Shown: one piece after another, positions 1-64,000 of the stretch
How positions within the stretch are numbered: the first letter of the stretch is position 1
Layout: every line of letters starts with the position of its first letter
DNA from: Alphaproteobacteria bacterium
GTDB lineage: Bacteria > Pseudomonadota > Alphaproteobacteria > Caulobacterales > Maricaulaceae
Reading direction: 5' to 3'
Length of the DNA stretch: 64,000 nucleotides
Assembly: GCA_016124675.1 (NCBI GenBank)
Contig: WGNG01000015.1
Coordinates: 1 to 64,000, forward strand
The notes under the pieces: generated by a model
Seen by the model: only the letters and a program-made list of their open reading frames with translations
Told to the model about the DNA's origin: nothing
The model's database searches: none
Translations under genes and position numbers: made by a program

Positions 1-906
1 GCCAAGGCGGGTGATCGAGTCGAGCAGTATCACCACGTCGCGCTTGTGCTCGACGAGGCGCTTGGCCTTTTCGATCACCATCTCGGCGACCTGGACGTGG
101 CGCGTGGCCGGCTCGTCGAAGGTGGAGGCCACCACCTCGCCCTTCACCGTGCGCTGCATGTCGGTCACTTCCTCGGGGCGCTCGTCGATGAGCAGCACCA
201 TGAGGAAGCATTCAGGATGGTTCGTCTCGATGGCGTGGGCGACGTTCTGCAGCACCATGGTCTTGCCGGTGCGCGGCGGCGCCACGATCAGGGCGCGCTG
301 ACCCTTGCCGATGGGCGCCACGATGTCGATCACGCGGCCCGTGCGGTCCTTGCGGGTCGGATCCGGGTTCTCGATGTGGAAGCGCTCTTCAGGATAGAGC
401 GGGGTCAGATTGTCGAAATGGACCTTGTGACGGGTCTTTTCCGGATCCTCGAAATTGATGCTGGCGACTTTGAGGAGCGCAAAATAGCGCTCATTGTCGC
501 GCGGCGAGCGGATCTCGCCCTCCACCGTATCGCCGGTGCGCAGGCCGAAGCGCCGGATCTGGCTGGGCGAGACATAGATATCGTCCGGACCGGGCAGATA
601 ATTGGATTCCGGCGCGCGCAGGAAGCCGAACCCGTCCTGCAGCACTTCCAGCGTGCCGCCGCCGAAGATCGAGGCGCCCTCTTCGGCCAGCGCTTTCAGG
701 ATGGCGAACATCATGCCCTGCTTGCGCAGGCTCGCGGCGTTTTCGATGTCGAGTTCTTCAGCCAGCGCCACCAGCTCGGCGGGGCTCTTTTCCTTCAGCT
801 CCTGCAGCGACATGCGCTCGCCGGCATGGCTCTGGCCGGAGGACCTGACGTCCTCATCGCCGGCCTCGTCTTCCATATCGTCATCGTAGCGGTTGTCGTC
901 GTTCAT
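1..906 (-). CDS. rho: Transcription termination factor Rho (3' end outside window)
   Basis: Rho is the hexameric RNA helicase/ATPase that ends transcription at unstructured, C-rich RNA. The window edge cuts the gene: 302 N-terminal residues are present and roughly the last 115-120 (rest of the motor) are missing. Visible in order are an acidic tail of about 30 residues ([19 protein letters not shown]), the Rho N domain beginning [17 protein letters not shown], the cold-shock-like RNA-binding part ([15 protein letters not shown]), the Walker A loop APPRTGKT and, at the cut edge, Walker [11 protein letters not shown]. The first ATG gives the acidic tail; an internal ATG at 813 matches the start of most alphaproteobacterial Rho proteins and is preceded by GGCGAG, so the start is uncertain. 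In many alphaproteobacteria rho follows hemE-hemH-hemJ; here an esterase gene intervenes. Confidence 0.97.
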
Positions 907-1266
907 GTCGGTCTCGGAGAGCAAAAGGCGAATGGAAAACGCGGCGGGAGGCTGGCAGGGGTCAGCGCTGAGCCGGGATCACGCGCCGGGCCACAACAGA
1001 GCCATCAACGCACCGGCCAGGCGCAACGCCCGGGACATGGGCCCCATCGAGGGCTTGGTGTTGGTTTGCCCGGGGGCGCGCCGAAACGCCGCCGCCACAG
1101 GAGAAGGAAGGGAACCTGACATAAGGTTTCATCCAAACGCGTGCCACAGGCGCGCGCGCGCGTCAAGTTGGCCGGGCGCTTGAGAATGACCTGATACCTT
1201 CAATCGGCTCGTCCCCGAAAGCAATTTCAGGCATTATCGGCAACAAGCAGTGAGGGAGGCTGGGAG
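907..1266. other. Non-coding gap upstream of rho and the divergent esterase
   Basis: This 360-bp gap separates divergent rho and the esterase, so promoters for both must lie here. Short frames run through it but encode low-complexity Arg/Pro/Gly peptides without recognisable features. A (CG)5 tract at about 1151-1160 is the only conspicuous sequence. I could not pick out a convincing -35/-10 pair. Confidence 0.5.
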
Positions 1267-2130
1267 ATGGTGACATCAGATTGGCGGGGCGCATGGCTGG
1301 GTGCACTGGCCGTGGCAGCCGCCGCGTTCGTGCCAGGCAGCGGTGCAGCGGCGGCCGCGGAGGCCTCAAATCCAGACAGCCGGGGCGCGATAGAGAGCCT
1401 GCCAGCCCTCACCGGCGCCTATTTCCCCCTCGCCTCGGAGCATACCGGGCGGACCTACCACATCCATGTACGCGTCCCGGACGGGTACGACCCGCAGGGC
1501 GCGCAAATCTATCCGGTGGTCTATGTTCTGGACGGGGATTCGCTATGGCCGATCCTGGCGGCGACCCATCTGTTCCTGACCTATGATGATGGCGTTCCTG
1601 AAGCGATCGTCGTGGGGATCGCCTACGGTTCATTTTCGCCTGAGATCAATGCGCGCAGCGTGGACTTCATGCCGCCCGGCGCCGAGGAGCGCGAGGCCGG
1701 AGCGCCGGCCTTTGCGCGGTTTCTGAGCGGCGAGCTGCTGCCGCTGATCGAGGCGCGCTACAACGCTGATCCCGGGCGCAGGATTGTGTTCGGCCAGTCG
1801 CGCGGCGGCAGTTTCGTGCTGTATTCGGCCTTCACCGATCCGGACCTGTTCTGGGGGCGGATCGCCAGCAATCCGGCGTTCGCCCCGACAGAAGAATTCT
1901 TCTTCGCCGAGCCCTTAACGGCCTCGCGCCCGGACCTGAAGCTGATGATCGCCAGCGGCGAAAATGATTGGCCGGTGTCGCGTCAAGCGGCGTTGCGCTG
2001 GGGCGCGGCGTGGGATGAGCGTCCGGGCCGCCCGTGGGACGCGCGTGTTCACACCATCCCCGGCGGTACTCATGCCGCCAATAGCGCCGACGCCTACCGG
2101 GCGGGCCTGCGCTGGATATTCAGCGAGTAA
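1267..2130 (+). CDS. Secreted putative esterase (alpha/beta hydrolase, Fes/IroE-like)
   Basis: This 287-residue protein has a signal peptide (hydrophobic AWLGALAVAAAAFV, then Ala-rich cleavage region near residue 35), so it should act in the periplasm or outside the cell. The body fits the putative esterase family (esterase D / enterochelin-esterase type): a YPVVYVLDGD strand, the nucleophile elbow GQSRGG (Ser near residue 178), a conserved ASGENDWP segment and a late GGTH that would carry the catalytic His. The substrate cannot be told. A strong ribosome site (GGGAGGCTGGGAG) fixes the start. It is convergent with hemJ, with only three bases between stop codons, and interrupts the common hemJ-rho adjacency, which suggests later insertion. 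Confidence 0.8.
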   Translation: MVTSDWRGAWLGALAVAAAAFVPGSGAAAAAEASNPDSRGAIESLPALTGAYFPLASEHTGRTYHIHVRVPDGYDPQGAQIYPVVYVLDGDSLWPILAATHLFLTYDDGVPEAIVVGIAYGSFSPEINARSVDFMPPGAEEREAGAPAFARFLSGELLPLIEARYNADPGRRIVFGQSRGGSFVLYSAFTDPDLFWGRIASNPAFAPTEEFFFAEPLTASRPDLKLMIASGENDWPVSRQAALRWGAAWDERPGRPWDARVHTIPGGTHAANSADAYRAGLRWIFSE

Positions 2131-2133
2131 GGC

Positions 2134-2589
2134 TCAGAACGGCTTCCAGACCGCCAGCACGGCGATAATGATCGCGGCGATGGCCGGCGCTTCGTTGATG
2201 AGGCGCCAGAACTTCTCCGTGCCCGGCCGGGCGCCCTTGGCGAATTTGCGCGCGCTGGCGGCGTAGAAGCCGTGCACGCCGCTGAGCGCCAGCACGAGGG
2301 CGAGCTTGGTGTGCATCCAGCCCTGCGAGAACAGGCCGGGATTGGCGGCCAGCATCACTATCGCCAGCAGCCACACGGCAATGAGGGCCGGGTTGAGGAT
2401 GATGCCCAGCAGATTGCGCTCCTGGGTCAAGAGCGCGCCTTCGAGCTCCCCGCCCGGGATCGCCTGGTGGTGATACACGAACAGGCGCGGCAGATAGAGC
2501 ATGCCGGCCATCCAGAAGATCACCGCCGCGATATGCAGGCCCTTGATGATTTCGTATGTCGCGCCGCCGGGCGCCAGAAATTCGATCAC
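2134..2589 (-). CDS. hemJ: Protoporphyrinogen IX oxidase HemJ (CopD-like membrane protein)
   Basis: HemJ oxidises protoporphyrinogen IX to protoporphyrin IX in the inner membrane, the penultimate step of heme synthesis. The 151-residue protein shows the family's four hydrophobic helices, the conserved His in GLHIAAVIFWMAGMLYLPRL and the Arg/Lys-rich second helix region (FVYHHQA). The start is GTG: it lies behind GAGGAGG and its GTGA overlaps the hemH stop by four bases, implying translational coupling. Longer frames upstream run inside hemH and are not needed. Position as third gene of hemE-hemH-hemJ supports the call over a generic CopD family assignment. Confidence 0.93.
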   Translation of the reverse strand: MIEFLAPGGATYEIIKGLHIAAVIFWMAGMLYLPRLFVYHHQAIPGGELEGALLTQERNLLGIILNPALIAVWLLAIVMLAANPGLFSQGWMHTKLALVLALSGVHGFYAASARKFAKGARPGTEKFWRLINEAPAIAAIIIAVLAVWKPF

Positions 2590-3644
2590 GCCGCTGCCTC
2601 CTCGCTCACAAGCCCCGCCTCGCGGCAAGGGCAGCGCCCGAACGCCGCCGGGCAGATCGCCCGTCCGCCCGGGGGCTTCAGCCCGCACGGGCCGTCCAGC
2701 GCCGACACCGTCAGTCCCGCCAGCGCCTTGATAAAATCGGGATGATCGCCCAGCGCCGGCACGCGATCATACCCTTTTGCGCCGTATTCTTCAGCCAGCT
2801 CGGCATATTCCTCGTCAAGCTCGACCAGGGTCTCGATATGCTCGGAGACAAAGGCGATGGGCGACAGGAGAATGTGGCGTTCTTCCTTGCAGGCGCGCTC
2901 GATGGCCTCTTCGGTAGAGGGGCCGATCCAGGCGAGCGGGCCGACGCGCGACTGGTAGCAGATCTCGGTATCACTCAGGGCTTCCGGCAGGCGCGCCGCC
3001 ACCGCGGCGGCGGTCTGTTCGACCTGCCACTGATAGCTGTCGCCGCGCTTGACGACGACTTCCGGCAGGCCGTGGGCGGAAAACAGCACGCGCGCATTCG
3101 CCGGAGCGCCCGCCTTGCGCCAGCTGTCCTCGATGAGGCGGGCGTGGGCGGTGATGAAATCGGCTTCCTCGGGATAACAGCACACCACGCGCGCCTGGCC
3201 CCCGCCGGCATCGCGCCAGGCTTTCAGGGATGAGGCGGTGGTGGTGGTGGAGAACTGGGGATAGAGCGGCAGGATGACCGTCTCGTCCGGCTTGAAGGCG
3301 GCGGCCTCTTTTACCGCGTCTTTCACGAACGGGCGCCAGTAGCGCATGGCGAGGATGATCTTGATCTCGTCGCCGGGCAGGGCCTTGGCCAGCGCCTGCG
3401 CCAGGGCGTTGGCCTGCTTGCGGGTTTCAGGCACCAGCGGCGACCCGCCGCCCATCTTGGCGTAATTCTCCCGCGCAGACGGGGCGCGCGTGGTGGAGAT
3501 GAACCAGGCCAGCGGCTCGCGGATGAAGACAGGCGCGCTGATGATCGCAGGGTCGCGAAACAGATTGCGCAGGAAGGCACGCACATCGCCCGGCCCATCC
3601 GGGCCGCCCAGGTTGAACAGCACCACTGCTATGCGCCGGGTCAT
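2586..3644 (-). CDS. hemH: Ferrochelatase
   Basis: HemH inserts ferrous iron into protoporphyrin IX, the last step of heme synthesis. The 352-residue protein begins MTRRIAVVLFNLGGPDG, typical of the family, and has the SAHGLP motif carrying the catalytic His (near residue 200) and the AFVSEHIETLVELDEEY signature near the C terminus. AAAGGA lies upstream of the ATG. It sits 20 bases after hemE and overlaps hemJ by four bases, so the three genes probably form one transcript starting in the origin region. The last ~25 residues are rich in Pro and Cys (PAAFGRCPCREAGL), which could be a Cys-rich tail, but I have not verified any cluster binding. Confidence 0.96.
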   Translation of the reverse strand: MTRRIAVVLFNLGGPDGPGDVRAFLRNLFRDPAIISAPVFIREPLAWFISTTRAPSARENYAKMGGGSPLVPETRKQANALAQALAKALPGDEIKIILAMRYWRPFVKDAVKEAAAFKPDETVILPLYPQFSTTTTASSLKAWRDAGGGQARVVCCYPEEADFITAHARLIEDSWRKAGAPANARVLFSAHGLPEVVVKRGDSYQWQVEQTAAAVAARLPEALSDTEICYQSRVGPLAWIGPSTEEAIERACKEERHILLSPIAFVSEHIETLVELDEEYAELAEEYGAKGYDRVPALGDHPDFIKALAGLTVSALDGPCGLKPPGGRAICPAAFGRCPCREAGLVSEEAAA

Positions 3645-3664
3645 GGCGGTCCTTTTGCGGCTTG

Positions 3665-4690
3665 TCAGCCCTGCCGCAGACGCGCCATCAGGCGGGTCAC
3701 ATGCTCGGGCGGGGTGTCGAGATTGATGCCGTGTCCGAGATTGAACACATAGGGCCGGCCCGCCCATGCGCAAAGCAGTCGATCGACTTCGCTGTCCAGC
3801 ACCGCACCGCCTGCTTGCAGCACGGCGGGGTCCAGCTGGCCCTGGACAGGCAGGGTTTTGGGCAGGGCCGAGGCCGCCCACTGCGTATCCATGCCATGGT
3901 CGAGCGCCAGTGCGGTCACCCCGGTCTCGCGCGCATAGCGCACCGCCTGAGGCCCGGCGCCGCGCGGAAATCCGATCACCGGCGCCGTGATGCCCTGGGC
4001 GCGCAGCCCGTCGACAATGCGCCTGGTGGGCCGGATGACTACGCGGTCAAACAGGGGGTCGGGCAGGCTGTCCGCCCAAGAATCAAAGAGTTTCACCACA
4101 TCTGCGCCGGCCTTGACCTGATCGGCCAGGTAGGTCGTGGTGGCGTCCGCGATGAGGTCAAGCAGGGCGTCAAAGCCGGCCGGATCACTCCAGGCCATGG
4201 CGCGCGCCTTGAAGCGGTCCTTGGAGCCGCCGCCCTCGATCATGTAGGTGGCCACCGTCCAGGGCGACCCTGCAAAACCAATCAGCGTCGTCTCGGCGGG
4301 CAAGGCGGCGCGCAGGCGCGTCAGCGTGTCACACACTGGGGCCAGCACATCGCGCGCCCGCGACGGCGATAACCGGCCAAGATCGGCGGGGGTAACCGGT
4401 TCGAGCCTGGGGCCCTCGCCCGCCTCGAACCAGACTTTCTGACCGAGGCCATAAGGCAGGAGAAGAATGTCAGCGAACACGATGGCCGCGTCGAAACCAT
4501 AGCGCCGGATCGGCTGCAGCGTAACTTCCGCCGCCGCCTCCGGATTAAGGCAAAACGCAATGAAATCAGGCTGCTGCGCCCGTACGGCGCGATACTCGGG
4601 CAGGTAGCGCCCCGCCTGGCGCATGAGCCAGACCGGAGGGCGCGCCAGCGTCTGGCCCGAAAGCACCTGAAGCAGCGGTTTGTCCGTCAT
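3665..4690 (-). CDS. hemE: Uroporphyrinogen decarboxylase
   Basis: HemE removes four carboxyl groups from uroporphyrinogen III to give coproporphyrinogen III in the cytoplasm. The 341-residue sequence carries both family signatures: PPVWLMRQAGRYLPEYR near the N terminus and GFAGSPWTVATYMIEGG around residue 140. The start MTDKPLLQVL is chosen because a frame extending to 4738 adds only a non-conserved 16-residue leader. It is the first gene of hemE-hemH-hemJ and reads away from the presumed replication origin; in Caulobacter hemE borders the origin in the same orientation and is transcribed from promoters inside it. Confidence 0.97.
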   Translation of the reverse strand: MTDKPLLQVLSGQTLARPPVWLMRQAGRYLPEYRAVRAQQPDFIAFCLNPEAAAEVTLQPIRRYGFDAAIVFADILLLPYGLGQKVWFEAGEGPRLEPVTPADLGRLSPSRARDVLAPVCDTLTRLRAALPAETTLIGFAGSPWTVATYMIEGGGSKDRFKARAMAWSDPAGFDALLDLIADATTTYLADQVKAGADVVKLFDSWADSLPDPLFDRVVIRPTRRIVDGLRAQGITAPVIGFPRGAGPQAVRYARETGVTALALDHGMDTQWAASALPKTLPVQGQLDPAVLQAGGAVLDSEVDRLLCAWAGRPYVFNLGHGINLDTPPEHVTRLMARLRQG

Positions 4691-4751
4691 CGCCTGCACC
4701 CCGTCTTGCAAGGGGTGCGGCCCGCCGCGTCCCCACAATCAACTGCCCTCC

Positions 4752-4781
4752 CTTATCTTTATTTCCTGAAAGAATGAAAGA
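4752..4781. other. AT-rich stretch, candidate DNA unwinding element
   Basis: Bases from CTTATCTTTATTTCCTGAAA onward form a conspicuous A+T-rich run in an otherwise very GC-rich gap. Such an element next to DnaA boxes is where origins melt. It lies on the hemE side of the DnaA boxes. The same stretch could also contribute to hemE promoter activity. Confidence 0.5.
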
Positions 4782-4810
4782 GGGGGATCAGTAGCAAGGC
4801 TGGGCGCCCG

Positions 4811-5122
4811 TGTGGACAAGGGGGTTTGTCGACCCGGGCGCCGGGTATTCACAGGCTGTGGGGGATGATCATCCACGCCCTGTGGAGGCGGTTTGGCCGC
4901 TGCGTTAATGATGAGGTAACGATGATTGACGCGAGGTTAACGCGGCGGGCCGGGTGCAGTGATGGCGGGTCTGGCGGGTGTGGTCCGGGGCCTGTCCACA
5001 GACCGGGACTGTCCACAGCTTATTGGCGCGGCAGGGATGCGCTCCGGGCGCCGGCGCCGCGGAATGTGGATCGGGCGGGGCGATCCCCCGCAAGGTGTGT
5101 ACAATCGGCCCGGTTATGCACG
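4811..5122. promoter_or_regulatory. Cluster of DnaA-box-like 9-mers
   Basis: Compared with TTATCCACA / TGTGGATAA, close matches are TGTGGACAA (4811-4819, one mismatch), TATTCACAG (4846-4854), TCATCCACG (4869-4877), CTGTCCACA twice (4992-5000 and 5009-5017, 17 bp apart), TGTGGATCG (5065-5073, close to the Caulobacter G-box TGATCCACA on the other strand) and TTATGCACG (5114-5122). None is a perfect consensus box, as is also usual in Caulobacter. Their density is far above that in the flanking genes. Confidence 0.65.
4905..4941 (+). promoter_or_regulatory. Two tandem CtrA-like boxes
   Basis: The consensus is TTAA-N7-TTAA(C). Site one is TTAA-TGATGAG-GTAAC (4905-4920) and site two TTGA-CGCGAGG-TTAAC (4926-4941); each has one mismatch. 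Their starts are 21 bp apart, two helical turns, so both would face the same side of the DNA. In Caulobacter CtrA binds the origin at such sites and silences replication in swarmer cells. Confidence 0.55.
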
Positions 5123-5214
5123 GCGCGCCGCGATGATGTTCACAGGCGGGCGTGGCTGGTTTAACGATTGGGCTGGCGCCGGCGCGGCCGGTTCACAGAC
5201 GGAAGAACAGGCGC

Positions 5215-6072
5215 ATGACGACATCGGGGTTGGTCCAGTCTGAAGCCGACGGGCTGCACTTTCATGTCCATATGGTCTCGGACTCTACCGGAGAGACGCT
5301 GATGGCGGTGATGCGCGCCTCGGTCGCCCAGTTTCCAGGCGTCCACCCCATCGAGCATTTGTTCGCCCTGGTGCGGTCGCCGCGCCAGATGGACCGGGTG
5401 CTTGATCATATCGAGGCGCATCCGGGACTCGTCATGTTCACCCTGGTCAATCAGGATTTGCGCCGGACACTGGAAGACCGTTGCGCGCTGCTGCGCGTGC
5501 CGGCGGTGGCGGTGCTCGATCCCATCGAGGCGACCTTGTCGGGGTTCCTGGGTGCGCCCGCCCAGGGCAAGGCGGGGGCCCAGCGCGTGCTGGACGCGGA
5601 TTATTACCGGAGGATCGAGGCGATGAATTACTGCATGGCCCATGATGACGGCCAGGGCGAGGATCTCGCCAGCGCCGATGTCATCCTGCTGGGCGTCAGC
5701 CGCACGTCGAAGACGCCGACCAGCGTCTATCTCGGCAATCGCGGCATCCGCACGGCGAATATTCCCCTCGTGCCCGGGGCGCCCCTGCCTGACGGTCTGG
5801 AGCTGTTGAAGAAGCCCCTCATTGTCGGTCTCACGGCGAGCCCGGAGCGGATCATCCAGATCCGGCGCAACCGGCTCGTCAATCTCGGCGAGGAGGCGCC
5901 CACGAGCTATGTCGATTCAGAGACCGTGAAGGAAGAGCTGATGCATGCCCGGCGCCTGTTCGCCCGGCATAACTGGCCCTCCATCGATGTGACGCGGCGA
6001 TCCATCGAGGAGACGGCGGCCAAGGTCATCAATTTGCTGACCGAACATCGCGCCGCCCTGGCGGCGTCATGA
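5215..6072 (+). CDS. Pyruvate phosphate dikinase / PEP synthase regulatory protein (PPSRP, DUF299)
   Basis: Members are bifunctional ADP-dependent kinases and Pi-dependent phosphorylases that switch pyruvate phosphate dikinase or PEP synthase off and on by a histidine-adjacent threonine. The 285-residue protein has the conserved start HVHMVSDSTGETL, the P-loop-like GVSRTSKTPTSVYLGNRG around residue 160, and PERIIQIRRNRL after it. Sequence does not reveal which enzyme is the partner. The ATG behind GAAGAACAGG is preferred over a longer frame whose leader lies in the origin region. It begins a five-gene string with 4-base overlaps and corresponds to the RP001-type gene that flanks the origin in many alphaproteobacteria. 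Confidence 0.93.
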   Translation: MTTSGLVQSEADGLHFHVHMVSDSTGETLMAVMRASVAQFPGVHPIEHLFALVRSPRQMDRVLDHIEAHPGLVMFTLVNQDLRRTLEDRCALLRVPAVAVLDPIEATLSGFLGAPAQGKAGAQRVLDADYYRRIEAMNYCMAHDDGQGEDLASADVILLGVSRTSKTPTSVYLGNRGIRTANIPLVPGAPLPDGLELLKKPLIVGLTASPERIIQIRRNRLVNLGEEAPTSYVDSETVKEELMHARRLFARHNWPSIDVTRRSIEETAAKVINLLTEHRAALAAS

Positions 6073-6650
6073 CGCTGGTTCTGGCATCCGTATCGTCCTC
6101 GCGGCGGGCCATCCTGGAAGGCGCCGGCGTGGCGTTCGAGGTTGATCCTGCGGGCGTCTACGAGGCGGCCATCAAGCGCCGCTTTACGGGCGAGGCGTCC
6201 GCTCTGGCCCAGGCTCTGGCCGACGCCAAGGCGCTGGCCGTGTCAGGCCGGCGCGAGGGTCTGGTGCTGGGCGCTGATCAGGTGCTGGAGTTTGACGGCG
6301 AGGCCTATGACAAGGCGCCCGACGCCGACACCGCGATCGCACGCCTGCGGGCCTGGCGCGGGCAGACACACTATCTGCGCGGTGGGCTGACCGCGGCGCG
6401 CGGCGGCGAGATTCTCTGGCGCTACCGCAGCAGCTGTGCGCTGCGCGTGCGGCCGGTGTCGGACGCGTTTCTGGAGCGCTACCGTGGCGAAGCGGGGGCT
6501 TTTCTGACCACGACGGTGGGCGGTTACGCCTTTGAGGGGCTGGGCGCACAGCTGTTCGATCGGGTGGAGGGCGATTTTTTCGCGATCCTCGGCCTCCCGC
6601 TCCTCCCGCTCTTGGAATTTCTGCGCCAGCAAGGCGTGCTGGACACATGA
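6069..6650 (+). CDS. maf: Maf-family nucleoside triphosphate pyrophosphatase
   Basis: Maf proteins hydrolyse non-canonical or modified nucleoside triphosphates to monophosphates and are linked to division arrest in some bacteria. The 193-residue protein starts TLVLASVSSSRRAILEGAG, a variant of the family's LASxSPRR motif lacking the usual Pro, and carries GLVLGADQVLEFDGEAYDKA with the catalytic Asp. The ATGA overlap with the PPSRP gene upstream and with aroE downstream indicates one operon. The SSSRR and ADQV variants place it in the alphaproteobacterial subgroup beside aroE rather than the classical dTTP/UTP type; its exact substrate is unknown. Confidence 0.9.
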   Translation: MTLVLASVSSSRRAILEGAGVAFEVDPAGVYEAAIKRRFTGEASALAQALADAKALAVSGRREGLVLGADQVLEFDGEAYDKAPDADTAIARLRAWRGQTHYLRGGLTAARGGEILWRYRSSCALRVRPVSDAFLERYRGEAGAFLTTTVGGYAFEGLGAQLFDRVEGDFFAILGLPLLPLLEFLRQQGVLDT

Positions 6651-7471
6651 CACCGGCTGAGCCGATCGCCGGGGTGTGCGGGTGGCCTGTGGACCATTCC
6701 CTGTCCCCGCTGATGATGACCAGCTGGCTGTCGCAGGCCGGCTTGCCCGGTCGCTATGTGCATGTGCCGGCGCGCCCTGAGGATTTCGCAGCTTGTGTGG
6801 ACGCGCGGCGGGACGAGGGCTTTTCCGGGCTCAATGTCACGGTCCCGCACAAGGAGGCGGCGCTGGCCCTCAGCGATGAGGCGAGTGTGCGCGCCCGGGC
6901 TGTGGGCGCGGCCAATTGCCTGGTGTTTCGCGATGGCGCCATCCATGCAGACAATACCGATATTGACGGCCTGGAGGCGGCTTTGGCCGGTGATGACGGG
7001 GCGGGGCCTGCCGTGCTGGTCGGCGCAGGGGGCGCGGCGCGCGCGGCGATGTGGCGTCTGGCGGGTCAGGGCCGGGAGATCCGCATTGTCAACCGGACCC
7101 AGGCCCGGGCGGAGGCGCTCGCGGACGGATTTGGCGTCAGCGCATCGATCCATGCCAGCGCGGATCGGCAGGCGCTTGACGGCGCGCGTCTCATCATCAA
7201 CGCCAGTGTTCTGGGCATGAAGGGCCAGCCGCCTCTGGAGATCGCTCTGGAGGCGGCGGCGCCGGACGCCCTGGTGTTCGACATGGTTTACGCGCCGCTG
7301 CGCACGCCGCTTCTGCAACGGGCGCAATCGCTGGGCCTGCGCACCTGCGGCGGGCTCGCCATGCTGATCGGCCAGGCGCGTCCGGCGTTTGAATCCTTCT
7401 ACGGCGCCCCGGCGCCCCGCGATGACAGCGTGCGCGCCCGACTCGAAGCGGCGCTGGAGGCGCGCTTATGA
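6647..7471 (+). CDS. aroE: Shikimate dehydrogenase (NADP+)
   Basis: AroE reduces 3-dehydroshikimate to shikimate with NADPH in aromatic amino acid synthesis. In its 274 residues the substrate pocket GVCGWPVDHSLSP, the catalytic Lys in NVTVPHKEAAL (near residue 68), the Asp of NTDIDGL (near 103), the NADP-binding loop VLVGAGGAARA and the late GGLAMLIGQARPAFESFYG are all present. The start codon lies in the end of maf with a four-base overlap and the stop overlaps coaE likewise, so expression is probably coupled. Confidence 0.96.
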   Translation: MTPAEPIAGVCGWPVDHSLSPLMMTSWLSQAGLPGRYVHVPARPEDFAACVDARRDEGFSGLNVTVPHKEAALALSDEASVRARAVGAANCLVFRDGAIHADNTDIDGLEAALAGDDGAGPAVLVGAGGAARAAMWRLAGQGREIRIVNRTQARAEALADGFGVSASIHASADRQALDGARLIINASVLGMKGQPPLEIALEAAAPDALVFDMVYAPLRTPLLQRAQSLGLRTCGGLAMLIGQARPAFESFYGAPAPRDDSVRARLEAALEARL

Positions 7472-8067
7472 TGGTGGTGGGCCTGACAGGCTCGATCGGC
7501 ATGGGCAAATCCACCACGGCGCGCCTTTTTGCCGAGGAGGGCGCGGCGGTGTTTGACGCCGATGCGGCCGTCGCGGCCCTGTATGAACCCGGCGGCGCCG
7601 GCGCGGCGGCGGTGGCGCAGGCCTTTCCCGGGTGCGCGGACCTGCAGACGGGTGTGGACCGCGCCGCCTTGTCGCTGGCCCTGCAGGCGGATCCGTCCGG
7701 ATTCGCGCGCCTGGAGGCGCTGATCCACCCCCTCGTCGAGGCGGAGCGCGAGGCGTTTTTCGCGGCGGCCCGGGCCGAGGGCCGGGCGCTGTCCGTGCTC
7801 GATGTGCCGCTCCTGTTCGAAACCGGCCAGCATGAGCGCGTGGATGCCATTGTCGTCGTCAGCGCGCCGGAGGATGTGCAACGCGGGCGCGTCTTGGCGC
7901 GCGGCGGGATGAATGAGGCCAAGCTCGCCGCCATACTGGCGCGCCAGACCCCTGATTCGCACAAGCGCGCCGCCGCGCACCATGTGATCGACACCAGTCA
8001 GGGAATTGACGCCGCGCGCACCCAGGTGCGCGCGGTCATCGCGGCGCTGACAGGAGAGCGGGCATGA
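7468..8067 (+). CDS. coaE: Dephospho-CoA kinase
   Basis: CoaE phosphorylates the ribose 3'-hydroxyl of dephospho-CoA, finishing coenzyme A synthesis. The 199-residue protein has the P-loop GLTGSIGMGKST at the extreme N terminus, the substrate-site DADAAV, and the family motif DVPLLFETG near residue 115. It is embedded between aroE and dnaQ with four-base overlaps at both ends, the standard order beside alphaproteobacterial origins. Confidence 0.96.
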   Translation: MMVVGLTGSIGMGKSTTARLFAEEGAAVFDADAAVAALYEPGGAGAAAVAQAFPGCADLQTGVDRAALSLALQADPSGFARLEALIHPLVEAEREAFFAAARAEGRALSVLDVPLLFETGQHERVDAIVVVSAPEDVQRGRVLARGGMNEAKLAAILARQTPDSHKRAAAHHVIDTSQGIDAARTQVRAVIAALTGERA

Positions 8068-8768
8068 CCGGACGCCAGGTGATCTTCGATACCGAAACCA
8101 CGGGCCTGCAAGCCGAGCTGGGCCATCGCATCACGGAGATTGGCTGCGTCGAGTTGATCGATCTGGCGCCCACCGGCCGTGAGCTGCGCCTGCTGATCGA
8201 TCCCGAGCGGGATATCGACGCCGAAGCGGAGGCGATCACCGGCCTCACCCGGGCGATGCTGCGCGGCAAGCCGAAATTTGCCGATATTGCTGATCAGCTG
8301 GTGGCGTTTTTCGGCGACAGCCCGATCGTGGCGCACAATGCCGGCTTCGACATGGGCTTCATCAATATGGAGCTGCGCCGCTGCGGGCGGGCGCCGATCG
8401 AGGCGTCACGCTTTCTCGACAGCGCAGCCATGGCGCGCGAGAAATTCCCGGGCTCGCCGGCGAGCCTCGACGCCCTGTGCAAGCGGTTCGGCATCTCGCT
8501 GGAATCGCGCACCCATCACGGCGCGCTGATCGACGCCTATCTCCTGGCTGAGGTCTGGCTGGAGTTGCATGGCGGGCGCGAGCAGGCGCTGGGCCTTCTG
8601 GGCGAGGAGCGGGCGGCGGGTGTGGTGATGTTCTCGCCGAGACCCCCGCGCCCCAGACCCTTGGCGGCGCGGGTCAGCCCGGCCGAGGCCGAGGCGCATG
8701 CGCGCTTTGTCGCCGAGCTGAAAGACCCCGTCTGGTCGCGTCTCGGGAGCCATGCGCCCGGAGCGTGA
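8064..8768 (+). CDS. dnaQ: DNA polymerase III epsilon subunit (proofreading 3'-5' exonuclease)
   Basis: DnaQ proofreads for the replicative polymerase. The 234 residues show ExoI VIFDTETTG at residues 6-14, ExoII HNAGFDMGFINMEL near 92, and ExoIII HHGALIDAYLLAEVWLEL near 150, so all DEDDh catalytic residues are present. The C-terminal ~55 residues, Pro/Arg rich, would be the flexible tail that contacts the alpha subunit. It is the last gene of the overlapping operon that starts beside the origin and is convergent with the following TPR gene, two bases apart. Confidence 0.96.
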   Translation: MTGRQVIFDTETTGLQAELGHRITEIGCVELIDLAPTGRELRLLIDPERDIDAEAEAITGLTRAMLRGKPKFADIADQLVAFFGDSPIVAHNAGFDMGFINMELRRCGRAPIEASRFLDSAAMAREKFPGSPASLDALCKRFGISLESRTHHGALIDAYLLAEVWLELHGGREQALGLLGEERAAGVVMFSPRPPRPRPLAARVSPAEAEAHARFVAELKDPVWSRLGSHAPGA

Positions 8769-8770
8769 GG

Positions 8771-9436
8771 CTAGTAGCGCTGCGGGACCTGGCCGGAGCG
8801 CCGGGCCTCGTTGAGCCGGCCGCGCAGCACCAGAAGCTCGATATTCTCGGGATCGGCGGCCAGCGCCTGTTGGAGGTCGGCTGCGGCTTCATCGAAAGCG
8901 CCGAGCTCCAGGCGGGCTGCGGCCCGCACGCCCAGCGCGCCGGGCTCGCCGGGCTCGCCGGGATTGAGCGCCAGCGCCGCGTTGGCGGCCGCCACGGCGC
9001 TCTCAAGGTCCTGGCTGGCATAGGCGGCGTCGGCAAGGCCGCGGGCGAGGCCGGCGTCGCGCGGCGCAAAGTCGAGCCCGCGGGCAAAGGCGCGGGCGGC
9101 GTCGTCAAACTGGCGTGCGCGCATGAAGCCGTCGGCAGCCTGGCCAAACAGGATGGCCCGGCTCATATCGCTGGCGGAGGTGGCGCCTTCCGCGGTGGCG
9201 CGCAGGCGGGCAGCGCCGGTGGCGGACCAGCCTTCGGCGATCTGTGCAAGGCCGGCGCAATGCTCGGAAGGCCAGCCCCCGCCCTGGGCGCGCCAGATCA
9301 GCGCATCCTCATAAGCCGCCGCCGGGTCTTGCGCGACCCGGTCGAGGCAGGCGCGATAGCGGCTTTCGTCGGGCTGGGCGAGGGCGGCGCAGGGCAGCCC
9401 GCCCGCGAGCAGGGTGGCGAGGACGATGCGTCTCAT
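8771..9436 (-). CDS. Secreted TPR-repeat protein
   Basis: The 221-residue protein has a clear signal peptide (MRRIVLATLLAGGLPCAALAQ), so it is periplasmic. Its middle and C-terminal parts contain about three tetratricopeptide repeats, visible as AADGFMRARQFDDAARAFARGL, the following ADAAYASQDLESAVAAANAAL, and AARLELGAFDEAAADLQQAL, each ending with Asn-Pro or Asp-Pro as TPRs do. A short GEPGEPG stretch lies between repeats. TPRs mediate protein contacts; the partner is unknown. It stands alone between dnaQ (convergent) and the epimerase (divergent). Confidence 0.75.
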   Translation of the reverse strand: MRRIVLATLLAGGLPCAALAQPDESRYRACLDRVAQDPAAAYEDALIWRAQGGGWPSEHCAGLAQIAEGWSATGAARLRATAEGATSASDMSRAILFGQAADGFMRARQFDDAARAFARGLDFAPRDAGLARGLADAAYASQDLESAVAAANAALALNPGEPGEPGALGVRAAARLELGAFDEAAADLQQALAADPENIELLVLRGRLNEARRSGQVPQRY

Positions 9437-9497
9437 GGCGGGCTTCCCTCTCGATCGTTCATGCCTCTAGGCTAGCGCCTTACAGGAGGATGCGTCC

Positions 9498-10361
9498 ATG
9501 ACAGAGCCCCGCTCATGCCTGCTCATCGGTTACGGGTATGTCGCGCGCGCCACAGCGCGCCAGCTGCTCGCCGCCGGGTGGCGCGTGTCGGCGACCGCGA
9601 GATCGGATGAGTCGGCCGCCGGCGTGGCGGCGGACGGGGTCAGTGTTGTGCGCGCCGATCCGGCGGCGGCCGATGGCCGGGCGGCGCTGCGGGCGGCTGT
9701 GGACTCCCATGATGCGGCGATCTCCAGCGTGCCGCCGGGACTGCACGGCGATCCGGTCTTGCCCGCCCTCGAAGGTCTGGCGCCGGGCCGGACCTGGCTT
9801 GGCTATCTTTCCACGACCGGCGTGTATGGTGACCGGCAGGGCGGCTGGGCGTTCGAGTGGGAGGCTCCCGCGCCGGGAGAGGATCGAAGCCGGGCGCGCG
9901 CGCAGGCGGAGTCCGGCTGGCAGGCGCTGGGCGCTCGTGTGTTCCGGCTTGGGGGGATTTATGGTCCGGGCCGCAGCGTGCTCGACCGGATCCGCGCCGG
10001 GGAGCGCAGCGTCTGGGTGAAGCCCGGCCAGGTGTTCGGGCGCATCCATGCCGACGATATCGCGTCGGCGCTGATGGCCGCGCTGGAGCGGCCGCAGGCG
10101 AATGGCGTGTTTAATCTTGTCGATGACTGGCCGTCGGACCAGGCGGAGGTGGCGCAGGGCGCAGCCGTCTTGTTGAACGAACGTCCGTTAGAGGAACGCA
10201 CGTTCGATCCGGGCGCTGTCAGCGGCATGCTTGCGAGCTTCTATCGCGAGTGCCGCCGCGTATCGAACGCCCGGGCCAAAGCCGCGCTGGGCTGGCGGCT
10301 GGCCTATCCGCACTGGAAAGCGGGCCTTGAAGCGATCTTGGCCGAAGAAAAAGCTCTTTAA
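9498..10361 (+). CDS. NAD(P)-dependent epimerase/dehydratase family protein (YeeZ-like SDR)
   Basis: This 287-residue protein is an extended short-chain dehydrogenase relative. The nucleotide-binding loop is GYGYVARATARQLLAAGW, a variation of GxGxxA, and YLSTTGVYGDRQGG contains the Ser/Thr and Tyr of the active site region (Tyr near residue 114). The family member in E. coli is YeeZ, of unknown substrate. TACAGGAGG upstream supports the ATG. The gene is convergent with parB. Substrate and pathway cannot be inferred. Confidence 0.8.
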   Translation: MTEPRSCLLIGYGYVARATARQLLAAGWRVSATARSDESAAGVAADGVSVVRADPAAADGRAALRAAVDSHDAAISSVPPGLHGDPVLPALEGLAPGRTWLGYLSTTGVYGDRQGGWAFEWEAPAPGEDRSRARAQAESGWQALGARVFRLGGIYGPGRSVLDRIRAGERSVWVKPGQVFGRIHADDIASALMAALERPQANGVFNLVDDWPSDQAEVAQGAAVLLNERPLEERTFDPGAVSGMLASFYRECRRVSNARAKAALGWRLAYPHWKAGLEAILAEEKAL

Positions 10362-10380
10362 TTACAAAGCGTTGATGAAA

Positions 10381-10410
10381 GGCGTGACGAAAATCCGCAT
10401 TTTCAGCGCC
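10381..10410. terminator. Candidate bidirectional hairpin between epimerase gene and parB
   Basis: GAAAAT-CCGC-ATTTTC forms a perfect 6-bp stem, with an outer GGCG/CGCC pairing around small bulges. It sits between two convergent stop codons. There is no clean U-run on either strand, so it may terminate weakly or only protect 3' ends. The sequence TTTCAGCGCCT is repeated at about 10442. Confidence 0.4.
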
Positions 10411-10463
10411 TGACGGCTATACCGGTACGGCCAGCGCGATTTCAGCGCCTCTGAGAGCCGCAA

Positions 10464-11408
10464 CTACAAGGCTCCGTGCGCTCCGGAGTTCACGCTGGCG
10501 GTGAGCCGCCGGCAAACCTCGTCAAGCTGCTCCAGCGAGGAGAATTGAATCTGCACTGAACCACGCTCGCCTGTGTGGCGGATCTCCACCGTCAGGCCGA
10601 GATGCTCGGACAGGTCGGCTTCCAGCGCGCGGGTGTCGGGATCCTTGCCCAGCGATTTGCGCTCGGGCGCGCGCGGCGCGGCGGCGGCCTTGCCGCCAGC
10701 CTCGCGGGCCAGCTGCTCGGCGGCGCGCACCGACAATCCGCCCTCGACAATCCGGCGCGCCAGCCCCTCCGGGTCCGTGCTCGCGGCGACGGCCCGGGCA
10801 TGACCGGCGGTCAGGGCGCCCGATTGCAGAAGGTCGAGCACCGGGCCTGGCAGCGCCAGAAGCCGCAGCATGTTGGCGACGTGGGCGCGCGACTTGCCGA
10901 TGGCGCGGGCGACGTCGTCCTGGGTATGACCGAAGCGATCAACCAGTTGACGCAGGGCCTGGGCTTCTTCGACAGGATTAAGGTCGGCGCGCTGTACGTT
11001 CTCGACAATGGCGATTTCCAGCGTCTCGCGGTCCGTGAGCTCGCGGATCACCACCGGTACATCATGCAGGCCCGCCCGCTGGGCGGCGCGCCAGCGGCGC
11101 TCACCCGCAACGATCTGGTAGCGCCCGTCCTCACCTGGCATCGGCCGGACGAGCAAAGGCTGCAACAGGCCTTGCCCCGCAATGCTGCCGGCGAGCGCCT
11201 CCAGCTCGGCCTCGTCAAACAGCTTGCGCGGCTGGTCAGGATTGGGGCTCAGGAGCGCTATGGGCAGCGTCCGCGGTCCGGCGCCGCCCGTGCGGGTGGT
11301 CCCGGCCTCGTCAGCGCGCAGGGCGTCCGCCTCCTCGCCCTCGCCCAGCAGGGCGGACAGGCCACGGCCAAGGCCGCGATTGCGTGGACGGTCCTCGGCG
11401 CCGCTCAT
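10464..11408 (-). CDS. parB: Chromosome-partitioning protein ParB
   Basis: ParB is the CTP-dependent clamp that loads at parS and spreads to form the segregation complex. The 314-residue protein has the N-terminal arm RNRGLGRGLSALLG that stimulates ParA ATPase, the conserved NPDQPRKLFD region, the CTP-binding GERRWRAAQRAG box, a helix-turn-helix (TQDDVARAIGKSRAHVANML) and a C-terminal dimerisation domain. The start is the ATG overlapping the parA stop by four bases; longer upstream frames run inside parA. Its targets, three parS sites, lie in the three genes just upstream in the same operon. Confidence 0.97.
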   Translation of the reverse strand: MSGAEDRPRNRGLGRGLSALLGEGEEADALRADEAGTTRTGGAGPRTLPIALLSPNPDQPRKLFDEAELEALAGSIAGQGLLQPLLVRPMPGEDGRYQIVAGERRWRAAQRAGLHDVPVVIRELTDRETLEIAIVENVQRADLNPVEEAQALRQLVDRFGHTQDDVARAIGKSRAHVANMLRLLALPGPVLDLLQSGALTAGHARAVAASTDPEGLARRIVEGGLSVRAAEQLAREAGGKAAAAPRAPERKSLGKDPDTRALEADLSEHLGLTVEIRHTGERGSVQIQFSSLEQLDEVCRRLTASVNSGAHGAL

Positions 11409-12241
11409 GCCGGGGCCAGCATGTCTGTGGCGCGCCGCTCCTGGCGCACCACTTCCCGGGCCAGGCCCAGATAGGCCTGTGACCCGGAGCATTCGAGATC
11501 GTACAGGAGCACGGGCTTGCCGAAGCTCGGCGCTTCGGAGACGCGCACATTGCGCGGTATGACCGTGTCATACACCTTGTCGCCGAAATGCGTGCGCACA
11601 TCTGCGGCAACCTGGGCGGAGAGGTTATTGCGCCTGTCATACATGGTGAGCACAACGCCCTGAATCTCAAGGTCTTTGTTGAGATTGCCACGGACCAGCT
11701 CAATGGTTCGCATGAGCTGGGTCAGACCTTCCAGCGCGAAGAACTCGCACTGCAGAGGCACGAGGACCGAATCGGCTGCCGTCATGGCGTTGACGGTCAG
11801 GAGATTGAGCGAAGGCGGGCAGTCGATGAGGACGTAATGGCAGGTCTCGCCGCGAGCGGCGAGCGTGCGGCGGTAACGGTCGATGGCGTGACGCAAGCGG
11901 TAGGAGCGGCGCGGCGCATTGGCGAGCTCCAGCTCGGCGCCCGACAGATCCGCATCGGACGGGATGAGGGACAGGCCCGGCACGCTGGTCTCGATCACAG
12001 CTTCGTCCATGGGCCGCTCGGCGACCAGCACGTCATAGGAGGTCGCCTTGCGCTGGGCGCGCGACACGCCCAGCCCCGTCGATGCATTCCCCTGGGGGTC
12101 CAGGTCGAGCACTACCACGCGCTGGCCGATGGCGGCGAGGGCGGTGGCGAGATTGATCGCGGTCGTGGTCTTGCCTACGCCCCCCTTCTGGTTGGCGATG
12201 GCGATGACTTTGGGTGGCGTCGGGCGGTGGTCGGAGGGCAT
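11405..12241 (-). CDS. parA: Chromosome-partitioning ATPase ParA
   Basis: ParA is a deviant-Walker ATPase that binds DNA as an ATP dimer and pulls ParB-parS complexes across the nucleoid. The 278 residues include the signature KGGVGKTTTAINLATAL near residue 20, the DLDPQGNAS loop, and YVLIDCPPSLNLLTVNA (Walker B). The ATG follows GGGAG with good spacing and opens inside rsmG: the two frames overlap by 67 bases, an unusually long overlap for this operon. parB follows with a four-base overlap. Confidence 0.97.
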   Translation of the reverse strand: MPSDHRPTPPKVIAIANQKGGVGKTTTAINLATALAAIGQRVVVLDLDPQGNASTGLGVSRAQRKATSYDVLVAERPMDEAVIETSVPGLSLIPSDADLSGAELELANAPRRSYRLRHAIDRYRRTLAARGETCHYVLIDCPPSLNLLTVNAMTAADSVLVPLQCEFFALEGLTQLMRTIELVRGNLNKDLEIQGVVLTMYDRRNNLSAQVAADVRTHFGDKVYDTVIPRNVRVSEAPSFGKPVLLYDLECSGSQAYLGLAREVVRQERRATDMLAPA

Positions 12242-12870
12242 GGGGATAGCTCCCTGATGGACAGGATGGCGGCATCGCGGGAGGTCCGGCTGGGTATGAC
12301 CTCGCAATCGAACGTCCAGCTTTTCCGCGCCCGGGTCAATTCCTCACCGTGCTTTGCGCCCTTGGGCAGGAGCGCGCGCGCCCCCTTTTCCACAAAAGGA
12401 TGCATATAGCCCAGCAAGGTCTCCAGCGGCGCCATCGCCCGGGCCGTGACGACATCCACCACCGGAACTTCATCCAAAGCTTCAACGCGTATGGGCAGAA
12501 CCGTCACGGGCGCCCCGGTGGCCGCCGCGACGGCCTTGAGGAATTGCGCTTTCTTCTGCACCGATTCCACCAGCGTCACGTGGCCGCCTGGCGTGCCGGC
12601 CTGCATCAGGCCGTAAGCAATGGCGAGGCCCGGGAACCCGGCGCCCGCGCCGAGATCGGCCCATCGGGCCGCCTGCGGCGCCTGCTGGTAAATTTGCCAG
12701 GAATCCAGGGCATGGCGGAACCAGAAATCCTCCAGCGTTGACCGGCCGACCAGATTGGTGTGGGCGTTGGTCTCGGCGAGCATGCCGCGCCAGCGCTCGA
12801 ACCGGGCGATTGTTTCACGTGAAACACCGGTTTCGGCCTGGAAGGCGGCTGCGTCAAAAGCGTCTGTCAT
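12175..12870 (-). CDS. rsmG: 16S rRNA (guanine-527-N7)-methyltransferase RsmG
   Basis: RsmG (GidB) methylates N7 of G527 in 16S rRNA. The 231-residue protein has the SAM-binding motif WADLGAGAGFPGLAIAYG near residue 70 and the RHALDSWQIY region before it. Family members usually end near the SR.....ILxI segment; here the reading frame continues about 20 residues (rich in Pro, Ser, Thr, Arg) into parA. The codons for VSRET at residues 16-20 are formed by a perfect parS site. It starts three bases after the mnmG stop. Confidence 0.95.
   Translation of the reverse strand: MTDAFDAAAFQAETGVSRETIARFERWRGMLAETNAHTNLVGRSTLEDFWFRHALDSWQIYQQAPQAARWADLGAGAGFPGLAIAYGLMQAGTPGGHVTLVESVQKKAQFLKAVAAATGAPVTVLPIRVEALDEVPVVDVVTARAMAPLETLLGYMHPFVEKGARALLPKGAKHGEELTRARKSWTFDCEVIPSRTSRDAAILSIRELSPCPPTTARRHPKSSPSPTRRGA
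12811..12826. promoter_or_regulatory. parS site 1 (inside rsmG)
   Basis: TGTTTCACGTGAAACA is the perfect 16-bp palindromic ParB nucleation site. It lies within the rsmG coding frame, where it reads as Val-Ser-Arg-Glu-Thr, about 8 kb from the presumed origin. Confidence 0.96.
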
Positions 12871-12873
12871 CGT

Positions 12874-14760
12874 TCAGGCCGACCGCCGGCCGGGGCGCTT
12901 GAGGTGCGCCAGAAGCGCGGTCAGGGCGCCCGGCGTGACGCCCTCGATGCGCGCCGCCTGGCCCAGCGTCGCGGGCGATGCAGCCGCGAGCTTCTCCCGG
13001 ACCTCGTTGGAGAGCCCGCCCACGCCGGCGTAATCGAAGCCCAGAGGGATGCGCACGCCCTCGTCGCGCTGGAAGGCGAGGATGTCGGCGTCCTGCCGGT
13101 CGAGATAGCCGTGATAGACCGCATCGATTTCGATCTGTTCGGCGATGGGCGCGGGGAGATCATGGAGCTGCGGCCAGATCTGCGTCATGTCAGCCCACTG
13201 GATGGACGGATAGGACAAGAGCTCCAGCAGGTCCCGGCGCTTGCCATCCTGATTGACCTTCAGCCCCGCGCGCGCCGCTTCGGCGGGCGTCAGGCTCAAC
13301 GCGCGGACCATGGCGCGGGCGTCCGCGAGCGCCGCAGACCGGCTCCGCCAGGCTGTTTCACGTGAAACACTCGCCGCGCCCAAGGCAATCGCCTTGTCCG
13401 TCAGGCGCTGATCGGCATTGTCGGCCCGCAGGGTCAGGCGGTACTCGGCCCGTGAGGTGAACATGCGATAGGGCTCGGTGACGCCCCGGGTGATCAGGTC
13501 ATCAATCATCACGCCGATATAGGCCTGGGAGCGGTCGAGAATGAAGGGCGCGCTTGCGGACACGGCCAGCGCCGCATTGAAGCCCGCCATCAGGCCTTGC
13601 GCCGCCGCTTCCTCGTAACCGGTCGTGCCATTGATCTGCCCGGCCAGCCACAGCCGGGGCAGGCGGTGCACTTCCAGCGTGGCCGACAGCTCGCGCGGGT
13701 CCACATAGTCATATTCGATCGCATAGGCGTAGCGGCGCACGGCGGCGCGCTCGAGCCCGGGAATCGTTTTCAGGAAGGCGTCCTGCACGTGCGCCGGCAG
13801 GGAGGTGGAGATGCCGTTGGGATAGACGGTGTCATCGTCCAGACCTTCCGGCTCCAAAAACACTTGATGCCCGGTGCGGTCGGCAAAGCGCACCACCTTG
13901 TCCTCGATGGACGGGCAATAGCGCGGGCCCCGCCCGGCGATCGCCCCGCCATAAACCGCCGAGTGATGCAGATTGGCAGCGATAATGGCGTGGGTGGCCT
14001 CGGTCGTGCGGGTGATGCCGCAGGCGATCTGGGGCACCGTGATTTTATCGGTCAGGAAGGAGAACGGGACCGGGTCCGCGTCCGCCGCCTGCATCTCCAG
14101 CGACGCCCAGTCAATGGTCCGGCCGTCCAGGCGCGCCGGCGTCCCGGTCTTCAGCCGGCCCATCCGCAGGCCCAGACCGTAGAGCCGGCGCGACAGGCCG
14201 ATGGAGGGCGCCTCGCCGTCCCGGCCCGCCGGTATGCGCTCGGCCCCGCGATGGATCACGCCATCGAGGAATGTGCCGGTGGTCAGGACCACCGCGCCCG
14301 CGCGCCAGTCGCGCCCCTGGGCATCGATCACCCCGGTGCATACGCCGTCCTCGATGATCAGATCCTCGGCGGCCGCCTCCACGATGGTGAGGTTGGCGGT
14401 TTCGGCAAGCGCCGCCTGCATGGCCTCGCGATAGAGCTTGCGGTCCGACTGGGTGCGTGGCCCGCGCACGGCGGGGCCCTTGGAGCGGTTGAGCATGCGG
14501 AACTGGATGCCGGACGCGTCCGCCACCCGGCCCATCAACCCGTCCAGCGCATCCACCTCGCGCACCAGATGACCCTTGCCGAGCCCGCCAATGGCCGGGT
14601 TGCAGCTCATCTCGCCGATGGTGGCGGCCTTGTGGGTCAGCAGCAAAGTCGCGGCGCCCAGACGTGCAGACGCGCTGGCGGCCTCGCACCCGGCATGGCC
14701 GCCGCCGATGACGATGACATCCCAGGCGCGGGCCGGGGCGGGGTTGAGGTCCAGGGTCAT
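12874..14760 (-). CDS. mnmG: tRNA uridine 5-carboxymethylaminomethyl modification enzyme MnmG
   Basis: MnmG (GidA) is the FAD enzyme that, with MnmE, builds the (carboxymethyl)aminomethyl group at the wobble uridine of certain tRNAs. The 628 residues include the FAD loop [20 protein letters not shown], the family block [40 protein letters not shown], and [19 protein letters not shown] in the second half. The ATG at [11 protein letters not shown] is chosen; a TTG 36 bases upstream adds nothing conserved. A parS site is embedded around residues 464-468. It is between mnmE and rsmG in the classic gidA-gidB-parA-parB order. Confidence 0.97.
13354..13369. promoter_or_regulatory. parS site 2 (inside mnmG)
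   Basis: A second perfect TGTTTCACGTGAAACA. In the mnmG frame it again encodes Val-Ser-Arg-Glu-Thr. It is 543 bp from site 1 and 1925 bp from site 3. Confidence 0.96.
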
Positions 14761-14873
14761 GGATAAAAGTCCGGTTCGCCAGGGGCGGCGCGTCAATCCT
14801 GCCGCGCCCGCCCGTGCCGCTCACATAGGCGATGATCGCGGCCGAGTCGAGGCGCCGGGCTCGAAGGGGAGCC

Positions 14874-16202
14874 CTATTTGCCGATGCAGAACTGGCTGAA
14901 CACCCGGTCCAGCACGTCCTCTACATCCACTCGTCCGGTCAGGCTCTCCAGAGCCCGCAGCGCCAGATGCACATCGGCGGAGGCCAGTTCCGGTCCGCGT
15001 GTCAGGCTGGCGCGCGCGCTGCGCAGATGATCGAGGGCCCGGGCGACGCCTGCACGATGGCGGGCGCGGGACAGGGCCGGGGCTTCGCGATTCCCCAGCC
15101 GGGCCTGCACTTCACACTCCAGCCAGGTTTCCAGCTCCGGCAGGCCCTCACCGGACACGGCGGACATCACAAACGCCGCCACGCCGTCTGGCGCGACGAG
15201 CTGCGGCTTGGCGAGATCGCTCTTGTTCAGCGCCAGCGCATCACCGGGGCGCAAATGACCAGCGAGGACGCCCAGCGATGTTTCACGTGAAACATCCACC
15301 ACGCCAATGCGCAGATCGGCATCCTCGGCGCGGGCCAGCGCCCGGCGCACGCCTTCGGCCTCCACCCGGTCGGCGGCCTCGCGCAGGCCGGCGGTGTCGG
15401 CCAGGATGACCGGGAAGCCCGCCAGAACGAGGCGCACCTCCACCACGTCCCGCGTGGTGCCCGGCACATCGGTGACAATGGCCGCGTCGCGCCGCGCCAG
15501 CGCATTGAGGAGAGAGGACTTGCCCGCGTTGGGCGACCCGATCAGGGCGATGGCGAAGCCCTCGCGCACGCGCTCGCCGCGCCGGGCGTCATCCAGATGG
15601 GCGTCCAGCGCTGCGATCAGATCGTCCAGCGCCGCCGCCGCGGCATCCGACAAGCTGTCGGGCACGTCGTCCTCGTCCGGAAAATCGATCTCGCCCTCAA
15701 GAGAGGCCAGCACGCTGATCAGCGGCTCACGCCAACCCTCATAGAGCGTCCGCAAGGCGCCGGTCATCTGGGCCAGAGCCTGGGCGCGCTGGCCCTCGGT
15801 CTCGGCGTCGATGAGGTCGGCAAGCCCTTCGGCCTCGGTGAGGTCCAGCTTGCCATGCTCGAAGGCGCGGCGGGTGAAATCGCCCGGCCCCGCCGGCGCG
15901 AGGCCCAGCGCAAGAAGCGCCTCGGCCAGCGCCGCGATCACCGCCGGCCCGCCATGCACCTGCAGCTCGGCGCAATCCTCGCCGGTAAAGCTGGCCGGGC
16001 CGGGAAACCAGATCGCCAGACCCTGATCGATCTCGCCCCCATCGGCGGCGTGAAGCCGCCGCAGGGCGGCAAGACGCGGCTGGGGCCGGGGCCGGCGCGT
16101 CAGGGCGTCCAGCGCTGCGCCTGCGCCGGGTCCGCTGACGCGCACCACTGCCACCCCTGCCCGCCCGGGTGCACTGGCCAGGGCGAAAATCGTCGCGCTC
16201 AT
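14874..16202 (-). CDS. mnmE: tRNA modification GTPase MnmE
   Basis: MnmE (TrmE) is the GTPase partner of MnmG in wobble-uridine modification. The 442-residue protein opens with the folate-binding N domain (TIFALASAPGRAGVAVVRVSG), then the G domain with G1 GSPNAGKSSLLNAL, TDVPGTTRDVVEV, G3 DTAGLRE and G4 NKSD, and ends in the catalytic FCIGK motif at its extreme C terminus. A parS site is read through in the G domain as DVSRETSLG. It follows a small DUF6489 gene by six bases and heads the mnmE-mnmG-rsmG-parA-parB run. Confidence 0.97.
   Translation of the reverse strand: MSATIFALASAPGRAGVAVVRVSGPGAGAALDALTRRPRPQPRLAALRRLHAADGGEIDQGLAIWFPGPASFTGEDCAELQVHGGPAVIAALAEALLALGLAPAGPGDFTRRAFEHGKLDLTEAEGLADLIDAETEGQRAQALAQMTGALRTLYEGWREPLISVLASLEGEIDFPDEDDVPDSLSDAAAAALDDLIAALDAHLDDARRGERVREGFAIALIGSPNAGKSSLLNALARRDAAIVTDVPGTTRDVVEVRLVLAGFPVILADTAGLREAADRVEAEGVRRALARAEDADLRIGVVDVSRETSLGVLAGHLRPGDALALNKSDLAKPQLVAPDGVAAFVMSAVSGEGLPELETWLECEVQARLGNREAPALSRARHRAGVARALDHLRSARASLTRGPELASADVHLALRALESLTGRVDVEDVLDRVFSQFCIGK
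15279..15294. promoter_or_regulatory. parS site 3 (inside mnmE)
   Basis: A third perfect TGTTTCACGTGAAACA, again in the frame that gives Val-Ser-Arg-Glu-Thr. It lies about 10 kb from the presumed origin. Confidence 0.96.
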
Positions 16203-16208
16203 GGGGGT

Positions 16209-16445
16209 TCAGCGCGAGGGGCCGCCAGCGGCCTTGCTCATCAGATCCATGAACTGCTTTTGCCATTCGCCGCCGAAGGTCATCCAGCTGCGCATCAGCG
16301 CTTCGGGCTCAAGCGCTTCCATATTGGCGCTCATCCGCTTGCTCATCTCTTCGACAAGCTGCTCATTGAGCGGTGTCACGTCCGGCAGACCGAAGAAGGC
16401 GCGCGCCTCCTGCGGCGTGCACTCGATTTCAACATTGACCTTCAT
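16209..16445 (-). CDS. Small DUF6489-type protein
   Basis: This 78-residue protein (MKVNVEIECTPQEARAFFGL at the start) matches what I recall as the DUF6489 family of alphaproteobacteria: an N-terminal beta strand and CTPxEAR motif, followed by an amphipathic helical half with many Met and Glu (EMSKRMSANMEALEPEALM). No function is known. The helical part recalls phasin-like proteins but the resemblance is not enough for a call. GCGAGG precedes the ATG. It is the first gene of the mnmE operon and is divergent from the dienelactone hydrolase, sharing an 80-bp promoter region. Confidence 0.8.
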   Translation of the reverse strand: MKVNVEIECTPQEARAFFGLPDVTPLNEQLVEEMSKRMSANMEALEPEALMRSWMTFGGEWQKQFMDLMSKAAGGPSR

Positions 16446-16525
16446 GGCAGCCTCGCTTCACTGTGACATTCCCAAGCCCTACCATAGCCGCCACAGCGCT
16501 CAAAGCGATCGTGAAGGAGCTTGCC

Positions 16526-17206
16526 ATGCCCAGTCAGGACATCACCATCACCGGCCCGGACGGGTCCTTCTCCGCCTACGCCGCCGGATCGGGGCCGGCC
16601 ATCGTCGTGCTGCAAGAGATTTTCGGCGTCAATCACGTGATGCGCGCCATCTGCGATGACCTTGCCGCCCAGGGCTGGCTCGCCATCTGTCCGGACCTGT
16701 TCTGGCGCATCGAGCCTGGCATCCAGATTACCGACAGGACCGACGCAGAATGGAAGCAGGCCTTTGATCTGTTTGGCAAATTCGACATAGACGCGGGTTT
16801 GCGCGACATTGCCGCCACGGTCGGCCATGCCCGGCGCGCCGGGACCGGCAAGGTGGGGGCGGTGGGCTACTGCCTGGGCGGGCAGCTGGCCTATCTCACC
16901 GCCAGCCGTACCGATTGCGACGCGTCTGTGGGTTATTATGGCGTGAACATCCAGAACCGGCTGGACGAGGCGCACAAGATCACGCGCCCGCTCATGCTCC
17001 ATCTGGCCGGCAAGGACCAGTTCGTGCCGCCCGAGGCCCAGGCGCAGATCCATGAGGGGCTGAAAGATCATCCCCAAGTCATCATCCATGACTATCCCGA
17101 GCGCGATCATGCCTTTGCCCGCCTGGGTGGAGCGCACTATCACGCGCAGGATGCCGATCTTGCCAATACGCGCACCCGCGCCTTCTTCCAGACCCATCTG
17201 ACATGA
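16526..17206 (+). CDS. Dienelactone hydrolase family protein
   Basis: A 226-residue cytoplasmic alpha/beta hydrolase of the dienelactone hydrolase family, which cleaves carboxymethylenebutenolide-type esters in chlorocatechol breakdown but includes many paralogues of unknown substrate. The triad is visible: the Cys nucleophile in GYCLGGQLAYL (near residue 114), Asp in HLAGKDQFVP (near 163) and His in ERDHAFAR (near 195). LQEIFGVNHVMR is the conserved oxyanion region. GAAGGAG ahead of the ATG excludes a longer in-frame start at 16463. No aromatic-degradation genes are nearby. Confidence 0.88.
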   Translation: MPSQDITITGPDGSFSAYAAGSGPAIVVLQEIFGVNHVMRAICDDLAAQGWLAICPDLFWRIEPGIQITDRTDAEWKQAFDLFGKFDIDAGLRDIAATVGHARRAGTGKVGAVGYCLGGQLAYLTASRTDCDASVGYYGVNIQNRLDEAHKITRPLMLHLAGKDQFVPPEAQAQIHEGLKDHPQVIIHDYPERDHAFARLGGAHYHAQDADLANTRTRAFFQTHLT

Positions 17207-18219
17207 GCCCCATGACCCGATTGCCCGTCTGCGCCTCCAGCCTGTCTCTCCTGGCCTTGCTCGCCGCCTGCGGGCCTGACGCCGCGCCTCCGCCGGACGC
17301 GCCGCCGCCTCCGCCTGCCGTGGAGCAGGTGCAGGAGGCCCTCAGCGCCGACACCGGCGCCGCGCCGGGTCAGGCTGAAGCCGACCGGTGGCTCGCTGGC
17401 GTGGATGTGGGCGCTTATCTCGACTGCGCGCGCGAGCAGGGGGTCACGCTGCTCAGCGCCCACCGCGCCGGACCGCGCCCGGGCTATGCCGAGAACGATC
17501 ATGAAACCGCGCTGCAATCGGCCGCCGACGGGGCGGTGTTTGTCGAACTCGATATCGGCCTGACCGCCGACGATCGCCTGGTGCTGATGCATGACCGCAC
17601 CATTGACCGCACCACTACCGGAACGGGTGAAGTGGAGGCGATGACATTCGCCGAGATCGCCGAATTCCGCCTGGTGGATAATGAGGGTCAGACGCTGGAG
17701 GGCCGCTCGGATGAATTCCACGAATTCATGACCGCGATTGATGGCCGGGCCATCGCCCAGCTCGATCTCAAGGGCTCGCTCACCCATGAGCGGCTGATGC
17801 AGGATGTGCGCGCTCTGGACGCGCTCGACCGCGTGCTGGTGATCACCTACCGGCTGGAGCAGGCCATCGCCCTGCATCAGGCAGCGCCCGAATTGATGAT
17901 CTCGGCGGGCATCCGATCGCTGGACGATCTCGCCACGCTGGAAGCGGCCGGCGTGGACCTCACACGGATTGTGGCCTGGCTGGGTCTGGGCAATGGGAAC
18001 CGGGAGCTCGACGCGGCGCTGGCGCAGCGGGGCGTGGAGACCAGTTTTGGCAATTTCCGCGCCGAGCGCGAAGGCGGCGCCGATTACGCCGCCTGGGCCG
18101 CCACCGGCGTGGAAGTCTTGTCTGTGGACAATGTTGAGGCCGCCGCTGCGGCGCTCGACGCCCGCGCCCGGTCCCGCGCGCTGCTGGAGGCCTGCCCCGC
18201 CGCCCGGGGTGGATTGTGA
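17203..18219 (+). CDS. Glycerophosphodiester phosphodiesterase family lipoprotein
   Basis: GDPD enzymes hydrolyse glycerophosphodiesters to glycerol-3-phosphate and an alcohol. The 338-residue precursor has a lipoprotein signal (SLLALLAACG, Cys near residue 23) followed by a Pro-rich linker, so it is probably membrane-anchored in the periplasm. The catalytic pattern is present: SAHRAGPRPGYAENDHETAL (first His), VELDIGLTADDRLVLMHD (metal-binding Glu, Asp and second His). The start overlaps the hydrolase stop by four bases. Conservation in the C-terminal half is weaker, so phosphodiester specificity is uncertain. Confidence 0.85.
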   Translation: MSPMTRLPVCASSLSLLALLAACGPDAAPPPDAPPPPPAVEQVQEALSADTGAAPGQAEADRWLAGVDVGAYLDCAREQGVTLLSAHRAGPRPGYAENDHETALQSAADGAVFVELDIGLTADDRLVLMHDRTIDRTTTGTGEVEAMTFAEIAEFRLVDNEGQTLEGRSDEFHEFMTAIDGRAIAQLDLKGSLTHERLMQDVRALDALDRVLVITYRLEQAIALHQAAPELMISAGIRSLDDLATLEAAGVDLTRIVAWLGLGNGNRELDAALAQRGVETSFGNFRAEREGGADYAAWAATGVEVLSVDNVEAAAAALDARARSRALLEACPAARGGL

Positions 18220-18271
18220 GGCGGCTCGCGCCACTTATGACCTCGATGAAGCTGAAAAGGAGGGCCTGTCC

Positions 18272-19048
18272 ATGACCCGTTACTATCTTTTGCGCTCGGC
18301 TCTGGGCGCGCTGGCGTCCGCCGGCCTCGTCACCGCTGCGGCCTGCGGTGATTCGCGCGAGACCGTGACCGCAGCTGCCGCCACCGGCGCCGGGACTGTC
18401 TCCGCCGACGATCACGTGCAGGCCGACTGGCGTGTCACGCTCGCGCCTCTGCCCTATGCCTTCGACGCGCTCGAACCAGTGATCGACGCTGAAACCATGC
18501 AGCTGCATCACAGCCGCCACCACCAGGCCTATGTGAACGGGCTCAATGGCGCGCTGGAGGCGCGGCCCGACCTGCAAGGCGTGGCGCTGGAGGACATTCT
18601 GGCGCAGGTCTCCAGACTGCCCGAGGCGTTCCGCAATCATGGCGGCGGGCATTGGAACCATGATTTCTTCTGGAATTCCATGACCGCGCCGGGGACCGGG
18701 GGTGCGCCCTCCGAGGCGCTCGCCAGCGCCATTGATCAGGCGTTCGGCTCCCTCGACGCCATGAAAGAGGCGTTCAACCGCGCCGGCGGCGGCCAGTTCG
18801 GGTCGGGCTGGGCCTGGCTGATCGTCAATGATGCAGGCGAACTTGAAATCACCGCCACCCCCAATCAGGACAATCCGCTGATGGACGTGGCCGATACGCG
18901 CGGCCAGCCGATCCTTGGAAATGATGTCTGGGAGCATGCCTACTACGTTCAGTATCGCAACCGGCGCGCCGACTATCTCGCCGCCTGGTGGGATGTGGTG
19001 GACTGGGCGGCCGCCAGCGCGCGCTATGCCGAGGCGATGGCGGATTAG
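18272..19048 (+). CDS. Exported Fe/Mn-family superoxide dismutase
   Basis: Converts superoxide to oxygen and hydrogen peroxide. The 258-residue precursor is longer than cytoplasmic SodA/SodB (about 200) by an N-terminal signal (LLRSALGALASAGLVTAAAC) and spacer; Cys25 may be a weak lipobox. Metal ligands map to His79, His130, Asp218 and His222 (LHHSRHH, NHDFFW, NDVWEHAYY). Gln199 in NQDNP and the GGGHWNH motif are features of the Mn type rather than the Fe type. AAGGAGGG fixes the ATG. It is convergent with holA, the stop codons overlapping. Confidence 0.9.
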   Translation: MTRYYLLRSALGALASAGLVTAAACGDSRETVTAAAATGAGTVSADDHVQADWRVTLAPLPYAFDALEPVIDAETMQLHHSRHHQAYVNGLNGALEARPDLQGVALEDILAQVSRLPEAFRNHGGGHWNHDFFWNSMTAPGTGGAPSEALASAIDQAFGSLDAMKEAFNRAGGGQFGSGWAWLIVNDAGELEITATPNQDNPLMDVADTRGQPILGNDVWEHAYYVQYRNRRADYLAAWWDVVDWAAASARYAEAMAD

Positions 19049-20094
19049 CGCCTGGTCTGGGGCGCCGCAGCCAAGGCAAGGCGGGCGAGCAGATCGCCCA
19101 CAATTGCCTCGGCCGGCGCGCCGGTGCGCTTGACCGCGCGCTCTGCCTCGAAGGCGCGCTGGCGCGCCTGGTCCAGGCGCCGGCCGCCCCAGGCGCGCAA
19201 ACCCTGCCGGAAGGCATCGGCAGACGGGCCAAAGCGCGGCGCGCCGGCGCGCATCATCGCCTGGGGATCGCCGCCGGCCGCATGCACATGATCGAACTGG
19301 TCGAGCCGGCGCTGCAGCGCGCGCAGCACGCCGACCACCGACAGCCCGCCCCCGATGGCGCGGGCATAGGCGATATCGGCGCGGGCGGCGTCACCGCTCA
19401 GGGCGGCGTCCAGGATCTGATCCATCGCCGCTTCCGATCCCACAACCGAGATCGCTGCGATATCGGCGCGGGTCACGCTCGTGTCTGTCTCGCTGCGTTG
19501 TGCCTTCAGGCCCTTGTAAAGAAGAAGCTTTTCGATCTCGCCGCGCGCCAGCGCCCGGTCACCCTCCAGAAACGGGGCCAGCACCGCGCGCGCATCGGGC
19601 TCCAGGCGCAGGCCTTCTTCGGCCAGCAGGGAATCAGCCAGCTGTAACAGATCGCGCGCCTCGTCGGCATAGCAGGCGATGGCGTAACTCGTGCGCCCGT
19701 CTTCGGCGGCCTTGCGCAGCCTGGAGCCCTTTTTCAGATCACCCGCTTCGATGACCAGCTTCGCCTCGGCAGGCGCCGCCCCGGATTCGATCTCGCCGAG
19801 AAACGCTGCGACAGCGGCCGATTCGCCGGTCAGGCGCACGCGCACGAGCCGGTCTCCTCCTGTCAGCGACAGCGCGGCCATGGCGTCGGCCAGGGCTGCG
19901 GGGTCCGACTTGAGGTCCTCTTCGGTGAGACGCGTGACGCAGAACGGATCATCCGGATCCGGGACGAGCGCTGCGGCAAGCTTTGTGGCGCGCTCACGCA
20001 CCAGGCCGGCGTCCGGGCCGTAGACCAGAAAAACCCGTCCGTCCGGCCCGGGGCGGGCGGTCATGCGGTCGGCGTCGCGGGCCTGAACCTTCAC
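19045..20094 (-). CDS. holA: DNA polymerase III delta subunit
   Basis: The delta subunit opens the sliding clamp as part of the clamp loader. The 349-residue protein fits the family: N-terminal VFLVYGPDAGLVRERA, the AEAKLVIEAGDLKKGSRLRK region of the first domain, LRLEPDARAVLAPFLEGDRALARGEIEKLLLY (second domain) and a helical C-terminal domain. No Walker motif is expected in delta. It follows lptE by 39 bases in the lptE-holA order common in alphaproteobacteria. Confidence 0.93.
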   Translation of the reverse strand: MKVQARDADRMTARPGPDGRVFLVYGPDAGLVRERATKLAAALVPDPDDPFCVTRLTEEDLKSDPAALADAMAALSLTGGDRLVRVRLTGESAAVAAFLGEIESGAAPAEAKLVIEAGDLKKGSRLRKAAEDGRTSYAIACYADEARDLLQLADSLLAEEGLRLEPDARAVLAPFLEGDRALARGEIEKLLLYKGLKAQRSETDTSVTRADIAAISVVGSEAAMDQILDAALSGDAARADIAYARAIGGGLSVVGVLRALQRRLDQFDHVHAAGGDPQAMMRAGAPRFGPSADAFRQGLRAWGGRRLDQARQRAFEAERAVKRTGAPAEAIVGDLLARLALAAAPQTRR

Positions 20095-20133
20095 GGCTGG
20101 CGCCTCACGCTGCGGGGCTCGCTCACCAGCCCG

Positions 20134-20631
20134 TCACGGCGCTTCGGCGCGCTCGCGCCGGCTCAGCTGCGCGGCGAGCGTGCGCGCCAGACGCTCGGCC
20201 ACCACCCGCGCAGCGCGGGCCTCGGCGTCGCTGCGAGCCGACAGCAGCGCCGCCGGATCGGGGGGCGCGTCAAACTGAACGGTCTCGCTGACCAGACCCG
20301 CCACTGGCTCCACCCCCTCGCGGTGCAGGGCGTAGCGGGTCTGGGCCGTCAGATTATAGCGCCGCGCCACCCCGTCAGCCGAAATGCCGATGGGATGCTC
20401 GCGAAGCCGTGTGGAGAGAACCAGCCGATACGGGCTTTCCCCGTCGCCCAGATGCCGGCGCAAGGCGGCGTCGACAAGATAATCGATCCGGTCCTCGCCC
20501 GATTCGATCGCCAGCCCGGGCAGGGCTGTGTAACCCGGTCCCGCATAGAGCGGCTGAAACCCGCATCCGCCCGCACTCAGCAGCGCCAACCCGGCGGCCA
20601 GGGCGGCGCCTGCAGGCAGGAATCGGATCAT
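20134..20631 (-). CDS. lptE: LPS-assembly lipoprotein LptE
   Basis: LptE plugs the LptD barrel and helps deliver lipopolysaccharide to the outer leaflet. The 165-residue precursor has a lipoprotein signal whose mature end CGFQPLYAG is a hallmark of alphaproteobacterial LptE. Central segments (YRLVLSTRLREHPIGI, ARRYNLTAQTRYAL) match the family beta strands. GGAGG eight bases before the ATG supports the start. Commonly leuS precedes lptE; here a DUF3576 lipoprotein gene does, 24 bases upstream, and leuS is absent. Confidence 0.9.
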   Translation of the reverse strand: MIRFLPAGAALAAGLALLSAGGCGFQPLYAGPGYTALPGLAIESGEDRIDYLVDAALRRHLGDGESPYRLVLSTRLREHPIGISADGVARRYNLTAQTRYALHREGVEPVAGLVSETVQFDAPPDPAALLSARSDAEARAARVVAERLARTLAAQLSRRERAEAP

Positions 20632-20655
20632 GGGCGCGGCCTCCGGATGAAAGGA

Positions 20656-21165
20656 CTAGTCGTCAATGCGCTGGATTCGCAGCTGGCGCGCCCGGGTCAG
20701 GATGGCGTTTTCCACCTGCAGGCGCGTGGCCGGGTCCACCGATGCATCACGCCATTCGCCGTCACCGACCCGCGCCTGCTTGAACAGCTGAACGCTGAGC
20801 GCATCGGCCCGCAGGCGGGTGTCGAGAATATAGACCGTGGCGCGGAAGCGCTCGTTCGGCGCTTCAGGGATTGCGTACCAGTCAGTGATGATGACGCCGC
20901 CGAACGGATCGACTTCCATGATCGGCATGAAGTGCAGCACTTCCAGGCTGGCGCGCCAGAGCAGGCTGTTCACCCCTATGCCCGACTCGCTGCCATCGGG
21001 GTTGGCCACAGCCCCGCGATTGAACAGCCCGCCCAGAAAGCCCTGCTCGCCGGCGGAGGCAGGCTGGCCGGAGCGTTCGCGGGCGCCGCAGGCGGTGACA
21101 GTGAGCGCGCAGGCCAGCGAGGCGGCGCAAAGCAGTAACAGGCGGGACGGGCGGAACAGGGTCAT
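20656..21165 (-). CDS. DUF3576 lipoprotein
   Basis: A 169-residue precursor with a lipobox (ALTVTACG, Cys near 26). The mature protein contains GIGVNSLLWRASLEVLHFMP, DPFGGVIITDWY and FRATVYILDTRLRADALSV, the conserved blocks of DUF3576, an alphaproteobacterial family of unknown function often found next to leuS-lptE. It probably sits in the outer membrane's inner leaflet. First gene of DUF3576-lptE-holA, divergent from the porin-like gene across 369 bp. Confidence 0.85.
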   Translation of the reverse strand: MTLFRPSRLLLLCAASLACALTVTACGARERSGQPASAGEQGFLGGLFNRGAVANPDGSESGIGVNSLLWRASLEVLHFMPIMEVDPFGGVIITDWYAIPEAPNERFRATVYILDTRLRADALSVQLFKQARVGDGEWRDASVDPATRLQVENAILTRARQLRIQRIDD

Positions 21166-21534
21166 GCGGGGGCGTCTCCGGACAGTCGGCGTGCGACAGA
21201 AATTCAGATCGGTACCGCAGGGTTATACCACGCTGTGCGAGGCTGGCCAGCGCCGCGCGCGGGCCTGCATGCCGCCAGGAACCGTGTCCTGCGCGCCACA
21301 GTCGCGCCGCCGGCTTGGCGCGCGCAGCGTCAGCTGACTTGACCGGCGCCCGGTCCTGTTTGCTACTGGCGCGGCACGTCCGGGGGGACGGGGCTGAGCG
21401 GCGCGGGCCGCGTGACGGGGCGGCTGCGGCGGCCTTGGCGCGGTCCGCGAGCGTTTTCCGGGCGCGTCTTGCGCCTGAAAGGCCCAGGCGTTATGGCCCG
21501 CTTTGCCCCACGCCCAGCCGGCACCGGACCCGTC
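21166..21534. other. Divergent promoter region between DUF3576 operon and porin-like gene
   Basis: The 369-bp gap has no convincing gene. The best promoter-like pair on the plus strand is TTGACC (21339-21344), 17 bp, then GCTACT (21362-21367), which is a poor -10. In-frame ATG at 21493 and the frame from 21412 extend the porin-like gene into this region but only by an Arg/Pro-rich leader. Confidence 0.4.
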
Positions 21535-22716
21535 ATGACCCGATCCGCCCGTCTCGCCGCCGCCTGCAGCGCGGCCCTTCTGTATGCGGCCGCAACAGCG
21601 CCCGCATCCGCAGGTGATTTGCCGGGCGGGCTGGAGGCCGAAGCTGAAGCCGACATCGATCTCGTCCTCGCGCCGGCCTCGGGCGCGGCGCGGCCCGGCC
21701 CTTATGGCGCTCTGGCTTTTCGCTGGACTGCAGACGCCGTGCGACCTTCGGGCCTGCGCTGGGGCGTCGATCTGGCGGGCGAGGCGCTCGCCGGGGATGG
21801 CCGCCGCGGTCTTGCGCGTCCGCTGGCCGATTGCGCCGCCTGCCCGCAAGCGGCTGGCGGGGGCGCGCTGGCTGGCCTCGTCACGGGCCTGTCCGGCCCG
21901 GCCGGCGGCGCGCCTGCGGCTGGCGAAGCGGGGCTCTCGCACGCCGCGATGTGGATTCAGACCGGCTGGGTCCGCGCCGCTGCCGGCATCATTCCGGGTG
22001 CTGCGCAGGCGGAGCGCGCAGGCCTGCCCGGCGCGCTGCGCACGCTCAGCGCCGATGGCGGGCTGATGGATCCCACCGGGCTCGCCCTCGTCGACACCTC
22101 ACTTGACATCGCCGGACCGGCGCCCGGCCTGTCGCTGCAGAGCCGGCGCCTGATCGGCCTGCGCGCCAGCGTCTCCTACACGCCTGCCGCCGGATGGCGC
22201 AGCGTGGGGCAGGCGCGCCCGGCAGGACCCGGCGTCATCCGCGCCGAGGCGCGCGGCATCTGGGCGCTGGGCGTCTCGTTTGACCGGCGCAGCCCGCAAA
22301 GCGGCGTGCGCTGGCGCGCCTCGCTGGGCGGCGAAGCCGCCCGCGCCGCCGGTCCGCAGGCCGCATTGATGCGTGATCCCTGGACGATGTCGGCACGCGT
22401 TGCGCGCAGCGCCGGCGATGTGTCGGTTGGCATGGCCTGGCTCAAGACCAATGACGGACTGCCCGATGCGGCCTATGAGGCGGTGAGCGCCCAGGCGTCA
22501 CTCGAGCGCGGCGACTGGCTGTTCAGCCTGGAGGCCGGGTCGGCGCGGGCTGGTCTGGCGCGCCGCGACGGGCGGACATTCCAGCTCGCCGCTTCGCGTC
22601 TTGTCGGCGCGCATGGCGTCATCGGCCTCAGCCTGAGCGCCGCGGACCAGACCAGCCCCGGCATGCAAGGCCGGCGCCGGGTGCGGGTAGCTCTGGAGAC
22701 AGGGTTGCGTTTTTGA
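21535..22716 (+). CDS. Putative outer-membrane porin-like protein
   Basis: I do not recognise a named family with certainty. From the ATG at 21535 the 393-residue protein has a textbook signal peptide ending ATAPASA-GD, followed by alternating hydrophobic/polar strands (ALAFRWTADAV, WGVDLAGEAL, SVSYTPAAGW) and a C-terminal Phe (VALETGLRF), the usual outer-membrane-barrel sorting signal. The segment LQSRRLIGLRASVSYTP resembles alphaproteobacterial trimeric porins. It is unusually Ala/Gly rich. An in-frame ATG at 21493 is possible but would put the signal sequence inside. The next gene also ends in Phe and may be co-expressed. Confidence 0.6.
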   Translation: MTRSARLAAACSAALLYAAATAPASAGDLPGGLEAEAEADIDLVLAPASGAARPGPYGALAFRWTADAVRPSGLRWGVDLAGEALAGDGRRGLARPLADCAACPQAAGGGALAGLVTGLSGPAGGAPAAGEAGLSHAAMWIQTGWVRAAAGIIPGAAQAERAGLPGALRTLSADGGLMDPTGLALVDTSLDIAGPAPGLSLQSRRLIGLRASVSYTPAAGWRSVGQARPAGPGVIRAEARGIWALGVSFDRRSPQSGVRWRASLGGEAARAAGPQAALMRDPWTMSARVARSAGDVSVGMAWLKTNDGLPDAAYEAVSAQASLERGDWLFSLEAGSARAGLARRDGRTFQLAASRLVGAHGVIGLSLSAADQTSPGMQGRRRVRVALETGLRF

Positions 22717-22756
22717 CACGCTCGGCCGCTGCCGGGCGATTTTCCCGCGCCTCGCG

Positions 22757-22784
22757 CTTACATCTGACGGATCAATGCGATAAT
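22757..22784 (+). promoter_or_regulatory. Weak sigma-70-like promoter before the NtrZ-like gene
   Basis: CTTACA and GATAAT are separated by 16 bp and lie about 55 bp ahead of the start codon. Each hexamer matches the consensus imperfectly. Proposed only from pattern. Confidence 0.3.
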
Positions 22785-22840
22785 GATGTTCTAACGAGCG
22801 CGTTGGCGCTGGACGCATTGAGGCTGGAGCCTGGGCAATC

Positions 22841-23509
22841 ATGTCGCTGAAGCGGCCCGTTCTGCTGGGGGTTTGCACCGTCGCTCTCGTTTGGGCGGCG
22901 CCGGCGGCCTATGGGGACGAGGATCAGGGCGGCGTGCGCCTGTCCCTGGCGGGCCTGGCGTCCCCGGGCCAGGTGCGCCTTGCGCCGACCCTCGCGGCGG
23001 CGACCGATGGCCCCGCCGGTCTTGAGCGCCTGATCGCCGCAGCGGCGCCCGCCACGGGCGCGACGCTGGACGCCGATGTGCTGGAGGCGCTGCGCGCCGC
23101 CGCTGCAGCGCCACAGGCGGACGAAGAGAACGAACCCGGCCAGGCCGAAACCCAGCTGACGCCTGCCACGGGTCTCGCCGATCCCGGCTCGGCCTCGGCG
23201 CTTCCCTGGTATCAGCGCTTTACGCTCGCGCCGGCGGAAACCCGTTCGGTCTGGGGCCGCCAGTCCGTCCAGGAATTCCAGATCCAGGCCGGCGCCCGCT
23301 GGGGCGTGACGCTGGGCTATAATGACAGCGAACGCCGCGAGCCGACCTTCGGGCTTGATGATTTCTCCGCCGGCGCGTTTTTCAGCCTGAATGACCGGGT
23401 GCGCCTGGGTGGCCAGGTGCGCTTCACCTCGCCCGAGGACGAGATTTTCGGCGAGGAAGGCGAAGAACGCCGCCCCGAAATCCGCTTTGAGTCGGCGTTC
23501 CGGTTTTAG
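22841..23509 (+). CDS. NtrZ-like periplasmic protein
   Basis: The 222-residue precursor has a signal peptide ending near AAPAAYG-DE. The first half is Ala-rich with low conservation and an acidic stretch (QADEENEPGQAE). The second half, FQIQAGARWGVTLGYNDSE through DDFSAGAFFSLNDRVRLGG to a terminal ESAFRF, resembles the NtrZ family of Caulobacterales, periplasmic proteins that restrain the histidine kinase NtrY. Known NtrZ proteins are shorter than this, so the N-terminal half may be an extension. The terminal Phe and short beta-like segments also allow a small outer-membrane protein. No ntrY/ntrX lies in the window. Confidence 0.55.
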   Translation: MSLKRPVLLGVCTVALVWAAPAAYGDEDQGGVRLSLAGLASPGQVRLAPTLAAATDGPAGLERLIAAAAPATGATLDADVLEALRAAAAAPQADEENEPGQAETQLTPATGLADPGSASALPWYQRFTLAPAETRSVWGRQSVQEFQIQAGARWGVTLGYNDSERREPTFGLDDFSAGAFFSLNDRVRLGGQVRFTSPEDEIFGEEGEERRPEIRFESAFRF

Positions 23510-23577
23510 GTTTCCCTTGACCAGCATCGGCTGATCACGCCCCGGTCATTGGCGCGGTGAGCCACCATTTTTCCGTA

Positions 23578-24201
23578 TCAAGGGATCAGGGCGCACCCGA
23601 AAACATCGTTCTTCCTGAGAATGTGCAGGTAATCGACGAATTGAAGGTCGTCGGTATCGAGACCGTTCTCATCCGCGGCGCTCACCAGGCCAACCTCGAA
23701 CGCCTCCATTTTCTCGATAATCTTCTTGTGGCCAATCAAGGATCTGGCGGGGGCGCAGTCCTTGGCCAGAAAATCCCGGATGTGCTTGCAAAATAGCTCC
23801 TCCGACCCGCTATAGGGATGAAAGTCGCTACCGGACATGTCCGACAGGAAGCGCTGATACTCATAGGCGGTCTCATGCAGCACCATGGCCTTCTTGGCCT
23901 CGTGTTCTTCTCCCCCGAAATGGCGCGCGGCGGCGAACAGGCCCAGCTCAAAGGGCATGCTAAACCGGATGTCGTCGCCCGGTCTTGCCCGGCAAAGGTC
24001 GTGCACAGACAGCCGGCACTCGCCGATCAGCCGAAGAATGCCGGTGACTCGCTGCGATGCGGCGTCGCCTAGCTCCCAGGCGCACCGAGGTTCATAGCCA
24101 CAGGCAAATATGGTGAAGACAGCAAGATTGAATAGAGGTTTGTAGTGATCATCAAATGGGCAGTTAATAAATACATGCTTGTTATCGTAGATTTCTTTCA
24201 T
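23578..24201 (-). CDS. Uncharacterised protein with VFINCPFD motif (possible nucleotide-binding effector)
   Basis: Function unknown. The 207-residue protein begins with a beta strand and loop HVFINCPFDDHYKPLFNLAV, then CGYEPRCAWELGDA, IGECRLSVHDLCR and MPFELGLFAAARHFGG. This spacing of strand-loop-helix with conserved Asp/Glu/Cys resembles Rossmann-like or TIR-like folds, and I recall similar ~200-residue proteins scattered in accessory regions of many bacteria; that is memory, not a search. No signal peptide or membrane helix. Its 5' half is markedly AT-richer than its neighbours, suggesting horizontal transfer. It overlaps the upstream small gene by 20 bases and lies downstream of rpoD in the same direction. 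Confidence 0.75.
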   Translation of the reverse strand: MKEIYDNKHVFINCPFDDHYKPLFNLAVFTIFACGYEPRCAWELGDAASQRVTGILRLIGECRLSVHDLCRARPGDDIRFSMPFELGLFAAARHFGGEEHEAKKAMVLHETAYEYQRFLSDMSGSDFHPYSGSEELFCKHIRDFLAKDCAPARSLIGHKKIIEKMEAFEVGLVSAADENGLDTDDLQFVDYLHILRKNDVFGCALIP

Positions 24202-24484
24202 AAATCAACTTCCCACGCCCACGCGCCTGATCAGGATTGATGGAGGGACGTCCGGAAAGTTTTTTCACGGGTAGACTGCCGGGTCTTGGATCGATGGCCT
24301 GATACCGGCCGCGCAATTTGCGGACCAGCGCTATCTTTCCATCCTCAAAGGTAACCCGGTAAACTGTGCCAAGCTGAGGGTCGAACCGAAGCCGTTCGAC
24401 CTTCGCCACCTTACGCATCCGCTCAGCAACCACCGCAGCAGCATCCGACGGCTTTTGATCTGCAATCATCAACGTCACTTCCAT
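24182..24484 (-). CDS. Small uncharacterised protein, partner of the VFINCPFD gene
   Basis: A 100-residue basic protein with no recognised family. The first half is helical and charged (VVAERMRKVAKVERLRFD); the middle has a predicted beta hairpin (TVYRVTFEDGKIALVRKLRG); the tail is Arg/Lys/Gly rich (RGRGKLIYERNLR), suggesting nucleic-acid or protein contact. It overlaps the following gene by 20 bases, so the two are almost certainly translated together. No strong ribosome site precedes the ATG; ATG six codons in (MIADQKP) is an alternative start. An arrangement of small first gene plus effector-like second gene recalls toxin-antitoxin or defence modules, but this is inference. Confidence 0.65.
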   Translation of the reverse strand: MEVTLMIADQKPSDAAAVVAERMRKVAKVERLRFDPQLGTVYRVTFEDGKIALVRKLRGRYQAIDPRPGSLPVKKLSGRPSINPDQARGRGKLIYERNLR

Positions 24485-24543
24485 TGCACTATGTGGCGTG
24501 ATTCAACGTTGCTGCGCAACTGTAAATTTTCGGTGTCTCGCCT

Positions 24544-26613
24544 CTAGCTATCCAGAAAGCTTCTCAGCTTGCGTGACCGGCTCGGATGCTTGAGCTTGCG
24601 CAGGGCTTTGGCTTCGATCTGCCGGATGCGTTCGCGGGTTACGCTGAACTGCTGGCCCACTTCCTCCAGCGTGTGGTCGGTGTTCATGCCGATGCCAAAA
24701 CGCATTCGCAGCACGCGCTCCTCGCGCGGGGTGAGGCTGGCCAGCACCAGCGTGGTGGTCTCGCGCAGGTTGGAATGGATCGCCGCATCGATGGGCAGGA
24801 CGGCGTTCTTGTCCTCGATGAAATCGCCGAGGTGTGAGTCTTCCTCGTCACCGATGGGGGTTTCGAGGGAGATCGGCTCCTTGGCGATCTTCATCACCTT
24901 GCGCACTTTCTCCAGCGGCATGGAGAGCTTTTCGGCCAGCTCTTCGGGGGTCGGCTCGCGGCCGATCTCGTGGAGCATCTGGCGGCTGGTGCGCACGATC
25001 TTGTTGATTGTCTCGATCATGTGGACCGGAATGCGGATGGTGCGCGCCTGATCGGCGATGGAGCGGGTGATGGCCTGCCGGATCCACCAGGTGGCGTAGG
25101 TGGAGAACTTGTAGCCGCGGCGGTATTCGAATTTGTCCACCGCCTTCATGAGGCCGATATTGCCCTCCTGGATCAGATCCAGGAATTGCAGGCCGCGATT
25201 GGTGTATTTCTTCGCAATCGAGATCACCAGGCGCAGATTCGCCTCGACCATCTCCTTCTTGGCTATGCGCGCCTCGCGCGCGCCCTTCTGGACGGTGGCG
25301 ACGATGCGGCGGAAATCATCCACCGGCACGCCCGATTCCTGGGCCAGGGCGGAGATCTCTTCGCGGATGGCCCCGGCCTCGTTCGCCTCGCGCTCGATGA
25401 AACGCGTCCAGGCGCCCGAACGGCCCTTGGCGGCCTCCAGCCAGGCCGGGTCCAGCTCATGGCCGTGATACACGGCCAGGAAGTCCGAACGCGGCACACC
25501 GTGCGCCTCGGCCATGCGCAGGAGCTTGCCCTCAAGTCCCACCAGACGCTTGTTGATGGCGTCGAGCTGTTCGACCAGCGCCTCGATGCGCGCATTGTTC
25601 AGGTGCAGCGAGTTGAGATTGGCGACGATGCGCTCGAATACGCCGTCATAGGTCTCGCGGTCCTTGGCCGCCAGATCCTTGCCGGCGACCCGCAGGGCCA
25701 CCAGCTTGTCCTGCAGGCGCCGGAAAGCGTCAAAGTCCACGGCGATGGCGTCGAGCGTGACCATCACCCCGTCGCGCAGCTCCGCCTCCATGGCCGCCAG
25801 CGACATGTTGGCGCCGTCATCCTCGTCATCGTCCTCATCAGCGCTTTCGCGGCGGCCCGGCTCGTCATCGCCATCGCCGTCCGCTGCGTCCGCGCCGCCG
25901 GCCTTCGTCCGGGCGTCCGCCGCGCCCGCCGGCCTGGCGTCATCATCCTCGTCGCCCGTGTCAGCCTCGTCTTCGCTTTCGCCCGTCCCGGCCGCAGCGG
26001 CGGCTTCGCCGCGCACGCCGCCCAGCGTCGCGTCGAGATCGATGATGTCGCGCAGCAGGACCTGACCCGATTGCAGCTCGTCGCGCCACACCATGATGGC
26101 TTCAAAGGTCAGCGGGCTTTCGCACAAGCCCCGGATCATCGCATTGCGGCCGGCCTCGATGCGCTTGGCGATGGCGATCTCGCCCTCGCGAGATAGCAGC
26201 TCGACCGAGCCCATCTCGCGCAGATACATGCGCACAGGATCATCGGTGCGGTCCTGCGCGGACGTGGTGTTCTGGCCGGCGACCTCGGATTTGGCTTTCT
26301 TGGCGACCGTGCGCGGGCGGGCCTCCTCGTCCTCATCCTCGCCCTCTTCAGGCGCCGCCTCGTCAGCCTCCACATCGTCCTCGGTATCGACCACCGTGAT
26401 GCCCATCTCCGAGAGCTGGGCGAGGATGTCTTCAATCTGCTCGGAGCTGAACTCCTCGCTGGGCAGGACCTTGTTCAGCTCGTCATGGGTGACATAGCCG
26501 CGCTTGCGCGCCGCCTTGATCATCGCCTTGACGGTGGAATCGGTCAGATCCAGCAGCGGCCCGTCCTGGGTCTCGGCGGGGGCGTCAGGCGTCTCGGCGG
26601 CGGCTTTCGTCAT
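24544..26613 (-). CDS. rpoD: RNA polymerase primary sigma factor (sigma 70)
   Basis: RpoD directs core RNA polymerase to housekeeping promoters. The 689-residue protein has region 1.1 ([20 protein letters not shown]), region 1.2 ([20 protein letters not shown]), a long non-conserved region that is extremely acidic around residues 210-270 (runs such as [14 protein letters not shown]), region 2 ([20 protein letters not shown] and [20 protein letters not shown]), region 3 and region 4 with the -35 helix-turn-helix ending [19 protein letters not shown]. It follows dnaG by 52 bases, the common dnaG-rpoD order. Confidence 0.98.
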
Positions 26614-26665
26614 GCGGGGGTCGGGCTCCCAATGGGCGGATACTCTGAGCGCGGCTCAGGGCGCG

Positions 26666-28498
26666 CTAACGCGTTTTGGCCCGCCGCAGGGCGGCGAGGC
26701 AGGATTTGAAGGCGTCTGGATCGCCGCTGTTGAAGGCGTCCTCGACACGGGCGCGCTCCTCGGCTTTGCGGACGACGTATGCAACTTGCTCCATATAGGA
26801 AGCCGCAAGCTTGCGCCAAGCCTCAAGACGGTCATCGGCGCCGGCGTCCTCTCCCCCAAGTCCGGCCCGGGCGGCGGCCCGGTCAGCGGACAGACGGGCC
26901 AGAGCACCCGAAAACCCGCGCGCCGACAGCCTCGCGCCCAATCCCTCGTCCGGGTCGAAACCCGGATCGAGGCAGGCGTCTAGAACTGCATCGCGCAGAC
27001 TGTCAAGCGGCCCGAAGGGCAATTCGGCCAAAGTCTCGGCTTCCGCGGCGGCGATGGCAGGATATTCGACCGCTCCGGCCAGCAGCTGGCGGGCCATCGG
27101 AGCGGCGCGCTGGGAGCCTGGCATGCGCGCCGACTTCACCACGTCCTGTCCCGGGGCTGCCGGCGGCGGCTCGAAGCGCCCGGTCCGCCGGTCGCTGCGG
27201 CCCGCCGGGCGCGGGGCGCGGGCGAACAGCGTGTTGAGGCGCGCCTCGAACTCGGCGCGGTATTCGGCGCGCATGTCAGGATCGGCGATGCGCGCGCTGA
27301 GCTCCCTCAATCGCTTGCGGAAGGCCGCGCGCCGGTCGGGATCGTCCAGCGGGCCGGCGGCGAGCTCGCGCTCCCACAACACATCAATGAGCGGGCGCGG
27401 CTGGGCTACCGCCTCACGCAGCGCGTCCGCTCCCTTCTCGCGCAAAAGATCGTCGGGATCGGCGCCGTCGGGCAGGAAGACAAAGCGCAGCGTCTTGCCC
27501 GGGGCGATCAGCGGCAGGGCGCGTTCGGCCGCCAGGGCGGCCGCGCGCTGGCCGGCGCCGTCGCCGTCCAGGCAGATCACCGGCTCGCCGCCGGCGCGCC
27601 AGAGGAGCGCCATCTGGTTCTCGGTCAGCGCCGTGCCCAGCGGCGCCACCGCATGGGCGAGCCCCGCGCGCGCGAACGCGATGACGTCCATATAGCCTTC
27701 CGCCACGATCAGGCCGGACGCGCCGGATTTGGGATCGCTGGCCGCCGCGCGCGCCTCGGGATAGCGGTAGAGGGTGGAGCCCTTGTGAAACAGGGCGGTC
27801 TCGGGCGAGTTGAGATACTTGGCCCGCTGGTCCTTTGACAGGGCCCGGGCGCCAAAGGCCACCATGCGCCCGCGCGGATCGCGGATCGCAAACGTGATCC
27901 GCCCGCGAAACCGGTCATAGACCTCGCCGCCATCATCGGGCTCGATCACCAGCCCGGCCTCGGCGAGATCGCGCACGCTGGCGCCCTTCTGCATCAGGGC
28001 CTGCGTCAGCCCGCGCCGGGAGTCCGGGGCGAAGCCCAGCTCGAATCGCCTGAAGTCCGCTGCCTTCAGGCCCCGGCCTTCCAGATAGGCGCGCGCCGAT
28101 GCGCCTGCCGGAGCGGCGAGCTGGCGGGCGAACCAGTCATGGGCCGCCTCATTCCAGTCCAGCGTGCGCTGGCGGCGCGCCTCGCGCTCAGGGTCGGCCT
28201 GTTCGGATTTGGGCACGTCCAGCCCCGCTTCCTGGGCGAGCGCTTCCACCGCCTCCATGAAGCTCAGGCCTTGCGTCTTTTGCAGCCAGGTGAAGATGTC
28301 GCCATGTTCCTGGCTGGCGAAGCAGTGATAGAAGCCCTTGTCGTCATTGACGAAAAACGACGCCGTGCGCTCTTTCTTGAACGGTGACAGCCCGGCGAAT
28401 TCGCGGCCCTGACGCTTGAGCGCCACCGTCCGTCCGATCAGCTCGGACGGGCGGATTCGCGCCTTGATCTCGTCAATGAAGCCGTCGGGTATCGCCAT
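26666..28498 (-). CDS. dnaG: DNA primase
   Basis: DnaG makes RNA primers for replication. The 610-residue protein starts AIPDGFIDEIKARIRPSELI, has the Toprim catalytic core (VAEGYMDVIAFARAGL and VICLDGDGAGQRAA) and a C-terminal helicase-binding part. The N-terminal zinc ribbon looks degenerate: where classical primases have CPFH and HCFGCG, this has SPFK and HCFASQ, leaving one of four ligands. The ATG chosen matches family starts; a frame to 28558 adds 20 non-conserved residues. The ribosome site (GGGAG) is rather far from the ATG. Confidence 0.96.
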   Translation of the reverse strand: MAIPDGFIDEIKARIRPSELIGRTVALKRQGREFAGLSPFKKERTASFFVNDDKGFYHCFASQEHGDIFTWLQKTQGLSFMEAVEALAQEAGLDVPKSEQADPEREARRQRTLDWNEAAHDWFARQLAAPAGASARAYLEGRGLKAADFRRFELGFAPDSRRGLTQALMQKGASVRDLAEAGLVIEPDDGGEVYDRFRGRITFAIRDPRGRMVAFGARALSKDQRAKYLNSPETALFHKGSTLYRYPEARAAASDPKSGASGLIVAEGYMDVIAFARAGLAHAVAPLGTALTENQMALLWRAGGEPVICLDGDGAGQRAAALAAERALPLIAPGKTLRFVFLPDGADPDDLLREKGADALREAVAQPRPLIDVLWERELAAGPLDDPDRRAAFRKRLRELSARIADPDMRAEYRAEFEARLNTLFARAPRPAGRSDRRTGRFEPPPAAPGQDVVKSARMPGSQRAAPMARQLLAGAVEYPAIAAAEAETLAELPFGPLDSLRDAVLDACLDPGFDPDEGLGARLSARGFSGALARLSADRAAARAGLGGEDAGADDRLEAWRKLAASYMEQVAYVVRKAEERARVEDAFNSGDPDAFKSCLAALRRAKTR

Positions 28499-28572
28499 GG
28501 CGTCAGTTGCTGCTCCCGCCTGATCGCGCACCTTAGCGCGCCCGGGCGCGGCTTGCACGCGCCCGCCGCGTG

Positions 28573-29040
28573 TCAGGCTGGCTTCTGCAACAGATCGCGA
28601 ACCTGCTTGCCGGCGCGGGAGAAATCCATGCGCCCGGTATACCGGTCCTTCAGCGCGCCCATGCAGCGGCCCATGTCTTTCAGACCCGCCGCGCCCAGAT
28701 CGGCCACAACCTCGCGCGCAGCCTGCGCGATGGCGCGGTCATCCATGGGTTCGGGCAGATAGCTGCGCACGATCTCGGCTTCACGCTGCTCGCGCTCGGC
28801 CAGATCGAGCCTGCCGGCGGTCTCATAGACGGCGGCGCTGTCCTCGCGCTGTTTGACGAGCTTCTGCAGCAGGGCGAGAATCTCATCCTCGCCGCAGCCC
28901 TTGCAGCGGTCCTCGGCGCGCGCGGCGATGTCGCGATCCTTGATGGCCGCCTGGATAAGGCGCAGCGTCGACAGTCGCACGGCGTCGCGCGCACGCATCG
29001 CGTCGGTCAGGTCTGAAGTGATCCGCTCTCTGAGCGACAT
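28573..29040 (-). CDS. yqeY: GatB/YqeY domain-containing protein
   Basis: A 155-residue YqeY protein, a family sharing the tRNA-binding C-terminal domain of the amidotransferase subunit GatB; it is thought to act on or with charged tRNA, without a proven reaction. Visible blocks are MSLRERITSDLTDAMRARD, LSTLRLIQAAIKDRDIAAR, ILALLQKLVKQREDSAAVYE and GLKDMGRCMGALKDRYTGRMD. The latter includes the conserved helical repeat. A Cys-rich patch RCKGCGED is typical of alphaproteobacterial members. Frames extending to 29205 add an unrelated leader. First gene before dnaG and rpoD on the same strand, and divergent from carA. Confidence 0.93.
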   Translation of the reverse strand: MSLRERITSDLTDAMRARDAVRLSTLRLIQAAIKDRDIAARAEDRCKGCGEDEILALLQKLVKQREDSAAVYETAGRLDLAEREQREAEIVRSYLPEPMDDRAIAQAAREVVADLGAAGLKDMGRCMGALKDRYTGRMDFSRAGKQVRDLLQKPA

Positions 29041-29087
29041 GAGATATATCCGGGCATGAAGACCGCCTGCACAAACAAGGCAAGCTC

Positions 29088-29099
29088 TTGAAATTTCAA
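29088..29099. promoter_or_regulatory. 12-bp palindrome in the yqeY-carA divergent region
   Basis: TTGAAATTTCAA is a perfect palindrome in the 179-bp gap. On either strand TTGAAA could serve as a -35 element, so it may mark overlapping divergent promoters or an operator. No matching -10 is obvious. Confidence 0.35.
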
Positions 29100-29219
29100 A
29101 CGTTCGAGCGCGTGCTCCATCCTTGACCCAATCAGGCGGCGCGCGTAGTGTCCCGCGCGTTTGTCCACAGGGACTGATCCCTCGCGGACTGTGCACGCGC
29201 AGCATGGAGGCGATGACCT

Positions 29220-30419
29220 ATGGCATCAGCGGTCCTGAATCAAGATCAGGCCTCGCCGCGCACCGTCAGCGCGCCGCCGGCCGGCGCCAGCGCCGCCCTC
29301 GTTCTGGCTGACGGAACAGTGTTCTACGGCCAGGGCGCCGGGGCTTCCGGCACGGTTGTGGGGGAGCTCTGTTTCAACACCGCGATGACGGGTCATCAGG
29401 AAATTCTGGCTGATCCGTCCTATGCCGGCCAGATCGTCTGCTTCACCTTTCCTCATGTGGGCAATGTCGGCGCGAATATCCAGGACGAGGAAGCGGCCAG
29501 TGCGCCGGGTCGCGAGGCTGCGGTGGGCATGGTGGCGCGCGCGCCGATCACGCCGCCCGCCAGCTGGCGGGCCGAGCAGGGCTTTGACGAATGGCTCGCC
29601 TCGCGCGCGATCGCAGCGATCACCGGGGTCGACACCCGCGCCATCACGAGGCGCATCCGCGAAACCGGCATGCCCATGGTGGCGCTGCAGCACGCCCGCG
29701 ACGGCCAGTTCGACATTGAGGCGCTGACAGCGCTGGCCGCCGGCGCGCCCTCCATGGAGGGCCGCGAACTGGCCCGGGCGGTGTCCGGCGCCGGCCATGC
29801 CGACTGGACCGAGGGCGGCTGGGACTGGCCGGCCGGTTTCGCCGCCGGACCGACAGACGGCCCGCTCGTCGTGGTGCTCGATTACGGGGTGAAGGCCAAT
29901 ATCCTGCGCCGCCTGGTCAGCGCCGGGGCACGCGTGCGCGTGGCGCCGGGCTCGGCATCTGCGGCCGATATTCTGGCGATGGCGCCGGCTGGCGTGGTGG
30001 TCTCCAACGGGCCGGGCGACCCGGCGGCCACAGGCCAGTATGCGCTGGACACGCTGCGCGGCGTGATCGATGCGGGCGTGCCGGTGCTGGGCATCTGCCT
30101 GGGACATCAGATGCTGGCGCTGGCCGTGGGCGCGCGCACGCTGAAAATGGTCCAGGGCCATCACGGCGCGAACCATCCGGTGAAGAATCTCGAGACGGGC
30201 CAGGTGGAGATCGTGTCGATGAACCATGGCTTCGCCGTGGATCGCGCCACCCTGCCCGAAGACGCCATCGAGACCCATGTCTCCCTGTTCGACGGATCCA
30301 ATTCCGGGTTCCGCCTGGCCTCAAAGCCGGTCATGGCCGTCCAGCACCACCCCGAAGCCAGCCCCGGCCCGCAAGACAGCTTCGGCGTGTTCGCCGACTT
30401 TGTGGGACGCTTGCGTTAA
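29220..30419 (+). CDS. carA: Carbamoyl-phosphate synthase small (glutaminase) subunit
   Basis: CarA splits glutamine and channels ammonia to CarB, making carbamoyl phosphate for arginine and pyrimidines. The 399-residue protein has the N-terminal domain motifs (VLADGTVFYGQGAGASG, FNTAMTGHQEILADPSYAGQ) and the class I amidotransferase triad: Cys in LGICLGHQMLAL, and His and Glu in VQHHPEASPGP. ATGGAGGCG precedes the chosen ATG. Unusually, its partner carB is 5.6 kb downstream, with four unrelated genes between. Confidence 0.97.
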   Translation: MASAVLNQDQASPRTVSAPPAGASAALVLADGTVFYGQGAGASGTVVGELCFNTAMTGHQEILADPSYAGQIVCFTFPHVGNVGANIQDEEAASAPGREAAVGMVARAPITPPASWRAEQGFDEWLASRAIAAITGVDTRAITRRIRETGMPMVALQHARDGQFDIEALTALAAGAPSMEGRELARAVSGAGHADWTEGGWDWPAGFAAGPTDGPLVVVLDYGVKANILRRLVSAGARVRVAPGSASAADILAMAPAGVVVSNGPGDPAATGQYALDTLRGVIDAGVPVLGICLGHQMLALAVGARTLKMVQGHHGANHPVKNLETGQVEIVSMNHGFAVDRATLPEDAIETHVSLFDGSNSGFRLASKPVMAVQHHPEASPGPQDSFGVFADFVGRLR

Positions 30420-30563
30420 CTGCACGGCCGGCATCCCGCTCGGCCGCCCGTTTGTGAGCGCAAGATTCGATTGGCGCCGCGCCGGTGCGCGGTCTAGCTT
30501 GATATCCGGACGAGGGGCGAGATGCGCGCGGCTGTGGGGGTCCGCGCTGACCGGAGATGCGAG

Positions 30564-32909
30564 ATGACTTATTCCAAGGGCCTGCGCCGGGCCTTGCTTG
30601 CGGCCGTGTTCACTGCGGCTGCAGCGGTGGTGGTCACAGGATGCGGCGGCGGCGGCGGCGCTTCCGGGCCGATCACCAGCCCGACACCGGTTCCTCCGCC
30701 TCCGCCCCCGCCACCTCCCCCGCCACCCCTGCCCCCGCCTCCGCCCCCTCCGGGCAATCCGTCCTCGTTCGAGACGGAGGAGTATAACCGCCAGTACGGG
30801 CTTGCCCTGATCAATGCCTCGACCGCCTATGCGGCCGGCGCGACGGGTCAGGGGATCATCGTCGCTGTGGTTGATACCGGCATCAATCAGGACCATCCCG
30901 AGCTTGCCGGACGTATCCATCCCACCAGCACCGACATCGTTGGCTCGCGCGGGAGCCTTGAAGATATTGACGGTCACGGCACCGGCGTGGCCGGCGTCAT
31001 TGCCGCCAACAAGAATGATCGCGGCGCGCACGGCGTGGCGTTCCAGAGCTTGATCATGGCGCTGCGCGCCGACACGCCAGGCAGCTGCGAGGATGAGGAC
31101 GAGGAGGATGGCGGCTGCCGCTATTCTGATTCCAATGTCGCCGCGGCCATCAACTACGCCATCGATAACGGCGCACGGGTGATCAATCTGTCGCTCGGGC
31201 GTGAGGTCGGCGGCAATGATGCGCTCTCACAGACGTTCGCGGCGCTGCGCCGGGCGGCGGACGCCGGCATTTTCATCGTGATCTCCGCCGGCAATGATGG
31301 CGAGGATGACGAGGTCGACGCCTCCAACCCGAATTATCCGGCCAATTTCGCCCGCACCGCCGGGGCCCAGGGCTTTGCGGTCGCGGTTGGGGCGGTGGAA
31401 TGTCCGGGTCAGGAACTGGGTTGCGCGGTGGGCGAGGTGCAGGGCGCAGCCTTCTCCAACCGCGCGGGCGATTCAGCGGGCGTCTTCCTGGTGGCGCCCG
31501 GCCGGCGGATCACCACACCCTTCCTCGACGACGAGGAGGGCGAACCGCTGCTTGTCCGCTATACCGGCACCAGCTTTTCCGCGCCCCATGTCGCGGGCGC
31601 GCTGGCCTTGCTCATCCAGGCCTTCCCGAACCTGCGAGGCAATGAGGCGCTGCAGATCCTGTTTGAAACCGCCCGCGATCTCGGCGATCCGGGCGTCGAT
31701 GCGGTGTTCGGCCGGGGTCTCATCGACCTTGCCGCCGCCTTCCAGCCTGTTGGCAGTTCATCGGTCAGCTTCGCGACGGGCGAGGCCGCGCCGCTGGGAG
31801 CCCTGCTGCAGGCGCCGACGGGGCCTTATGGCGACTGGATGTGGCGCAGCGGTCTGGTGGAGGGCGCAGTGCTGCGCGACAAGTTCCGCCGCCCCTTCCG
31901 CTTTGACGTGGCGCGCCCGGATCGGGTGTCGAACGCCAGCGCGATCGACGCCATGGAAAGTGCGGCCGCGTCCAGCCTGGCGCGTACCGGCGTCACGCGC
32001 GCCGGTCCCGCTGAAGTGATGATTCGCCTGACGCCGGACCAGCCGCACGCTTTGCGCAACCTGCCCGGCGATATCTACCAGACCCAGCCTGACCTCTCCT
32101 TCGCTTTCCGCCAGGGCGGGCTCAGCCTGCAGGCGGGCCGCGGCTTCGCGGCCCCGGCGCCGGCGGGCGGGGCGGGCGTGTCGGTGTTGTCCGAGACACA
32201 GTTCTCCGGCGCGGTCGCGCGCCTGACCGGCCAGCGCGACTGGGCGGCGGCGGGCTACAGCACCTCAGCCCTGGGCGGATCGGTGGGTTTCCATGTGCGC
32301 GCCTCGGGCGGCGAGGCGTCCGCCTTCCGGGCCGCCGCGCTGACCTTCACGCGCGCGGGCCAGACAATCGGGTTCGAGACCGGATCGGGACGTGAGGCGT
32401 ACCGGTCGCTGGGCGGGTTCCTGGCGGCACGGTTCGGCGAGCAGGATGGGTCAGACACACGCTTCACCGCCGGCCTGTGGTCGGGCGCCTTGCCTCTGGG
32501 CTGGCGCGGCGCGGCGCGCGTCGAGCATGTCACCGGGGAGATCGCCCTGCCCATCGCGCTACGGCGCGAGCAGGCGCTGGCCGCCAGCGCGTGGAGCCTG
32601 GGCGCAGACCGGGCGTTCGCGGGCGGGCGTCTGGGGCTGACGCTGGCCCAGCCGCTGCGCGTGGAGCGCGGGGCGGTGTCGGCGCAGGTTCCGGTTCTGG
32701 TGGATGAGGACGATGTGACGCTTTACGAGCGCCGTTACGCCAGCTTGGCGCCCTCGGGCCGTGAGATCTCCATGGAAGCGGCCTGGCGCGTCCAGCTCAG
32801 TGATGCCACCGCCGCCAGCCTGGCCGCCCGCCTCACCCGGGAACCCGGCCATATCGCCGGCGCGCCTACAGAGGGCCTCCTCTGGGCAGGCATCCGGACA
32901 CAATGGTGA
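30564..32909 (+). CDS. Subtilisin-like (S8) serine protease lipoprotein with C-terminal beta-rich domain
   Basis: The 781-residue precursor has a lipobox (VVVTGCGG, Cys27), a run of about 20 almost uninterrupted prolines, then an S8 peptidase domain with the triad Asp in VAVVDTGINQDHPELAG, His in DIDGHGTGVAGVIA and Ser in YTGTSFSAPHVAGALAL; SAGNDG supplies the oxyanion Asn. Two Cys pairs bracket acidic inserts (SCEDEDEEDGGC; ECPGQELGC). The last ~370 residues are strand-rich and end in Trp (LLWAGIRTQW), resembling autotransporter-type outer-membrane domains. Likely a surface protease. GGAGATGCGAG precedes the ATG. It starts the insert that separates carA from carB. Confidence 0.88.
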   Translation: MTYSKGLRRALLAAVFTAAAAVVVTGCGGGGGASGPITSPTPVPPPPPPPPPPPPLPPPPPPPGNPSSFETEEYNRQYGLALINASTAYAAGATGQGIIVAVVDTGINQDHPELAGRIHPTSTDIVGSRGSLEDIDGHGTGVAGVIAANKNDRGAHGVAFQSLIMALRADTPGSCEDEDEEDGGCRYSDSNVAAAINYAIDNGARVINLSLGREVGGNDALSQTFAALRRAADAGIFIVISAGNDGEDDEVDASNPNYPANFARTAGAQGFAVAVGAVECPGQELGCAVGEVQGAAFSNRAGDSAGVFLVAPGRRITTPFLDDEEGEPLLVRYTGTSFSAPHVAGALALLIQAFPNLRGNEALQILFETARDLGDPGVDAVFGRGLIDLAAAFQPVGSSSVSFATGEAAPLGALLQAPTGPYGDWMWRSGLVEGAVLRDKFRRPFRFDVARPDRVSNASAIDAMESAAASSLARTGVTRAGPAEVMIRLTPDQPHALRNLPGDIYQTQPDLSFAFRQGGLSLQAGRGFAAPAPAGGAGVSVLSETQFSGAVARLTGQRDWAAAGYSTSALGGSVGFHVRASGGEASAFRAAALTFTRAGQTIGFETGSGREAYRSLGGFLAARFGEQDGSDTRFTAGLWSGALPLGWRGAARVEHVTGEIALPIALRREQALAASAWSLGADRAFAGGRLGLTLAQPLRVERGAVSAQVPVLVDEDDVTLYERRYASLAPSGREISMEAAWRVQLSDATAASLAARLTREPGHIAGAPTEGLLWAGIRTQW

Positions 32910-33661
32910 CCCGCCCGGCGGGCCCGCCCCTGACGCTGGAGGAGCGCGTCAAGCGCGCCCTGGTGCCGGCGCGGCTGGAGCTCCGGCGGATTGTCGCGCG
33001 CGAGCGGCGCAAGGGCGAGTATGGCCTGCGCCTCTTGCCCGAACTGGTGGATCCGAAGCGCCTGGCCATCGATATCGGCGCCAATCGCGGCATCTGGGCC
33101 CATGAGATGGCCGCGCTCTGCCCGGCCGTGTGGGCGTTCGAGCCGAACCCGAAACTCTTCGATTTCCTCAAACGCGCCGCCGGGCCGCGCGTGACCTGCC
33201 ACGCCATCGCCCTGTCGGATGCGGAAGGTGAGGCCGGGCTGATGATACCCGGCGCGGGGCGGCGCTATTCCAATCAGGGCGCCTCTTTGAACCCGGACAA
33301 AATCGCCGGCGCCGCGCATATGCGCGTGCCGGTGCGCACTGCGCCGCTGGACGCGCTCGATCCGCCGCCCGTGGGCTTCATGAAGATCGACGTGGAAGGC
33401 CATGAGCGCGCCGTGCTGGAGGGTGCGCGCGGCGTGATCGCCCGCGACCGGCCGGTGATGATTATCGAGATCGAGGAGCGCCATACCGGAACCGATCTTG
33501 ACGCCGCTCTCGATTTTGTTGAATCGCTTGGCTACATCTCACAGGCGATCCGGGACCGCGCGGTGATCGGCCGCGCCGCACTGGACGTGGACCGGGACCA
33601 CCGGGGCCGCGCGGGAGAGGCAGGCTATGTCAATAATTTCATCTTCCGGCCGGCGCCCTGA
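32903..33661 (+). CDS. FkbM family methyltransferase
   Basis: A 252-residue SAM-dependent methyltransferase of the FkbM family, which O-methylates sugars or small molecules in diverse pathways. The SAM-binding loop is AIDIGANRGIWAHEM (near residue 55) and the family signature GFMKIDVEGHERAVLEGA lies near 155. Its start overlaps the protease stop by seven bases, so it is co-translated with it. No glycan biosynthesis genes are close by, so the substrate is open. Confidence 0.88.
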   Translation: MVTRPAGPPLTLEERVKRALVPARLELRRIVARERRKGEYGLRLLPELVDPKRLAIDIGANRGIWAHEMAALCPAVWAFEPNPKLFDFLKRAAGPRVTCHAIALSDAEGEAGLMIPGAGRRYSNQGASLNPDKIAGAAHMRVPVRTAPLDALDPPPVGFMKIDVEGHERAVLEGARGVIARDRPVMIIEIEERHTGTDLDAALDFVESLGYISQAIRDRAVIGRAALDVDRDHRGRAGEAGYVNNFIFRPAP

Positions 33662-33665
33662 GCGC

Positions 33666-35216
33666 ATGCGCCTGACCCGGCGCGGCCTGATGGCGTCGAC
33701 GCTGGCGCTGGCGGGCGCGGCGGCCTGCGGCAAGAGCGGCGAGCCGTCCGACATGCTGCGCGTGGCCATCGATTCCGAGGCGGACAGCCTTGATCCCCTG
33801 AAAGGCCAGTTTGCGTCCGCCGCCCTCCTGTACAAGCAGCTGCACGCGCCGCTGACCGAGTATTCCCCCTCGGGCGGGCTCGCCCCGGGTCTGGCCGCCT
33901 CCTGGCGCAGCGAGGATGCGCGCACCTGGACCTTCCGCTTGACGCCGGGCCTCGTCTGGTCGGATGGCGCGCCCATCACGTCCGGCGATGTGGTGTGGAC
34001 GGCGCGTCGCGCCGTCGATCCGCGCGCGGGATTTGCCGATCTGGGCGATTTCTTCGCTGTGAGAGGCGCGCAATCGGCCCTGCTGGGCCAGGCCGCGCCG
34101 GAAGAGATCGGCGTCAGCGCGCCGGACGACCTGACCGTGGTGTTCGAGCTGGATCGTCCGGTCAGCCTGTTCCCGGTGCTGATGCGCGAGTTCTATCCCC
34201 TGCCGCGCCATGCCGTGGAGGCGCGCCCCGACGACTGGACGCGGCCCGAGCACTGGGTCAGCGCCGGGCCATACCTGCTCGCCGAACAAGGGGCCATGAG
34301 CTACCGGCTGGAGAAGAACCCGCGCTTCGCCGGGGCCGAGGGCGTGCGCATCGCCTCTATCCGCGTCGATGTGATCGATGACGGCGCGGCGCGCGCGCGC
34401 CGTTTCCGCGCGGGCGATTACGATCTGGCCGACCGCCCGCCGGGTGACCAGCTGGGCCTTCTGCGCGAGCGCATCGGCGACCAGTTGCGCAGCTTCCCGG
34501 CTCCCATTCTCACCTATATCAAGGTCAATTGCGCCAGCCCCCGCCTGCGCGATCCGCGCGTGCGCCAGGCCCTCAGCCTCGCCATAGACCGCGCCCACCT
34601 CAACACGAATTTCTTCTTCGGCCTGTCCACGCCGGCCGACCGCATCATCCCTGATCCCACCCTCGAGGCTCCGGCGGCGGCAGGCCCCGCGATCGAGGCG
34701 GCGCGCGCCCTGCTGGCGGACGCCGGCTTTGGCCCGGACAATCCCCTGCAGCTGACCTTGCGCGCCAGCGCCGGGGACCGCGACCGCGTGGCGCTGGCCA
34801 TCATCGACGACTGGCGACTGGCGGGCGTGCAGGCCGAGCTTCTGGCCACCTATCCGCTCGATCTCTACGCGGCGGTGGATGGCGGCGACTATGATCTGGC
34901 GCTGGCGCGCTTTGACCGCGGGCTGAAATCCGATCCCGACTTCATGCTCCAGCCCTTCGCCCGCGAGGGCTTCGCCGACAATACCAACTGGGAGGGCGGC
35001 CGGCGCCCTGCCTTCGACGCGCTGATGGCGCAGGCGCGCGGCGAACTTGACCGCGCCCGCCGGGCGCAGCTGCACCGCGAAGCCGAAGCCGAACTGCTCG
35101 CCGACATGCCCAACATCCCCCTCCTGCACGAGCGCGCCTGGTGGCTGGTCGCCCCGCGCGTGCGCGTGCGCGCCGACATTCCGCCCCATCTGTGGCGGGA
35201 TTTGCGGCTGGGGTAG
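33666..35216 (+). CDS. Peptide-type ABC transporter substrate-binding lipoprotein (SBP family 5)
   Basis: A 516-residue solute-binding protein of the OppA/DppA family. The signal has a twin-Arg-like start (MRLTRRGLMASTLALAGAAA) with a Cys at the cleavage site. Family features: DSEADSLDPLKGQFASAALL near the N terminus, SWRSEDARTWTFRLTPGLVW with DGAPITSGDVVWT, and ALSLAIDRAHLN later. It normally delivers oligopeptides to a permease, but no permease or ATPase gene accompanies it, so it is an orphan, perhaps serving transporters elsewhere or sensing. An alternative start at 33627 would overlap the methyltransferase. Confidence 0.88.
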   Translation: MRLTRRGLMASTLALAGAAACGKSGEPSDMLRVAIDSEADSLDPLKGQFASAALLYKQLHAPLTEYSPSGGLAPGLAASWRSEDARTWTFRLTPGLVWSDGAPITSGDVVWTARRAVDPRAGFADLGDFFAVRGAQSALLGQAAPEEIGVSAPDDLTVVFELDRPVSLFPVLMREFYPLPRHAVEARPDDWTRPEHWVSAGPYLLAEQGAMSYRLEKNPRFAGAEGVRIASIRVDVIDDGAARARRFRAGDYDLADRPPGDQLGLLRERIGDQLRSFPAPILTYIKVNCASPRLRDPRVRQALSLAIDRAHLNTNFFFGLSTPADRIIPDPTLEAPAAAGPAIEAARALLADAGFGPDNPLQLTLRASAGDRDRVALAIIDDWRLAGVQAELLATYPLDLYAAVDGGDYDLALARFDRGLKSDPDFMLQPFAREGFADNTNWEGGRRPAFDALMAQARGELDRARRAQLHREAEAELLADMPNIPLLHERAWWLVAPRVRVRADIPPHLWRDLRLG

Positions 35217-35377
35217 GGGGTGTGCCGGGGTGCAGGCCCCGCCCCGTCACAGCGGTGTGAGCCATTGTCACGCCCGGCTCTCCAAGAGCTGATTTCCAAT
35301 TGAGCAGCGCGCGGGCGAGTTTACGCCCGCGGCGCGGGGACAGGCCCTGCGCTATCGCTATTCATCAGGAGACTGTC

Positions 35378-35848
35378 ATGTTCGCCACAGCCGAAAGCTT
35401 GTTCGAGCGCATAGCCGCGCCCGCCCTGCACTCCGCCCACTGGGTGCTGCGCGCCGGATTCGCCGCCGTATTCCTGCACAAGGGACTGAGCAAGCTGTTC
35501 GCCATGGGCCTTGAGCCCTTCGCCATGATGATGATCACGCCGAACTTCGGCGTGCAGGGGGCCCCCGCGCTTGTACTGGCGGGCCTTGTCGCGTTTGCCG
35601 AGCTCTTCGCCGGTGCCGCGATCCTGGCAGGCGGGCTGATGAGCGGCGCAGCCGGTGCGCTGGCCACGCGGTTGGCCGGTCTGGCCGCCCTGCCGGTGCT
35701 GCTGGGCGCGATTGTGACCCTTCACTGGGGTCAGTGGGCCTTCATGGCGACCGAAACCCACCCCATGGGCGGCATGGAATATCAGGTCTTCCTGGCCGCG
35801 ATCGCCCTCTGGCTGGCTCTCGCCGGGGCGCGGCTGAAGTCGGGCTGA
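35378..35848 (+). CDS. DoxX family membrane protein
   Basis: A 156-residue inner-membrane protein with about four hydrophobic helices. WVLRAGFAAVFLHKGLSKLF and VAFAELFAGAAILAGGL are typical of the DoxX family, named after a subunit of thiosulfate:quinone oxidoreductase; most members have no proven role, though some act with superoxide dismutase or sulfurtransferase. A clear CAGGAG precedes the ATG. It stands alone between the peptide-binding gene and carB with gaps of about 160 and 143 bp. Confidence 0.85.
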   Translation: MFATAESLFERIAAPALHSAHWVLRAGFAAVFLHKGLSKLFAMGLEPFAMMMITPNFGVQGAPALVLAGLVAFAELFAGAAILAGGLMSGAAGALATRLAGLAALPVLLGAIVTLHWGQWAFMATETHPMGGMEYQVFLAAIALWLALAGARLKSG

Positions 35849-35991
35849 GCCCCGCCCTGCAACCCGGCTCTCGCCAAGGCGCACGGCAGGCGTTAGACAC
35901 GGGCTTCAGCGATTGAACCCGCGCCGCACGCCCCTCCCGGACAAATCCCGGGGGCCGGTCTTCGCGCGCGTCTGACTGAAAGGCCACGCCC

Positions 35992-38900
35992 ATGCCCAGA
36001 CGCACTGACATCCAGTCCATCCTGATCATCGGCGCCGGGCCCATCGTGATCGGCCAGGCCTGCGAGTTCGACTATTCGGGCGTGCAGGCGGTCAAGGCGC
36101 TGAAAGAAGAGGGCTACCGGGTCATTCTGGTGAACTCCAACCCGGCCACGATCATGACCGATCCGGGGCTCGCCGACGCCACCTATATCGAGCCGATCAC
36201 CCCGGAAATGGTCGCCAAGGTGATCGAGAAGGAGCGCCCGGACGCGCTCCTGCCCACCATGGGCGGGCAGACCGCGCTCAATTGCGCGCTGGAGCTCGAC
36301 CGGCGCGGCGTGCTGGAGCTGTTCGGGGTGGAGATGATCGGCGCGCGCGCCGATGTGATCGACAAGGCCGAGAACCGCGAGCGCTTCCGCAACGCCATGG
36401 ATTCCATCGGCCTTGAAAGCCCCAAATCGCGCACCGCCCGCAGCCTTGCCGAAGCCGAGATCGTGCTGGAGGAGCTGGGCCTGCCGGCGGTGATCCGGCC
36501 CTCCTTCACCATGGGCGGCACGGGCGGCGGCATCGCCTATAATATCGAGGAATTCCGCGAGATCGTCGCCTCGGGCCTCTACAACTCGCCGGTCACTGAA
36601 GTGCTGATCGAGGAGAGCGTGGTCGGCTGGAAGGAGTACGAGATGGAGGTGGTCCGCGACCGCGCGGACAATTGCATCATCGTGTGCTCCATCGAGAATA
36701 TCGATCCCATGGGCGTGCACACGGGCGATTCCATCACCGTGGCGCCGGCCCTGACCCTTACCGACAAGGAATACCAGCGCATGCGCTCGGCCTCGATCGC
36801 GGTGCTGCGCGAGATCGGTGTGGAGACCGGCGGCTCCAACGTGCAATTCGCGGTCAATCCCGCCGACGGCCGCATGGTGGTCATCGAGATGAACCCGCGC
36901 GTATCGCGCTCTTCGGCGCTGGCGTCGAAAGCCACCGGCTTTCCCATCGCCCGCGTCGCCGCCAAGCTGGCGGTGGGCTATACGCTCGATGAAATCGACA
37001 ATGACATCACGGGCGGCGCCACGCCGGCGAGTTTTGAACCGACCATCGATTATGTCGTCACCAAGATTCCGCGCTTCGCCTTCGAGAAATATCCGGGCGC
37101 CAAGGCGAGCCTGACTACCTCGATGAAATCGGTGGGCGAGGCCATGTCCATTGGCCGGTGCTTCCAGGAAAGCGTCCAGAAAGCCTTGCGCAGTCTGGAG
37201 ACCGGCCTGTCGGGATTTGACGAGATCGAGATCCCTGGCCTCGACACCGCCGAGGATGACGCGGCGCGCCGCCAGGCGGTGCTGGCCGCCCTGTCCCAGC
37301 CCACCCCGGACCGGCTGCGCGTGATCGCGCAAGCCTTCCGCGAGGGGCTGAGCGTGGAGAGCATCAACGCCGCCTGCGCCTATGAGCCCTGGTTCCTGCG
37401 CCAGATCGAGGAGATCGTGGCCGCCGAGGAAGACGTGCGCATGCTGGGCCTGCCGGGCGATGCGGATGGCCTGCGCCGCCTCAAGGCCATGGGTTTTGCC
37501 GATGCGCGCCTGGCCGCCCTCACCGGCGCGTCCGAAGCGGAGGTCACATCGGCGCGGCGCGCCCTCGGCGTGCGCCCGGTCTACAAGCGCGTGGACACCT
37601 GCGCGGCCGAATTCGCGGCGGTGACGCCCTACATGTACTCCACCTACGAGGCCGGCGGGGCGTGCGAGAGCGAACCCACGGGCCGCAAGAAGGCGGTGAT
37701 CCTGGGCGGAGGACCGAACCGGATCGGCCAGGGCATCGAGTTTGACTATTGCTGCTGCCACGCGGCTTTCGCCTTCGCCGACATGGACATTGAGTCCATC
37801 ATGGTGAACTGCAACCCAGAGACCGTCTCCACCGACTATGACACCGCCGACCGGCTGTATTTCGAGCCGCTGACTGCGGAGGACGTCATCGAGCTCATCG
37901 ACGCCGAGCGCGCCAAGGGCGAGCTCATCGGCGTGGTGGTGCAGTTTGGCGGCCAGACCCCGCTCAAACTCTCCGCCGATCTGGAAGCCGCCGGCATTCC
38001 CATCCTGGGCACCAGCCCGGACGCCATCGATCTGGCCGAGGACCGCGAGCGCTTCAAGGCGCTGCTTGACGAGCTGGGCCTGAAACAGCCGCCCAATGTC
38101 ATCGCCCGTTCGGTGGAGGACGCCACCCAGGCCGCCCGCACGCTGGGCTTCCCCCTGGTGCTGCGCCCCTCCCACGTGCTGGGCGGGCGCGGCATGGAGA
38201 TTGTGCGCGAGCAGGAGAGCTTCGAGCGCTATATCCGCGAGGCCGTGCATGTCTCTGGCAAGTCGCCCTTGCTGCTTGACCGCTATCTCTCAGACGCCTC
38301 GGAAGTGGATGTGGACGCGGTATGCGACGGCGAGAGCGTCTGGGTCGCCGGGATCATGGAGCATATCGAGGAGGCCGGGGTGCATTCGGGCGACAGCGCC
38401 TGCGTGCTGCCGCCCTATTCGCTCTCGCCCGAGACCGTCGCCGAGCTCAAGCGCGAGACCGAGGCGCTGGCCCGCGCCATCAAGGTGAAGGGGCTGATGA
38501 ACGTGCAGTTCGCGGTCAAGGACGGCGAGATTTTCCTCCTGGAGGTCAATCCGCGCGCCAGCCGCACCGTGCCCTTCGTGGCCAAGGCCATCGGCGCCCC
38601 CGTGGCGCGCATCGCCGCCCAGGTGATGGCCGGGCGCATGCTGGGCAGTTTCGATCTGCCCCAGGGCGATCCGGCCCATGTGTCGGTGAAAGAAGCCGTG
38701 ATGCCGTTTGCGCGCTTCCCCGGCGTCGATCCGGTGCTGGGCCCGGAAATGCGCTCCACCGGCGAGGTGATGGGCATTGATGCGCGCTTCGAAGCGGCTT
38801 TTGCCAAGGCCCAGCTCGGCGCCGGGGTGAAGCTGCCGCGCACCGGCGCGGTGTTCATATCGCTGAAAGATTCCGACAAGGCGGCGATGATCGAGCCCTG

Positions 38901-39246
38901 CCGCACGCTGACGGAGCTGGGCTTTGAATTGCTGGCCACGGGCGGCACGGCGCAGGCGCTCGAAGCGGCGGGCGTGGCGGTGCGCCGGGTCAACAAGGTG
39001 TTTGAGGGCCGCCCCCATATCGTCGACGCCATCAAGAATGGCGAGGTGCAGCTCGCCTTCAACACCACCGAGGGCCAGCGCTCGCTGATCGACAGCTATT
39101 CCATCCGCCGCACGGCGCTGGACATGCGCGTGCCGTGCTACACCACCGCCTCGGCGGCGCGCGCCGCGATCAAGTCGATTGCGGTGATTGATGCCGGCCA
39201 GCTTGAACCGCGCTCGCTCCAATCCTATTCTACCAGATCGCAATAG
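35992..39246 (+). CDS. carB: Carbamoyl-phosphate synthase large subunit
   Basis: CarB makes carbamoyl phosphate from bicarbonate, ammonia and two ATP. Its 1084 residues show two homologous ATP-grasp halves, each with the glycine-rich entry ([18 protein letters not shown] and [17 protein letters not shown]), the metal-binding motifs [20 protein letters not shown] and [20 protein letters not shown], and a C-terminal MGS-like allosteric domain ([16 protein letters not shown]). Length is normal. ACTGAAAGG precedes the ATG. A terminator hairpin begins at its stop codon, separating it from greA. Confidence 0.98.
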
Positions 39247-39275
39247 CCTGCCCCTTGCCGGGCAGGCTTTGGTTT
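39246..39275 (+). terminator. Intrinsic terminator after carB
   Basis: GCCTGCCC-CTTGCC-GGGCAGGC is a perfect 8-bp stem with a 6-base loop followed by TTTGGTTT. It begins in the carB stop codon and lies 31 bases before greA. Confidence 0.8.
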
Positions 39276-39306
39276 ACAGGCGTTCAAGACGCGAAACGGG
39301 ACACCC

Positions 39307-39780
39307 ATGCAGAAGATCCCCATGACCGCCGAGGGCCACAAGGCGCTCGACGACGAACTCAGGCACCTCAAGTCGGTGGAGCGCCCGGCGGTGATCCAGG
39401 CTATTTCCGAGGCGCGCGACCACGGCGATCTGTCCGAGAACGCCGAATACCATGCCGCCAAGGAGCGCCAGGGCTGGATTGAAGGCCGGTTGCAGGAGCT
39501 TGAGGACAAGCTCGCGCGCGCCCAGGTGATCGACACGTCCAAGCTGTCGGGCGAGACGGTGAAGTTCGGCGCCACCGTGACGGTTGTGGACGAGGACACC
39601 GACGCCGAGGCGACCTACAAGATCGTCGGCGATGACGAGGCGGACGTGAAATCGGGCAAGATCTCCATCTCCTCGCCCATCGCGCGCGCCCTGATCAACA
39701 AGGAAACCGGCGACGTGGTGGAAGTCACCGCGCCCGGCGGCGTGAAAACGTATGAAATCTTGAAGGTGCAGTGGATCTGA
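39307..39780 (+). CDS. greA: Transcript cleavage factor GreA
   Basis: GreA enters the polymerase secondary channel and stimulates cleavage of backtracked RNA. The 157-residue protein has the coiled-coil N domain whose tip carries the acidic pair ([20 protein letters not shown]), and the C domain with [20 protein letters not shown]. Family length and start (MQKIPMT) fit. Terminators on both sides suggest an independent transcript. Confidence 0.97.
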
Positions 39781-39812
39781 GCGCCCCGGCGGCGCCGGTC
39801 CAGGATGAACAC

Positions 39813-39849
39813 GCAGCCGGCGGCGCCCCCGCCGGCTGCTTGCGTTTTG
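39813..39849 (+). terminator. Intrinsic terminator after greA
   Basis: An 11-bp perfect stem, GCAGCCGGCGG paired with CCGCCGGCTGC around CGCCC, is followed by TTGCGTTTT. Because it lies before the next ATG, it argues that the ELM1-like gene starts downstream at 39876 rather than overlapping greA. Confidence 0.85.
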
Positions 39850-39875
39850 CGGCCCGCCCCGGCAAGTCTGTCGCC

Positions 39876-40805
39876 ATGAGCAACACACGCATCTGCTGGG
39901 CCGTGTCGGACGGCCGGGCCGGGATGGCCAGCCAGGCGCTGGGACTGGCGCAGGCGCTGGCGCGGCGCACGCCACTGGCCATCACGCCGGTTACGCTGGC
40001 GCGCACCGGGCCGCTGGCGTTTCAGGATGGTCCGGCGCCGGATATCTGGATCGGGTGCGGGCGCGCGGCGGTGCGCGCGGCGCGGTCTGTCCGGGCCGCG
40101 TACCCGGGTGCATTGATGGTCTATATCCAGGACCCGCGCGCCCATCATGAGGTGTTTGATCTCATCCTGCCGCCGCGCCATGACCGGCTCCAGGGCGCCA
40201 ACGTGCTGCCCCTCATCGGTTCGCCCAACCGGGTGACGCCGGAGCTTCTGGAAGCCGAACGCCTCGCCTTTGCTGACCGGCTGGCCCAGATCCGCGGCCC
40301 CCGTGCGGCGGTGCTGATCGGCGGGGATTCCAGGCATCACCGGTTCTTGCAAGACGCCTGCGCCTATCTCATTGACCGGATCGAGGCGCTGCGCGCTCAG
40401 CGCATCGGCCTTCTGATCACCCTGTCGCGGCGCACCCCGGACGGGTTTGCAGCGCTGATCCGCGAGCGCTATGGCCAACAGGCTGATATCTGGCTGCACC
40501 AGGGCGACGGGCCGAACCCGTATTTCGCCTTTCTGGCGGGGGCGGACTGGATTTTTGTCACCGAAGATTCCACCAACATGCTCACCGAGGCCGCCGCCAC
40601 CGGAAGGCCGGTCTACCGGCTGGGCGTGGATGGCAATCCGGGCAAGTTCCGCCGCCTTTACGCGGCGCTGGAGGGCCATGGCGCGGTGCGTCCCTTTCTG
40701 GGCGCGCTGGAGCGCTGGGACTATGTCCCGCTTCACGAAACCGAGAGAGCGGCGCAGCGCGTGCTTGAAATGCTGGACGCGCGCTGCGACATGAGAGCCG
40801 CCTGA
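39876..40805 (+). CDS. ELM1/GtrOC1-family putative nucleoside-diphosphate-sugar epimerase
   Basis: A 309-residue protein of the family named for plant mitochondrial fission factor ELM1 (DUF1022). Bacterial members have a glycosyltransferase-B-like fold but no established reaction. Family blocks visible: CWAVSDGRAGMASQALGLA at the start, YIQDPRAHHEVFDLILPPRHD near residue 90, LIGGDSRHHRF near 150 and FVTEDSTNMLTEAAATGRPV near 230. An in-frame start at 39771 would overlap greA and run through its terminator, so MSNTRICW is preferred. Confidence 0.85.
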   Translation: MSNTRICWAVSDGRAGMASQALGLAQALARRTPLAITPVTLARTGPLAFQDGPAPDIWIGCGRAAVRAARSVRAAYPGALMVYIQDPRAHHEVFDLILPPRHDRLQGANVLPLIGSPNRVTPELLEAERLAFADRLAQIRGPRAAVLIGGDSRHHRFLQDACAYLIDRIEALRAQRIGLLITLSRRTPDGFAALIRERYGQQADIWLHQGDGPNPYFAFLAGADWIFVTEDSTNMLTEAAATGRPVYRLGVDGNPGKFRRLYAALEGHGAVRPFLGALERWDYVPLHETERAAQRVLEMLDARCDMRAA

Positions 40806-40859
40806 TGCGGCGCGAGGGGTTCCGGGCGGGACTCAAGCGCGCGAATCCGGCCAGATTGA

Positions 40860-41873
<1,014 letters not shown>

Positions 41874-41970
41874 CGAATTACACAGAATTCATCACGGCGT
41901 AACAACCAGGCGGGGATCGCCCGCGTATACACCCGCTCACCGTTCACGCCTGCTTTTGGGGATCGCCGCC

Positions 41971-43179
41971 ATGACCGCCTTGTCAGCCCTTCGCCCGGCG
42001 CGTTCGCGCTGGAGCCTTTATGCCGCCGCCGCCGTTTGCGCCCTCGCTCTGGCGGGGGCCAGCGCGCCCGGCGCCGTCGCCCAGCCCGATCCGGCGTTCG
42101 CGCGCTTCGCCGAACAGGACGCCGATAGCCGCGTGCGGATTGATTACAGCGTCATGGCCGAGATCCTGGGCGGCATCGTCTACGAAGTCGGCCGGTCAGA
42201 CCGCCAGCCGGGCCGCGGCCGTCTCGAGCGCACGGGCACGCGCATCAATCTGGGCAGCACCTCGCGCTATCGCTATGAGGGCAATCGCGTCGTGTTCCAT
42301 ACGATGTCGCGCGAGCACGAGGACGTCATCTCCCAGTATCGCGCCGAGCTGGAAAGCCTCCCCAGCCATGTGCCGCTGTCCACCCTGTCTGCGGACGAGC
42401 AGCTGGCCTACTGGCTGAACCTGCACAATATCGTGGTGATCGACGAGATCGCCAGGCGCTATCCGGTCACGAACGTGGCGCGGATGCGCATTGACGGGGA
42501 GCCCCTGCACGACGCCCCACTCATCACCATTGACGGCCAGCGCCTCAGCCTCAATGACATCCGCTTCAACATTGTCGGCGCCAACTGGTCCGATCCGCGC
42601 GTCATGTATGGCTTCTTCTCCGGTTCCGTGGGCGGCCCTAGCATCCAGCGCCAGCCTTTCGAGGGGCAGCGCGTCTGGTCGCAGCTCTCGGCAGGTGCGG
42701 GCGAGTTTGTGAACGCCCTGCGCGGCGTCGAGGCGGCCAGCCAGGGCTACCGCATCTCGCCGATGTACCAGGAATGGCGTGACAGCCTGTTCCCGCAATG
42801 GCCGCAGGATCTTGAAAGCCATCTGACGGCGTTCGCCGAAGGCGAGACGCGCCAGTCCATCGATATCGGCCAGCTGCCCGATTTTCTGACCTATGACACG
42901 CTGATCGCCGACCTGACGAATGGGGTGGGCCGTTGCGGGGGCGATAGCGGCTTCAACGTCGTCTCAACGGGCAGCGAAATGGGCCCGACCGCGTCAAGCC
43001 CGTGCAACGTGCTGCCGCCGCATGCCCGCGATCTGGTCGTCACGGTCATCGAACGCCGACTGGAATTCCTGCGTCAGGGCCGGTTCGGTTCGGTCACCAT
43101 CCGCGATGTCGATACGACGCCGCAGAGCGATGGCGTGGCCCGCCGGATCACGCCGGAGGGCGAGGAGATTTCCAACTAG
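41971..43179 (+). CDS. Secreted DUF547 protein
   Basis: A 402-residue protein with a signal peptide (SLYAAAAVCALALAGASAPGAVAQ). The central LSADEQLAYWLNLHNIVVID and DIRFNIVGANWSDPRVMYGF match DUF547, a widespread family with unknown activity that has distant similarity to papain-like or transglutaminase folds. Features: ISPMYQEWRDSLFP in the middle, and paired cysteines (GRCGGDS, SSPCNV) in the last third. The in-frame region upstream to 41848 overlaps trxB and is not conserved. An ABC transporter gene follows. Confidence 0.82.
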   Translation: MTALSALRPARSRWSLYAAAAVCALALAGASAPGAVAQPDPAFARFAEQDADSRVRIDYSVMAEILGGIVYEVGRSDRQPGRGRLERTGTRINLGSTSRYRYEGNRVVFHTMSREHEDVISQYRAELESLPSHVPLSTLSADEQLAYWLNLHNIVVIDEIARRYPVTNVARMRIDGEPLHDAPLITIDGQRLSLNDIRFNIVGANWSDPRVMYGFFSGSVGGPSIQRQPFEGQRVWSQLSAGAGEFVNALRGVEAASQGYRISPMYQEWRDSLFPQWPQDLESHLTAFAEGETRQSIDIGQLPDFLTYDTLIADLTNGVGRCGGDSGFNVVSTGSEMGPTASSPCNVLPPHARDLVVTVIERRLEFLRQGRFGSVTIRDVDTTPQSDGVARRITPEGEEISN

Positions 43180-43230
43180 GCCGCAAGGGGGCGCTTGGCC
43201 GCGATGCCGGTTCGCGCTAGGTCAGACGAC

Positions 43231-43953
43231 ATGACTGCTGTCGCGTCAGGCGCCCCCGCTATCGAACTGGACCAGCTGCGCTTCGCCTATGCGCGGCGCG
43301 GTCCCTGCGTGATCGACATCCCCCGCCTTGTGGTGGCGCCCGGCGAGCGCGTCTTCCTCAAGGGCGCCAGCGGCTCGGGCAAATCCACCCTGCTGGGCCT
43401 GATCGCGGGCATTCTGGACGCGCGCGAGGGCTGCGTGCGGGTGCTGGGTGAGGATCTGGCCGCCATGAGCGCGGCGCGCCGTGACCGGTTCCGCGCCGAC
43501 CGCGTGGGCGTGATCTTCCAGATGTTCAACCTCCTGCCCTGGCTGCCGGCCGGGGCGAACATCACCCTGCCGGGCCGGTTTTCAGACCGGCGCCGCCCGG
43601 ACGGCGCTGCGGCGCTGGACGCGGAAGGCCGCCGCCTTCTGACCCGGCTGGGCCTCGACCCGGACCAGGTCTGGAGCCGCCCGGCGCGCGCCCTGTCGGT
43701 GGGCCAGCAGCAGCGTGTCGCCGCCGCGCGCGCCCTGATCGGCCGACCGGGTCTCATCCTCGCCGACGAGCCCACCAGCGCCCTGGACGCTGACAGCCGC
43801 GACGCCTTCATCACCCTGCTCATGGAAGAATGCGCGGCGTCCGGCGCAGCTTTGGTGTTTGTCAGCCATGACGGGGCGCTGGCGCGCCATTTCGACCGGG
43901 CCGAAGATCTCGCCGCGCTCAATCGCGCCCGGCTCGCCGGGGCGGCGTCATGA
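43231..43953 (+). CDS. ABC transporter ATP-binding protein (LolD/MacB type)
   Basis: The 240-residue ATPase has Walker A KGASGSGKSTLL (residue ~45), Q-loop FQMFNLLP, an altered signature LSVGQQQRVAAARAL, Walker B LILADEPTSALD and switch His in FVSHDGAL. LPWLPAGANI after the Q-loop is typical of the LolD/MacB family that works with FtsX-type permeases. It overlaps the permease gene by four bases. No membrane-fusion or lipoprotein partner gene is beside it, so lipoprotein sorting, toxin export or envelope stress roles are all possible. Confidence 0.9.
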   Translation: MTAVASGAPAIELDQLRFAYARRGPCVIDIPRLVVAPGERVFLKGASGSGKSTLLGLIAGILDAREGCVRVLGEDLAAMSAARRDRFRADRVGVIFQMFNLLPWLPAGANITLPGRFSDRRRPDGAAALDAEGRRLLTRLGLDPDQVWSRPARALSVGQQQRVAAARALIGRPGLILADEPTSALDADSRDAFITLLMEECAASGAALVFVSHDGALARHFDRAEDLAALNRARLAGAAS

Positions 43954-45209
43954 GCGCCGCCCCCATCCTCTCGCTCGCCTGGCGCTCCATCCTCAGCCGG
44001 GGTCTCACGGCGGCGCTCACCATCGCCCTCGTGGCGGTGTCGGTCATGCTGTATCTCGGCGTGGAGAAGGCCCGTCAGGGCGCCCGCGCCAGCTTTGAGA
44101 ACACCATTTCGGGCGTGGACCTGATCGTCGGGGCGCGCTCCAGCCCGGTCAATCTCCTGCTCTATTCGGTCTTCCATATCGGCGACGCCACCAACAACAT
44201 CACCTGGGACAGCTATCAGCAGGTGGCCGATGCGCCGGGCGTGGCCTGGACCGTGCCCATCAGCCTGGGCGATTCCCATCGCGGCTTCCGGGTGGTGGGC
44301 ACGAGGGCTGAGTTCTTCGAGCGCTATCAATATGCCGGGCGCCGGCCTTTGCGGTTTGCCGATGGCGACGCGTTTGACGGGCTGTTCGAGGCGGTGGCCG
44401 GGGCGAGCGTGGCGCGCCAGCTCGGCTATGGTGTCGGCGACGAGATCGTGGTCGCCCATGGCGCCGGCGCGGTCAGCTTCATCGAGCATGATCTCAATCC
44501 CTTCACGCTGACCGGCATTCTGGCGCCCACAGGCACGCCGGTGGACCGGTCGGTTTTCGTGTCGCTGGAAGCCATCGAGGCGATCCATCTCGACGGCGCC
44601 ACCGGGCGCGGCACGGGGCGCACCTCCGCCGAGCTGGAGGCGATGGATCTCAGCCCGGATCAGATCACCGCCTTTCTGGTGGGGCTCGACAGCCCGGTGG
44701 GCGCGCTGCGCCTGCAGCGGGCGGTCAACACCTATCCGCGCGAACCGCTGCAGGCGATCATGCCCGGCGTGGCCCTGGCCCAGCTCTGGCAGGTGGTAGG
44801 CGCCGCCGAAACCACGCTTGCCGCCGTGGCGGCCTTTGTGGTGCTGACAGGCCTCATCTCCATCCTGATCTCCATCCTCACCAGCCTCAATGAGCGCCGC
44901 CGCGAAATGGCGATCCTGCGTGCGCTTGGCGCCCGGCCGCGCCATATCTTTGTCCTTCTGGTGGCCGAGGCCATGCTGCTGGCGCTGGCCGGGGCGGTGA
45001 TCGGCGCCGGTCTCACCCACGGCGCGCTCTATCTCGGATCACCGCTGCTCGAAGCGCGCTTTGGCATTGTGCTGATCGGGACCGGGCCGGGCCTGCAGGA
45101 CCTGATCGTGATTGCCGCCGTCACCGGTGCGGCCGGGCTTCTGGGCATGGTCCCGGCCTGGCGGGCCTACCGCCAGTCGCTGGCCGACGGCATGACGATC
45201 CGGGTGTAG
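43950..45209 (+). CDS. ABC transporter permease (FtsX/LolC-like)
   Basis: A 419-residue permease with a membrane helix near the N terminus (GLTAALTIALVAVSVMLYLG), a large periplasmic domain (residues about 45-270), and three helices at the C terminus (the first within TLAAVAAFVVLTGLISILIS) with the FtsX-family coupling segment LNERRREMAILRALGARPRHI. It pairs with the ATPase upstream. The topology is that of type VII (mechanotransmission) transporters such as LolCE and MacB; substrate unknown. Confidence 0.9.
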   Translation: MSAAPILSLAWRSILSRGLTAALTIALVAVSVMLYLGVEKARQGARASFENTISGVDLIVGARSSPVNLLLYSVFHIGDATNNITWDSYQQVADAPGVAWTVPISLGDSHRGFRVVGTRAEFFERYQYAGRRPLRFADGDAFDGLFEAVAGASVARQLGYGVGDEIVVAHGAGAVSFIEHDLNPFTLTGILAPTGTPVDRSVFVSLEAIEAIHLDGATGRGTGRTSAELEAMDLSPDQITAFLVGLDSPVGALRLQRAVNTYPREPLQAIMPGVALAQLWQVVGAAETTLAAVAAFVVLTGLISILISILTSLNERRREMAILRALGARPRHIFVLLVAEAMLLALAGAVIGAGLTHGALYLGSPLLEARFGIVLIGTGPGLQDLIVIAAVTGAAGLLGMVPAWRAYRQSLADGMTIRV

Positions 45210-45219
45210 GGAGCGGACC

Positions 45220-46110
45220 ATGGACTGGGACAAGCTGAAATCCTTCCACGCCGCCGCCGAGGCGCGATCGCTCACCGGCGCCGCCGAAACCCTGAACCTG
45301 TCCCAGTCAGCGGTCAGCCGGCAGATCTCCGCGCTGGAGGAGAGCCTCGGCGTCAAGCTCTTCCACCGCCATACGCGCGGGCTCCTGCTCACCGAGCCGG
45401 GGCGTGTCTTGTTCGAGGCTGCGGGCGACATCGCCGGCCGGGTGGCGCTGGCCGAAGGCGCGGTGCAGGACGTGCGCGACGAGCCCAGCGGGCTGCTCCG
45501 CGTCACCGCGCCCGCAGCCCTGGGCTCGATCTGGCTGGCGCCGCGTCTCGCCGGGTTTCACGCCGCCTTTCCCAATATCCGCCTGCGCCTCTTGCTCACC
45601 GATCACGAGCTCGATATCGCCCGGCTGGAGGCCGATGTGGCGATCCGGCCCTGGGCGCCGACCCAGAAGGACGTCATCCAGCGCAAGCTGATGGACGCCG
45701 GCCAGCATCTCTATGCCTCACCAGCCTATCTGGCCCGGCGCGGCGCGCCGGCGAGCGAGGCGGAGCTCGACGATCACGCCATCGTCGCCTACGGACCGCG
45801 CCATCTCGCCCCGATCCCGCAGCTGGGATGGCCGCTCAGCATCGGGCGCGCCGGCAAGGCCCCGCGCCAGCCCATCGCCGAGGTCAACACCATCAAGGGC
45901 GTCATGCGCCTGTGCGAGGCCGGGATCGGCATTGCGGGCCTGCCCGACTATGTGGCGCGCGAGAACGCCAATCTCGTACGCATCCTGCCCGAGACGAGCG
46001 GGCCGGTGTTTGAAACCTATCTGATCTATCCAGAAGAGCTGCGCGGCTCGCGCCGCGTCGGCGCCTTCGCAGGCTTCATCATCGAGGAAGCGCGAAAATG
46101 GGTGAATTAG
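45220..46110 (+). CDS. LysR-family transcriptional regulator
   Basis: A 296-residue LysR regulator: N-terminal winged helix DKLKSFHAAAEARSLTGAAE followed by LNLSQSAVSRQISALEESLG, then an effector-binding domain beginning SGLLRVTAPAALGSIWLAPRL. In many alphaproteobacteria a LysR gene follows trxB; here the DUF547-ABC group separates them. The effector and targets are unknown. GGAGCGGACC precedes the ATG, 10 bases after the permease stop. Confidence 0.93.
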   Translation: MDWDKLKSFHAAAEARSLTGAAETLNLSQSAVSRQISALEESLGVKLFHRHTRGLLLTEPGRVLFEAAGDIAGRVALAEGAVQDVRDEPSGLLRVTAPAALGSIWLAPRLAGFHAAFPNIRLRLLLTDHELDIARLEADVAIRPWAPTQKDVIQRKLMDAGQHLYASPAYLARRGAPASEAELDDHAIVAYGPRHLAPIPQLGWPLSIGRAGKAPRQPIAEVNTIKGVMRLCEAGIGIAGLPDYVARENANLVRILPETSGPVFETYLIYPEELRGSRRVGAFAGFIIEEARKWVN

Positions 46111-46122
46111 GGGGTCTGCGCC

Positions 46123-46392
46123 CTATTCCCCCGGCGCCTTGGCCCTGATCACCAGCGCATGCACCGGCCCGGCCAACAGATCGGCCAGCGCCGCGTTCAC
46201 AAGGCGGTGACGCGCCACCCGGCTCTGTCCGGCGAAGGCGTCCGCCGTGATCTCCACCGTGAAATGGCTCTCCCCGCCGGCGCGGGCGCCCGCATGGCCC
46301 GCATGCAGATGGCTGTCATCGATGACGGCAAGCCGCGCCGGCGCCAGCGCCTGCGTCAGGGCGGCCTCGATCTGCTGTGCGATTGTGGTCAT
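46123..46392 (-). CDS. BolA family protein
   Basis: BolA proteins bind monothiol glutaredoxins and Fe-S clusters and some bind DNA. The 89-residue protein has the conserved core HLHAGHAGARAGGESHFTVE and RVARHRLVNAALADLLAGPV, ending VHALVIRAKAPGE. ATG at 46392 has GGG eight bases before; an ATG two codons further upstream is possible. It is divergent from the DnaJ-domain gene across 52 bp, a conserved alphaproteobacterial pairing ahead of cobS. Confidence 0.92.
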   Translation of the reverse strand: MTTIAQQIEAALTQALAPARLAVIDDSHLHAGHAGARAGGESHFTVEITADAFAGQSRVARHRLVNAALADLLAGPVHALVIRAKAPGE

Positions 46393-46444
46393 GCGCATCA
46401 CCCGTTCATTGCCCGCAAACCGGACGCACCCCATACTTGGCCCC

Positions 46445-47080
46445 ATGGACGGCGATTACAAATACCGCCCGCGGTTTGTCGACATCCGCATCAAGCCCCC
46501 GCGTGACGCGGCCGGGCCGCGCGAACGCGTGTGCGAATACCCGCAATGCCGCGCCAAGGCGACCGCCCGTTCGCCGAAAAACCCGGCCCTGCCCGGAGAG
46601 TACTATCATTTCTGCGCTGCCCACGCCGCCGAATACAACAAGGCGTGGAATTTCTTTGAGGGCATGAGCGAGGACGAGGCCCGCGCCCATGCGCGCGCCG
46701 ACCAGTACGGCCACCGCCCCACCTGGAATTTCTCCGCCGGGTCGGGCACGCGCAAGCGCGCCGAGCGCGCGGCCAAAAACTTCCAGGACGGGTTCGCGGA
46801 CCCCTTCTCCCTGTTCGGCGACCGCCCGCCGCCCGGCGCCGAGCGCGCGCGCGAACGGGCCAGGGCCGAGCCCGAGCCGGGCCTCGGCCGCCTGCACCAG
46901 CGCGCGCTGGAAACCCTGCGCCTCGAACGCACCGCCTCGCGCGGCGAGGTGCGCAAGCGCTATGCCGAGCTGGTGCGCGCCTATCACCCCGACTCCAATG
47001 GCGGCGACCGCTCCATGGAAGAGCAATTGCAAAGGGTGGTGGCGAGCTATCAGATCTTGAAGAATGCCGGGATGGCGTGA
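46445..47080 (+). CDS. DnaJ-domain protein
   Basis: A 211-residue protein with the J domain at its C terminus (LRLERTASRGEVRKRYAELV then AYHPDSNGGDRSMEEQLQRV), carrying the HPD motif that activates Hsp70. The N-terminal half has CEYPQC and HFCAAHAAEYNKAWNFFEG, spaced as a possible zinc site. The intermediate segment is charged (ERARERARAEPEPG). The family is usually upstream of cobS in alphaproteobacteria, as here. Confidence 0.9.
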   Translation: MDGDYKYRPRFVDIRIKPPRDAAGPRERVCEYPQCRAKATARSPKNPALPGEYYHFCAAHAAEYNKAWNFFEGMSEDEARAHARADQYGHRPTWNFSAGSGTRKRAERAAKNFQDGFADPFSLFGDRPPPGAERARERARAEPEPGLGRLHQRALETLRLERTASRGEVRKRYAELVRAYHPDSNGGDRSMEEQLQRVVASYQILKNAGMA

Positions 47081-47177
47081 TGGCGCCTAGAAGGTGGCGC
47101 CGCGGGCGTGTGCGCGCTAGGTAAGGCGGATGACGCCTGCTCGCCCTGCGCCTTCGACAGCCAGACCCGGACCGCAC

Positions 47178-48191
47178 ATGACCGACAACGCCCTGCTTTC
47201 CGCCAAGCCCGACGCGACCGCCGACTGCAAGGCCCTGTTCGGGTTTCATCCCGGCTTTAAGGTCCCCGCCTTCTCCACGCGCGGCGAGCATGTGCCTCAG
47301 ATCGATCCCACCTATGTGTTCGATCCGGCGACCACGCGCGCCATTCTGGCCGGTTTCGCCTTCAACCGGCGCGTGATGATCCAGGGCTATCACGGCACCG
47401 GCAAGTCCACCCACGTGGAACAGGTGGCCGCACGCCTCAACTGGCCGATGATCCGGGTCAATCTCGACAGCCATGTCAGCCGCATCGACATGGTGGGCAA
47501 GGACGCCATTGTCGTGCGCAATGGCCAGCAGGTGACGGAGTTCCAGGAAGGCATTCTGCCCTGGGCCCTGCAGCGTCCGGTGGCGCTCCTGTTTGACGAG
47601 TATGATGCGGGCCGCCCCGACGTGATGTTCGTCATCCAGCGCGTGCTGGAGTCCTCGGGCTCGCTGACCCTGCTGGACCAGAACCGGGTGATCCGGCCGC
47701 ATTCGCATTTCCGCCTGTTCGCCACCACCAACACGGTCGGTCTGGGCGACACGACGGGGCTTTATCACGGCACCCAGCAGATCAATCAGGGCCAGATGGA
47801 CCGCTGGTCCATCGTCGCCACGCTCAACTATCTGCCCGCCGCCACCGAGTGCGCCATCGTCGCGGCCAAGATCGGCGAGAGCGCCCAGACGCCCGAGGGC
47901 GTCAAGCAGATCGCAGACATGGTCAAGATCGCCGAGATGACGCGCAATGCCTTCATTGCGGGGGATCTGTCCACCGTGATGAGCCCGCGCACCGTGCTGA
48001 CCTGGGCGGAAAACACGGCGATTTTCGGCGATCCGGGCCTGGCCTTCCGCCTCACCTTCGTCAACAAGTGCGATGAGCTGGAGCGCCCCATCCTGGCGGA
48101 GTTCTATCAGCGCGTCTTCGGCGTGGATCTTCCCGAAAGCGTGGTGAAGCCGGTGCAGGCGGCCGGATCCGTCCGTCACGCTGCTGGCTAA
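47178..48191 (+). CDS. cobS: Cobaltochelatase subunit CobS-like AAA+ ATPase
   Basis: CobS is the AAA+ subunit that with CobT and CobN inserts cobalt into hydrogenobyrinic acid diamide. The 337-residue protein has Walker [18 protein letters not shown] (near residue 77), Walker [16 protein letters not shown], and sensor motif [14 protein letters not shown]. Sequence is strongly CobS-like from the start ([20 protein letters not shown]). Normally cobT follows; here a phytase-like gene begins 74 bases downstream. CobT may be elsewhere, or this protein may have a non-cobalamin role. Confidence 0.93.
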
Positions 48192-48265
48192 AAACCGTCA
48201 TTGAACCGTGTCATGCTCCTCCCGTTCGGGCGCGCACGCGCCGCAGATGCGGGCGGGCCGCAGCC

Positions 48266-49279
48266 ATGATGTCATTCAAACCCCTTTGGCTTGCAGGCGC
48301 GCTGGCGCTGACGGCGGCGTGCGGCGCGCAGGCGGGCGAGACGCGCCCTGCCGGACGCGCGGTCGCCATCGAGGCGGTCGCCGTCCCGCTCTATCCCGAT
48401 CAGCCAGACCGCCGCGATCTGGGCGCGCTGACCTATCGCGGCGGCCTCGTCCTGACATCCGATGATCCGGCCTTTGGCGGGTTTTCAGCGCTCGAGTTGA
48501 GCCCGGACGGCACGCGCCTGCTGGCATTGTCCGATCGCGGCCATTGGCTGGTGGCCGATATCATGCATGACGCGTCCGGCGCGCCGTCAGGCCTCGCGAA
48601 TGCCCGCATGGCGCCCTTGCGCGATGCCGACGGTGTCCCGTTCGAAGGCGGCTGGGCGGATGCCGAGGGCCTCGCCCGCGTGGCTGAAGGCGTCTATCTC
48701 GTCAGCTTTGAACGGCGCCACCGGGTGGAATCCTATATTCTGGGCGAGGACTGGTCGCAGATCGGTTCAGCCAACGCCACCCGCCTGCCCCCGCCGCCGG
48801 GCGCCGCCGGCCTGCCTGAAAATGGCTCTCTGGAAGCCCTCGCCGTCCAGGCGGGCTTCGCCTGGGTGGGGGTGGAGTATCCGCAAGGGATCACCGGCGT
48901 TCACACGGTCTTCCGCTATGATCTCTCCGATCCCGGCGCGGACGCGGCCGGGCATCGCGTCCAGCTGGCCCCGGGGTTCGGCCTGGTGGCCTTTGCGGAG
49001 CTGGGCGGCGGCCAGCTTCTCGCCGTGCAGCGCTTCTGGCGGCGCGATCTCGGCAACACCATCGGCATCAGCCGCGTCAGCGAGGCGGCCATTCTCGATC
49101 CGGACAATCAGCCCGAAGCCGAGTTTCTGGCTGAGATCACGCCGGACATGACCGTGGACAATATCGAAGCCGCCGCTGTGGTGACCATCGACGGCCGCCA
49201 GCGCCTCTATCTCCTGTCCGACGACAATTTCAGCGCCAGCCAGCGCACGCTGCTGATGAGTTTTGATCTGCCGGAATAG
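48266..49279 (+). CDS. Secreted esterase-like/phytase-domain protein
   Basis: A 337-residue precursor with a signal or lipobox (LALTAACGA, Cys near residue 19). The mature protein matches the esterase-like activity of phytase family: FGGFSALELSPDGTRLLALSDRGHWL, then EGGWADAEGLARVAEGVYLV and late VDNIEAAAVVTIDGRQRLYL. The predicted fold is a beta propeller in the periplasm. Substrate not established. It commonly follows cobST in alphaproteobacteria. Two adjacent ATG codons make the start ambiguous by one residue. Confidence 0.82.
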   Translation: MMSFKPLWLAGALALTAACGAQAGETRPAGRAVAIEAVAVPLYPDQPDRRDLGALTYRGGLVLTSDDPAFGGFSALELSPDGTRLLALSDRGHWLVADIMHDASGAPSGLANARMAPLRDADGVPFEGGWADAEGLARVAEGVYLVSFERRHRVESYILGEDWSQIGSANATRLPPPPGAAGLPENGSLEALAVQAGFAWVGVEYPQGITGVHTVFRYDLSDPGADAAGHRVQLAPGFGLVAFAELGGGQLLAVQRFWRRDLGNTIGISRVSEAAILDPDNQPEAEFLAEITPDMTVDNIEAAAVVTIDGRQRLYLLSDDNFSASQRTLLMSFDLPE

Positions 49280-49297
49280 GGTTCAGGCGCTGCGCGA

Positions 49298-49681
49298 CTA
49301 CCAGATGCGCTGGACGGCATAGGCGTCCAGCGCCGCGTCCGGGCTGACCAGGGGCGCGCGGCGGGCGATGGCCTGCGCCACCAGCATCCGGTCGAAGGGG
49401 TCGCCATGATGGCGCAGCAGGAAACCGGCGCTGATCGCGTCTTCAAGCGTCACCTCGATCAGCTTGAAAGGCGGGCGCGCGAGGCGGACGTCCAGCGCAG
49501 GCCAGAAACCCTTATCAACCGGAAGCCTGCCCGAACCGGCCTTGATGGCCAGCTCCCACACGCTGACCGGGCTGACAAGAAGCATCTCGGCTGCATGTAG
49601 CGCCGCCCGCGCGCGTTCGCTCAGCCTTGGCGAGTTGAACTGCCACCACATCAGGACGGCGCTATCGAGCATCAACGTCAT
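49298..49681 (-). CDS. VapC-type PIN-domain toxin
   Basis: A 127-residue PIN ribonuclease. The acidic metal-binding residues are Asp6 (LMLDSAVLMWW), Glu43 (SVWELAIK), Asp97 (GDPFDRMLVAQA) and Asp115 (VSPDAALDA). Such toxins cut tRNA or rRNA until bound by their antitoxin. The start overlaps the antitoxin stop by four bases (ATGA). The intact catalytic residues imply activity. Confidence 0.92.
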   Translation of the reverse strand: MTLMLDSAVLMWWQFNSPRLSERARAALHAAEMLLVSPVSVWELAIKAGSGRLPVDKGFWPALDVRLARPPFKLIEVTLEDAISAGFLLRHHGDPFDRMLVAQAIARRAPLVSPDAALDAYAVQRIW

Positions 49682-49950
49682 GGCGCGAGCGAGCTGTCGA
49701 CCCGTTCAAACGCGGCGATCTCCGCCTCGCTCATGGGCTCGGCGAGCGCATCAAGCGCGTCTTCGCTGACGCCAAACATTCCCGCCCACTCCCCTGGCTG
49801 ATGACGCACCGTGGGCGCAGGCTGTGCCGCCGACAGGCGCGCCACCGGCGTGTCGCCGCGCGCGATGATGATCTCCTCGCCGGCCTCCACCGCGCGCAAC
49901 AGGCGTGACAGATGGGTTTTGGCTTCGTGCACGGTCACGGTGCGGGCCAT
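49678..49950 (-). CDS. Phd/VapB-type antitoxin
   Basis: A 90-residue antitoxin: N-terminal DNA-binding TVTVHEAKTHLSRLLRAVEA and GEEIIIARGDTPVARL as in the prevent-host-death family, then a C-terminal tail with EPMSEAEIAAFER that would wrap the toxin. It precedes its toxin with a four-base overlap. An inverted repeat 20 bp upstream is a likely autoregulatory operator. Confidence 0.92.
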   Translation of the reverse strand: MARTVTVHEAKTHLSRLLRAVEAGEEIIIARGDTPVARLSAAQPAPTVRHQPGEWAGMFGVSEDALDALAEPMSEAEIAAFERVDSSLAP

Positions 49951-49969
49951 GGCGGCCTCCGGTTAGCTA

Positions 49970-49982
49970 AGTCAACCTGACT
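49970..49982. promoter_or_regulatory. Inverted repeat upstream of the toxin-antitoxin operon
   Basis: AGTCA-ACC-TGACT is a perfect 5-bp inverted repeat; it is flanked by two direct CTAAGT hexamers and a TTAGCTAA palindrome. Antitoxins of this family repress their own promoter by binding such repeats. Confidence 0.5.
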
Positions 49983-50020
49983 AAGTTAATCCGAATCGAC
50001 CGCCGGTACAAGATTTGACC

Positions 50021-53000
50021 CTACAGGCTCAGCAATTCCGGGTCCCCGCCCTGGGCGGCGATGTTGACGGTGATCACCCGCTCGGCGGCAAAGCGCACGA
50101 GGTAGTGGGGCCCGCCCGCCTTGGGTCCGGTGCCTGACAGGCCCTCGCCGCCAAAGGGCTGCACGCCCACCACCGCGCCGATCATCGACCGGTTCACATA
50201 GACATTGCCCGCCGGAACCGCCGCGCGGACCATCGCCATGAATCGCTCCAGCCGCGAGTGCACGCCCAGCGTCAGCCCGTAGCGCTTGGCGGCCAGGCGC
50301 GCCGCGATCGACGGCAACTGCGCGCGCTTGTAGCGCAGCACGTGCAGGACGGGCCCGAATGTCTCCTCGGTGAGCTGGTCGATATCATCGATCTCCACCA
50401 GCGCCGGCGCAAAGAACAGCCCCCTGGCCTTCACGCCCGCGTCCAGAGGCGCGCGGTGCAGGAGCCGCGCTCCCGCCCCCGTGATGGCGTCGAGATGGGC
50501 GTCCAGCATGGTCAGCGCGTCGGCGTCGATCACCGGGCCGATATCCGTGGCGGGGTCAGACGGATCGCCCAGAGCCAGCGCGTCCATGGCGCCCTTCAGC
50601 CCCTCGATCAGCCCGTCCGCGCTTTCCTGCGGCAGGATCAGGAGGCGCATCGCCGAGCAACGCTGGCCCGCCGAGCCGAAGGCGGAATGCACCGTGTCGT
50701 CGATCACCTGCTCCTTCAGGGCCGAGGTGTCCACGAACATGGCGTTCAGCCCGCCGGTTTCGGCGATCAGCGGCACGATGGGCCCGTCCTTGGCGGCAAG
50801 CGTGCGGTTGATCAGCCGGGCGACCTGCGTCGACCCGGTGAAGGCGACACCGTCAATATCCTCAAGCCCCGTAAGCGCCGAACCGACCCGGCCATCGCCG
50901 GGCAGAAGGTGTAGCACGCCGGCGGGCAGGCCGGCCTTGAGGAATATCTTCACCGCTTCGAATGCGATCAGCGGGCTCTGCTCGGCCGGCTTGGCCAGCA
51001 CGCTATTGCCTGCCGCCAGCGCGGCGGCGACCTGGCCGGTAAAGATCGCCAGCGGGAAATTCCACGGGCTGATGCACACGAACACGCCGCGCCCGGCCAG
51101 GGAAAGATGATTGGTCTCCCCCGCAGGCCCGGGCAGGCGCTGGGGCGCCGCGAATTTCGCTTCGGCCTCGGCGGCGTAATAGCGCAGGAAATCCACCGCC
51201 TCGCGCACTTCGGCCACGCCGTCGGCCAGCGTCTTGCCGGTCTCGCGCGTCATCAGCGCGATCAGCCGGCCGGTCTCGGCCTCCAGCGCATCGGCCATAT
51301 CGCGCAGGATCACAGCGCGCCTGGCCCCGCCCAGCTGATCCCAGCCGGGCTGGGCGGCGCGGGCGGCGTCCAGCGCGCGGGCGATGTCCGCCGCGCCCGC
51401 ATCGCGCACCTCAGCCACCGCGAAGGCGAAATCGGCCGGGCTGCACAGCGTGGCGCCGCCGCCCGTGACCGCCTCGCCCTTGATGATCGGGCCGCAGGGC
51501 CAGGGCGCGCCGGCGTCAAAGCGCTTCTGGGCCTCGGCCAGGCGGGCGCGCACGTGGACCTGGCTCAGATCCACGCCCGCGGCATTGAGCCGCCGCTCGC
51601 CATAGAGCGCCGGCGGGGCGGGGATGAAAGGGTGGCGGTCGAGCGCAGCGGCAGCCGCGAACGGACCCCGGGCCACGTCCCCGGCGGGCACGTCCGGGTC
51701 GAGGAAGCTGTGAACGAAGGAGGTATTGGCGCCGTTCTCCAGCAGGCGGCGCACCAGATAGGGCAGTAGATCCTCGTGACTGCCCACCGGCGCATAGACC
51801 CGCACCCGGGCCAGATCATCATAGGTTTCCGCCGCCGCGTCATAGAGCGGCTCGCCCATGCCGTGCAGGCGCTGGAATTCATAGTCCGCATGCCCCGCCT
51901 CTGCCGCCAGCGCGCGCACCGCCGCCAGCGTATGGGCGTTATGGGTGGCGAACTGGCCATAAATCTCGCTGCGCGCGCCCAGCATCAGCCGGGCGCAGGC
52001 GAGGAAGTTGAGATCGGTCGCAGGCTTGGTCGTCCAGACCGGGAAGTCGCCATGGCCGGCGACCTGGGCCTGCTTGATCTCGCTGTCCCAATAGGCGCCC
52101 TTGACCAGACGCACCATCAGGCGGCGCTCGCTGGCGCGGGCAAGCTCGATCAGGCGCCCGATCACCGCATGGGCGCGCTTCTGATAGGCCTGTACGGCGA
52201 GGCCCAGCCCGTTCCAGCCCGAAAGGGAAGGCTCATGGGCGAGGCGCTCCAGAATTTTCAGCGACTGGACCAGGCGGTCGGCCTCCTCGGCGTCCAGGCA
52301 AAAGCCGATATCGGCGGCGCGTGCGGCTTCAGCCTGTTCCAGCAGTCTGGGGTAAAGCTGGTCCATCACATCGGCGAGCTTCACCGCACTGTAGCGCGGA
52401 TGCAGGGCGGACAGCTTGACGCTGACCCCGTCCACGCTCTCCACCGGGCCGGTCTGGCGCTTGGCCGCCACGGCGGCGATCGCGGCCATATAGCGCTCAT
52501 GATAGCGCACCGCGTCGGCGTGGGTACGGGCCGCCTCGCCCAGCATGTCAAAGCTGAACAGGGGCTTGATCCCACCTGCGCTCTTCCACGCCCGTCCCCG
52601 CTTCAGGGCGCCCGCGATGGTTCGGCCCAGCACGAATTGCTCGCCCAGAATGCGCATGGCCTGGCGCACCGCGCTGCGAATCACCGGCTCGCCTACCCGG
52701 CCGGTCAGGCGGCGGAAATAGCCCGCGGGATCGCGCTGCGCGGCCGGCTCCACATCCATCAGCGAGCCGGTGAGCATAAGGCCCAGCGTGGAGGCGTTGA
52801 CCAGCCAGTTGTCCGACTTCCACGCATGCTCGGCCCAGGCGCCTGATCCCAGCTTCTCGGCGATCAGCGCGTCGGCGGTCCTGGCGTCGGGCACCCGCAG
52901 CAGCGCCTCGGCCAGGCACATGAGCGCGAGCCCTTCCTTGTTGGTGAGGCCAAACTCCTGAAGGAAGCTTTCCATCAGCCCCGCCGAGCGCCGCGCCTTG

Positions 53001-53182
53001 CGGGCATGCTCCACCAGGGCCACCGCCGCCTCGCCCACACGTGTGCGGGCGCCGGCGTCCAGACCGACCAGGGCGTCGATCCGGCGCGCCGCCTCGCGCT
53101 CGTCCGCGTATTTGAGGGCGTCAAGCCCGTCCCAGTCGATGGCGTCAGGGCGCCGGTCGGCGCGGGCGGCGGATACGGCCAT
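50021..53182 (-). CDS. putA: Bifunctional proline dehydrogenase / glutamate-semialdehyde dehydrogenase
   Basis: PutA oxidises proline to pyrroline-5-carboxylate (FAD) and then to glutamate (NAD+). The 1053 residues hold a helical N-terminal arm, the proline dehydrogenase barrel (VSVKLSALHPRYSAVK, RLVKGAYWDSEIKQAQVAGH, RLHGMGEPLYD), and the aldehyde dehydrogenase domain with ISPWNFPLAIFTGQVAAALA, AFTGSTQVARLI, AETGGLNAMFVD and the catalytic Cys in SAFGSAGQRCSAMR. There is no N-terminal ribbon-helix-helix, so it is not a repressor as in E. coli. AGGGAGG precedes the ATG. No putP or AsnC-type putR is adjacent. Confidence 0.97.
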   Translation of the reverse strand: MAVSAARADRRPDAIDWDGLDALKYADEREAARRIDALVGLDAGARTRVGEAAVALVEHARKARRSAGLMESFLQEFGLTNKEGLALMCLAEALLRVPDARTADALIAEKLGSGAWAEHAWKSDNWLVNASTLGLMLTGSLMDVEPAAQRDPAGYFRRLTGRVGEPVIRSAVRQAMRILGEQFVLGRTIAGALKRGRAWKSAGGIKPLFSFDMLGEAARTHADAVRYHERYMAAIAAVAAKRQTGPVESVDGVSVKLSALHPRYSAVKLADVMDQLYPRLLEQAEAARAADIGFCLDAEEADRLVQSLKILERLAHEPSLSGWNGLGLAVQAYQKRAHAVIGRLIELARASERRLMVRLVKGAYWDSEIKQAQVAGHGDFPVWTTKPATDLNFLACARLMLGARSEIYGQFATHNAHTLAAVRALAAEAGHADYEFQRLHGMGEPLYDAAAETYDDLARVRVYAPVGSHEDLLPYLVRRLLENGANTSFVHSFLDPDVPAGDVARGPFAAAAALDRHPFIPAPPALYGERRLNAAGVDLSQVHVRARLAEAQKRFDAGAPWPCGPIIKGEAVTGGGATLCSPADFAFAVAEVRDAGAADIARALDAARAAQPGWDQLGGARRAVILRDMADALEAETGRLIALMTRETGKTLADGVAEVREAVDFLRYYAAEAEAKFAAPQRLPGPAGETNHLSLAGRGVFVCISPWNFPLAIFTGQVAAALAAGNSVLAKPAEQSPLIAFEAVKIFLKAGLPAGVLHLLPGDGRVGSALTGLEDIDGVAFTGSTQVARLINRTLAAKDGPIVPLIAETGGLNAMFVDTSALKEQVIDDTVHSAFGSAGQRCSAMRLLILPQESADGLIEGLKGAMDALALGDPSDPATDIGPVIDADALTMLDAHLDAITGAGARLLHRAPLDAGVKARGLFFAPALVEIDDIDQLTEETFGPVLHVLRYKRAQLPSIAARLAAKRYGLTLGVHSRLERFMAMVRAAVPAGNVYVNRSMIGAVVGVQPFGGEGLSGTGPKAGGPHYLVRFAAERVITVNIAAQGGDPELLSL

Positions 53183-53544
53183 GGCGTGAACCTCCCTGGA
53201 AGGGTGTTTTGTGCGCGACATTGCGCATGCACGTGTTTTTCACGCAAGTGAATCAAGCTGAACCAGGCGCGGCCAACCCATGTCCGGACAAGGCTTTGCA
53301 AGGGTGGAGCACGACGGCGTGCCGGGTGGTTCAGCGCTTGACGCAGACGCCTGCCGCTGTCGAACATGATGGCGGAGACTGGACTATGCGATGCCCTGAG
53401 CGCGTGGCGTCCCGGCCCTGCCCCCGCGCGGCGAGCGGCGAGCGGCGCGCCGAGCTGTGCGACGTGGCAGCGGACGGGGCTGCCCAGGCGGGCGGGCCTG
53501 AAATCGCGCTACAGGATGATCGTTAGGAAGTTCACGCTTGAGGG
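53183..53544. other. Divergent region between putA and comM
   Basis: About 360 bp lie between the putA start and the comM promoter. Frames through it are Arg/Ala/Pro-rich and lack ribosome sites, so I call it non-coding. The inverted repeat near putA and the comM promoter are listed separately. Confidence 0.45.
53239..53252. promoter_or_regulatory. Inverted repeat upstream of putA
   Basis: TTCAC-GCAA-GTGAA is a perfect 5-bp palindrome with a 4-base spacer, 57 bp before the putA start. It is a candidate operator for proline-responsive control; the binding protein is unknown. Confidence 0.4.
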
Positions 53545-53578
53545 TTGACGCCGGGCCGGGTCTGTTCCAATATTGTTC
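53545..53578 (+). promoter_or_regulatory. comM promoter with overlapping LexA (SOS) box
   Basis: TTGACG (53545-53550), 17 bp, CAATAT (53568-53573) form a good promoter. The direct repeat GTTC-CAATATT-GTTC (53564-53578) exactly fits GTTC-N7-GTTC, the LexA operator of alphaproteobacteria, and covers the -10 element, so LexA would block transcription until DNA damage. Confidence 0.8.
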
Positions 53579-53657
53579 CTGCTTTGATCGCCGGATATGG
53601 CGGTCTGTGGATATCCGGCTCTGGGTGTCCCGGGAGGCGGATGGCGGGAGGCAGGTC

Positions 53658-55211
53658 ATGAGTTTCAGGACCCATTCGGCGGCCTTTGAGGGCGCGGTGG
53701 CGCGGCCCGTCGACGTGCAGGTGCAGATCGCCGGCGGACAGCCGAATTTTTCCGTCGTCGGGCTCGGCGACAAGGCGGTGGCCGAGAGCCGCGAGCGCAT
53801 CCGCGCCGCCTTCGCCGCCATCGGCCTGGCTTTGCCGCACAAGCGCCTGATCGTCAATCTCGCCCCGGCGGACCGGCCCAAGGAAGGCGCGCATTACGAT
53901 CTGCCCATCGCCATGGGCCTGATGGCCGCCGTCGGCGTCTTGCCGCGCGACGTGCTGGAGGGGCATCTGGTGATGGGCGAGCTGGGGCTCGACGGCTCCA
54001 TCGCGCCGTGTCCGGGCGCCCTGCCGGCGGCGATGCTGGCCAGCGAGATGGATCTCGCTTTCATCTGTCCCGAAGCCTGCGGGCCGGAAGCGGCCTGGGC
54101 GGGGGGCGATCTGGCGATCCTGGCGCCCGCCTCGCTCATTCAGCTCGTCAATCATTTCAAGGGCGGACAGGTGATCGCGCGCCCGGCGCCCGGCGATCTC
54201 GTCGAGGGCGGCCCGGCGCCGGACCTGCGCGATGTACGCGGGCAGGAAACCGCCAAGCGGGCTTTGGAGATCGCGGCGGCGGGCGGGCATAACCTCCTGA
54301 TGATCGGCCCGCCTGGCGCGGGCAAGTCCATGCTGGCGGCCCGCGCGCCGGGCCTGTTGCCGCCGCTGGATGCGCGCGAGCTCCTCGAAGTGTCGATGAT
54401 CCAGTCTGTGGCGGGCCTGGTGGAGCGCGGCCGTCTGTCGCGCACCCGGCCTTTCCGCGCGCCGCATCATTCGGCCTCCATGGCGGCGATGGTGGGCGGC
54501 GGATCGCGCATCAAGCCGGGCGAGGCGTCGCTGGCCCATCACGGCGTGCTCTTCCTCGACGAATTGCCCGAATTTCACCCCCAGGTGCTCGACAGCCTGC
54601 GCCAGCCGCTGGAGACCGGAGAGATCGCGGTCGCCCGCGCCAATCAACGCGTGACCTTTCCGGCGCGCTTCCAGCTCATTGCGGCGATGAACCCGTGCCG
54701 CTGCGGCTGGGCGGGCCAGAACGGCCAGTCCTGCGGGCGGGGGCCGCGCTGCGTGGAGTCCTACCAGGCGCGGGTGTCCGGCCCGATGATGGACCGCATC
54801 GATCTGCAGATCGACGTGCCGCCCGTGACGCCCGCCGATCTCGCCCTGCCGCCCGCACCTGAAGGCACGGCGGAGGCGGCCGCCCGGGTCGCCCGCGCCC
54901 GCGCCGCCCAGATCGCCCGCGGCGGGCTCAATGCCCGCCTGTCCGGCGACCGCCTTGACGCCGCCACCGCGCCGGACGCGGCTGGACGCGACCTGCTGGC
55001 GCGCGCCAGCGAGGCCATGGGCCTCACCGCCCGGGCCTATCACCGCATCTTGCGCGTGGCGCGCACCATCGCCGATCTCGACGGCGCCGACGCTGTGCGC
55101 CGCATCCACGTCGCCGAAGCCCTCAGCGCCCGCCGGGCCCGCGCCCCGGCGCAAACCGTCTCACGCCCGGGCGCCCGGAGCGGCGCGTCGCCGGCGCTGG
55201 GACTGGGCTGA
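53658..55211 (+). CDS. comM: ComM/YifB-family Mg-chelatase-like AAA+ protein
   Basis: ComM is a hexameric helicase that promotes branch migration during natural transformation. The 517-residue protein has the N-terminal Lon-protease-like domain (FSVVGLGDKAVAESRERIRA), Walker A GPPGAGKSMLAARAPGLLPP (near residue 220), Walker B LFLDELPEF, the zinc-type MNPCRCGWAGQNG with further Cys, and the C-terminal RAYHRILRVARTIADLDG. The ATG behind GGGAGG lies downstream of the LexA-type promoter; longer frames would begin upstream of that promoter. Adjacent genes are not competence genes. Confidence 0.95.
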   Translation: MSFRTHSAAFEGAVARPVDVQVQIAGGQPNFSVVGLGDKAVAESRERIRAAFAAIGLALPHKRLIVNLAPADRPKEGAHYDLPIAMGLMAAVGVLPRDVLEGHLVMGELGLDGSIAPCPGALPAAMLASEMDLAFICPEACGPEAAWAGGDLAILAPASLIQLVNHFKGGQVIARPAPGDLVEGGPAPDLRDVRGQETAKRALEIAAAGGHNLLMIGPPGAGKSMLAARAPGLLPPLDARELLEVSMIQSVAGLVERGRLSRTRPFRAPHHSASMAAMVGGGSRIKPGEASLAHHGVLFLDELPEFHPQVLDSLRQPLETGEIAVARANQRVTFPARFQLIAAMNPCRCGWAGQNGQSCGRGPRCVESYQARVSGPMMDRIDLQIDVPPVTPADLALPPAPEGTAEAAARVARARAAQIARGGLNARLSGDRLDAATAPDAAGRDLLARASEAMGLTARAYHRILRVARTIADLDGADAVRRIHVAEALSARRARAPAQTVSRPGARSGASPALGLG

Positions 55212-55729
55212 GGGCGCAGGCCGGGGCGCGCGCGCCCGGCGCCGGCATTCGTGGACGCCGCGACGCGGCTGCCGGCGCCATCCCGGCACGCTTGCGCCGC
55301 CCTGGCGATCCAGATGATCGGCAGCTGCATCCGCACTCGCCGCCCGGACGGACGGGTTACAGTCCGGGGTCGCCTGAAGAGCCCGGTTTGGCGGCGGCTA
55401 AAACGCCTCCTGCACAGCACGCCACCTGGCGAATCGGCTTCCGCCCCTCAACCCGGTTGCATAGGTCTGCGCACGACATGTCCGGCGCATCCGGGCCAAC
55501 GCCAGTGAGCCGCCGCCGGGCAAGCGGATACATCGGTCGGGCCGTGCCGGGCGGCGGGAGCGCGCGGGCGCGCCCGCCCGGTCAAGCCTGGCCGTGCCCG
55601 GACCCGGTCCGGGTCGGGCCGGCCTCTGATCCGCCCGGGCGCTTGCGGGTGACCACTTCAGGAGCGATCCGCAAAGAACGGGTGAGGGCGGGGTCCGACC
55701 GCCAAGCGTTATCGGAGACCCTGCGCCTC
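55212..55729. other. GC-rich non-coding region after comM
   Basis: About 520 bp with no supported gene. Frames present are Arg/Pro-rich and have no ribosome sites. It contains GC-rich inverted repeats, for example CCGGGCGG (55547-55554) paired with CCGCCCGG (55574-55581), which might end comM transcription, and CCCGGAC-CCG-GTCCGGG just after. I looked for the signature segments of tmRNA, RNase P RNA and SRP RNA and saw none. Confidence 0.45.
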
Positions 55730-55761
55730 GAGGGGCGGGGACGTCGCCGCCCCCGCCCCTC
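55730..55761. terminator. Strong hairpin at the 3' end of the winged-helix gene
   Basis: GAGGGGCGGGG pairs perfectly with CCCCGCCCCTC (11 bp) around a 10-base loop. It lies just beyond the stop codon of the minus-strand regulator. No U-run follows on either strand, so efficiency is uncertain. Confidence 0.5.
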
Positions 55762-55764
55762 CGC

Positions 55765-56064
55765 TCACCCTGCCTCGATCATTGCGCGCAGGGCGTCGAG
55801 ATAGGCGATCCAGGCCCTGCGTCCCGCGTCCGTCATGCGCACGCGGGTGTGCGGGCGCCGGTCCACGAACTGCTTGTCCTGATCGACATAGCCGGCCTCC
55901 TCGAGCTTGCGCAGCTGGACCGAGAGATTGCCGTCGCTGGCCGCCGTGCGCTCGCGCAGCTCGGTGAAGCTCGCATCCTCCACGGCCGACAGATAGCTCA
56001 TCACCGCCAGGCGCAGCTTGCCGTGGATCACGTCGTCCAGCCCCTGGGGGTCGAACGCGCCCAT
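55765..56064 (-). CDS. Winged-helix transcriptional regulator (HTH_34 type)
   Basis: A 99-residue single-domain regulator: DDVIHGKLRLAVMSYLSAVE, then SFTELRERTAASDGNLSVQL as the recognition region, and a wing with DKQFVDRRPHTRVRMTDAGR. This matches the small MarR/ArsR-like winged-helix proteins that are typically co-encoded with membrane proteins. Its start overlaps the stop of the membrane-protein gene (ATGA). The likely operator is the ACTTTA/TAAAGT repeat upstream of the pair. Confidence 0.88.
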   Translation of the reverse strand: MGAFDPQGLDDVIHGKLRLAVMSYLSAVEDASFTELRERTAASDGNLSVQLRKLEEAGYVDQDKQFVDRRPHTRVRMTDAGRRAWIAYLDALRAMIEAG

Positions 56065-56684
56065 CAGCCGAGGCTCCTGGGCTCGCTGCGCAGCATCATC
56101 ACGCCGGGCGCCACCGACGATGCGAGCAGCGCTGCGGCGGCGACCGGATAGACCCACGCGCCTGCAGCCAGGGCCATGCCTGCCGCCGCGCCGGCGAAGG
56201 CGATCAGGGCGGGCGCATAGAAGGCGACCCGGCGCGACACTTGCGCGACGGTCATCCAGGCCACGCCATAGGCCGACAGCGCCACCGGCAGGATGACGCT
56301 GAAGAACACCGGCTCAAGCAGCCCGCCCTGCACGCCGGCAACCACGCCCAGAAAGATCGCGCCAATGCCCAGGCCCGCGCTCATCCACACGGCAGCCTCG
56401 GTCCGGTTGGCCGCGGCGCCCTGGCCCGGCTTGTTGCGGATGGACCAGACCAGGACCGCCTGTCCGGCCGATCCGACAAGGATATAGCCGATCCAGACCG
56501 CCCCGGCGCCGAAGGGGCCATAGCCCATCAGGATCGCCCAGTGCGTCAGGATGGCGAGGCTGGTCAGGCCTGCCCACCAGACCAGAAACCGCCCGCCCAG
56601 AAGCGGCGCGTCCTCGCCCGACCGGGCGATGGCGCTGAGATAGGCGAGGTCCTCGCCGGATGGATTTGAATCGCGTGCTGTCAT
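56064..56684 (-). CDS. Six-helix membrane protein, partner of the winged-helix regulator
   Basis: A 206-residue protein of unknown function with about six hydrophobic segments (for example VWWAGLTSLAILTHWAILMG, AVWIGYILVGSAGQAVLVWS, VAFYAPALIAFAGAAAGMAL). The N terminus is short and acidic. AAAGGAG is well placed before the ATG. Overlap with the regulator gene indicates an operon; such pairs in Gram-negative bacteria are often annotated simply as membrane protein plus transcriptional regulator, perhaps with the regulator controlling its own operon. Confidence 0.75.
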   Translation of the reverse strand: MTARDSNPSGEDLAYLSAIARSGEDAPLLGGRFLVWWAGLTSLAILTHWAILMGYGPFGAGAVWIGYILVGSAGQAVLVWSIRNKPGQGAAANRTEAAVWMSAGLGIGAIFLGVVAGVQGGLLEPVFFSVILPVALSAYGVAWMTVAQVSRRVAFYAPALIAFAGAAAGMALAAGAWVYPVAAAALLASSVAPGVMMLRSEPRSLG

Positions 56685-56767
56685 GATCGTGCTCCTTTCC
56701 TCTGTTCGCCGGACAGGCGGGGCGGCCCGGCGTCCTTGCCGGGATCGAGATGCGGATAGCATGATAG

Positions 56768-56784
56768 ACTTTATTATGTAAAGT
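56768..56784. promoter_or_regulatory. Inverted repeat upstream of membrane protein/regulator operon
   Basis: ACTTTA-TTATG-TAAAGT is a perfect 6-bp inverted repeat in an AT-rich island about 84 bp before the start codon. It has the size expected of a dimeric winged-helix operator. Confidence 0.6.
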
Positions 56785-57083
56785 GCTTTGATTCAGCGCT
56801 TCCGCGTTGCGCGGCGCGCGTGACGAGGCGGCGCCGCCAACAGGCTGTCGTCTCCCGCCGGGCGGGCAGAAGCCGGCCCCTTGGCAGCGCCGCGCGGCCT
56901 TGCCTGTGCGCTGCTCTTGCCGAGCTGGTTTCGCCGGCGCCTCAAACGGCCGGCACCGGCCGGTCCCGGCGGCGGCCCGCAGGGGCGTCCTTGCCGGACA
57001 GGGATCATCCGGCGGACTCCGGCGCCATCAAGCAGCGGCGGGCTTCGGCCCCCGGGGCGTTCCAGGCCGGAGCCGGCCGCGCT
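56785..57083. other. Non-coding gap
   Basis: A 299-bp GC-rich gap upstream of the membrane-protein operon and downstream of the small lipoprotein gene. I see no ribosome sites, no clear hairpin and no RNA gene. Confidence 0.4.
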
Positions 57084-57506
57084 TCAGTAAATCTCCGGCG
57101 CGACGCAGCCATCGCCCTGGAAGCGGAAATCCACCACCCGGCTGTCGGGGGCGATGACGAAGCGGGTCTCGCACTGCACCATCCACTGACGCGGCGGCTC
57201 GTACACGGTTTCGGTGTACTGCTCGACGCGTTCGCGCACGCGGCCTTCGGAATCGCGATAGGTGACGCGCCGCTCGCGCGGAATCGACCGGTAGCCGCCC
57301 GACTGGTAGTGCTGCTCGCGCGACAGATAGGTCCAGACTTCCGAGCCGTCCGACAGCCGGTCGCGTGAACGCGGCGAGCCGTACTCCAGGATCAGCGTGT
57401 CGGCATGGGCGCCGAGAAACTGCGCGGTCTGCTGGCGATAGCCTTCCGACGTGGCGCAACCCGCCAGGGCGAGCGCGCTCGCCGCCAGGATCACAAGATG
57501 ACGCAT
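57084..57506 (-). CDS. Small lipoprotein, possible SmpA/BamE-like
   Basis: A 140-residue precursor with a good lipobox (LALAGC, Cys17). The mature part YGSPRSRDRLSDGSEVWTYL resembles the SmpA/OmlA (BamE-like) strand-turn pattern of a short outer-membrane lipoprotein, followed by a long charged middle and two Cys (QCETRF, DGCVAPE) that could form a disulfide. AGGAGAGG precedes the ATG. Function unproven. Confidence 0.7.
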   Translation of the reverse strand: MRHLVILAASALALAGCATSEGYRQQTAQFLGAHADTLILEYGSPRSRDRLSDGSEVWTYLSREQHYQSGGYRSIPRERRVTYRDSEGRVRERVEQYTETVYEPPRQWMVQCETRFVIAPDSRVVDFRFQGDGCVAPEIY

Positions 57507-57609
57507 GGGGACCTCTCCTGAAACCGATAGTGTGTTATCGCTCCCGCCAGCCTAGACAGCAAGGCTGAACCCAAGCTGACTGACGCGCCGCCCCGCCAGG
57601 AGACATGCC

Positions 57610-58356
57610 GTGCCCGTCAATCCCGTTCGCCATGCCCGCCATATCCTGCTGAGGGAGATTGGCGGCCCGGGCCAGCAGCGCCTGGCGCGCGCGCGCGTGA
57701 CGATCATCGGCGCGGGCGGGCTGGGCGCCCCGGCGGCGCTGTATCTGGCGGCGGCGGGCGTGGGCGCGATCCGCATCGCCGATCCCGACCGGGTGAGCCT
57801 GGACAATCTGCAGCGCCAGATCCTCTACCGCACGCAGGATGTCGGCCGGCTGAAGGCTGAGCGCGCGGCGGAAGCCTTGTCCGCCCTCGATCCCTCGCTT
57901 GAGATCGACGCGCGCGCCGTCACGGCCGGCGAGGGCGCCCTGCCGGGCCTGCTGGCGGGCAGCGATCTGGTGCTCGACGGCTGCGATGATTTCGCCACGC
58001 GCTTCGCCGTCAACCGCGCCGCCATCGCCGCGCGCATCCCGCTGGTGTCGGGCGCGGTAGGGCGCTGGGAGGGGCAGGCGGGCGTGTTCGCGCCGCATCT
58101 GGCCCCGGCTGCTCCGTGTTATCAATGCCTTGTGCCTCAAAGCCCGCCAGACGCCGAAACCTGCGCCACGACCGGCATTGTCGGCGCCCTCACCGGGATC
58201 ATCGGCTCGGTGATGGCGCTCGAAGCCATCAAGCTCATCACCGGCGCAGGCGAGCCGCTGCTCGGCCGCCTGCTCATTCATGACGGCCTGTCAGGGCGCG
58301 CCCGCACCGTGCGCCTGCACCGCGACCCGGCCTGCAAGGCGTGCGGGGCGGGGTGA
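57610..58356 (+). CDS. ThiF/MoeB/HesA-family adenylating protein
   Basis: A 248-residue E1-like enzyme that adenylates the C terminus of a sulfur-carrier protein (MoaD, ThiS or relatives). Motifs: GAGGLGAPAALYLAAAG (nucleotide loop, near residue 35), DNLQRQILYRTQDVGRLKAE, DGCDDFATRFAVN, and two CxxC pairs (CYQC, CKAC) for zinc. There is no rhodanese domain. The start is GTG behind GGAG; the nearby ATG is out of frame. No moa or thi genes adjoin, so MoeB versus ThiF cannot be decided. Confidence 0.9.
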   Translation: MPVNPVRHARHILLREIGGPGQQRLARARVTIIGAGGLGAPAALYLAAAGVGAIRIADPDRVSLDNLQRQILYRTQDVGRLKAERAAEALSALDPSLEIDARAVTAGEGALPGLLAGSDLVLDGCDDFATRFAVNRAAIAARIPLVSGAVGRWEGQAGVFAPHLAPAAPCYQCLVPQSPPDAETCATTGIVGALTGIIGSVMALEAIKLITGAGEPLLGRLLIHDGLSGRARTVRLHRDPACKACGAG

Positions 58357-58360
58357 GGCC

Positions 58361-58455
58361 TTGCCTTTCCCTCCCCTTGACGGGGAAGGTGGACCGGCGC
58401 GCAGCGCCGGGCCGGGTGGGGACGGGGCCTCACGCCCCCGAGGGGGAGGGGAAAC
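58361..58455. repeat. REP-like palindromic intergenic repeat
   Basis: Between two convergent genes lies a compound palindrome: TTTCCCTCCCC on the left and GGGGGAGGGGAAA on the right, enclosing a perfect CCGGCGC-GCA-GCGCCGG hairpin (58394-58410) and CCCCC-GA-GGGGG (58435-58446). The architecture and the CCTCCCCTTGACGGGG core resemble interspersed palindromes common in alphaproteobacterial genomes. Only one copy is evident in this window. Confidence 0.55.
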
Positions 58456-58466
58456 AGCCGGCGCCC

Positions 58467-58808
58467 CTAAACCAGCTCCAGCACCCGTTCCGGCGGGCGG
58501 CCAATCACGGCGCGCCTGCCATGGATCACCACCGGGCGCTCGATGAGTTTGGGGTGGGCGGCCATGGCGGCGATGAGCGCCGCGTCGCTGGTATCGCGCG
58601 ACAGGCCCGCGGCCTTGTAGGCCGGCTCGCAGGTGCGGATGAGGTCATGGGCGGTTTCAAGGCCCAGCGCGGCGATGACGTCTGTGATTTCCGCCGCGTC
58701 CGGCGCCCGGTCGAGATAGAGCCGCACGTCAGGCTCGATCCCCTGTTCGCGCAGGATCGCCAGCGCCTGGCGCGACTTGGAGCAGCGCGGATTGTGCCAG
58801 AATTCCAT
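58467..58808 (-). CDS. arsC: Arsenate reductase (glutaredoxin type)
   Basis: ArsC reduces arsenate to arsenite using glutathione and glutaredoxin. The 113-residue protein has the catalytic Cys in HNPRCSKSRQALAIL (Cys9) and the downstream ERPVVIHGRRAVIGRPPERV with the conserved Arg residues. The frame opens further upstream but MEFWHNPRC is the family start. It starts five bases after the CoA-lyase stop, so they may share a transcript. No arsenite pump or ArsR is adjacent, so a general thiol reductase role is possible. Confidence 0.9.
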   Translation of the reverse strand: MEFWHNPRCSKSRQALAILREQGIEPDVRLYLDRAPDAAEITDVIAALGLETAHDLIRTCEPAYKAAGLSRDTSDAALIAAMAAHPKLIERPVVIHGRRAVIGRPPERVLELV

Positions 58809-58813
58809 GTGTT

Positions 58814-59725
58814 TCACTCGTTGTCGTCCAGCCCCGCAGCCGCGAGCGTGGCGCGGGCGGCGTCGAGATGGAGCCGTTCGGCCATCACGCCATTGACCGC
58901 GATCGCACCGCGCTGCGCATGGGCGGGATCGGCGAAGGCGGCGACAATGGCGCGCGCCTGGGCGATTTCGCCGTCGTCCGGCCTGAACGCCGCGTGGCAC
59001 GGCGCGATCTGGGCGGGATGGATCAGGGTCTTGCCGTCAAAGCCCAGCGTGCGCGCCTCGCGCGCCTCGCCGGCAAACCCCGCTTCGTCGGTGTGGGCGT
59101 TGTAGACGCCGTCAAGCACCCCCAGATCCGCCGCCCGCGCCGCCAGGACGAGGCGGGCCAGATGCGGCGTCAGCGCCGCGCGCCGGTGCGGCCCGTCCGG
59201 CAGGCGAAGGCCCAGCGCCAGATCATTGCCGCCGGCCACCAGCACAGCAACCCCCAGCGCCCCGGCCAGGCCCGGCGCCGTGGCCAGGTGCTCGGCCAGA
59301 AACATGCCGCGCGGGGTTTCGATCATCAGCCAGAGCGGGCCGGACCAGCCCGCGCCGGAAAGCGCCGCGCGCAAGTCGGCCAGGGCCCCGGCGTCTTCCG
59401 CCTTGGCGGCCAGCACCGCATCGGGCCGGGCGGCGGCGGCGCAGGACAGATCAAGCAGGGTCTGCGCGTCACCGGGCGCATGGATGCGCAGCACGCTGTA
59501 TCGCCCGGCGGCGCGGAATGCGGCGATGGCGTCCGGGGCGGCGGCGCGGGCGGCGGGCTTGCGGTCGGGCGCCACGGCGTCTTCGAGGTCGAGGATCAGG
59601 GCGTCCGCGCCGAGCCTGCACGCCTTGTCTATCGCGCGCGGCCGGTCGCCGGGCGTATACAGCGCCGAGCGCAAACGCCGCAGGGGCGCGCGCCGATCGC
59701 TGGAGGGTGACGGCTCGCCAGTCAT
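58814..59725 (-). CDS. HpcH/HpaI (citrate lyase beta-like) CoA-ester lyase
   Basis: A 303-residue member of the CitE-like family, which cleaves or condenses CoA esters such as malyl-CoA or citramalyl-CoA. Motifs: LRSALYTPGDRPRAIDKACR, GADALILDLEDAVAPDRKP (metal and CoA site), WLMIETPRGMF with the catalytic Glu, and FDGKTLIHPAQIA. Stand-alone with arsC behind it; no citrate lyase alpha/gamma genes are nearby, pointing to a malyl-type rather than citrate enzyme. The start MTGEPSPSSD is used; the longer open frame has no conserved residues. Confidence 0.85.
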   Translation of the reverse strand: MTGEPSPSSDRRAPLRRLRSALYTPGDRPRAIDKACRLGADALILDLEDAVAPDRKPAARAAAPDAIAAFRAAGRYSVLRIHAPGDAQTLLDLSCAAAARPDAVLAAKAEDAGALADLRAALSGAGWSGPLWLMIETPRGMFLAEHLATAPGLAGALGVAVLVAGGNDLALGLRLPDGPHRRAALTPHLARLVLAARAADLGVLDGVYNAHTDEAGFAGEAREARTLGFDGKTLIHPAQIAPCHAAFRPDDGEIAQARAIVAAFADPAHAQRGAIAVNGVMAERLHLDAARATLAAAGLDDNE

Positions 59726-59749
59726 GGATACAAGGCTTACAAGACCCGC

Positions 59750-61396
59750 ATGACCCGCGCCAGCCGCCCGCCTCAGCCCGCCACCGCCGCGCCCGCTGAC
59801 GGACCCGTGATCGTCATCAGCTCCCAGCTCGCCGGCAGCGCCGTGGGCGGGACGCTGGGCGTTCGCGTGCTCCATGCCGCGGGGATCGAAACCTGTCTGG
59901 CCCCCACGGTGTGTTTCGGCCGTCATCCGGGCCTTGGCCCCACGGGCGGGGCGGCGCTGGCCGACGCGGATTTTGACAGCCTGCTCGAAGCGCTCGCCGC
60001 CACTGGCGCGCCCGGCGCGGCCCGCGCCATCCTGACCGGATACATGGCGAGCCCCGGACAGGCCACGGCGGCGGCGCGCTTCATTCAGGCTGCACGGAAG
60101 GTCAATCCCGGGCTTCTGGTCATGGTCGATCCGATTCTCGGCGACGGCGCTGCGGACGCGAGCGATGGCGGGCTCTACGTGCCGCGCGCCACCGCCATGG
60201 GGATCGCGGCGCGCCTTGTCCCGCTCGCCGACGTGATCACGCCCAATCTGTTCGAGCTTGCCTGGCTGTCCCGGCGCGCGATTCAGAGCGCGCAGGACGC
60301 TGAAGCGGCCGCGCGCGCGCTGGCGCCGGCGTCGCTGGTCACATCCTCCCCGGCGGCGGGTGACCGGCTGGGCGTTCTGGTGCTGGACGGCGCCGGACCG
60401 CCCCTGACGCTGGAAACCGCCCGCCTCGGCGCGGGCGGGCGCACGCCCAACGGGACGGGCGATCTGTTCGCGGCCAGCGCGCTGGCGGCGCGCCTCACGG
60501 GCGCCAGCTGGGCGGACGCCGCCCGCGCCGGCGCCGCACGGGTCAGCCATGTGCTCTCCCGCACCCCGGCCGGCGCGGCGGCGCTGGCGATCTCGCAAGC
60601 CGCGCTCACAGACCCGGCGGCGTTCGCGCCTGCTGCGCCATTGATCGCGCCGGCCACTGCAGCGGCGGGCCGGACCGGCGCGCGCCGGCCGGCCTGGGCG
60701 CTGGGGCTTGACGGCTGCCGGGGCGGCTGGGCCGGGGTGATGGCCGATCTCAATAGTATCGAGCCGCCGCGCGTGGCGCTGTTCGCCCGCTTTGCCGACG
60801 CGCTCGACACCGGCGCCCAGATCATCGCCGTCGACATGCCCATCGGCCTGCCCGAGCGCCCCGGACCCGATGGCCGGGGCGGGCGCGCCTGCGAACAGGC
60901 GGCCCGGACGATGCTGGGCGCGCGGCGCAGCTCCATCTTCCCCGCGCCGCTGCGCGCCGCCTTTGAAGGCCGCACCCGCGCCGAGGCCGACGCCCTCAGC
61001 CGGGCGGCGGGGGGCGCGGGCGTCGCAGCCCAGTCCTTTGCCCTGTTTGCGAAAATCCGTGAGATCGACGCGGCGATGACCGGGATGCTGGAAGGGTGCG
61101 TGTTCGAGACCCATCCTGAAACCATTATCGCGGCGCTCACCGGCGCGCCCGCCCTGCATGGCAAGAAAACGCCCGAGGGCCGGGCGGAGCGGCTCGCCCT
61201 ACTGGCCGCCAGCGGCCTCGCGCCGGACCTGTTCGAGCCGCACCCGTTCAGCAGGAGCCTCGCCGCCCCGGACGATCTCATTGACGCGGGCCTGTGCCTT
61301 CTCACCGCCCGGCGCATCGCGGCAGGGTCGGCGGTCTGCCTGCCGCAGGACCCGCCGCGCGACGCGCGGGGCCTGCGCATGGCGATCTGGGCGTAG
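59750..61396 (+). CDS. Fusion protein: pyridoxal-kinase-like domain plus DUF429 domain
   Basis: The 548-residue protein joins two families. Residues 1 to about 300 are a ribokinase-fold, pyridoxal-kinase-like domain: VIVISSQLAGSAVGGTLGVR, MVDPILGDGA, DVITPNLFELAWLS and the ATP/anion-hole NGTGDLFAASALA. Residues about 318-548 are DUF429, a predicted RNase H-like domain: LGLDGCRGGWAGVM, VDMPIGLPERPGPDG, ARRSSIFPAPLRAAFEG, and VFETHPETI. Normal PdxY is about 287 residues and DUF429 is usually separate. The kinase pocket SSQLAGSAVGG deviates from typical pyridoxal kinase. No frameshift or stop lies at the junction. Divergent from the CoA-lyase gene by 24 bases. Confidence 0.85.
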   Translation: MTRASRPPQPATAAPADGPVIVISSQLAGSAVGGTLGVRVLHAAGIETCLAPTVCFGRHPGLGPTGGAALADADFDSLLEALAATGAPGAARAILTGYMASPGQATAAARFIQAARKVNPGLLVMVDPILGDGAADASDGGLYVPRATAMGIAARLVPLADVITPNLFELAWLSRRAIQSAQDAEAAARALAPASLVTSSPAAGDRLGVLVLDGAGPPLTLETARLGAGGRTPNGTGDLFAASALAARLTGASWADAARAGAARVSHVLSRTPAGAAALAISQAALTDPAAFAPAAPLIAPATAAAGRTGARRPAWALGLDGCRGGWAGVMADLNSIEPPRVALFARFADALDTGAQIIAVDMPIGLPERPGPDGRGGRACEQAARTMLGARRSSIFPAPLRAAFEGRTRAEADALSRAAGGAGVAAQSFALFAKIREIDAAMTGMLEGCVFETHPETIIAALTGAPALHGKKTPEGRAERLALLAASGLAPDLFEPHPFSRSLAAPDDLIDAGLCLLTARRIAAGSAVCLPQDPPRDARGLRMAIWA

Positions 61397-61401
61397 CGGG
61401 T

Positions 61402-61431
61402 TTGCACACCCGCTTGCACACCCGCTTGCAC
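61402..61431. repeat. Short tandem repeat between fusion gene and serine hydrolase gene
   Basis: TTGCACACCCGC occurs twice in tandem, followed by a third partial copy (TTGCAC). It lies in the 64-bp gap and is too short for CRISPR; probably slippage. Confidence 0.7.
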
Positions 61432-61460
61432 CGGGCGGCGCAGCGCGCTAGCTCGCGCCC

Positions 61461-62600
61461 ATGAGCATCGACATCCATGGCGTGCTGGCGCCCGGCTTCG
61501 AGCCGGTGCGGGCAGTGTTTGAAGAGAATTTCGCCGCGCGCGGCGAGCTGGGCGCGGCGTTCGCGCTGATCCGCCAGGGCGAGGTCCTGTGTAATCTGCA
61601 CGCCGGCTGGGCCGACCGGGCGCGCACCCGGCCGTGGACGGATGAGACCCTGGTTCCGGTTTTTTCCAGCGGCAAGGCGGTCACCGCGCTGGTCATGGCC
61701 TGGCTCGTGGATCAGGGCCGTCTAGACTATGACGCGCCGGTGAGCGCGCTGTGGCCTGAGTTCGCCGCCCACGGCAAGGGCGAGGTCACCCTGGCGCAGG
61801 CGCTGTCCCATCAGGCGGGCGTGCCCGGGCCGGTGAACGGGATTGACCCTGCCGACTGGTTCGACCGTGACAGGATGGAGGCCTATTTCGCCGCCATGGC
61901 GCCGATGTGGGCGCCGGGAGACGGGTCGGGCTATCACCCCTTGAGCTTTGGCGTTCTGGCCGACGCCATCGCGCGGCGCGCCGACGTGGAACATCGTTCT
62001 GTCGGCGCGATCCTGCGCGAATTGATCGCCGGTCCGCGCGGGATTGACTGCCATATCGGCCTGCCAGAGGACCAGCACCACCGCGCCGCCGAGCATATCC
62101 TGCCGCCGCGCGCGCCAGACCTCGGGACGATCACGCCGGAAACCCGGGCCGCCTTCCTCAATCCCGGCGCTTCGCCCGGGCGCAAGGGCGCCGCCGCGTG
62201 GCGCAGCGCCGAGCTGCCCGCCGCCAACGCCCACGCCACCGCCCTTGCGCTCGCCCGGCTGATGGCGCCCTTCGCCTGCGAGGGCAGGCTCGATGGCGAG
62301 GCCTTCCTCGGCGCGGCCACGCTCGCCGCCGCCATGAAGCCGCGCACCGCGGGCCCTGACCGGGTCCTGCCGTTTGACCTGAGCTTCGCAGCGGGCGTGA
62401 TGATCAATCGCCGCCTCGGGGTCTTCGGCCCGGAACCGCGCGCGGTCGGCCATTACGGCTTTGGCGGCAGCTGCGTGTTTGCCGATCCGGTGCGCGGCGT
62501 GTCGGGCGCCTATGTGATGAACCGCCAGATGGACGTGCTCGTCGGCGACGCCCGCGCCCAGGCGCTGATCGATGCGGCATACGGGTGTCTGGGGCGTTGA
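61461..62600 (+). CDS. Serine hydrolase (class C beta-lactamase/EstB family)
   Basis: A 379-residue cytoplasmic or surface esterase of the penicillin-binding-protein fold. The SxxK motif is SSGK in VPVFSSGKAVTALVMAWL (Ser near residue 70), with LAQALSHQAGVPGP following and the third-motif-like HYGFGGSCVFADP near the C terminus. No signal peptide is seen. Typical of EstB-type carboxylesterases. The function with respect to neighbouring genes is not evident. Confidence 0.88.
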   Translation: MSIDIHGVLAPGFEPVRAVFEENFAARGELGAAFALIRQGEVLCNLHAGWADRARTRPWTDETLVPVFSSGKAVTALVMAWLVDQGRLDYDAPVSALWPEFAAHGKGEVTLAQALSHQAGVPGPVNGIDPADWFDRDRMEAYFAAMAPMWAPGDGSGYHPLSFGVLADAIARRADVEHRSVGAILRELIAGPRGIDCHIGLPEDQHHRAAEHILPPRAPDLGTITPETRAAFLNPGASPGRKGAAAWRSAELPAANAHATALALARLMAPFACEGRLDGEAFLGAATLAAAMKPRTAGPDRVLPFDLSFAAGVMINRRLGVFGPEPRAVGHYGFGGSCVFADPVRGVSGAYVMNRQMDVLVGDARAQALIDAAYGCLGR

Positions 62601-62675
62601 GCGCCGGCATGGGCTCGAACCCTCACACGCCCCCGGAACCCATTGCCTCAGCCTCCCGCAAGACGCAGCCGGCGT

Positions 62676-63584
62676 CTAGCCCTTCAACACCTCCACCAGC
62701 GTGACGCCCATGCGGGCGGGGCTGTCGGCCACGGTGATGCCGGCTGATTTCATGGCCTCGATCTTGTCGTCGGCGCCCCCCTTGCCGCCGGCCACGATGG
62801 CGCCGGCATGGCCCATGGTGCGGCCCGGCGGGGCGGTGCGCCCGGCGATGAAGCCCACCATGGGCTTCTTGCGGCCCTTCCTGGCTTCATCCTTGATGAA
62901 TTGCGCGGCCTCTTCCTCGGCGGCGCCGCCGATCTCGCCGATCATGATGATCGACTTTGTCGCGTCATCGGCCAGGAACAGCTCCAGCATGTCGATGAAC
63001 TCGGTGCCTTTCACCGGGTCGCCGCCAATGCCCACCGCCGTGGTCTGGCCCAGCCCCGCCCGGCTGGTCTGGAACACCGCTTCATAGGTGAGGGTGCCCG
63101 AGCGCGAGACCACGCCGACCGAGCCCTTCTTGAAGATGGAGCCCGGCATGATGCCGATCTTGCACTCTTCGGGCGTCAGCACGCCGGGGCAGTTGGGGCC
63201 CAGAAGGCGCGAGGACGAGCGGTCGAGGCGCGCCTTCACCCGCACCATGTCCATCACCGGAATGCCCTCGGTGATGCAGGTGATGAGCTCAAGGCCCGCA
63301 TCGATCGCCTCGATGATGGCGTCAGCCGCGCCCGCAGGCGGGACATAGATCACCGAGGCGGTCGCGCCGGTGGCTTCGCGCCCTTCGGCGACCGAGGCGA
63401 AGATCGGCAGGGAGGCCGCGCCGTCCAGCCCGCTGGTCCAGCTCTCGCCACCCTTCTTGGGGTGCACGCCGCCCACCATGCGGGTGCCGTAATAAGCCAG
63501 CGCCTGCTCGGTGTGGAAGGTGCCGGTCTTGCCGGTCAGGCCCTGGACGAGAACTTTGGTGTCTTTGTTGACGAGAATGGACAT
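62676..63584 (-). CDS. sucD: Succinyl-CoA ligase (ADP-forming) alpha subunit
   Basis: SucD with SucC makes succinate and ATP from succinyl-CoA in the TCA cycle. The 302-residue protein has the CoA-binding [48 protein letters not shown] and the phosphorylated His in [20 protein letters not shown]. Upstream would normally be sucC; instead a PIN-toxin gene ends 13 bases before the ATG, so the suc operon is interrupted or rearranged at this window's edge. Confidence 0.97.
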
Positions 63585-63597
63585 GGGATTCCTTTGA

Positions 63598-64000
63598 TTA
63601 AGCGAGGAAGTCTTCGATGAAGGGGTTGCAGACAGTCACGGAGCCATAGGCCTGACCGTGGTTGAGGTCTTCGGAGTACACCAGGGAGAGCCCGCCCTTC
63701 CCGGCGGCCTGCAGGATCAGACCGTCCCAATGAGAAATCTCGAAGCGGCGGGCGGTATCTATGGCCGAGATGACGTCTTCGGGGCCGGGGACAATAACCG
63801 TTTCATGTCTCAGCATCCGCACCCAGTCCGCCGCTTCCTGGGGCGCATAGCCCAGCTTGCGGCGCAGGACGGCATAGACCTCCATCAGGACCTGCGTGGA
63901 TACCGTCACGTCCCGGTTGAGAAGCAGGCTGCGCGCCATGTCGCGCCGCTCTGGGGTGCTGCAGTCGGTATCTGCCGCGTAAACGATGAGGTTGGTGTCA
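63598..64000 (-). CDS. PIN-domain toxin (VapC-like), 5' end outside window
   Basis: At least 134 codons of a PIN protein. The frame stays open to the window edge, where the first visible residues are [12 protein letters not shown], the characteristic first strand with the metal-binding Asp. The rest includes [17 protein letters not shown] (Glu) and [20 protein letters not shown] (Asp) with a final [15 protein letters not shown]. An ATG at 63939 would cut off the first catalytic Asp, so the real start is further upstream. A partner antitoxin, if present, must lie beyond the edge. Confidence 0.88.

What the first reader, a model, noticed from the sequence alone, without database searches (positions are those of the whole stretch)
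59750..61396. Fusion of a pyridoxal-kinase-like domain with DUF429 (predicted RNase H-like)
One open frame joins a ribokinase-fold kinase and a DUF429 domain that are normally separate. Fusions often mark functional links, so this may connect a vitamin B6-type kinase with DUF429, whose activity is unknown. The altered substrate loop (SSQLAGSAVGG) suggests a non-standard substrate.
Basis: partly seen in the sequence, partly recalled or inferred. Interest (0 to 1): 0.7.

Follow-up and report, generated by a model that had tools for sequence, protein, structure and literature searches.

The report
Vitamin-B6 kinase fused to RuvC-like DUF429
One bacterial gene joins a vitamin-B6 kinase to a nuclease-like domain of poorly known function, and the same two genes sit side by side or fused in many alphaproteobacteria, so the fusion is real, old and testable, though why the two are linked is still unknown.

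Summary
The fusion is real. Window 59750-61396 (+) is one 548-aa frame: a pyridoxal-kinase-type domain (residues 20-278) and a DUF429 domain (316-548). It is not an assembly error: the same single frame occurs in 24 of 119 genomes of the relatives draw, own included. Both halves are under purifying selection. Of the 80 best loci elsewhere, 23 are fused, 43 are adjacent same-strand genes and 14 show DUF429 without the kinase (one a contig-edge cut). In 30 of 43 adjacent pairs a possible start overlaps the kinase stop by 4 or 8 nt. The fused state needs 6 changes on a DUF429 tree. The kinase keeps its catalytic residues; its 'altered loop' also occurs in unfused relatives, so it is no evidence for a new substrate. 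DUF429 models as a RuvC-like nuclease fold with an intact acidic site. Its activity is not wholly unknown: the DUF429 domain of Mycobacterium smegmatis RelZ is reported as an RNase HII, and DUF429 with a 'phosphomethylpyrimidine kinase' domain was noted in print in 2011. Most likely this is a bifunctional protein, B6 kinase plus metal-dependent nuclease on a flexible linker, derived from an old pdxK-DUF429 operon. DUF429 also occurs at the same locus without the kinase, so the link is not obligatory.

The parts
59750..61396 (+). fused pyridoxal-kinase-like / DUF429 gene, 548 aa
59807..60583 (+). pyridoxal-kinase-type domain, residues 20-278 (ribokinase fold; DP..GD 127-132, TPN..E 164-169, GTGD 235-238)
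60584..60694 (+). linker, residues 279-315; residues 297-306 have pLDDT under 50
60695..61393 (+). DUF429 domain, residues 316-548, RuvC-like fold, acids D321, D362, D508, D509, D512 plus E453, H455, E457, K472, R481
58814..59725 (-). divergent HpcH/HpaI (CitE-like) lyase, a conserved neighbour
61461..62600 (+). beta-lactamase-family gene downstream on the same strand; homologue downstream in 11 of the 80 loci

Best explanation
The gene encodes a bifunctional protein. The N-terminal domain is a working pyridoxal/pyridoxine-type kinase (ATP-dependent B6 salvage) and the only kinase of this type that the searches found in the genome. The C-terminal DUF429 domain is a RuvC-like, metal-dependent nuclease acting on structured nucleic acid, possibly RNA:DNA hybrids. 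The two are joined by a flexible linker and probably act independently. The fusion is a derived form of an old alphaproteobacterial gene pair, pdxK then DUF429, often with overlapping stop and start codons; its selected benefit is most likely co-expression in fixed ratio. Shown: architecture, conservation, recurrence of the fused state, kept active-site residues, predicted fold. Inferred: kinase substrate, nuclease activity, independence of the domains, direction from pair to fusion, co-expression as the reason.
For: Catalytic motifs kept in the kinase; the first 36 structure matches are pyridoxal/pyridoxamine kinases. The own genome has pdxJ and pdxH over their cut-offs and a strong Phos_pyr_kin match that is presumably thiD; the fused gene is the only match of its own protein at E 1e-5. 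DUF429 model pLDDT 96.6; the 17 best solved structures by VIA-align 2 are RuvC, MOC1 and poxvirus resolvases, Z 8.9 to 7.6. D321, D362, D509 and D512 are kept in 106, 109, 108 and 107 of 110 DUF429 rows, and only two positions have different favourites (each in 70% or more) between kinase-linked and unlinked DUF429, so the linked domain looks neither decayed nor re-tooled. Of 80 loci, 23 fused and 43 adjacent; 30 of the 43 have a possible start overlapping the kinase stop by 4 or 8 nt. Fused state: 6 changes on the tree, at least 5 forced by starred branches. Low-confidence linker, pTM 0.74. DUF429 of RelZ reported as RNase HII (PMC4429107, PMC7591505, passages).
Against: No activity was measured. 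Foldseek alone gives no significant PDB match for DUF429 (best E 0.05), and a profile search finds no solved relative. RelZ is reported to lose both activities when its two domains are separated (PMC7591505), which speaks for coupling rather than independence. DUF429 also sits next to other enzymes, and 25 of 29 class-draw and 16 of 26 phylum-draw loci checked have no kinase beside it, so the kinase is not its fixed partner. Kinase-linked DUF429 domains are less basic (median net charge 0 fused, 2 adjacent, 7 alone), not what one expects of a strong nucleic-acid binder. The kinase is under the equivalog cut-offs.
Confidence: 0.5

Rival explanations
1. No functional link: an old operon of housekeeping genes with overlapping ends, in which fusion and fission happen by small frame changes and are nearly neutral.
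For: 30 of 43 adjacent pairs have a possible start overlapping the kinase stop by 4 or 8 nt, so fusion is a short step. A divergent CitE-like lyase upstream (33 of the 80 loci) and a carbonic anhydrase downstream (12 of 80) are also conserved, and in L153, L165, L207 and L209 the lyase lies directly upstream of a DUF429 that has no kinase. Linker sequence and length differ among fused groups.
Against: The pair is kept in 66 of 80 loci while flanking genes change; all 28 genomes of the window's family with a strong DUF429 match (E under 1e-30) have the kinase fused (24), adjacent (2) or on broken contigs (2). The 80 loci were ranked with a two-domain query, so 66 of 80 overstates the rate.
Confidence: 0.27
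2. The domains are interdependent: one regulates the other, as reported for RelZ, tying B6 status to nucleic-acid processing.
For: Recurrent fused state; RelZ domains reported inactive apart (PMC7591505, passage).
Against: Low-confidence linker and pTM 0.74 give no sign of a fixed interface; kinases and DUF429 domains exist apart with the same active-site residues.
Confidence: 0.12
3. DUF429 acts on a small phosphorylated molecule, for example a B6 phosphate or a nucleotide, rather than on nucleic acid.
For: Partners noted in print for DUF429 (Nudix, alarmone synthetase, kinase) all handle phosphorylated small molecules (PMC3153485, PMC3985635, passages). Many near-invariant polar residues beyond the RuvC-type acids (E453, H455, E457, K472, R481). 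Low net charge when linked.
Against: RuvC-like predicted fold and acid set; hardly any difference between kinase-linked and unlinked DUF429, so no sign of B6-specific tuning.
Confidence: 0.1
4. Assembly or sequencing artefact joining two genes.
For: Two relatives carry the genes as two overlapping frames (G027, G041).
Against: Same single frame in 24 of 119 genomes, including one-contig genomes G010, G011, G012, G028, G068.
Confidence: 0.01

Closest known systems
Pyridoxal/pyridoxine kinases PdxK (E. coli 2ddm, Salmonella 5zwb) and PdxY
   Same: Predicted fold (TM 0.84-0.92 over the target for E. coli and Salmonella PdxK, 28-30% identity), catalytic motifs DP..GD, TPN..E and GTGD, substrate-loop Ser.
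   Different: Below both NCBIfam equivalog cut-offs; VGN is VGG, S-N after the second strand is G-R, and the residue before GTGD is N where E. coli PdxK has K; carries DUF429.
RelZ / MS_RHII-RSD of M. smegmatis (DUF429 + alarmone synthetase)
   Same: DUF429 in one chain with an enzyme that uses ATP (PMC7591505, PMC4429107, PMC3153485, passages; the use of ATP is recalled).
   Different: Partner is a (p)ppGpp synthetase and DUF429 is N-terminal; here DUF429 is C-terminal and the partner is a B6-type kinase. The RelZ sequence was not compared here.
RuvC-family Holliday junction resolvases (RuvC, MOC1, poxvirus resolvase)
   Same: Predicted fold, Z up to 8.9 over 143 residues at 15% identity; acids on strand 1, just after strand 4 and in the last long helix.
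   Different: Long helical insert between strands 4 and 5 with extra near-invariant E, H, K and R; no sequence match found; junction cutting not tested.
DUF429 with a 'phosphomethylpyrimidine kinase' domain, mentioned in Atkinson et al. 2011 (PMC3153485, passage)
   Same: Probably this very Pfam architecture (PF08543 + PF04250).
   Different: Described there as a thiamine-pathway kinase in a handful of bacteria; here it is of pyridoxal-kinase type and belongs to a widespread gene pair.

Membership tests
Pyridoxal kinase (PdxK/PdxY) | Ribokinase-type fold with pyridoxal kinases as nearest structures | tested here: met
   first 36 rows are pyridoxal/pyridoxamine kinases; E 3.2e-19 for 5zwb_B. 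On a predicted model.
Pyridoxal kinase (PdxK/PdxY) | Catalytic GTGD, TPN..E and DP..GD motifs | tested here: met
   D127, P128, G131, D132, N166, E169, G235, G237, D238 kept in all 20 rows of the window's clade and in the E. coli and human enzymes.
Pyridoxal kinase (PdxK/PdxY) | Score over the NCBIfam equivalog cut-off | tested here: not met
   PdxY 140.3 against 292, PdxK 137.7 against 342, TIGR00687 85.9 against 144.5. Filed as pyridoxal-kinase-like, not as PdxK or PdxY.
Pyridoxal kinase (PdxK/PdxY) | ATP-dependent phosphorylation of B6 vitamers | not testable with these tools
   Needs an assay.
DUF429 (PF04250) | Score over the Pfam gathering cut-off over the whole domain | tested here: met
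   178 bits against 23, profile positions 1-213 of 214.
RuvC-like branch of the RNase H superfamily | Fold of five-stranded sheet with helices as in RuvC | tested here: met
   top 17 rows are RuvC-type resolvases, Z 8.9-7.6, rmsd 3.3-4.1; on a predicted model, near the Z of 8 below which the tool warns, and Foldseek alone is not significant.
RuvC-like branch of the RNase H superfamily | Acids on strand 1, at strand 4 and in the C-terminal helix | tested here: met
   D321 (106/110), D362 (109/110), D508 (104/110), D509 (108/110), D512 (107/110). Their distances in space were not measured.
RuvC-like branch of the RNase H superfamily | Metal-dependent nuclease activity | not testable with these tools
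   In the passages seen, reported for the DUF429 domain of RelZ only (PMC7591505, PMC4429107).
RelZ-type DUF429 fusion | Alarmone synthetase (RelA_SpoT) domain | tested here: not met
   One search lists only DUF429, Phos_pyr_kin and PfkB at E up to 1.

The most novel reading that the evidence does not exclude
The protein couples vitamin B6 activation to a RuvC-like nuclease in one chain, with one activity gating the other, so that PLP supply or B6 status controls processing of R-loops or branched nucleic acid in alphaproteobacteria.
Probability: 0.1. Interest if true: 0.75.

Novelty: new variant of a known kind. Interest (0 to 1): 0.42.

Why it matters
DUF429 is a widespread domain, with matches in 49 of 385 genomes of the class draw, and the passages I saw name one experimentally studied DUF429 protein, RelZ. 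A conserved pdxK-DUF429 pair with a recurrent fused state, in cultured organisms such as Roseibium, Stappia, Kaistia, Pseudovibrio and Oceanicaulis, gives a concrete place to ask what DUF429 does and whether it needs its partner. It also warns against reading the fusion as proof of a B6-specific role, because DUF429 is found at the same locus without the kinase.

Tried and rejected
Non-standard kinase substrate from the loop: rejected as evidence, since unfused relatives share the loop. Assembly error: rejected. Defence role: PADLOC gave only a candidate model at E 0.0036 over part of DUF429, not pursued. Kinase remnants before the solitary DUF429 of L164 and L165: none seen. Nudix partner near solitary DUF429: 2 of 68 neighbouring frames match Nudix, but a motif scan did not place them. 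Separate active sites for linked and unlinked DUF429: only positions 382 and 424 have different favourites. Solved DUF429 structure by profile: one chance hit at E 1. Viral fold library: best match E 0.007, RuvC-type. Plasmid collection: 25 records match, none covering 80% of the query in one place. Literature: 'DUF429' 14 papers by word start, some of them on DUF4297 by title; 'COG2410/COG4923/PF04250' 2; 'MS_RHII-RSD + RNase HII' 15; 'pyridoxal kinase + RNase H + fusion' 5, none relevant by title; 'RuvC + DUF429' 1; 'predicted nuclease + RNAse H fold + pyridoxal' 0. A pdxK-DUF429 operon was not seen in those listings; of four papers (PMC3985635, PMC4429107, PMC3153485, PMC7591505) passages were seen, of the others only the listing.

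Rows left out: A1 took 24 rows; of the fused loci then held, L004, L017, L021 and L067 were not used. A3 took 20 of the 23 fused loci. A4 took 68 of 86 neighbour frames. Class and phylum draws: only loci returned by the tool, with about 1500 bases on each side, were checked for a neighbouring kinase: 29 of the 51 matches listed beside the window's own in the class draw and 26 newly fetched ones of 49 matches in the phylum draw. L096 was first labelled 'alone' although its contig begins inside the kinase; it was relabelled for the second count. In one search the own genome shows a second weak match to the fused profile whose place was not listed.

Full report
Observation. The frame at 59750-61396 (+) exists as described: 548 aa from ATG to stop. 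Pfam finds DUF429 at residues 319-536 (E 2.8e-52) and Phos_pyr_kin at 93-270. NCBIfam places the first 280 residues nearest PdxY and PdxK, below both equivalog cut-offs, and the best PDB sequence hits are pyridoxal kinases. dN/dS to six relatives is 0.21-0.44 in the kinase half and 0.17-0.36 in the DUF429 half, rough values because synonymous sites are far diverged. Both halves are coding domains under purifying selection.

Not an artefact. In 119 genomes of the relatives draw the protein matches 75. From the table, with the frames checked, 24 genomes (own included) carry kinase and DUF429 in one frame, among them the one-contig genomes G010, G011, G012, G028 and G068. Two (G027, G041) have two overlapping frames, and G013 and G016 are broken at contig ends. 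DUF429 is found in 33 of 119: these 28, one solitary strong match in another family (G106) and four weak ones (G003, G024, G030, G097). Other relatives have the kinase and no DUF429 match (for example G020, G036, G063), so the kinase does not need DUF429.

Wider distribution. A scan of one genome per species with the alignment of fused proteins gave the 80 best of 556 related stretches, itself a capped list. Classified with HMMs of the two halves: 23 fused, 43 adjacent on the same strand with the kinase first, 14 DUF429 without the kinase, of which L096 is only a contig cut. The ranking favours loci with both halves. Less biased figures: in the class draw, 3 fused and 1 adjacent of 29 DUF429 loci checked besides the window; in the phylum draw, 10 adjacent of 26 new loci, 9 of the 10 from one family (f177); none of the five loci checked from outside the class had the kinase. 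In 30 of 43 adjacent pairs a possible DUF429 start overlaps the kinase stop by 4 or 8 nt, which suggests translational coupling (inferred).

History. On a quick tree of 110 DUF429 domains, with L096 relabelled, the fused state needs 6 changes, 5 forced by starred branches. Fused groups outside the Maricaulaceae and Robiginitomaculum rows are f8 (three genomes, the only ones searched of that order), L110 with L118, L108 with L112, and the single rows L120 and L121, of which L120 falls beside the Maricaulaceae. Their linkers differ in length and sequence. Gains and losses cannot be told apart, and support values are those of a quick search.

Neighbourhood. A divergent HpcH/HpaI (CitE-like) lyase lies upstream in the window and in 33 of the 80 loci: 19 fused, 12 adjacent, 2 with DUF429 alone; a recheck by domain position puts it upstream on the opposite strand in all 33. 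A beta-carbonic anhydrase lies downstream in 12 of 80 and in several draw loci. In L153, L165, L207 and L209 the lyase lies 79-103 bases upstream of DUF429 with no kinase between, so the kinase was lost there or was never inserted, and DUF429 is kept without it. In L152 and L168 DUF429 follows a gene with POR and DUF6537 domains.

Kinase. The catalytic residues are conserved, the loop Ser (S25, human Ser12 by my count) is kept, and H59 is His in human and Thr in E. coli PdxK. VGG in place of VGN is shared with the three unfused kinases examined, L029-L031, and G stands there in 19 of 43 adjacent kinases. The full-length model (pLDDT 93.0, pTM 0.74) has the fold of PdxK. The genome has pdxJ and pdxH and a strong Phos_pyr_kin match that is presumably thiD; the fused gene is the only match of its own protein at E 1e-5, so its likely role is B6 salvage (inferred).

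DUF429. Modelled alone it has pLDDT 96.6 and pTM 0.93. VIA-align 2 ranks RuvC, MOC1 and poxvirus resolvases in the first 17 rows, Z 8.9 to 7.6; Foldseek alone is not significant. This agrees with PMC3985635 (passages, the abstract's among them), which places DUF429 in clade D with RuvC. The acids D321, D362, D508, D509 and D512 and further E453, H455, E457, K472 and R481 are kept in at least 104 of 110 rows, and only two positions have different favourites between kinase-linked and unlinked domains. The linked domain is therefore probably active and does what other DUF429 domains do (inferred). For RelZ of M. smegmatis, RNase HII activity on RNA:DNA hybrids and R-loops is reported (PMC7591505, PMC4429107, passages); the original paper is not held, and no RelZ sequence was compared here.

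Verdict. A real, old and recurrent fusion of two known families, most likely a bifunctional protein with independent activities. That DUF429 co-occurs with a kinase of this Pfam family was mentioned in 2011 (PMC3153485, passage). What is added here is the pyridoxal-kinase type, the widespread and often overlapping gene pair, the recurrent fused state, the conserved neighbourhood and the kept RuvC-like acid set. The reason for the link remains open.

Noticed in passing
window 58814-59725 (-): CitE-like HpcH/HpaI lyase divergent from the fused gene; the same arrangement recurs in 33 of 80 related loci, in Maricaulaceae, Robiginitomaculaceae and several Hyphomicrobiales.
   Followed up: partly
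window 58814-61159 (-): A 781-aa antisense open frame runs in phase with the lyase gene across most of the fused gene; only the lyase part matches Pfam.
   Followed up: partly
L152 2188-5742 and L168 2430-5984: DUF429 follows directly a gene with POR and DUF6537 domains (indolepyruvate ferredoxin oxidoreductase-like, name recalled), another neighbour for DUF429.
   Followed up: no
L111-L114, L117, L123, L142, L144, L147 and phylum-draw loci: Carbonic anhydrase gene (Pro_CA in the two tested, L112 and L113) downstream of the pdxK-DUF429 pair, and of solitary DUF429 in L069, L206, L207, L210, L221.
   Followed up: partly
window residue 234 of the protein: Asn stands where E. coli PdxK has Lys just before GTGD; PDB titles report pyridoxal bound to Lys233 in Salmonella PdxK. 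That it is the same position is my inference.
   Followed up: no
DUF429 domains of 110 loci: Median net charge falls from 7 (alone) to 2 (adjacent) to 0 (fused); could be lineage composition.
   Followed up: no
window 57610-58356 (+): ThiF-family gene upstream; no homologue found in the other loci scanned.
   Followed up: no
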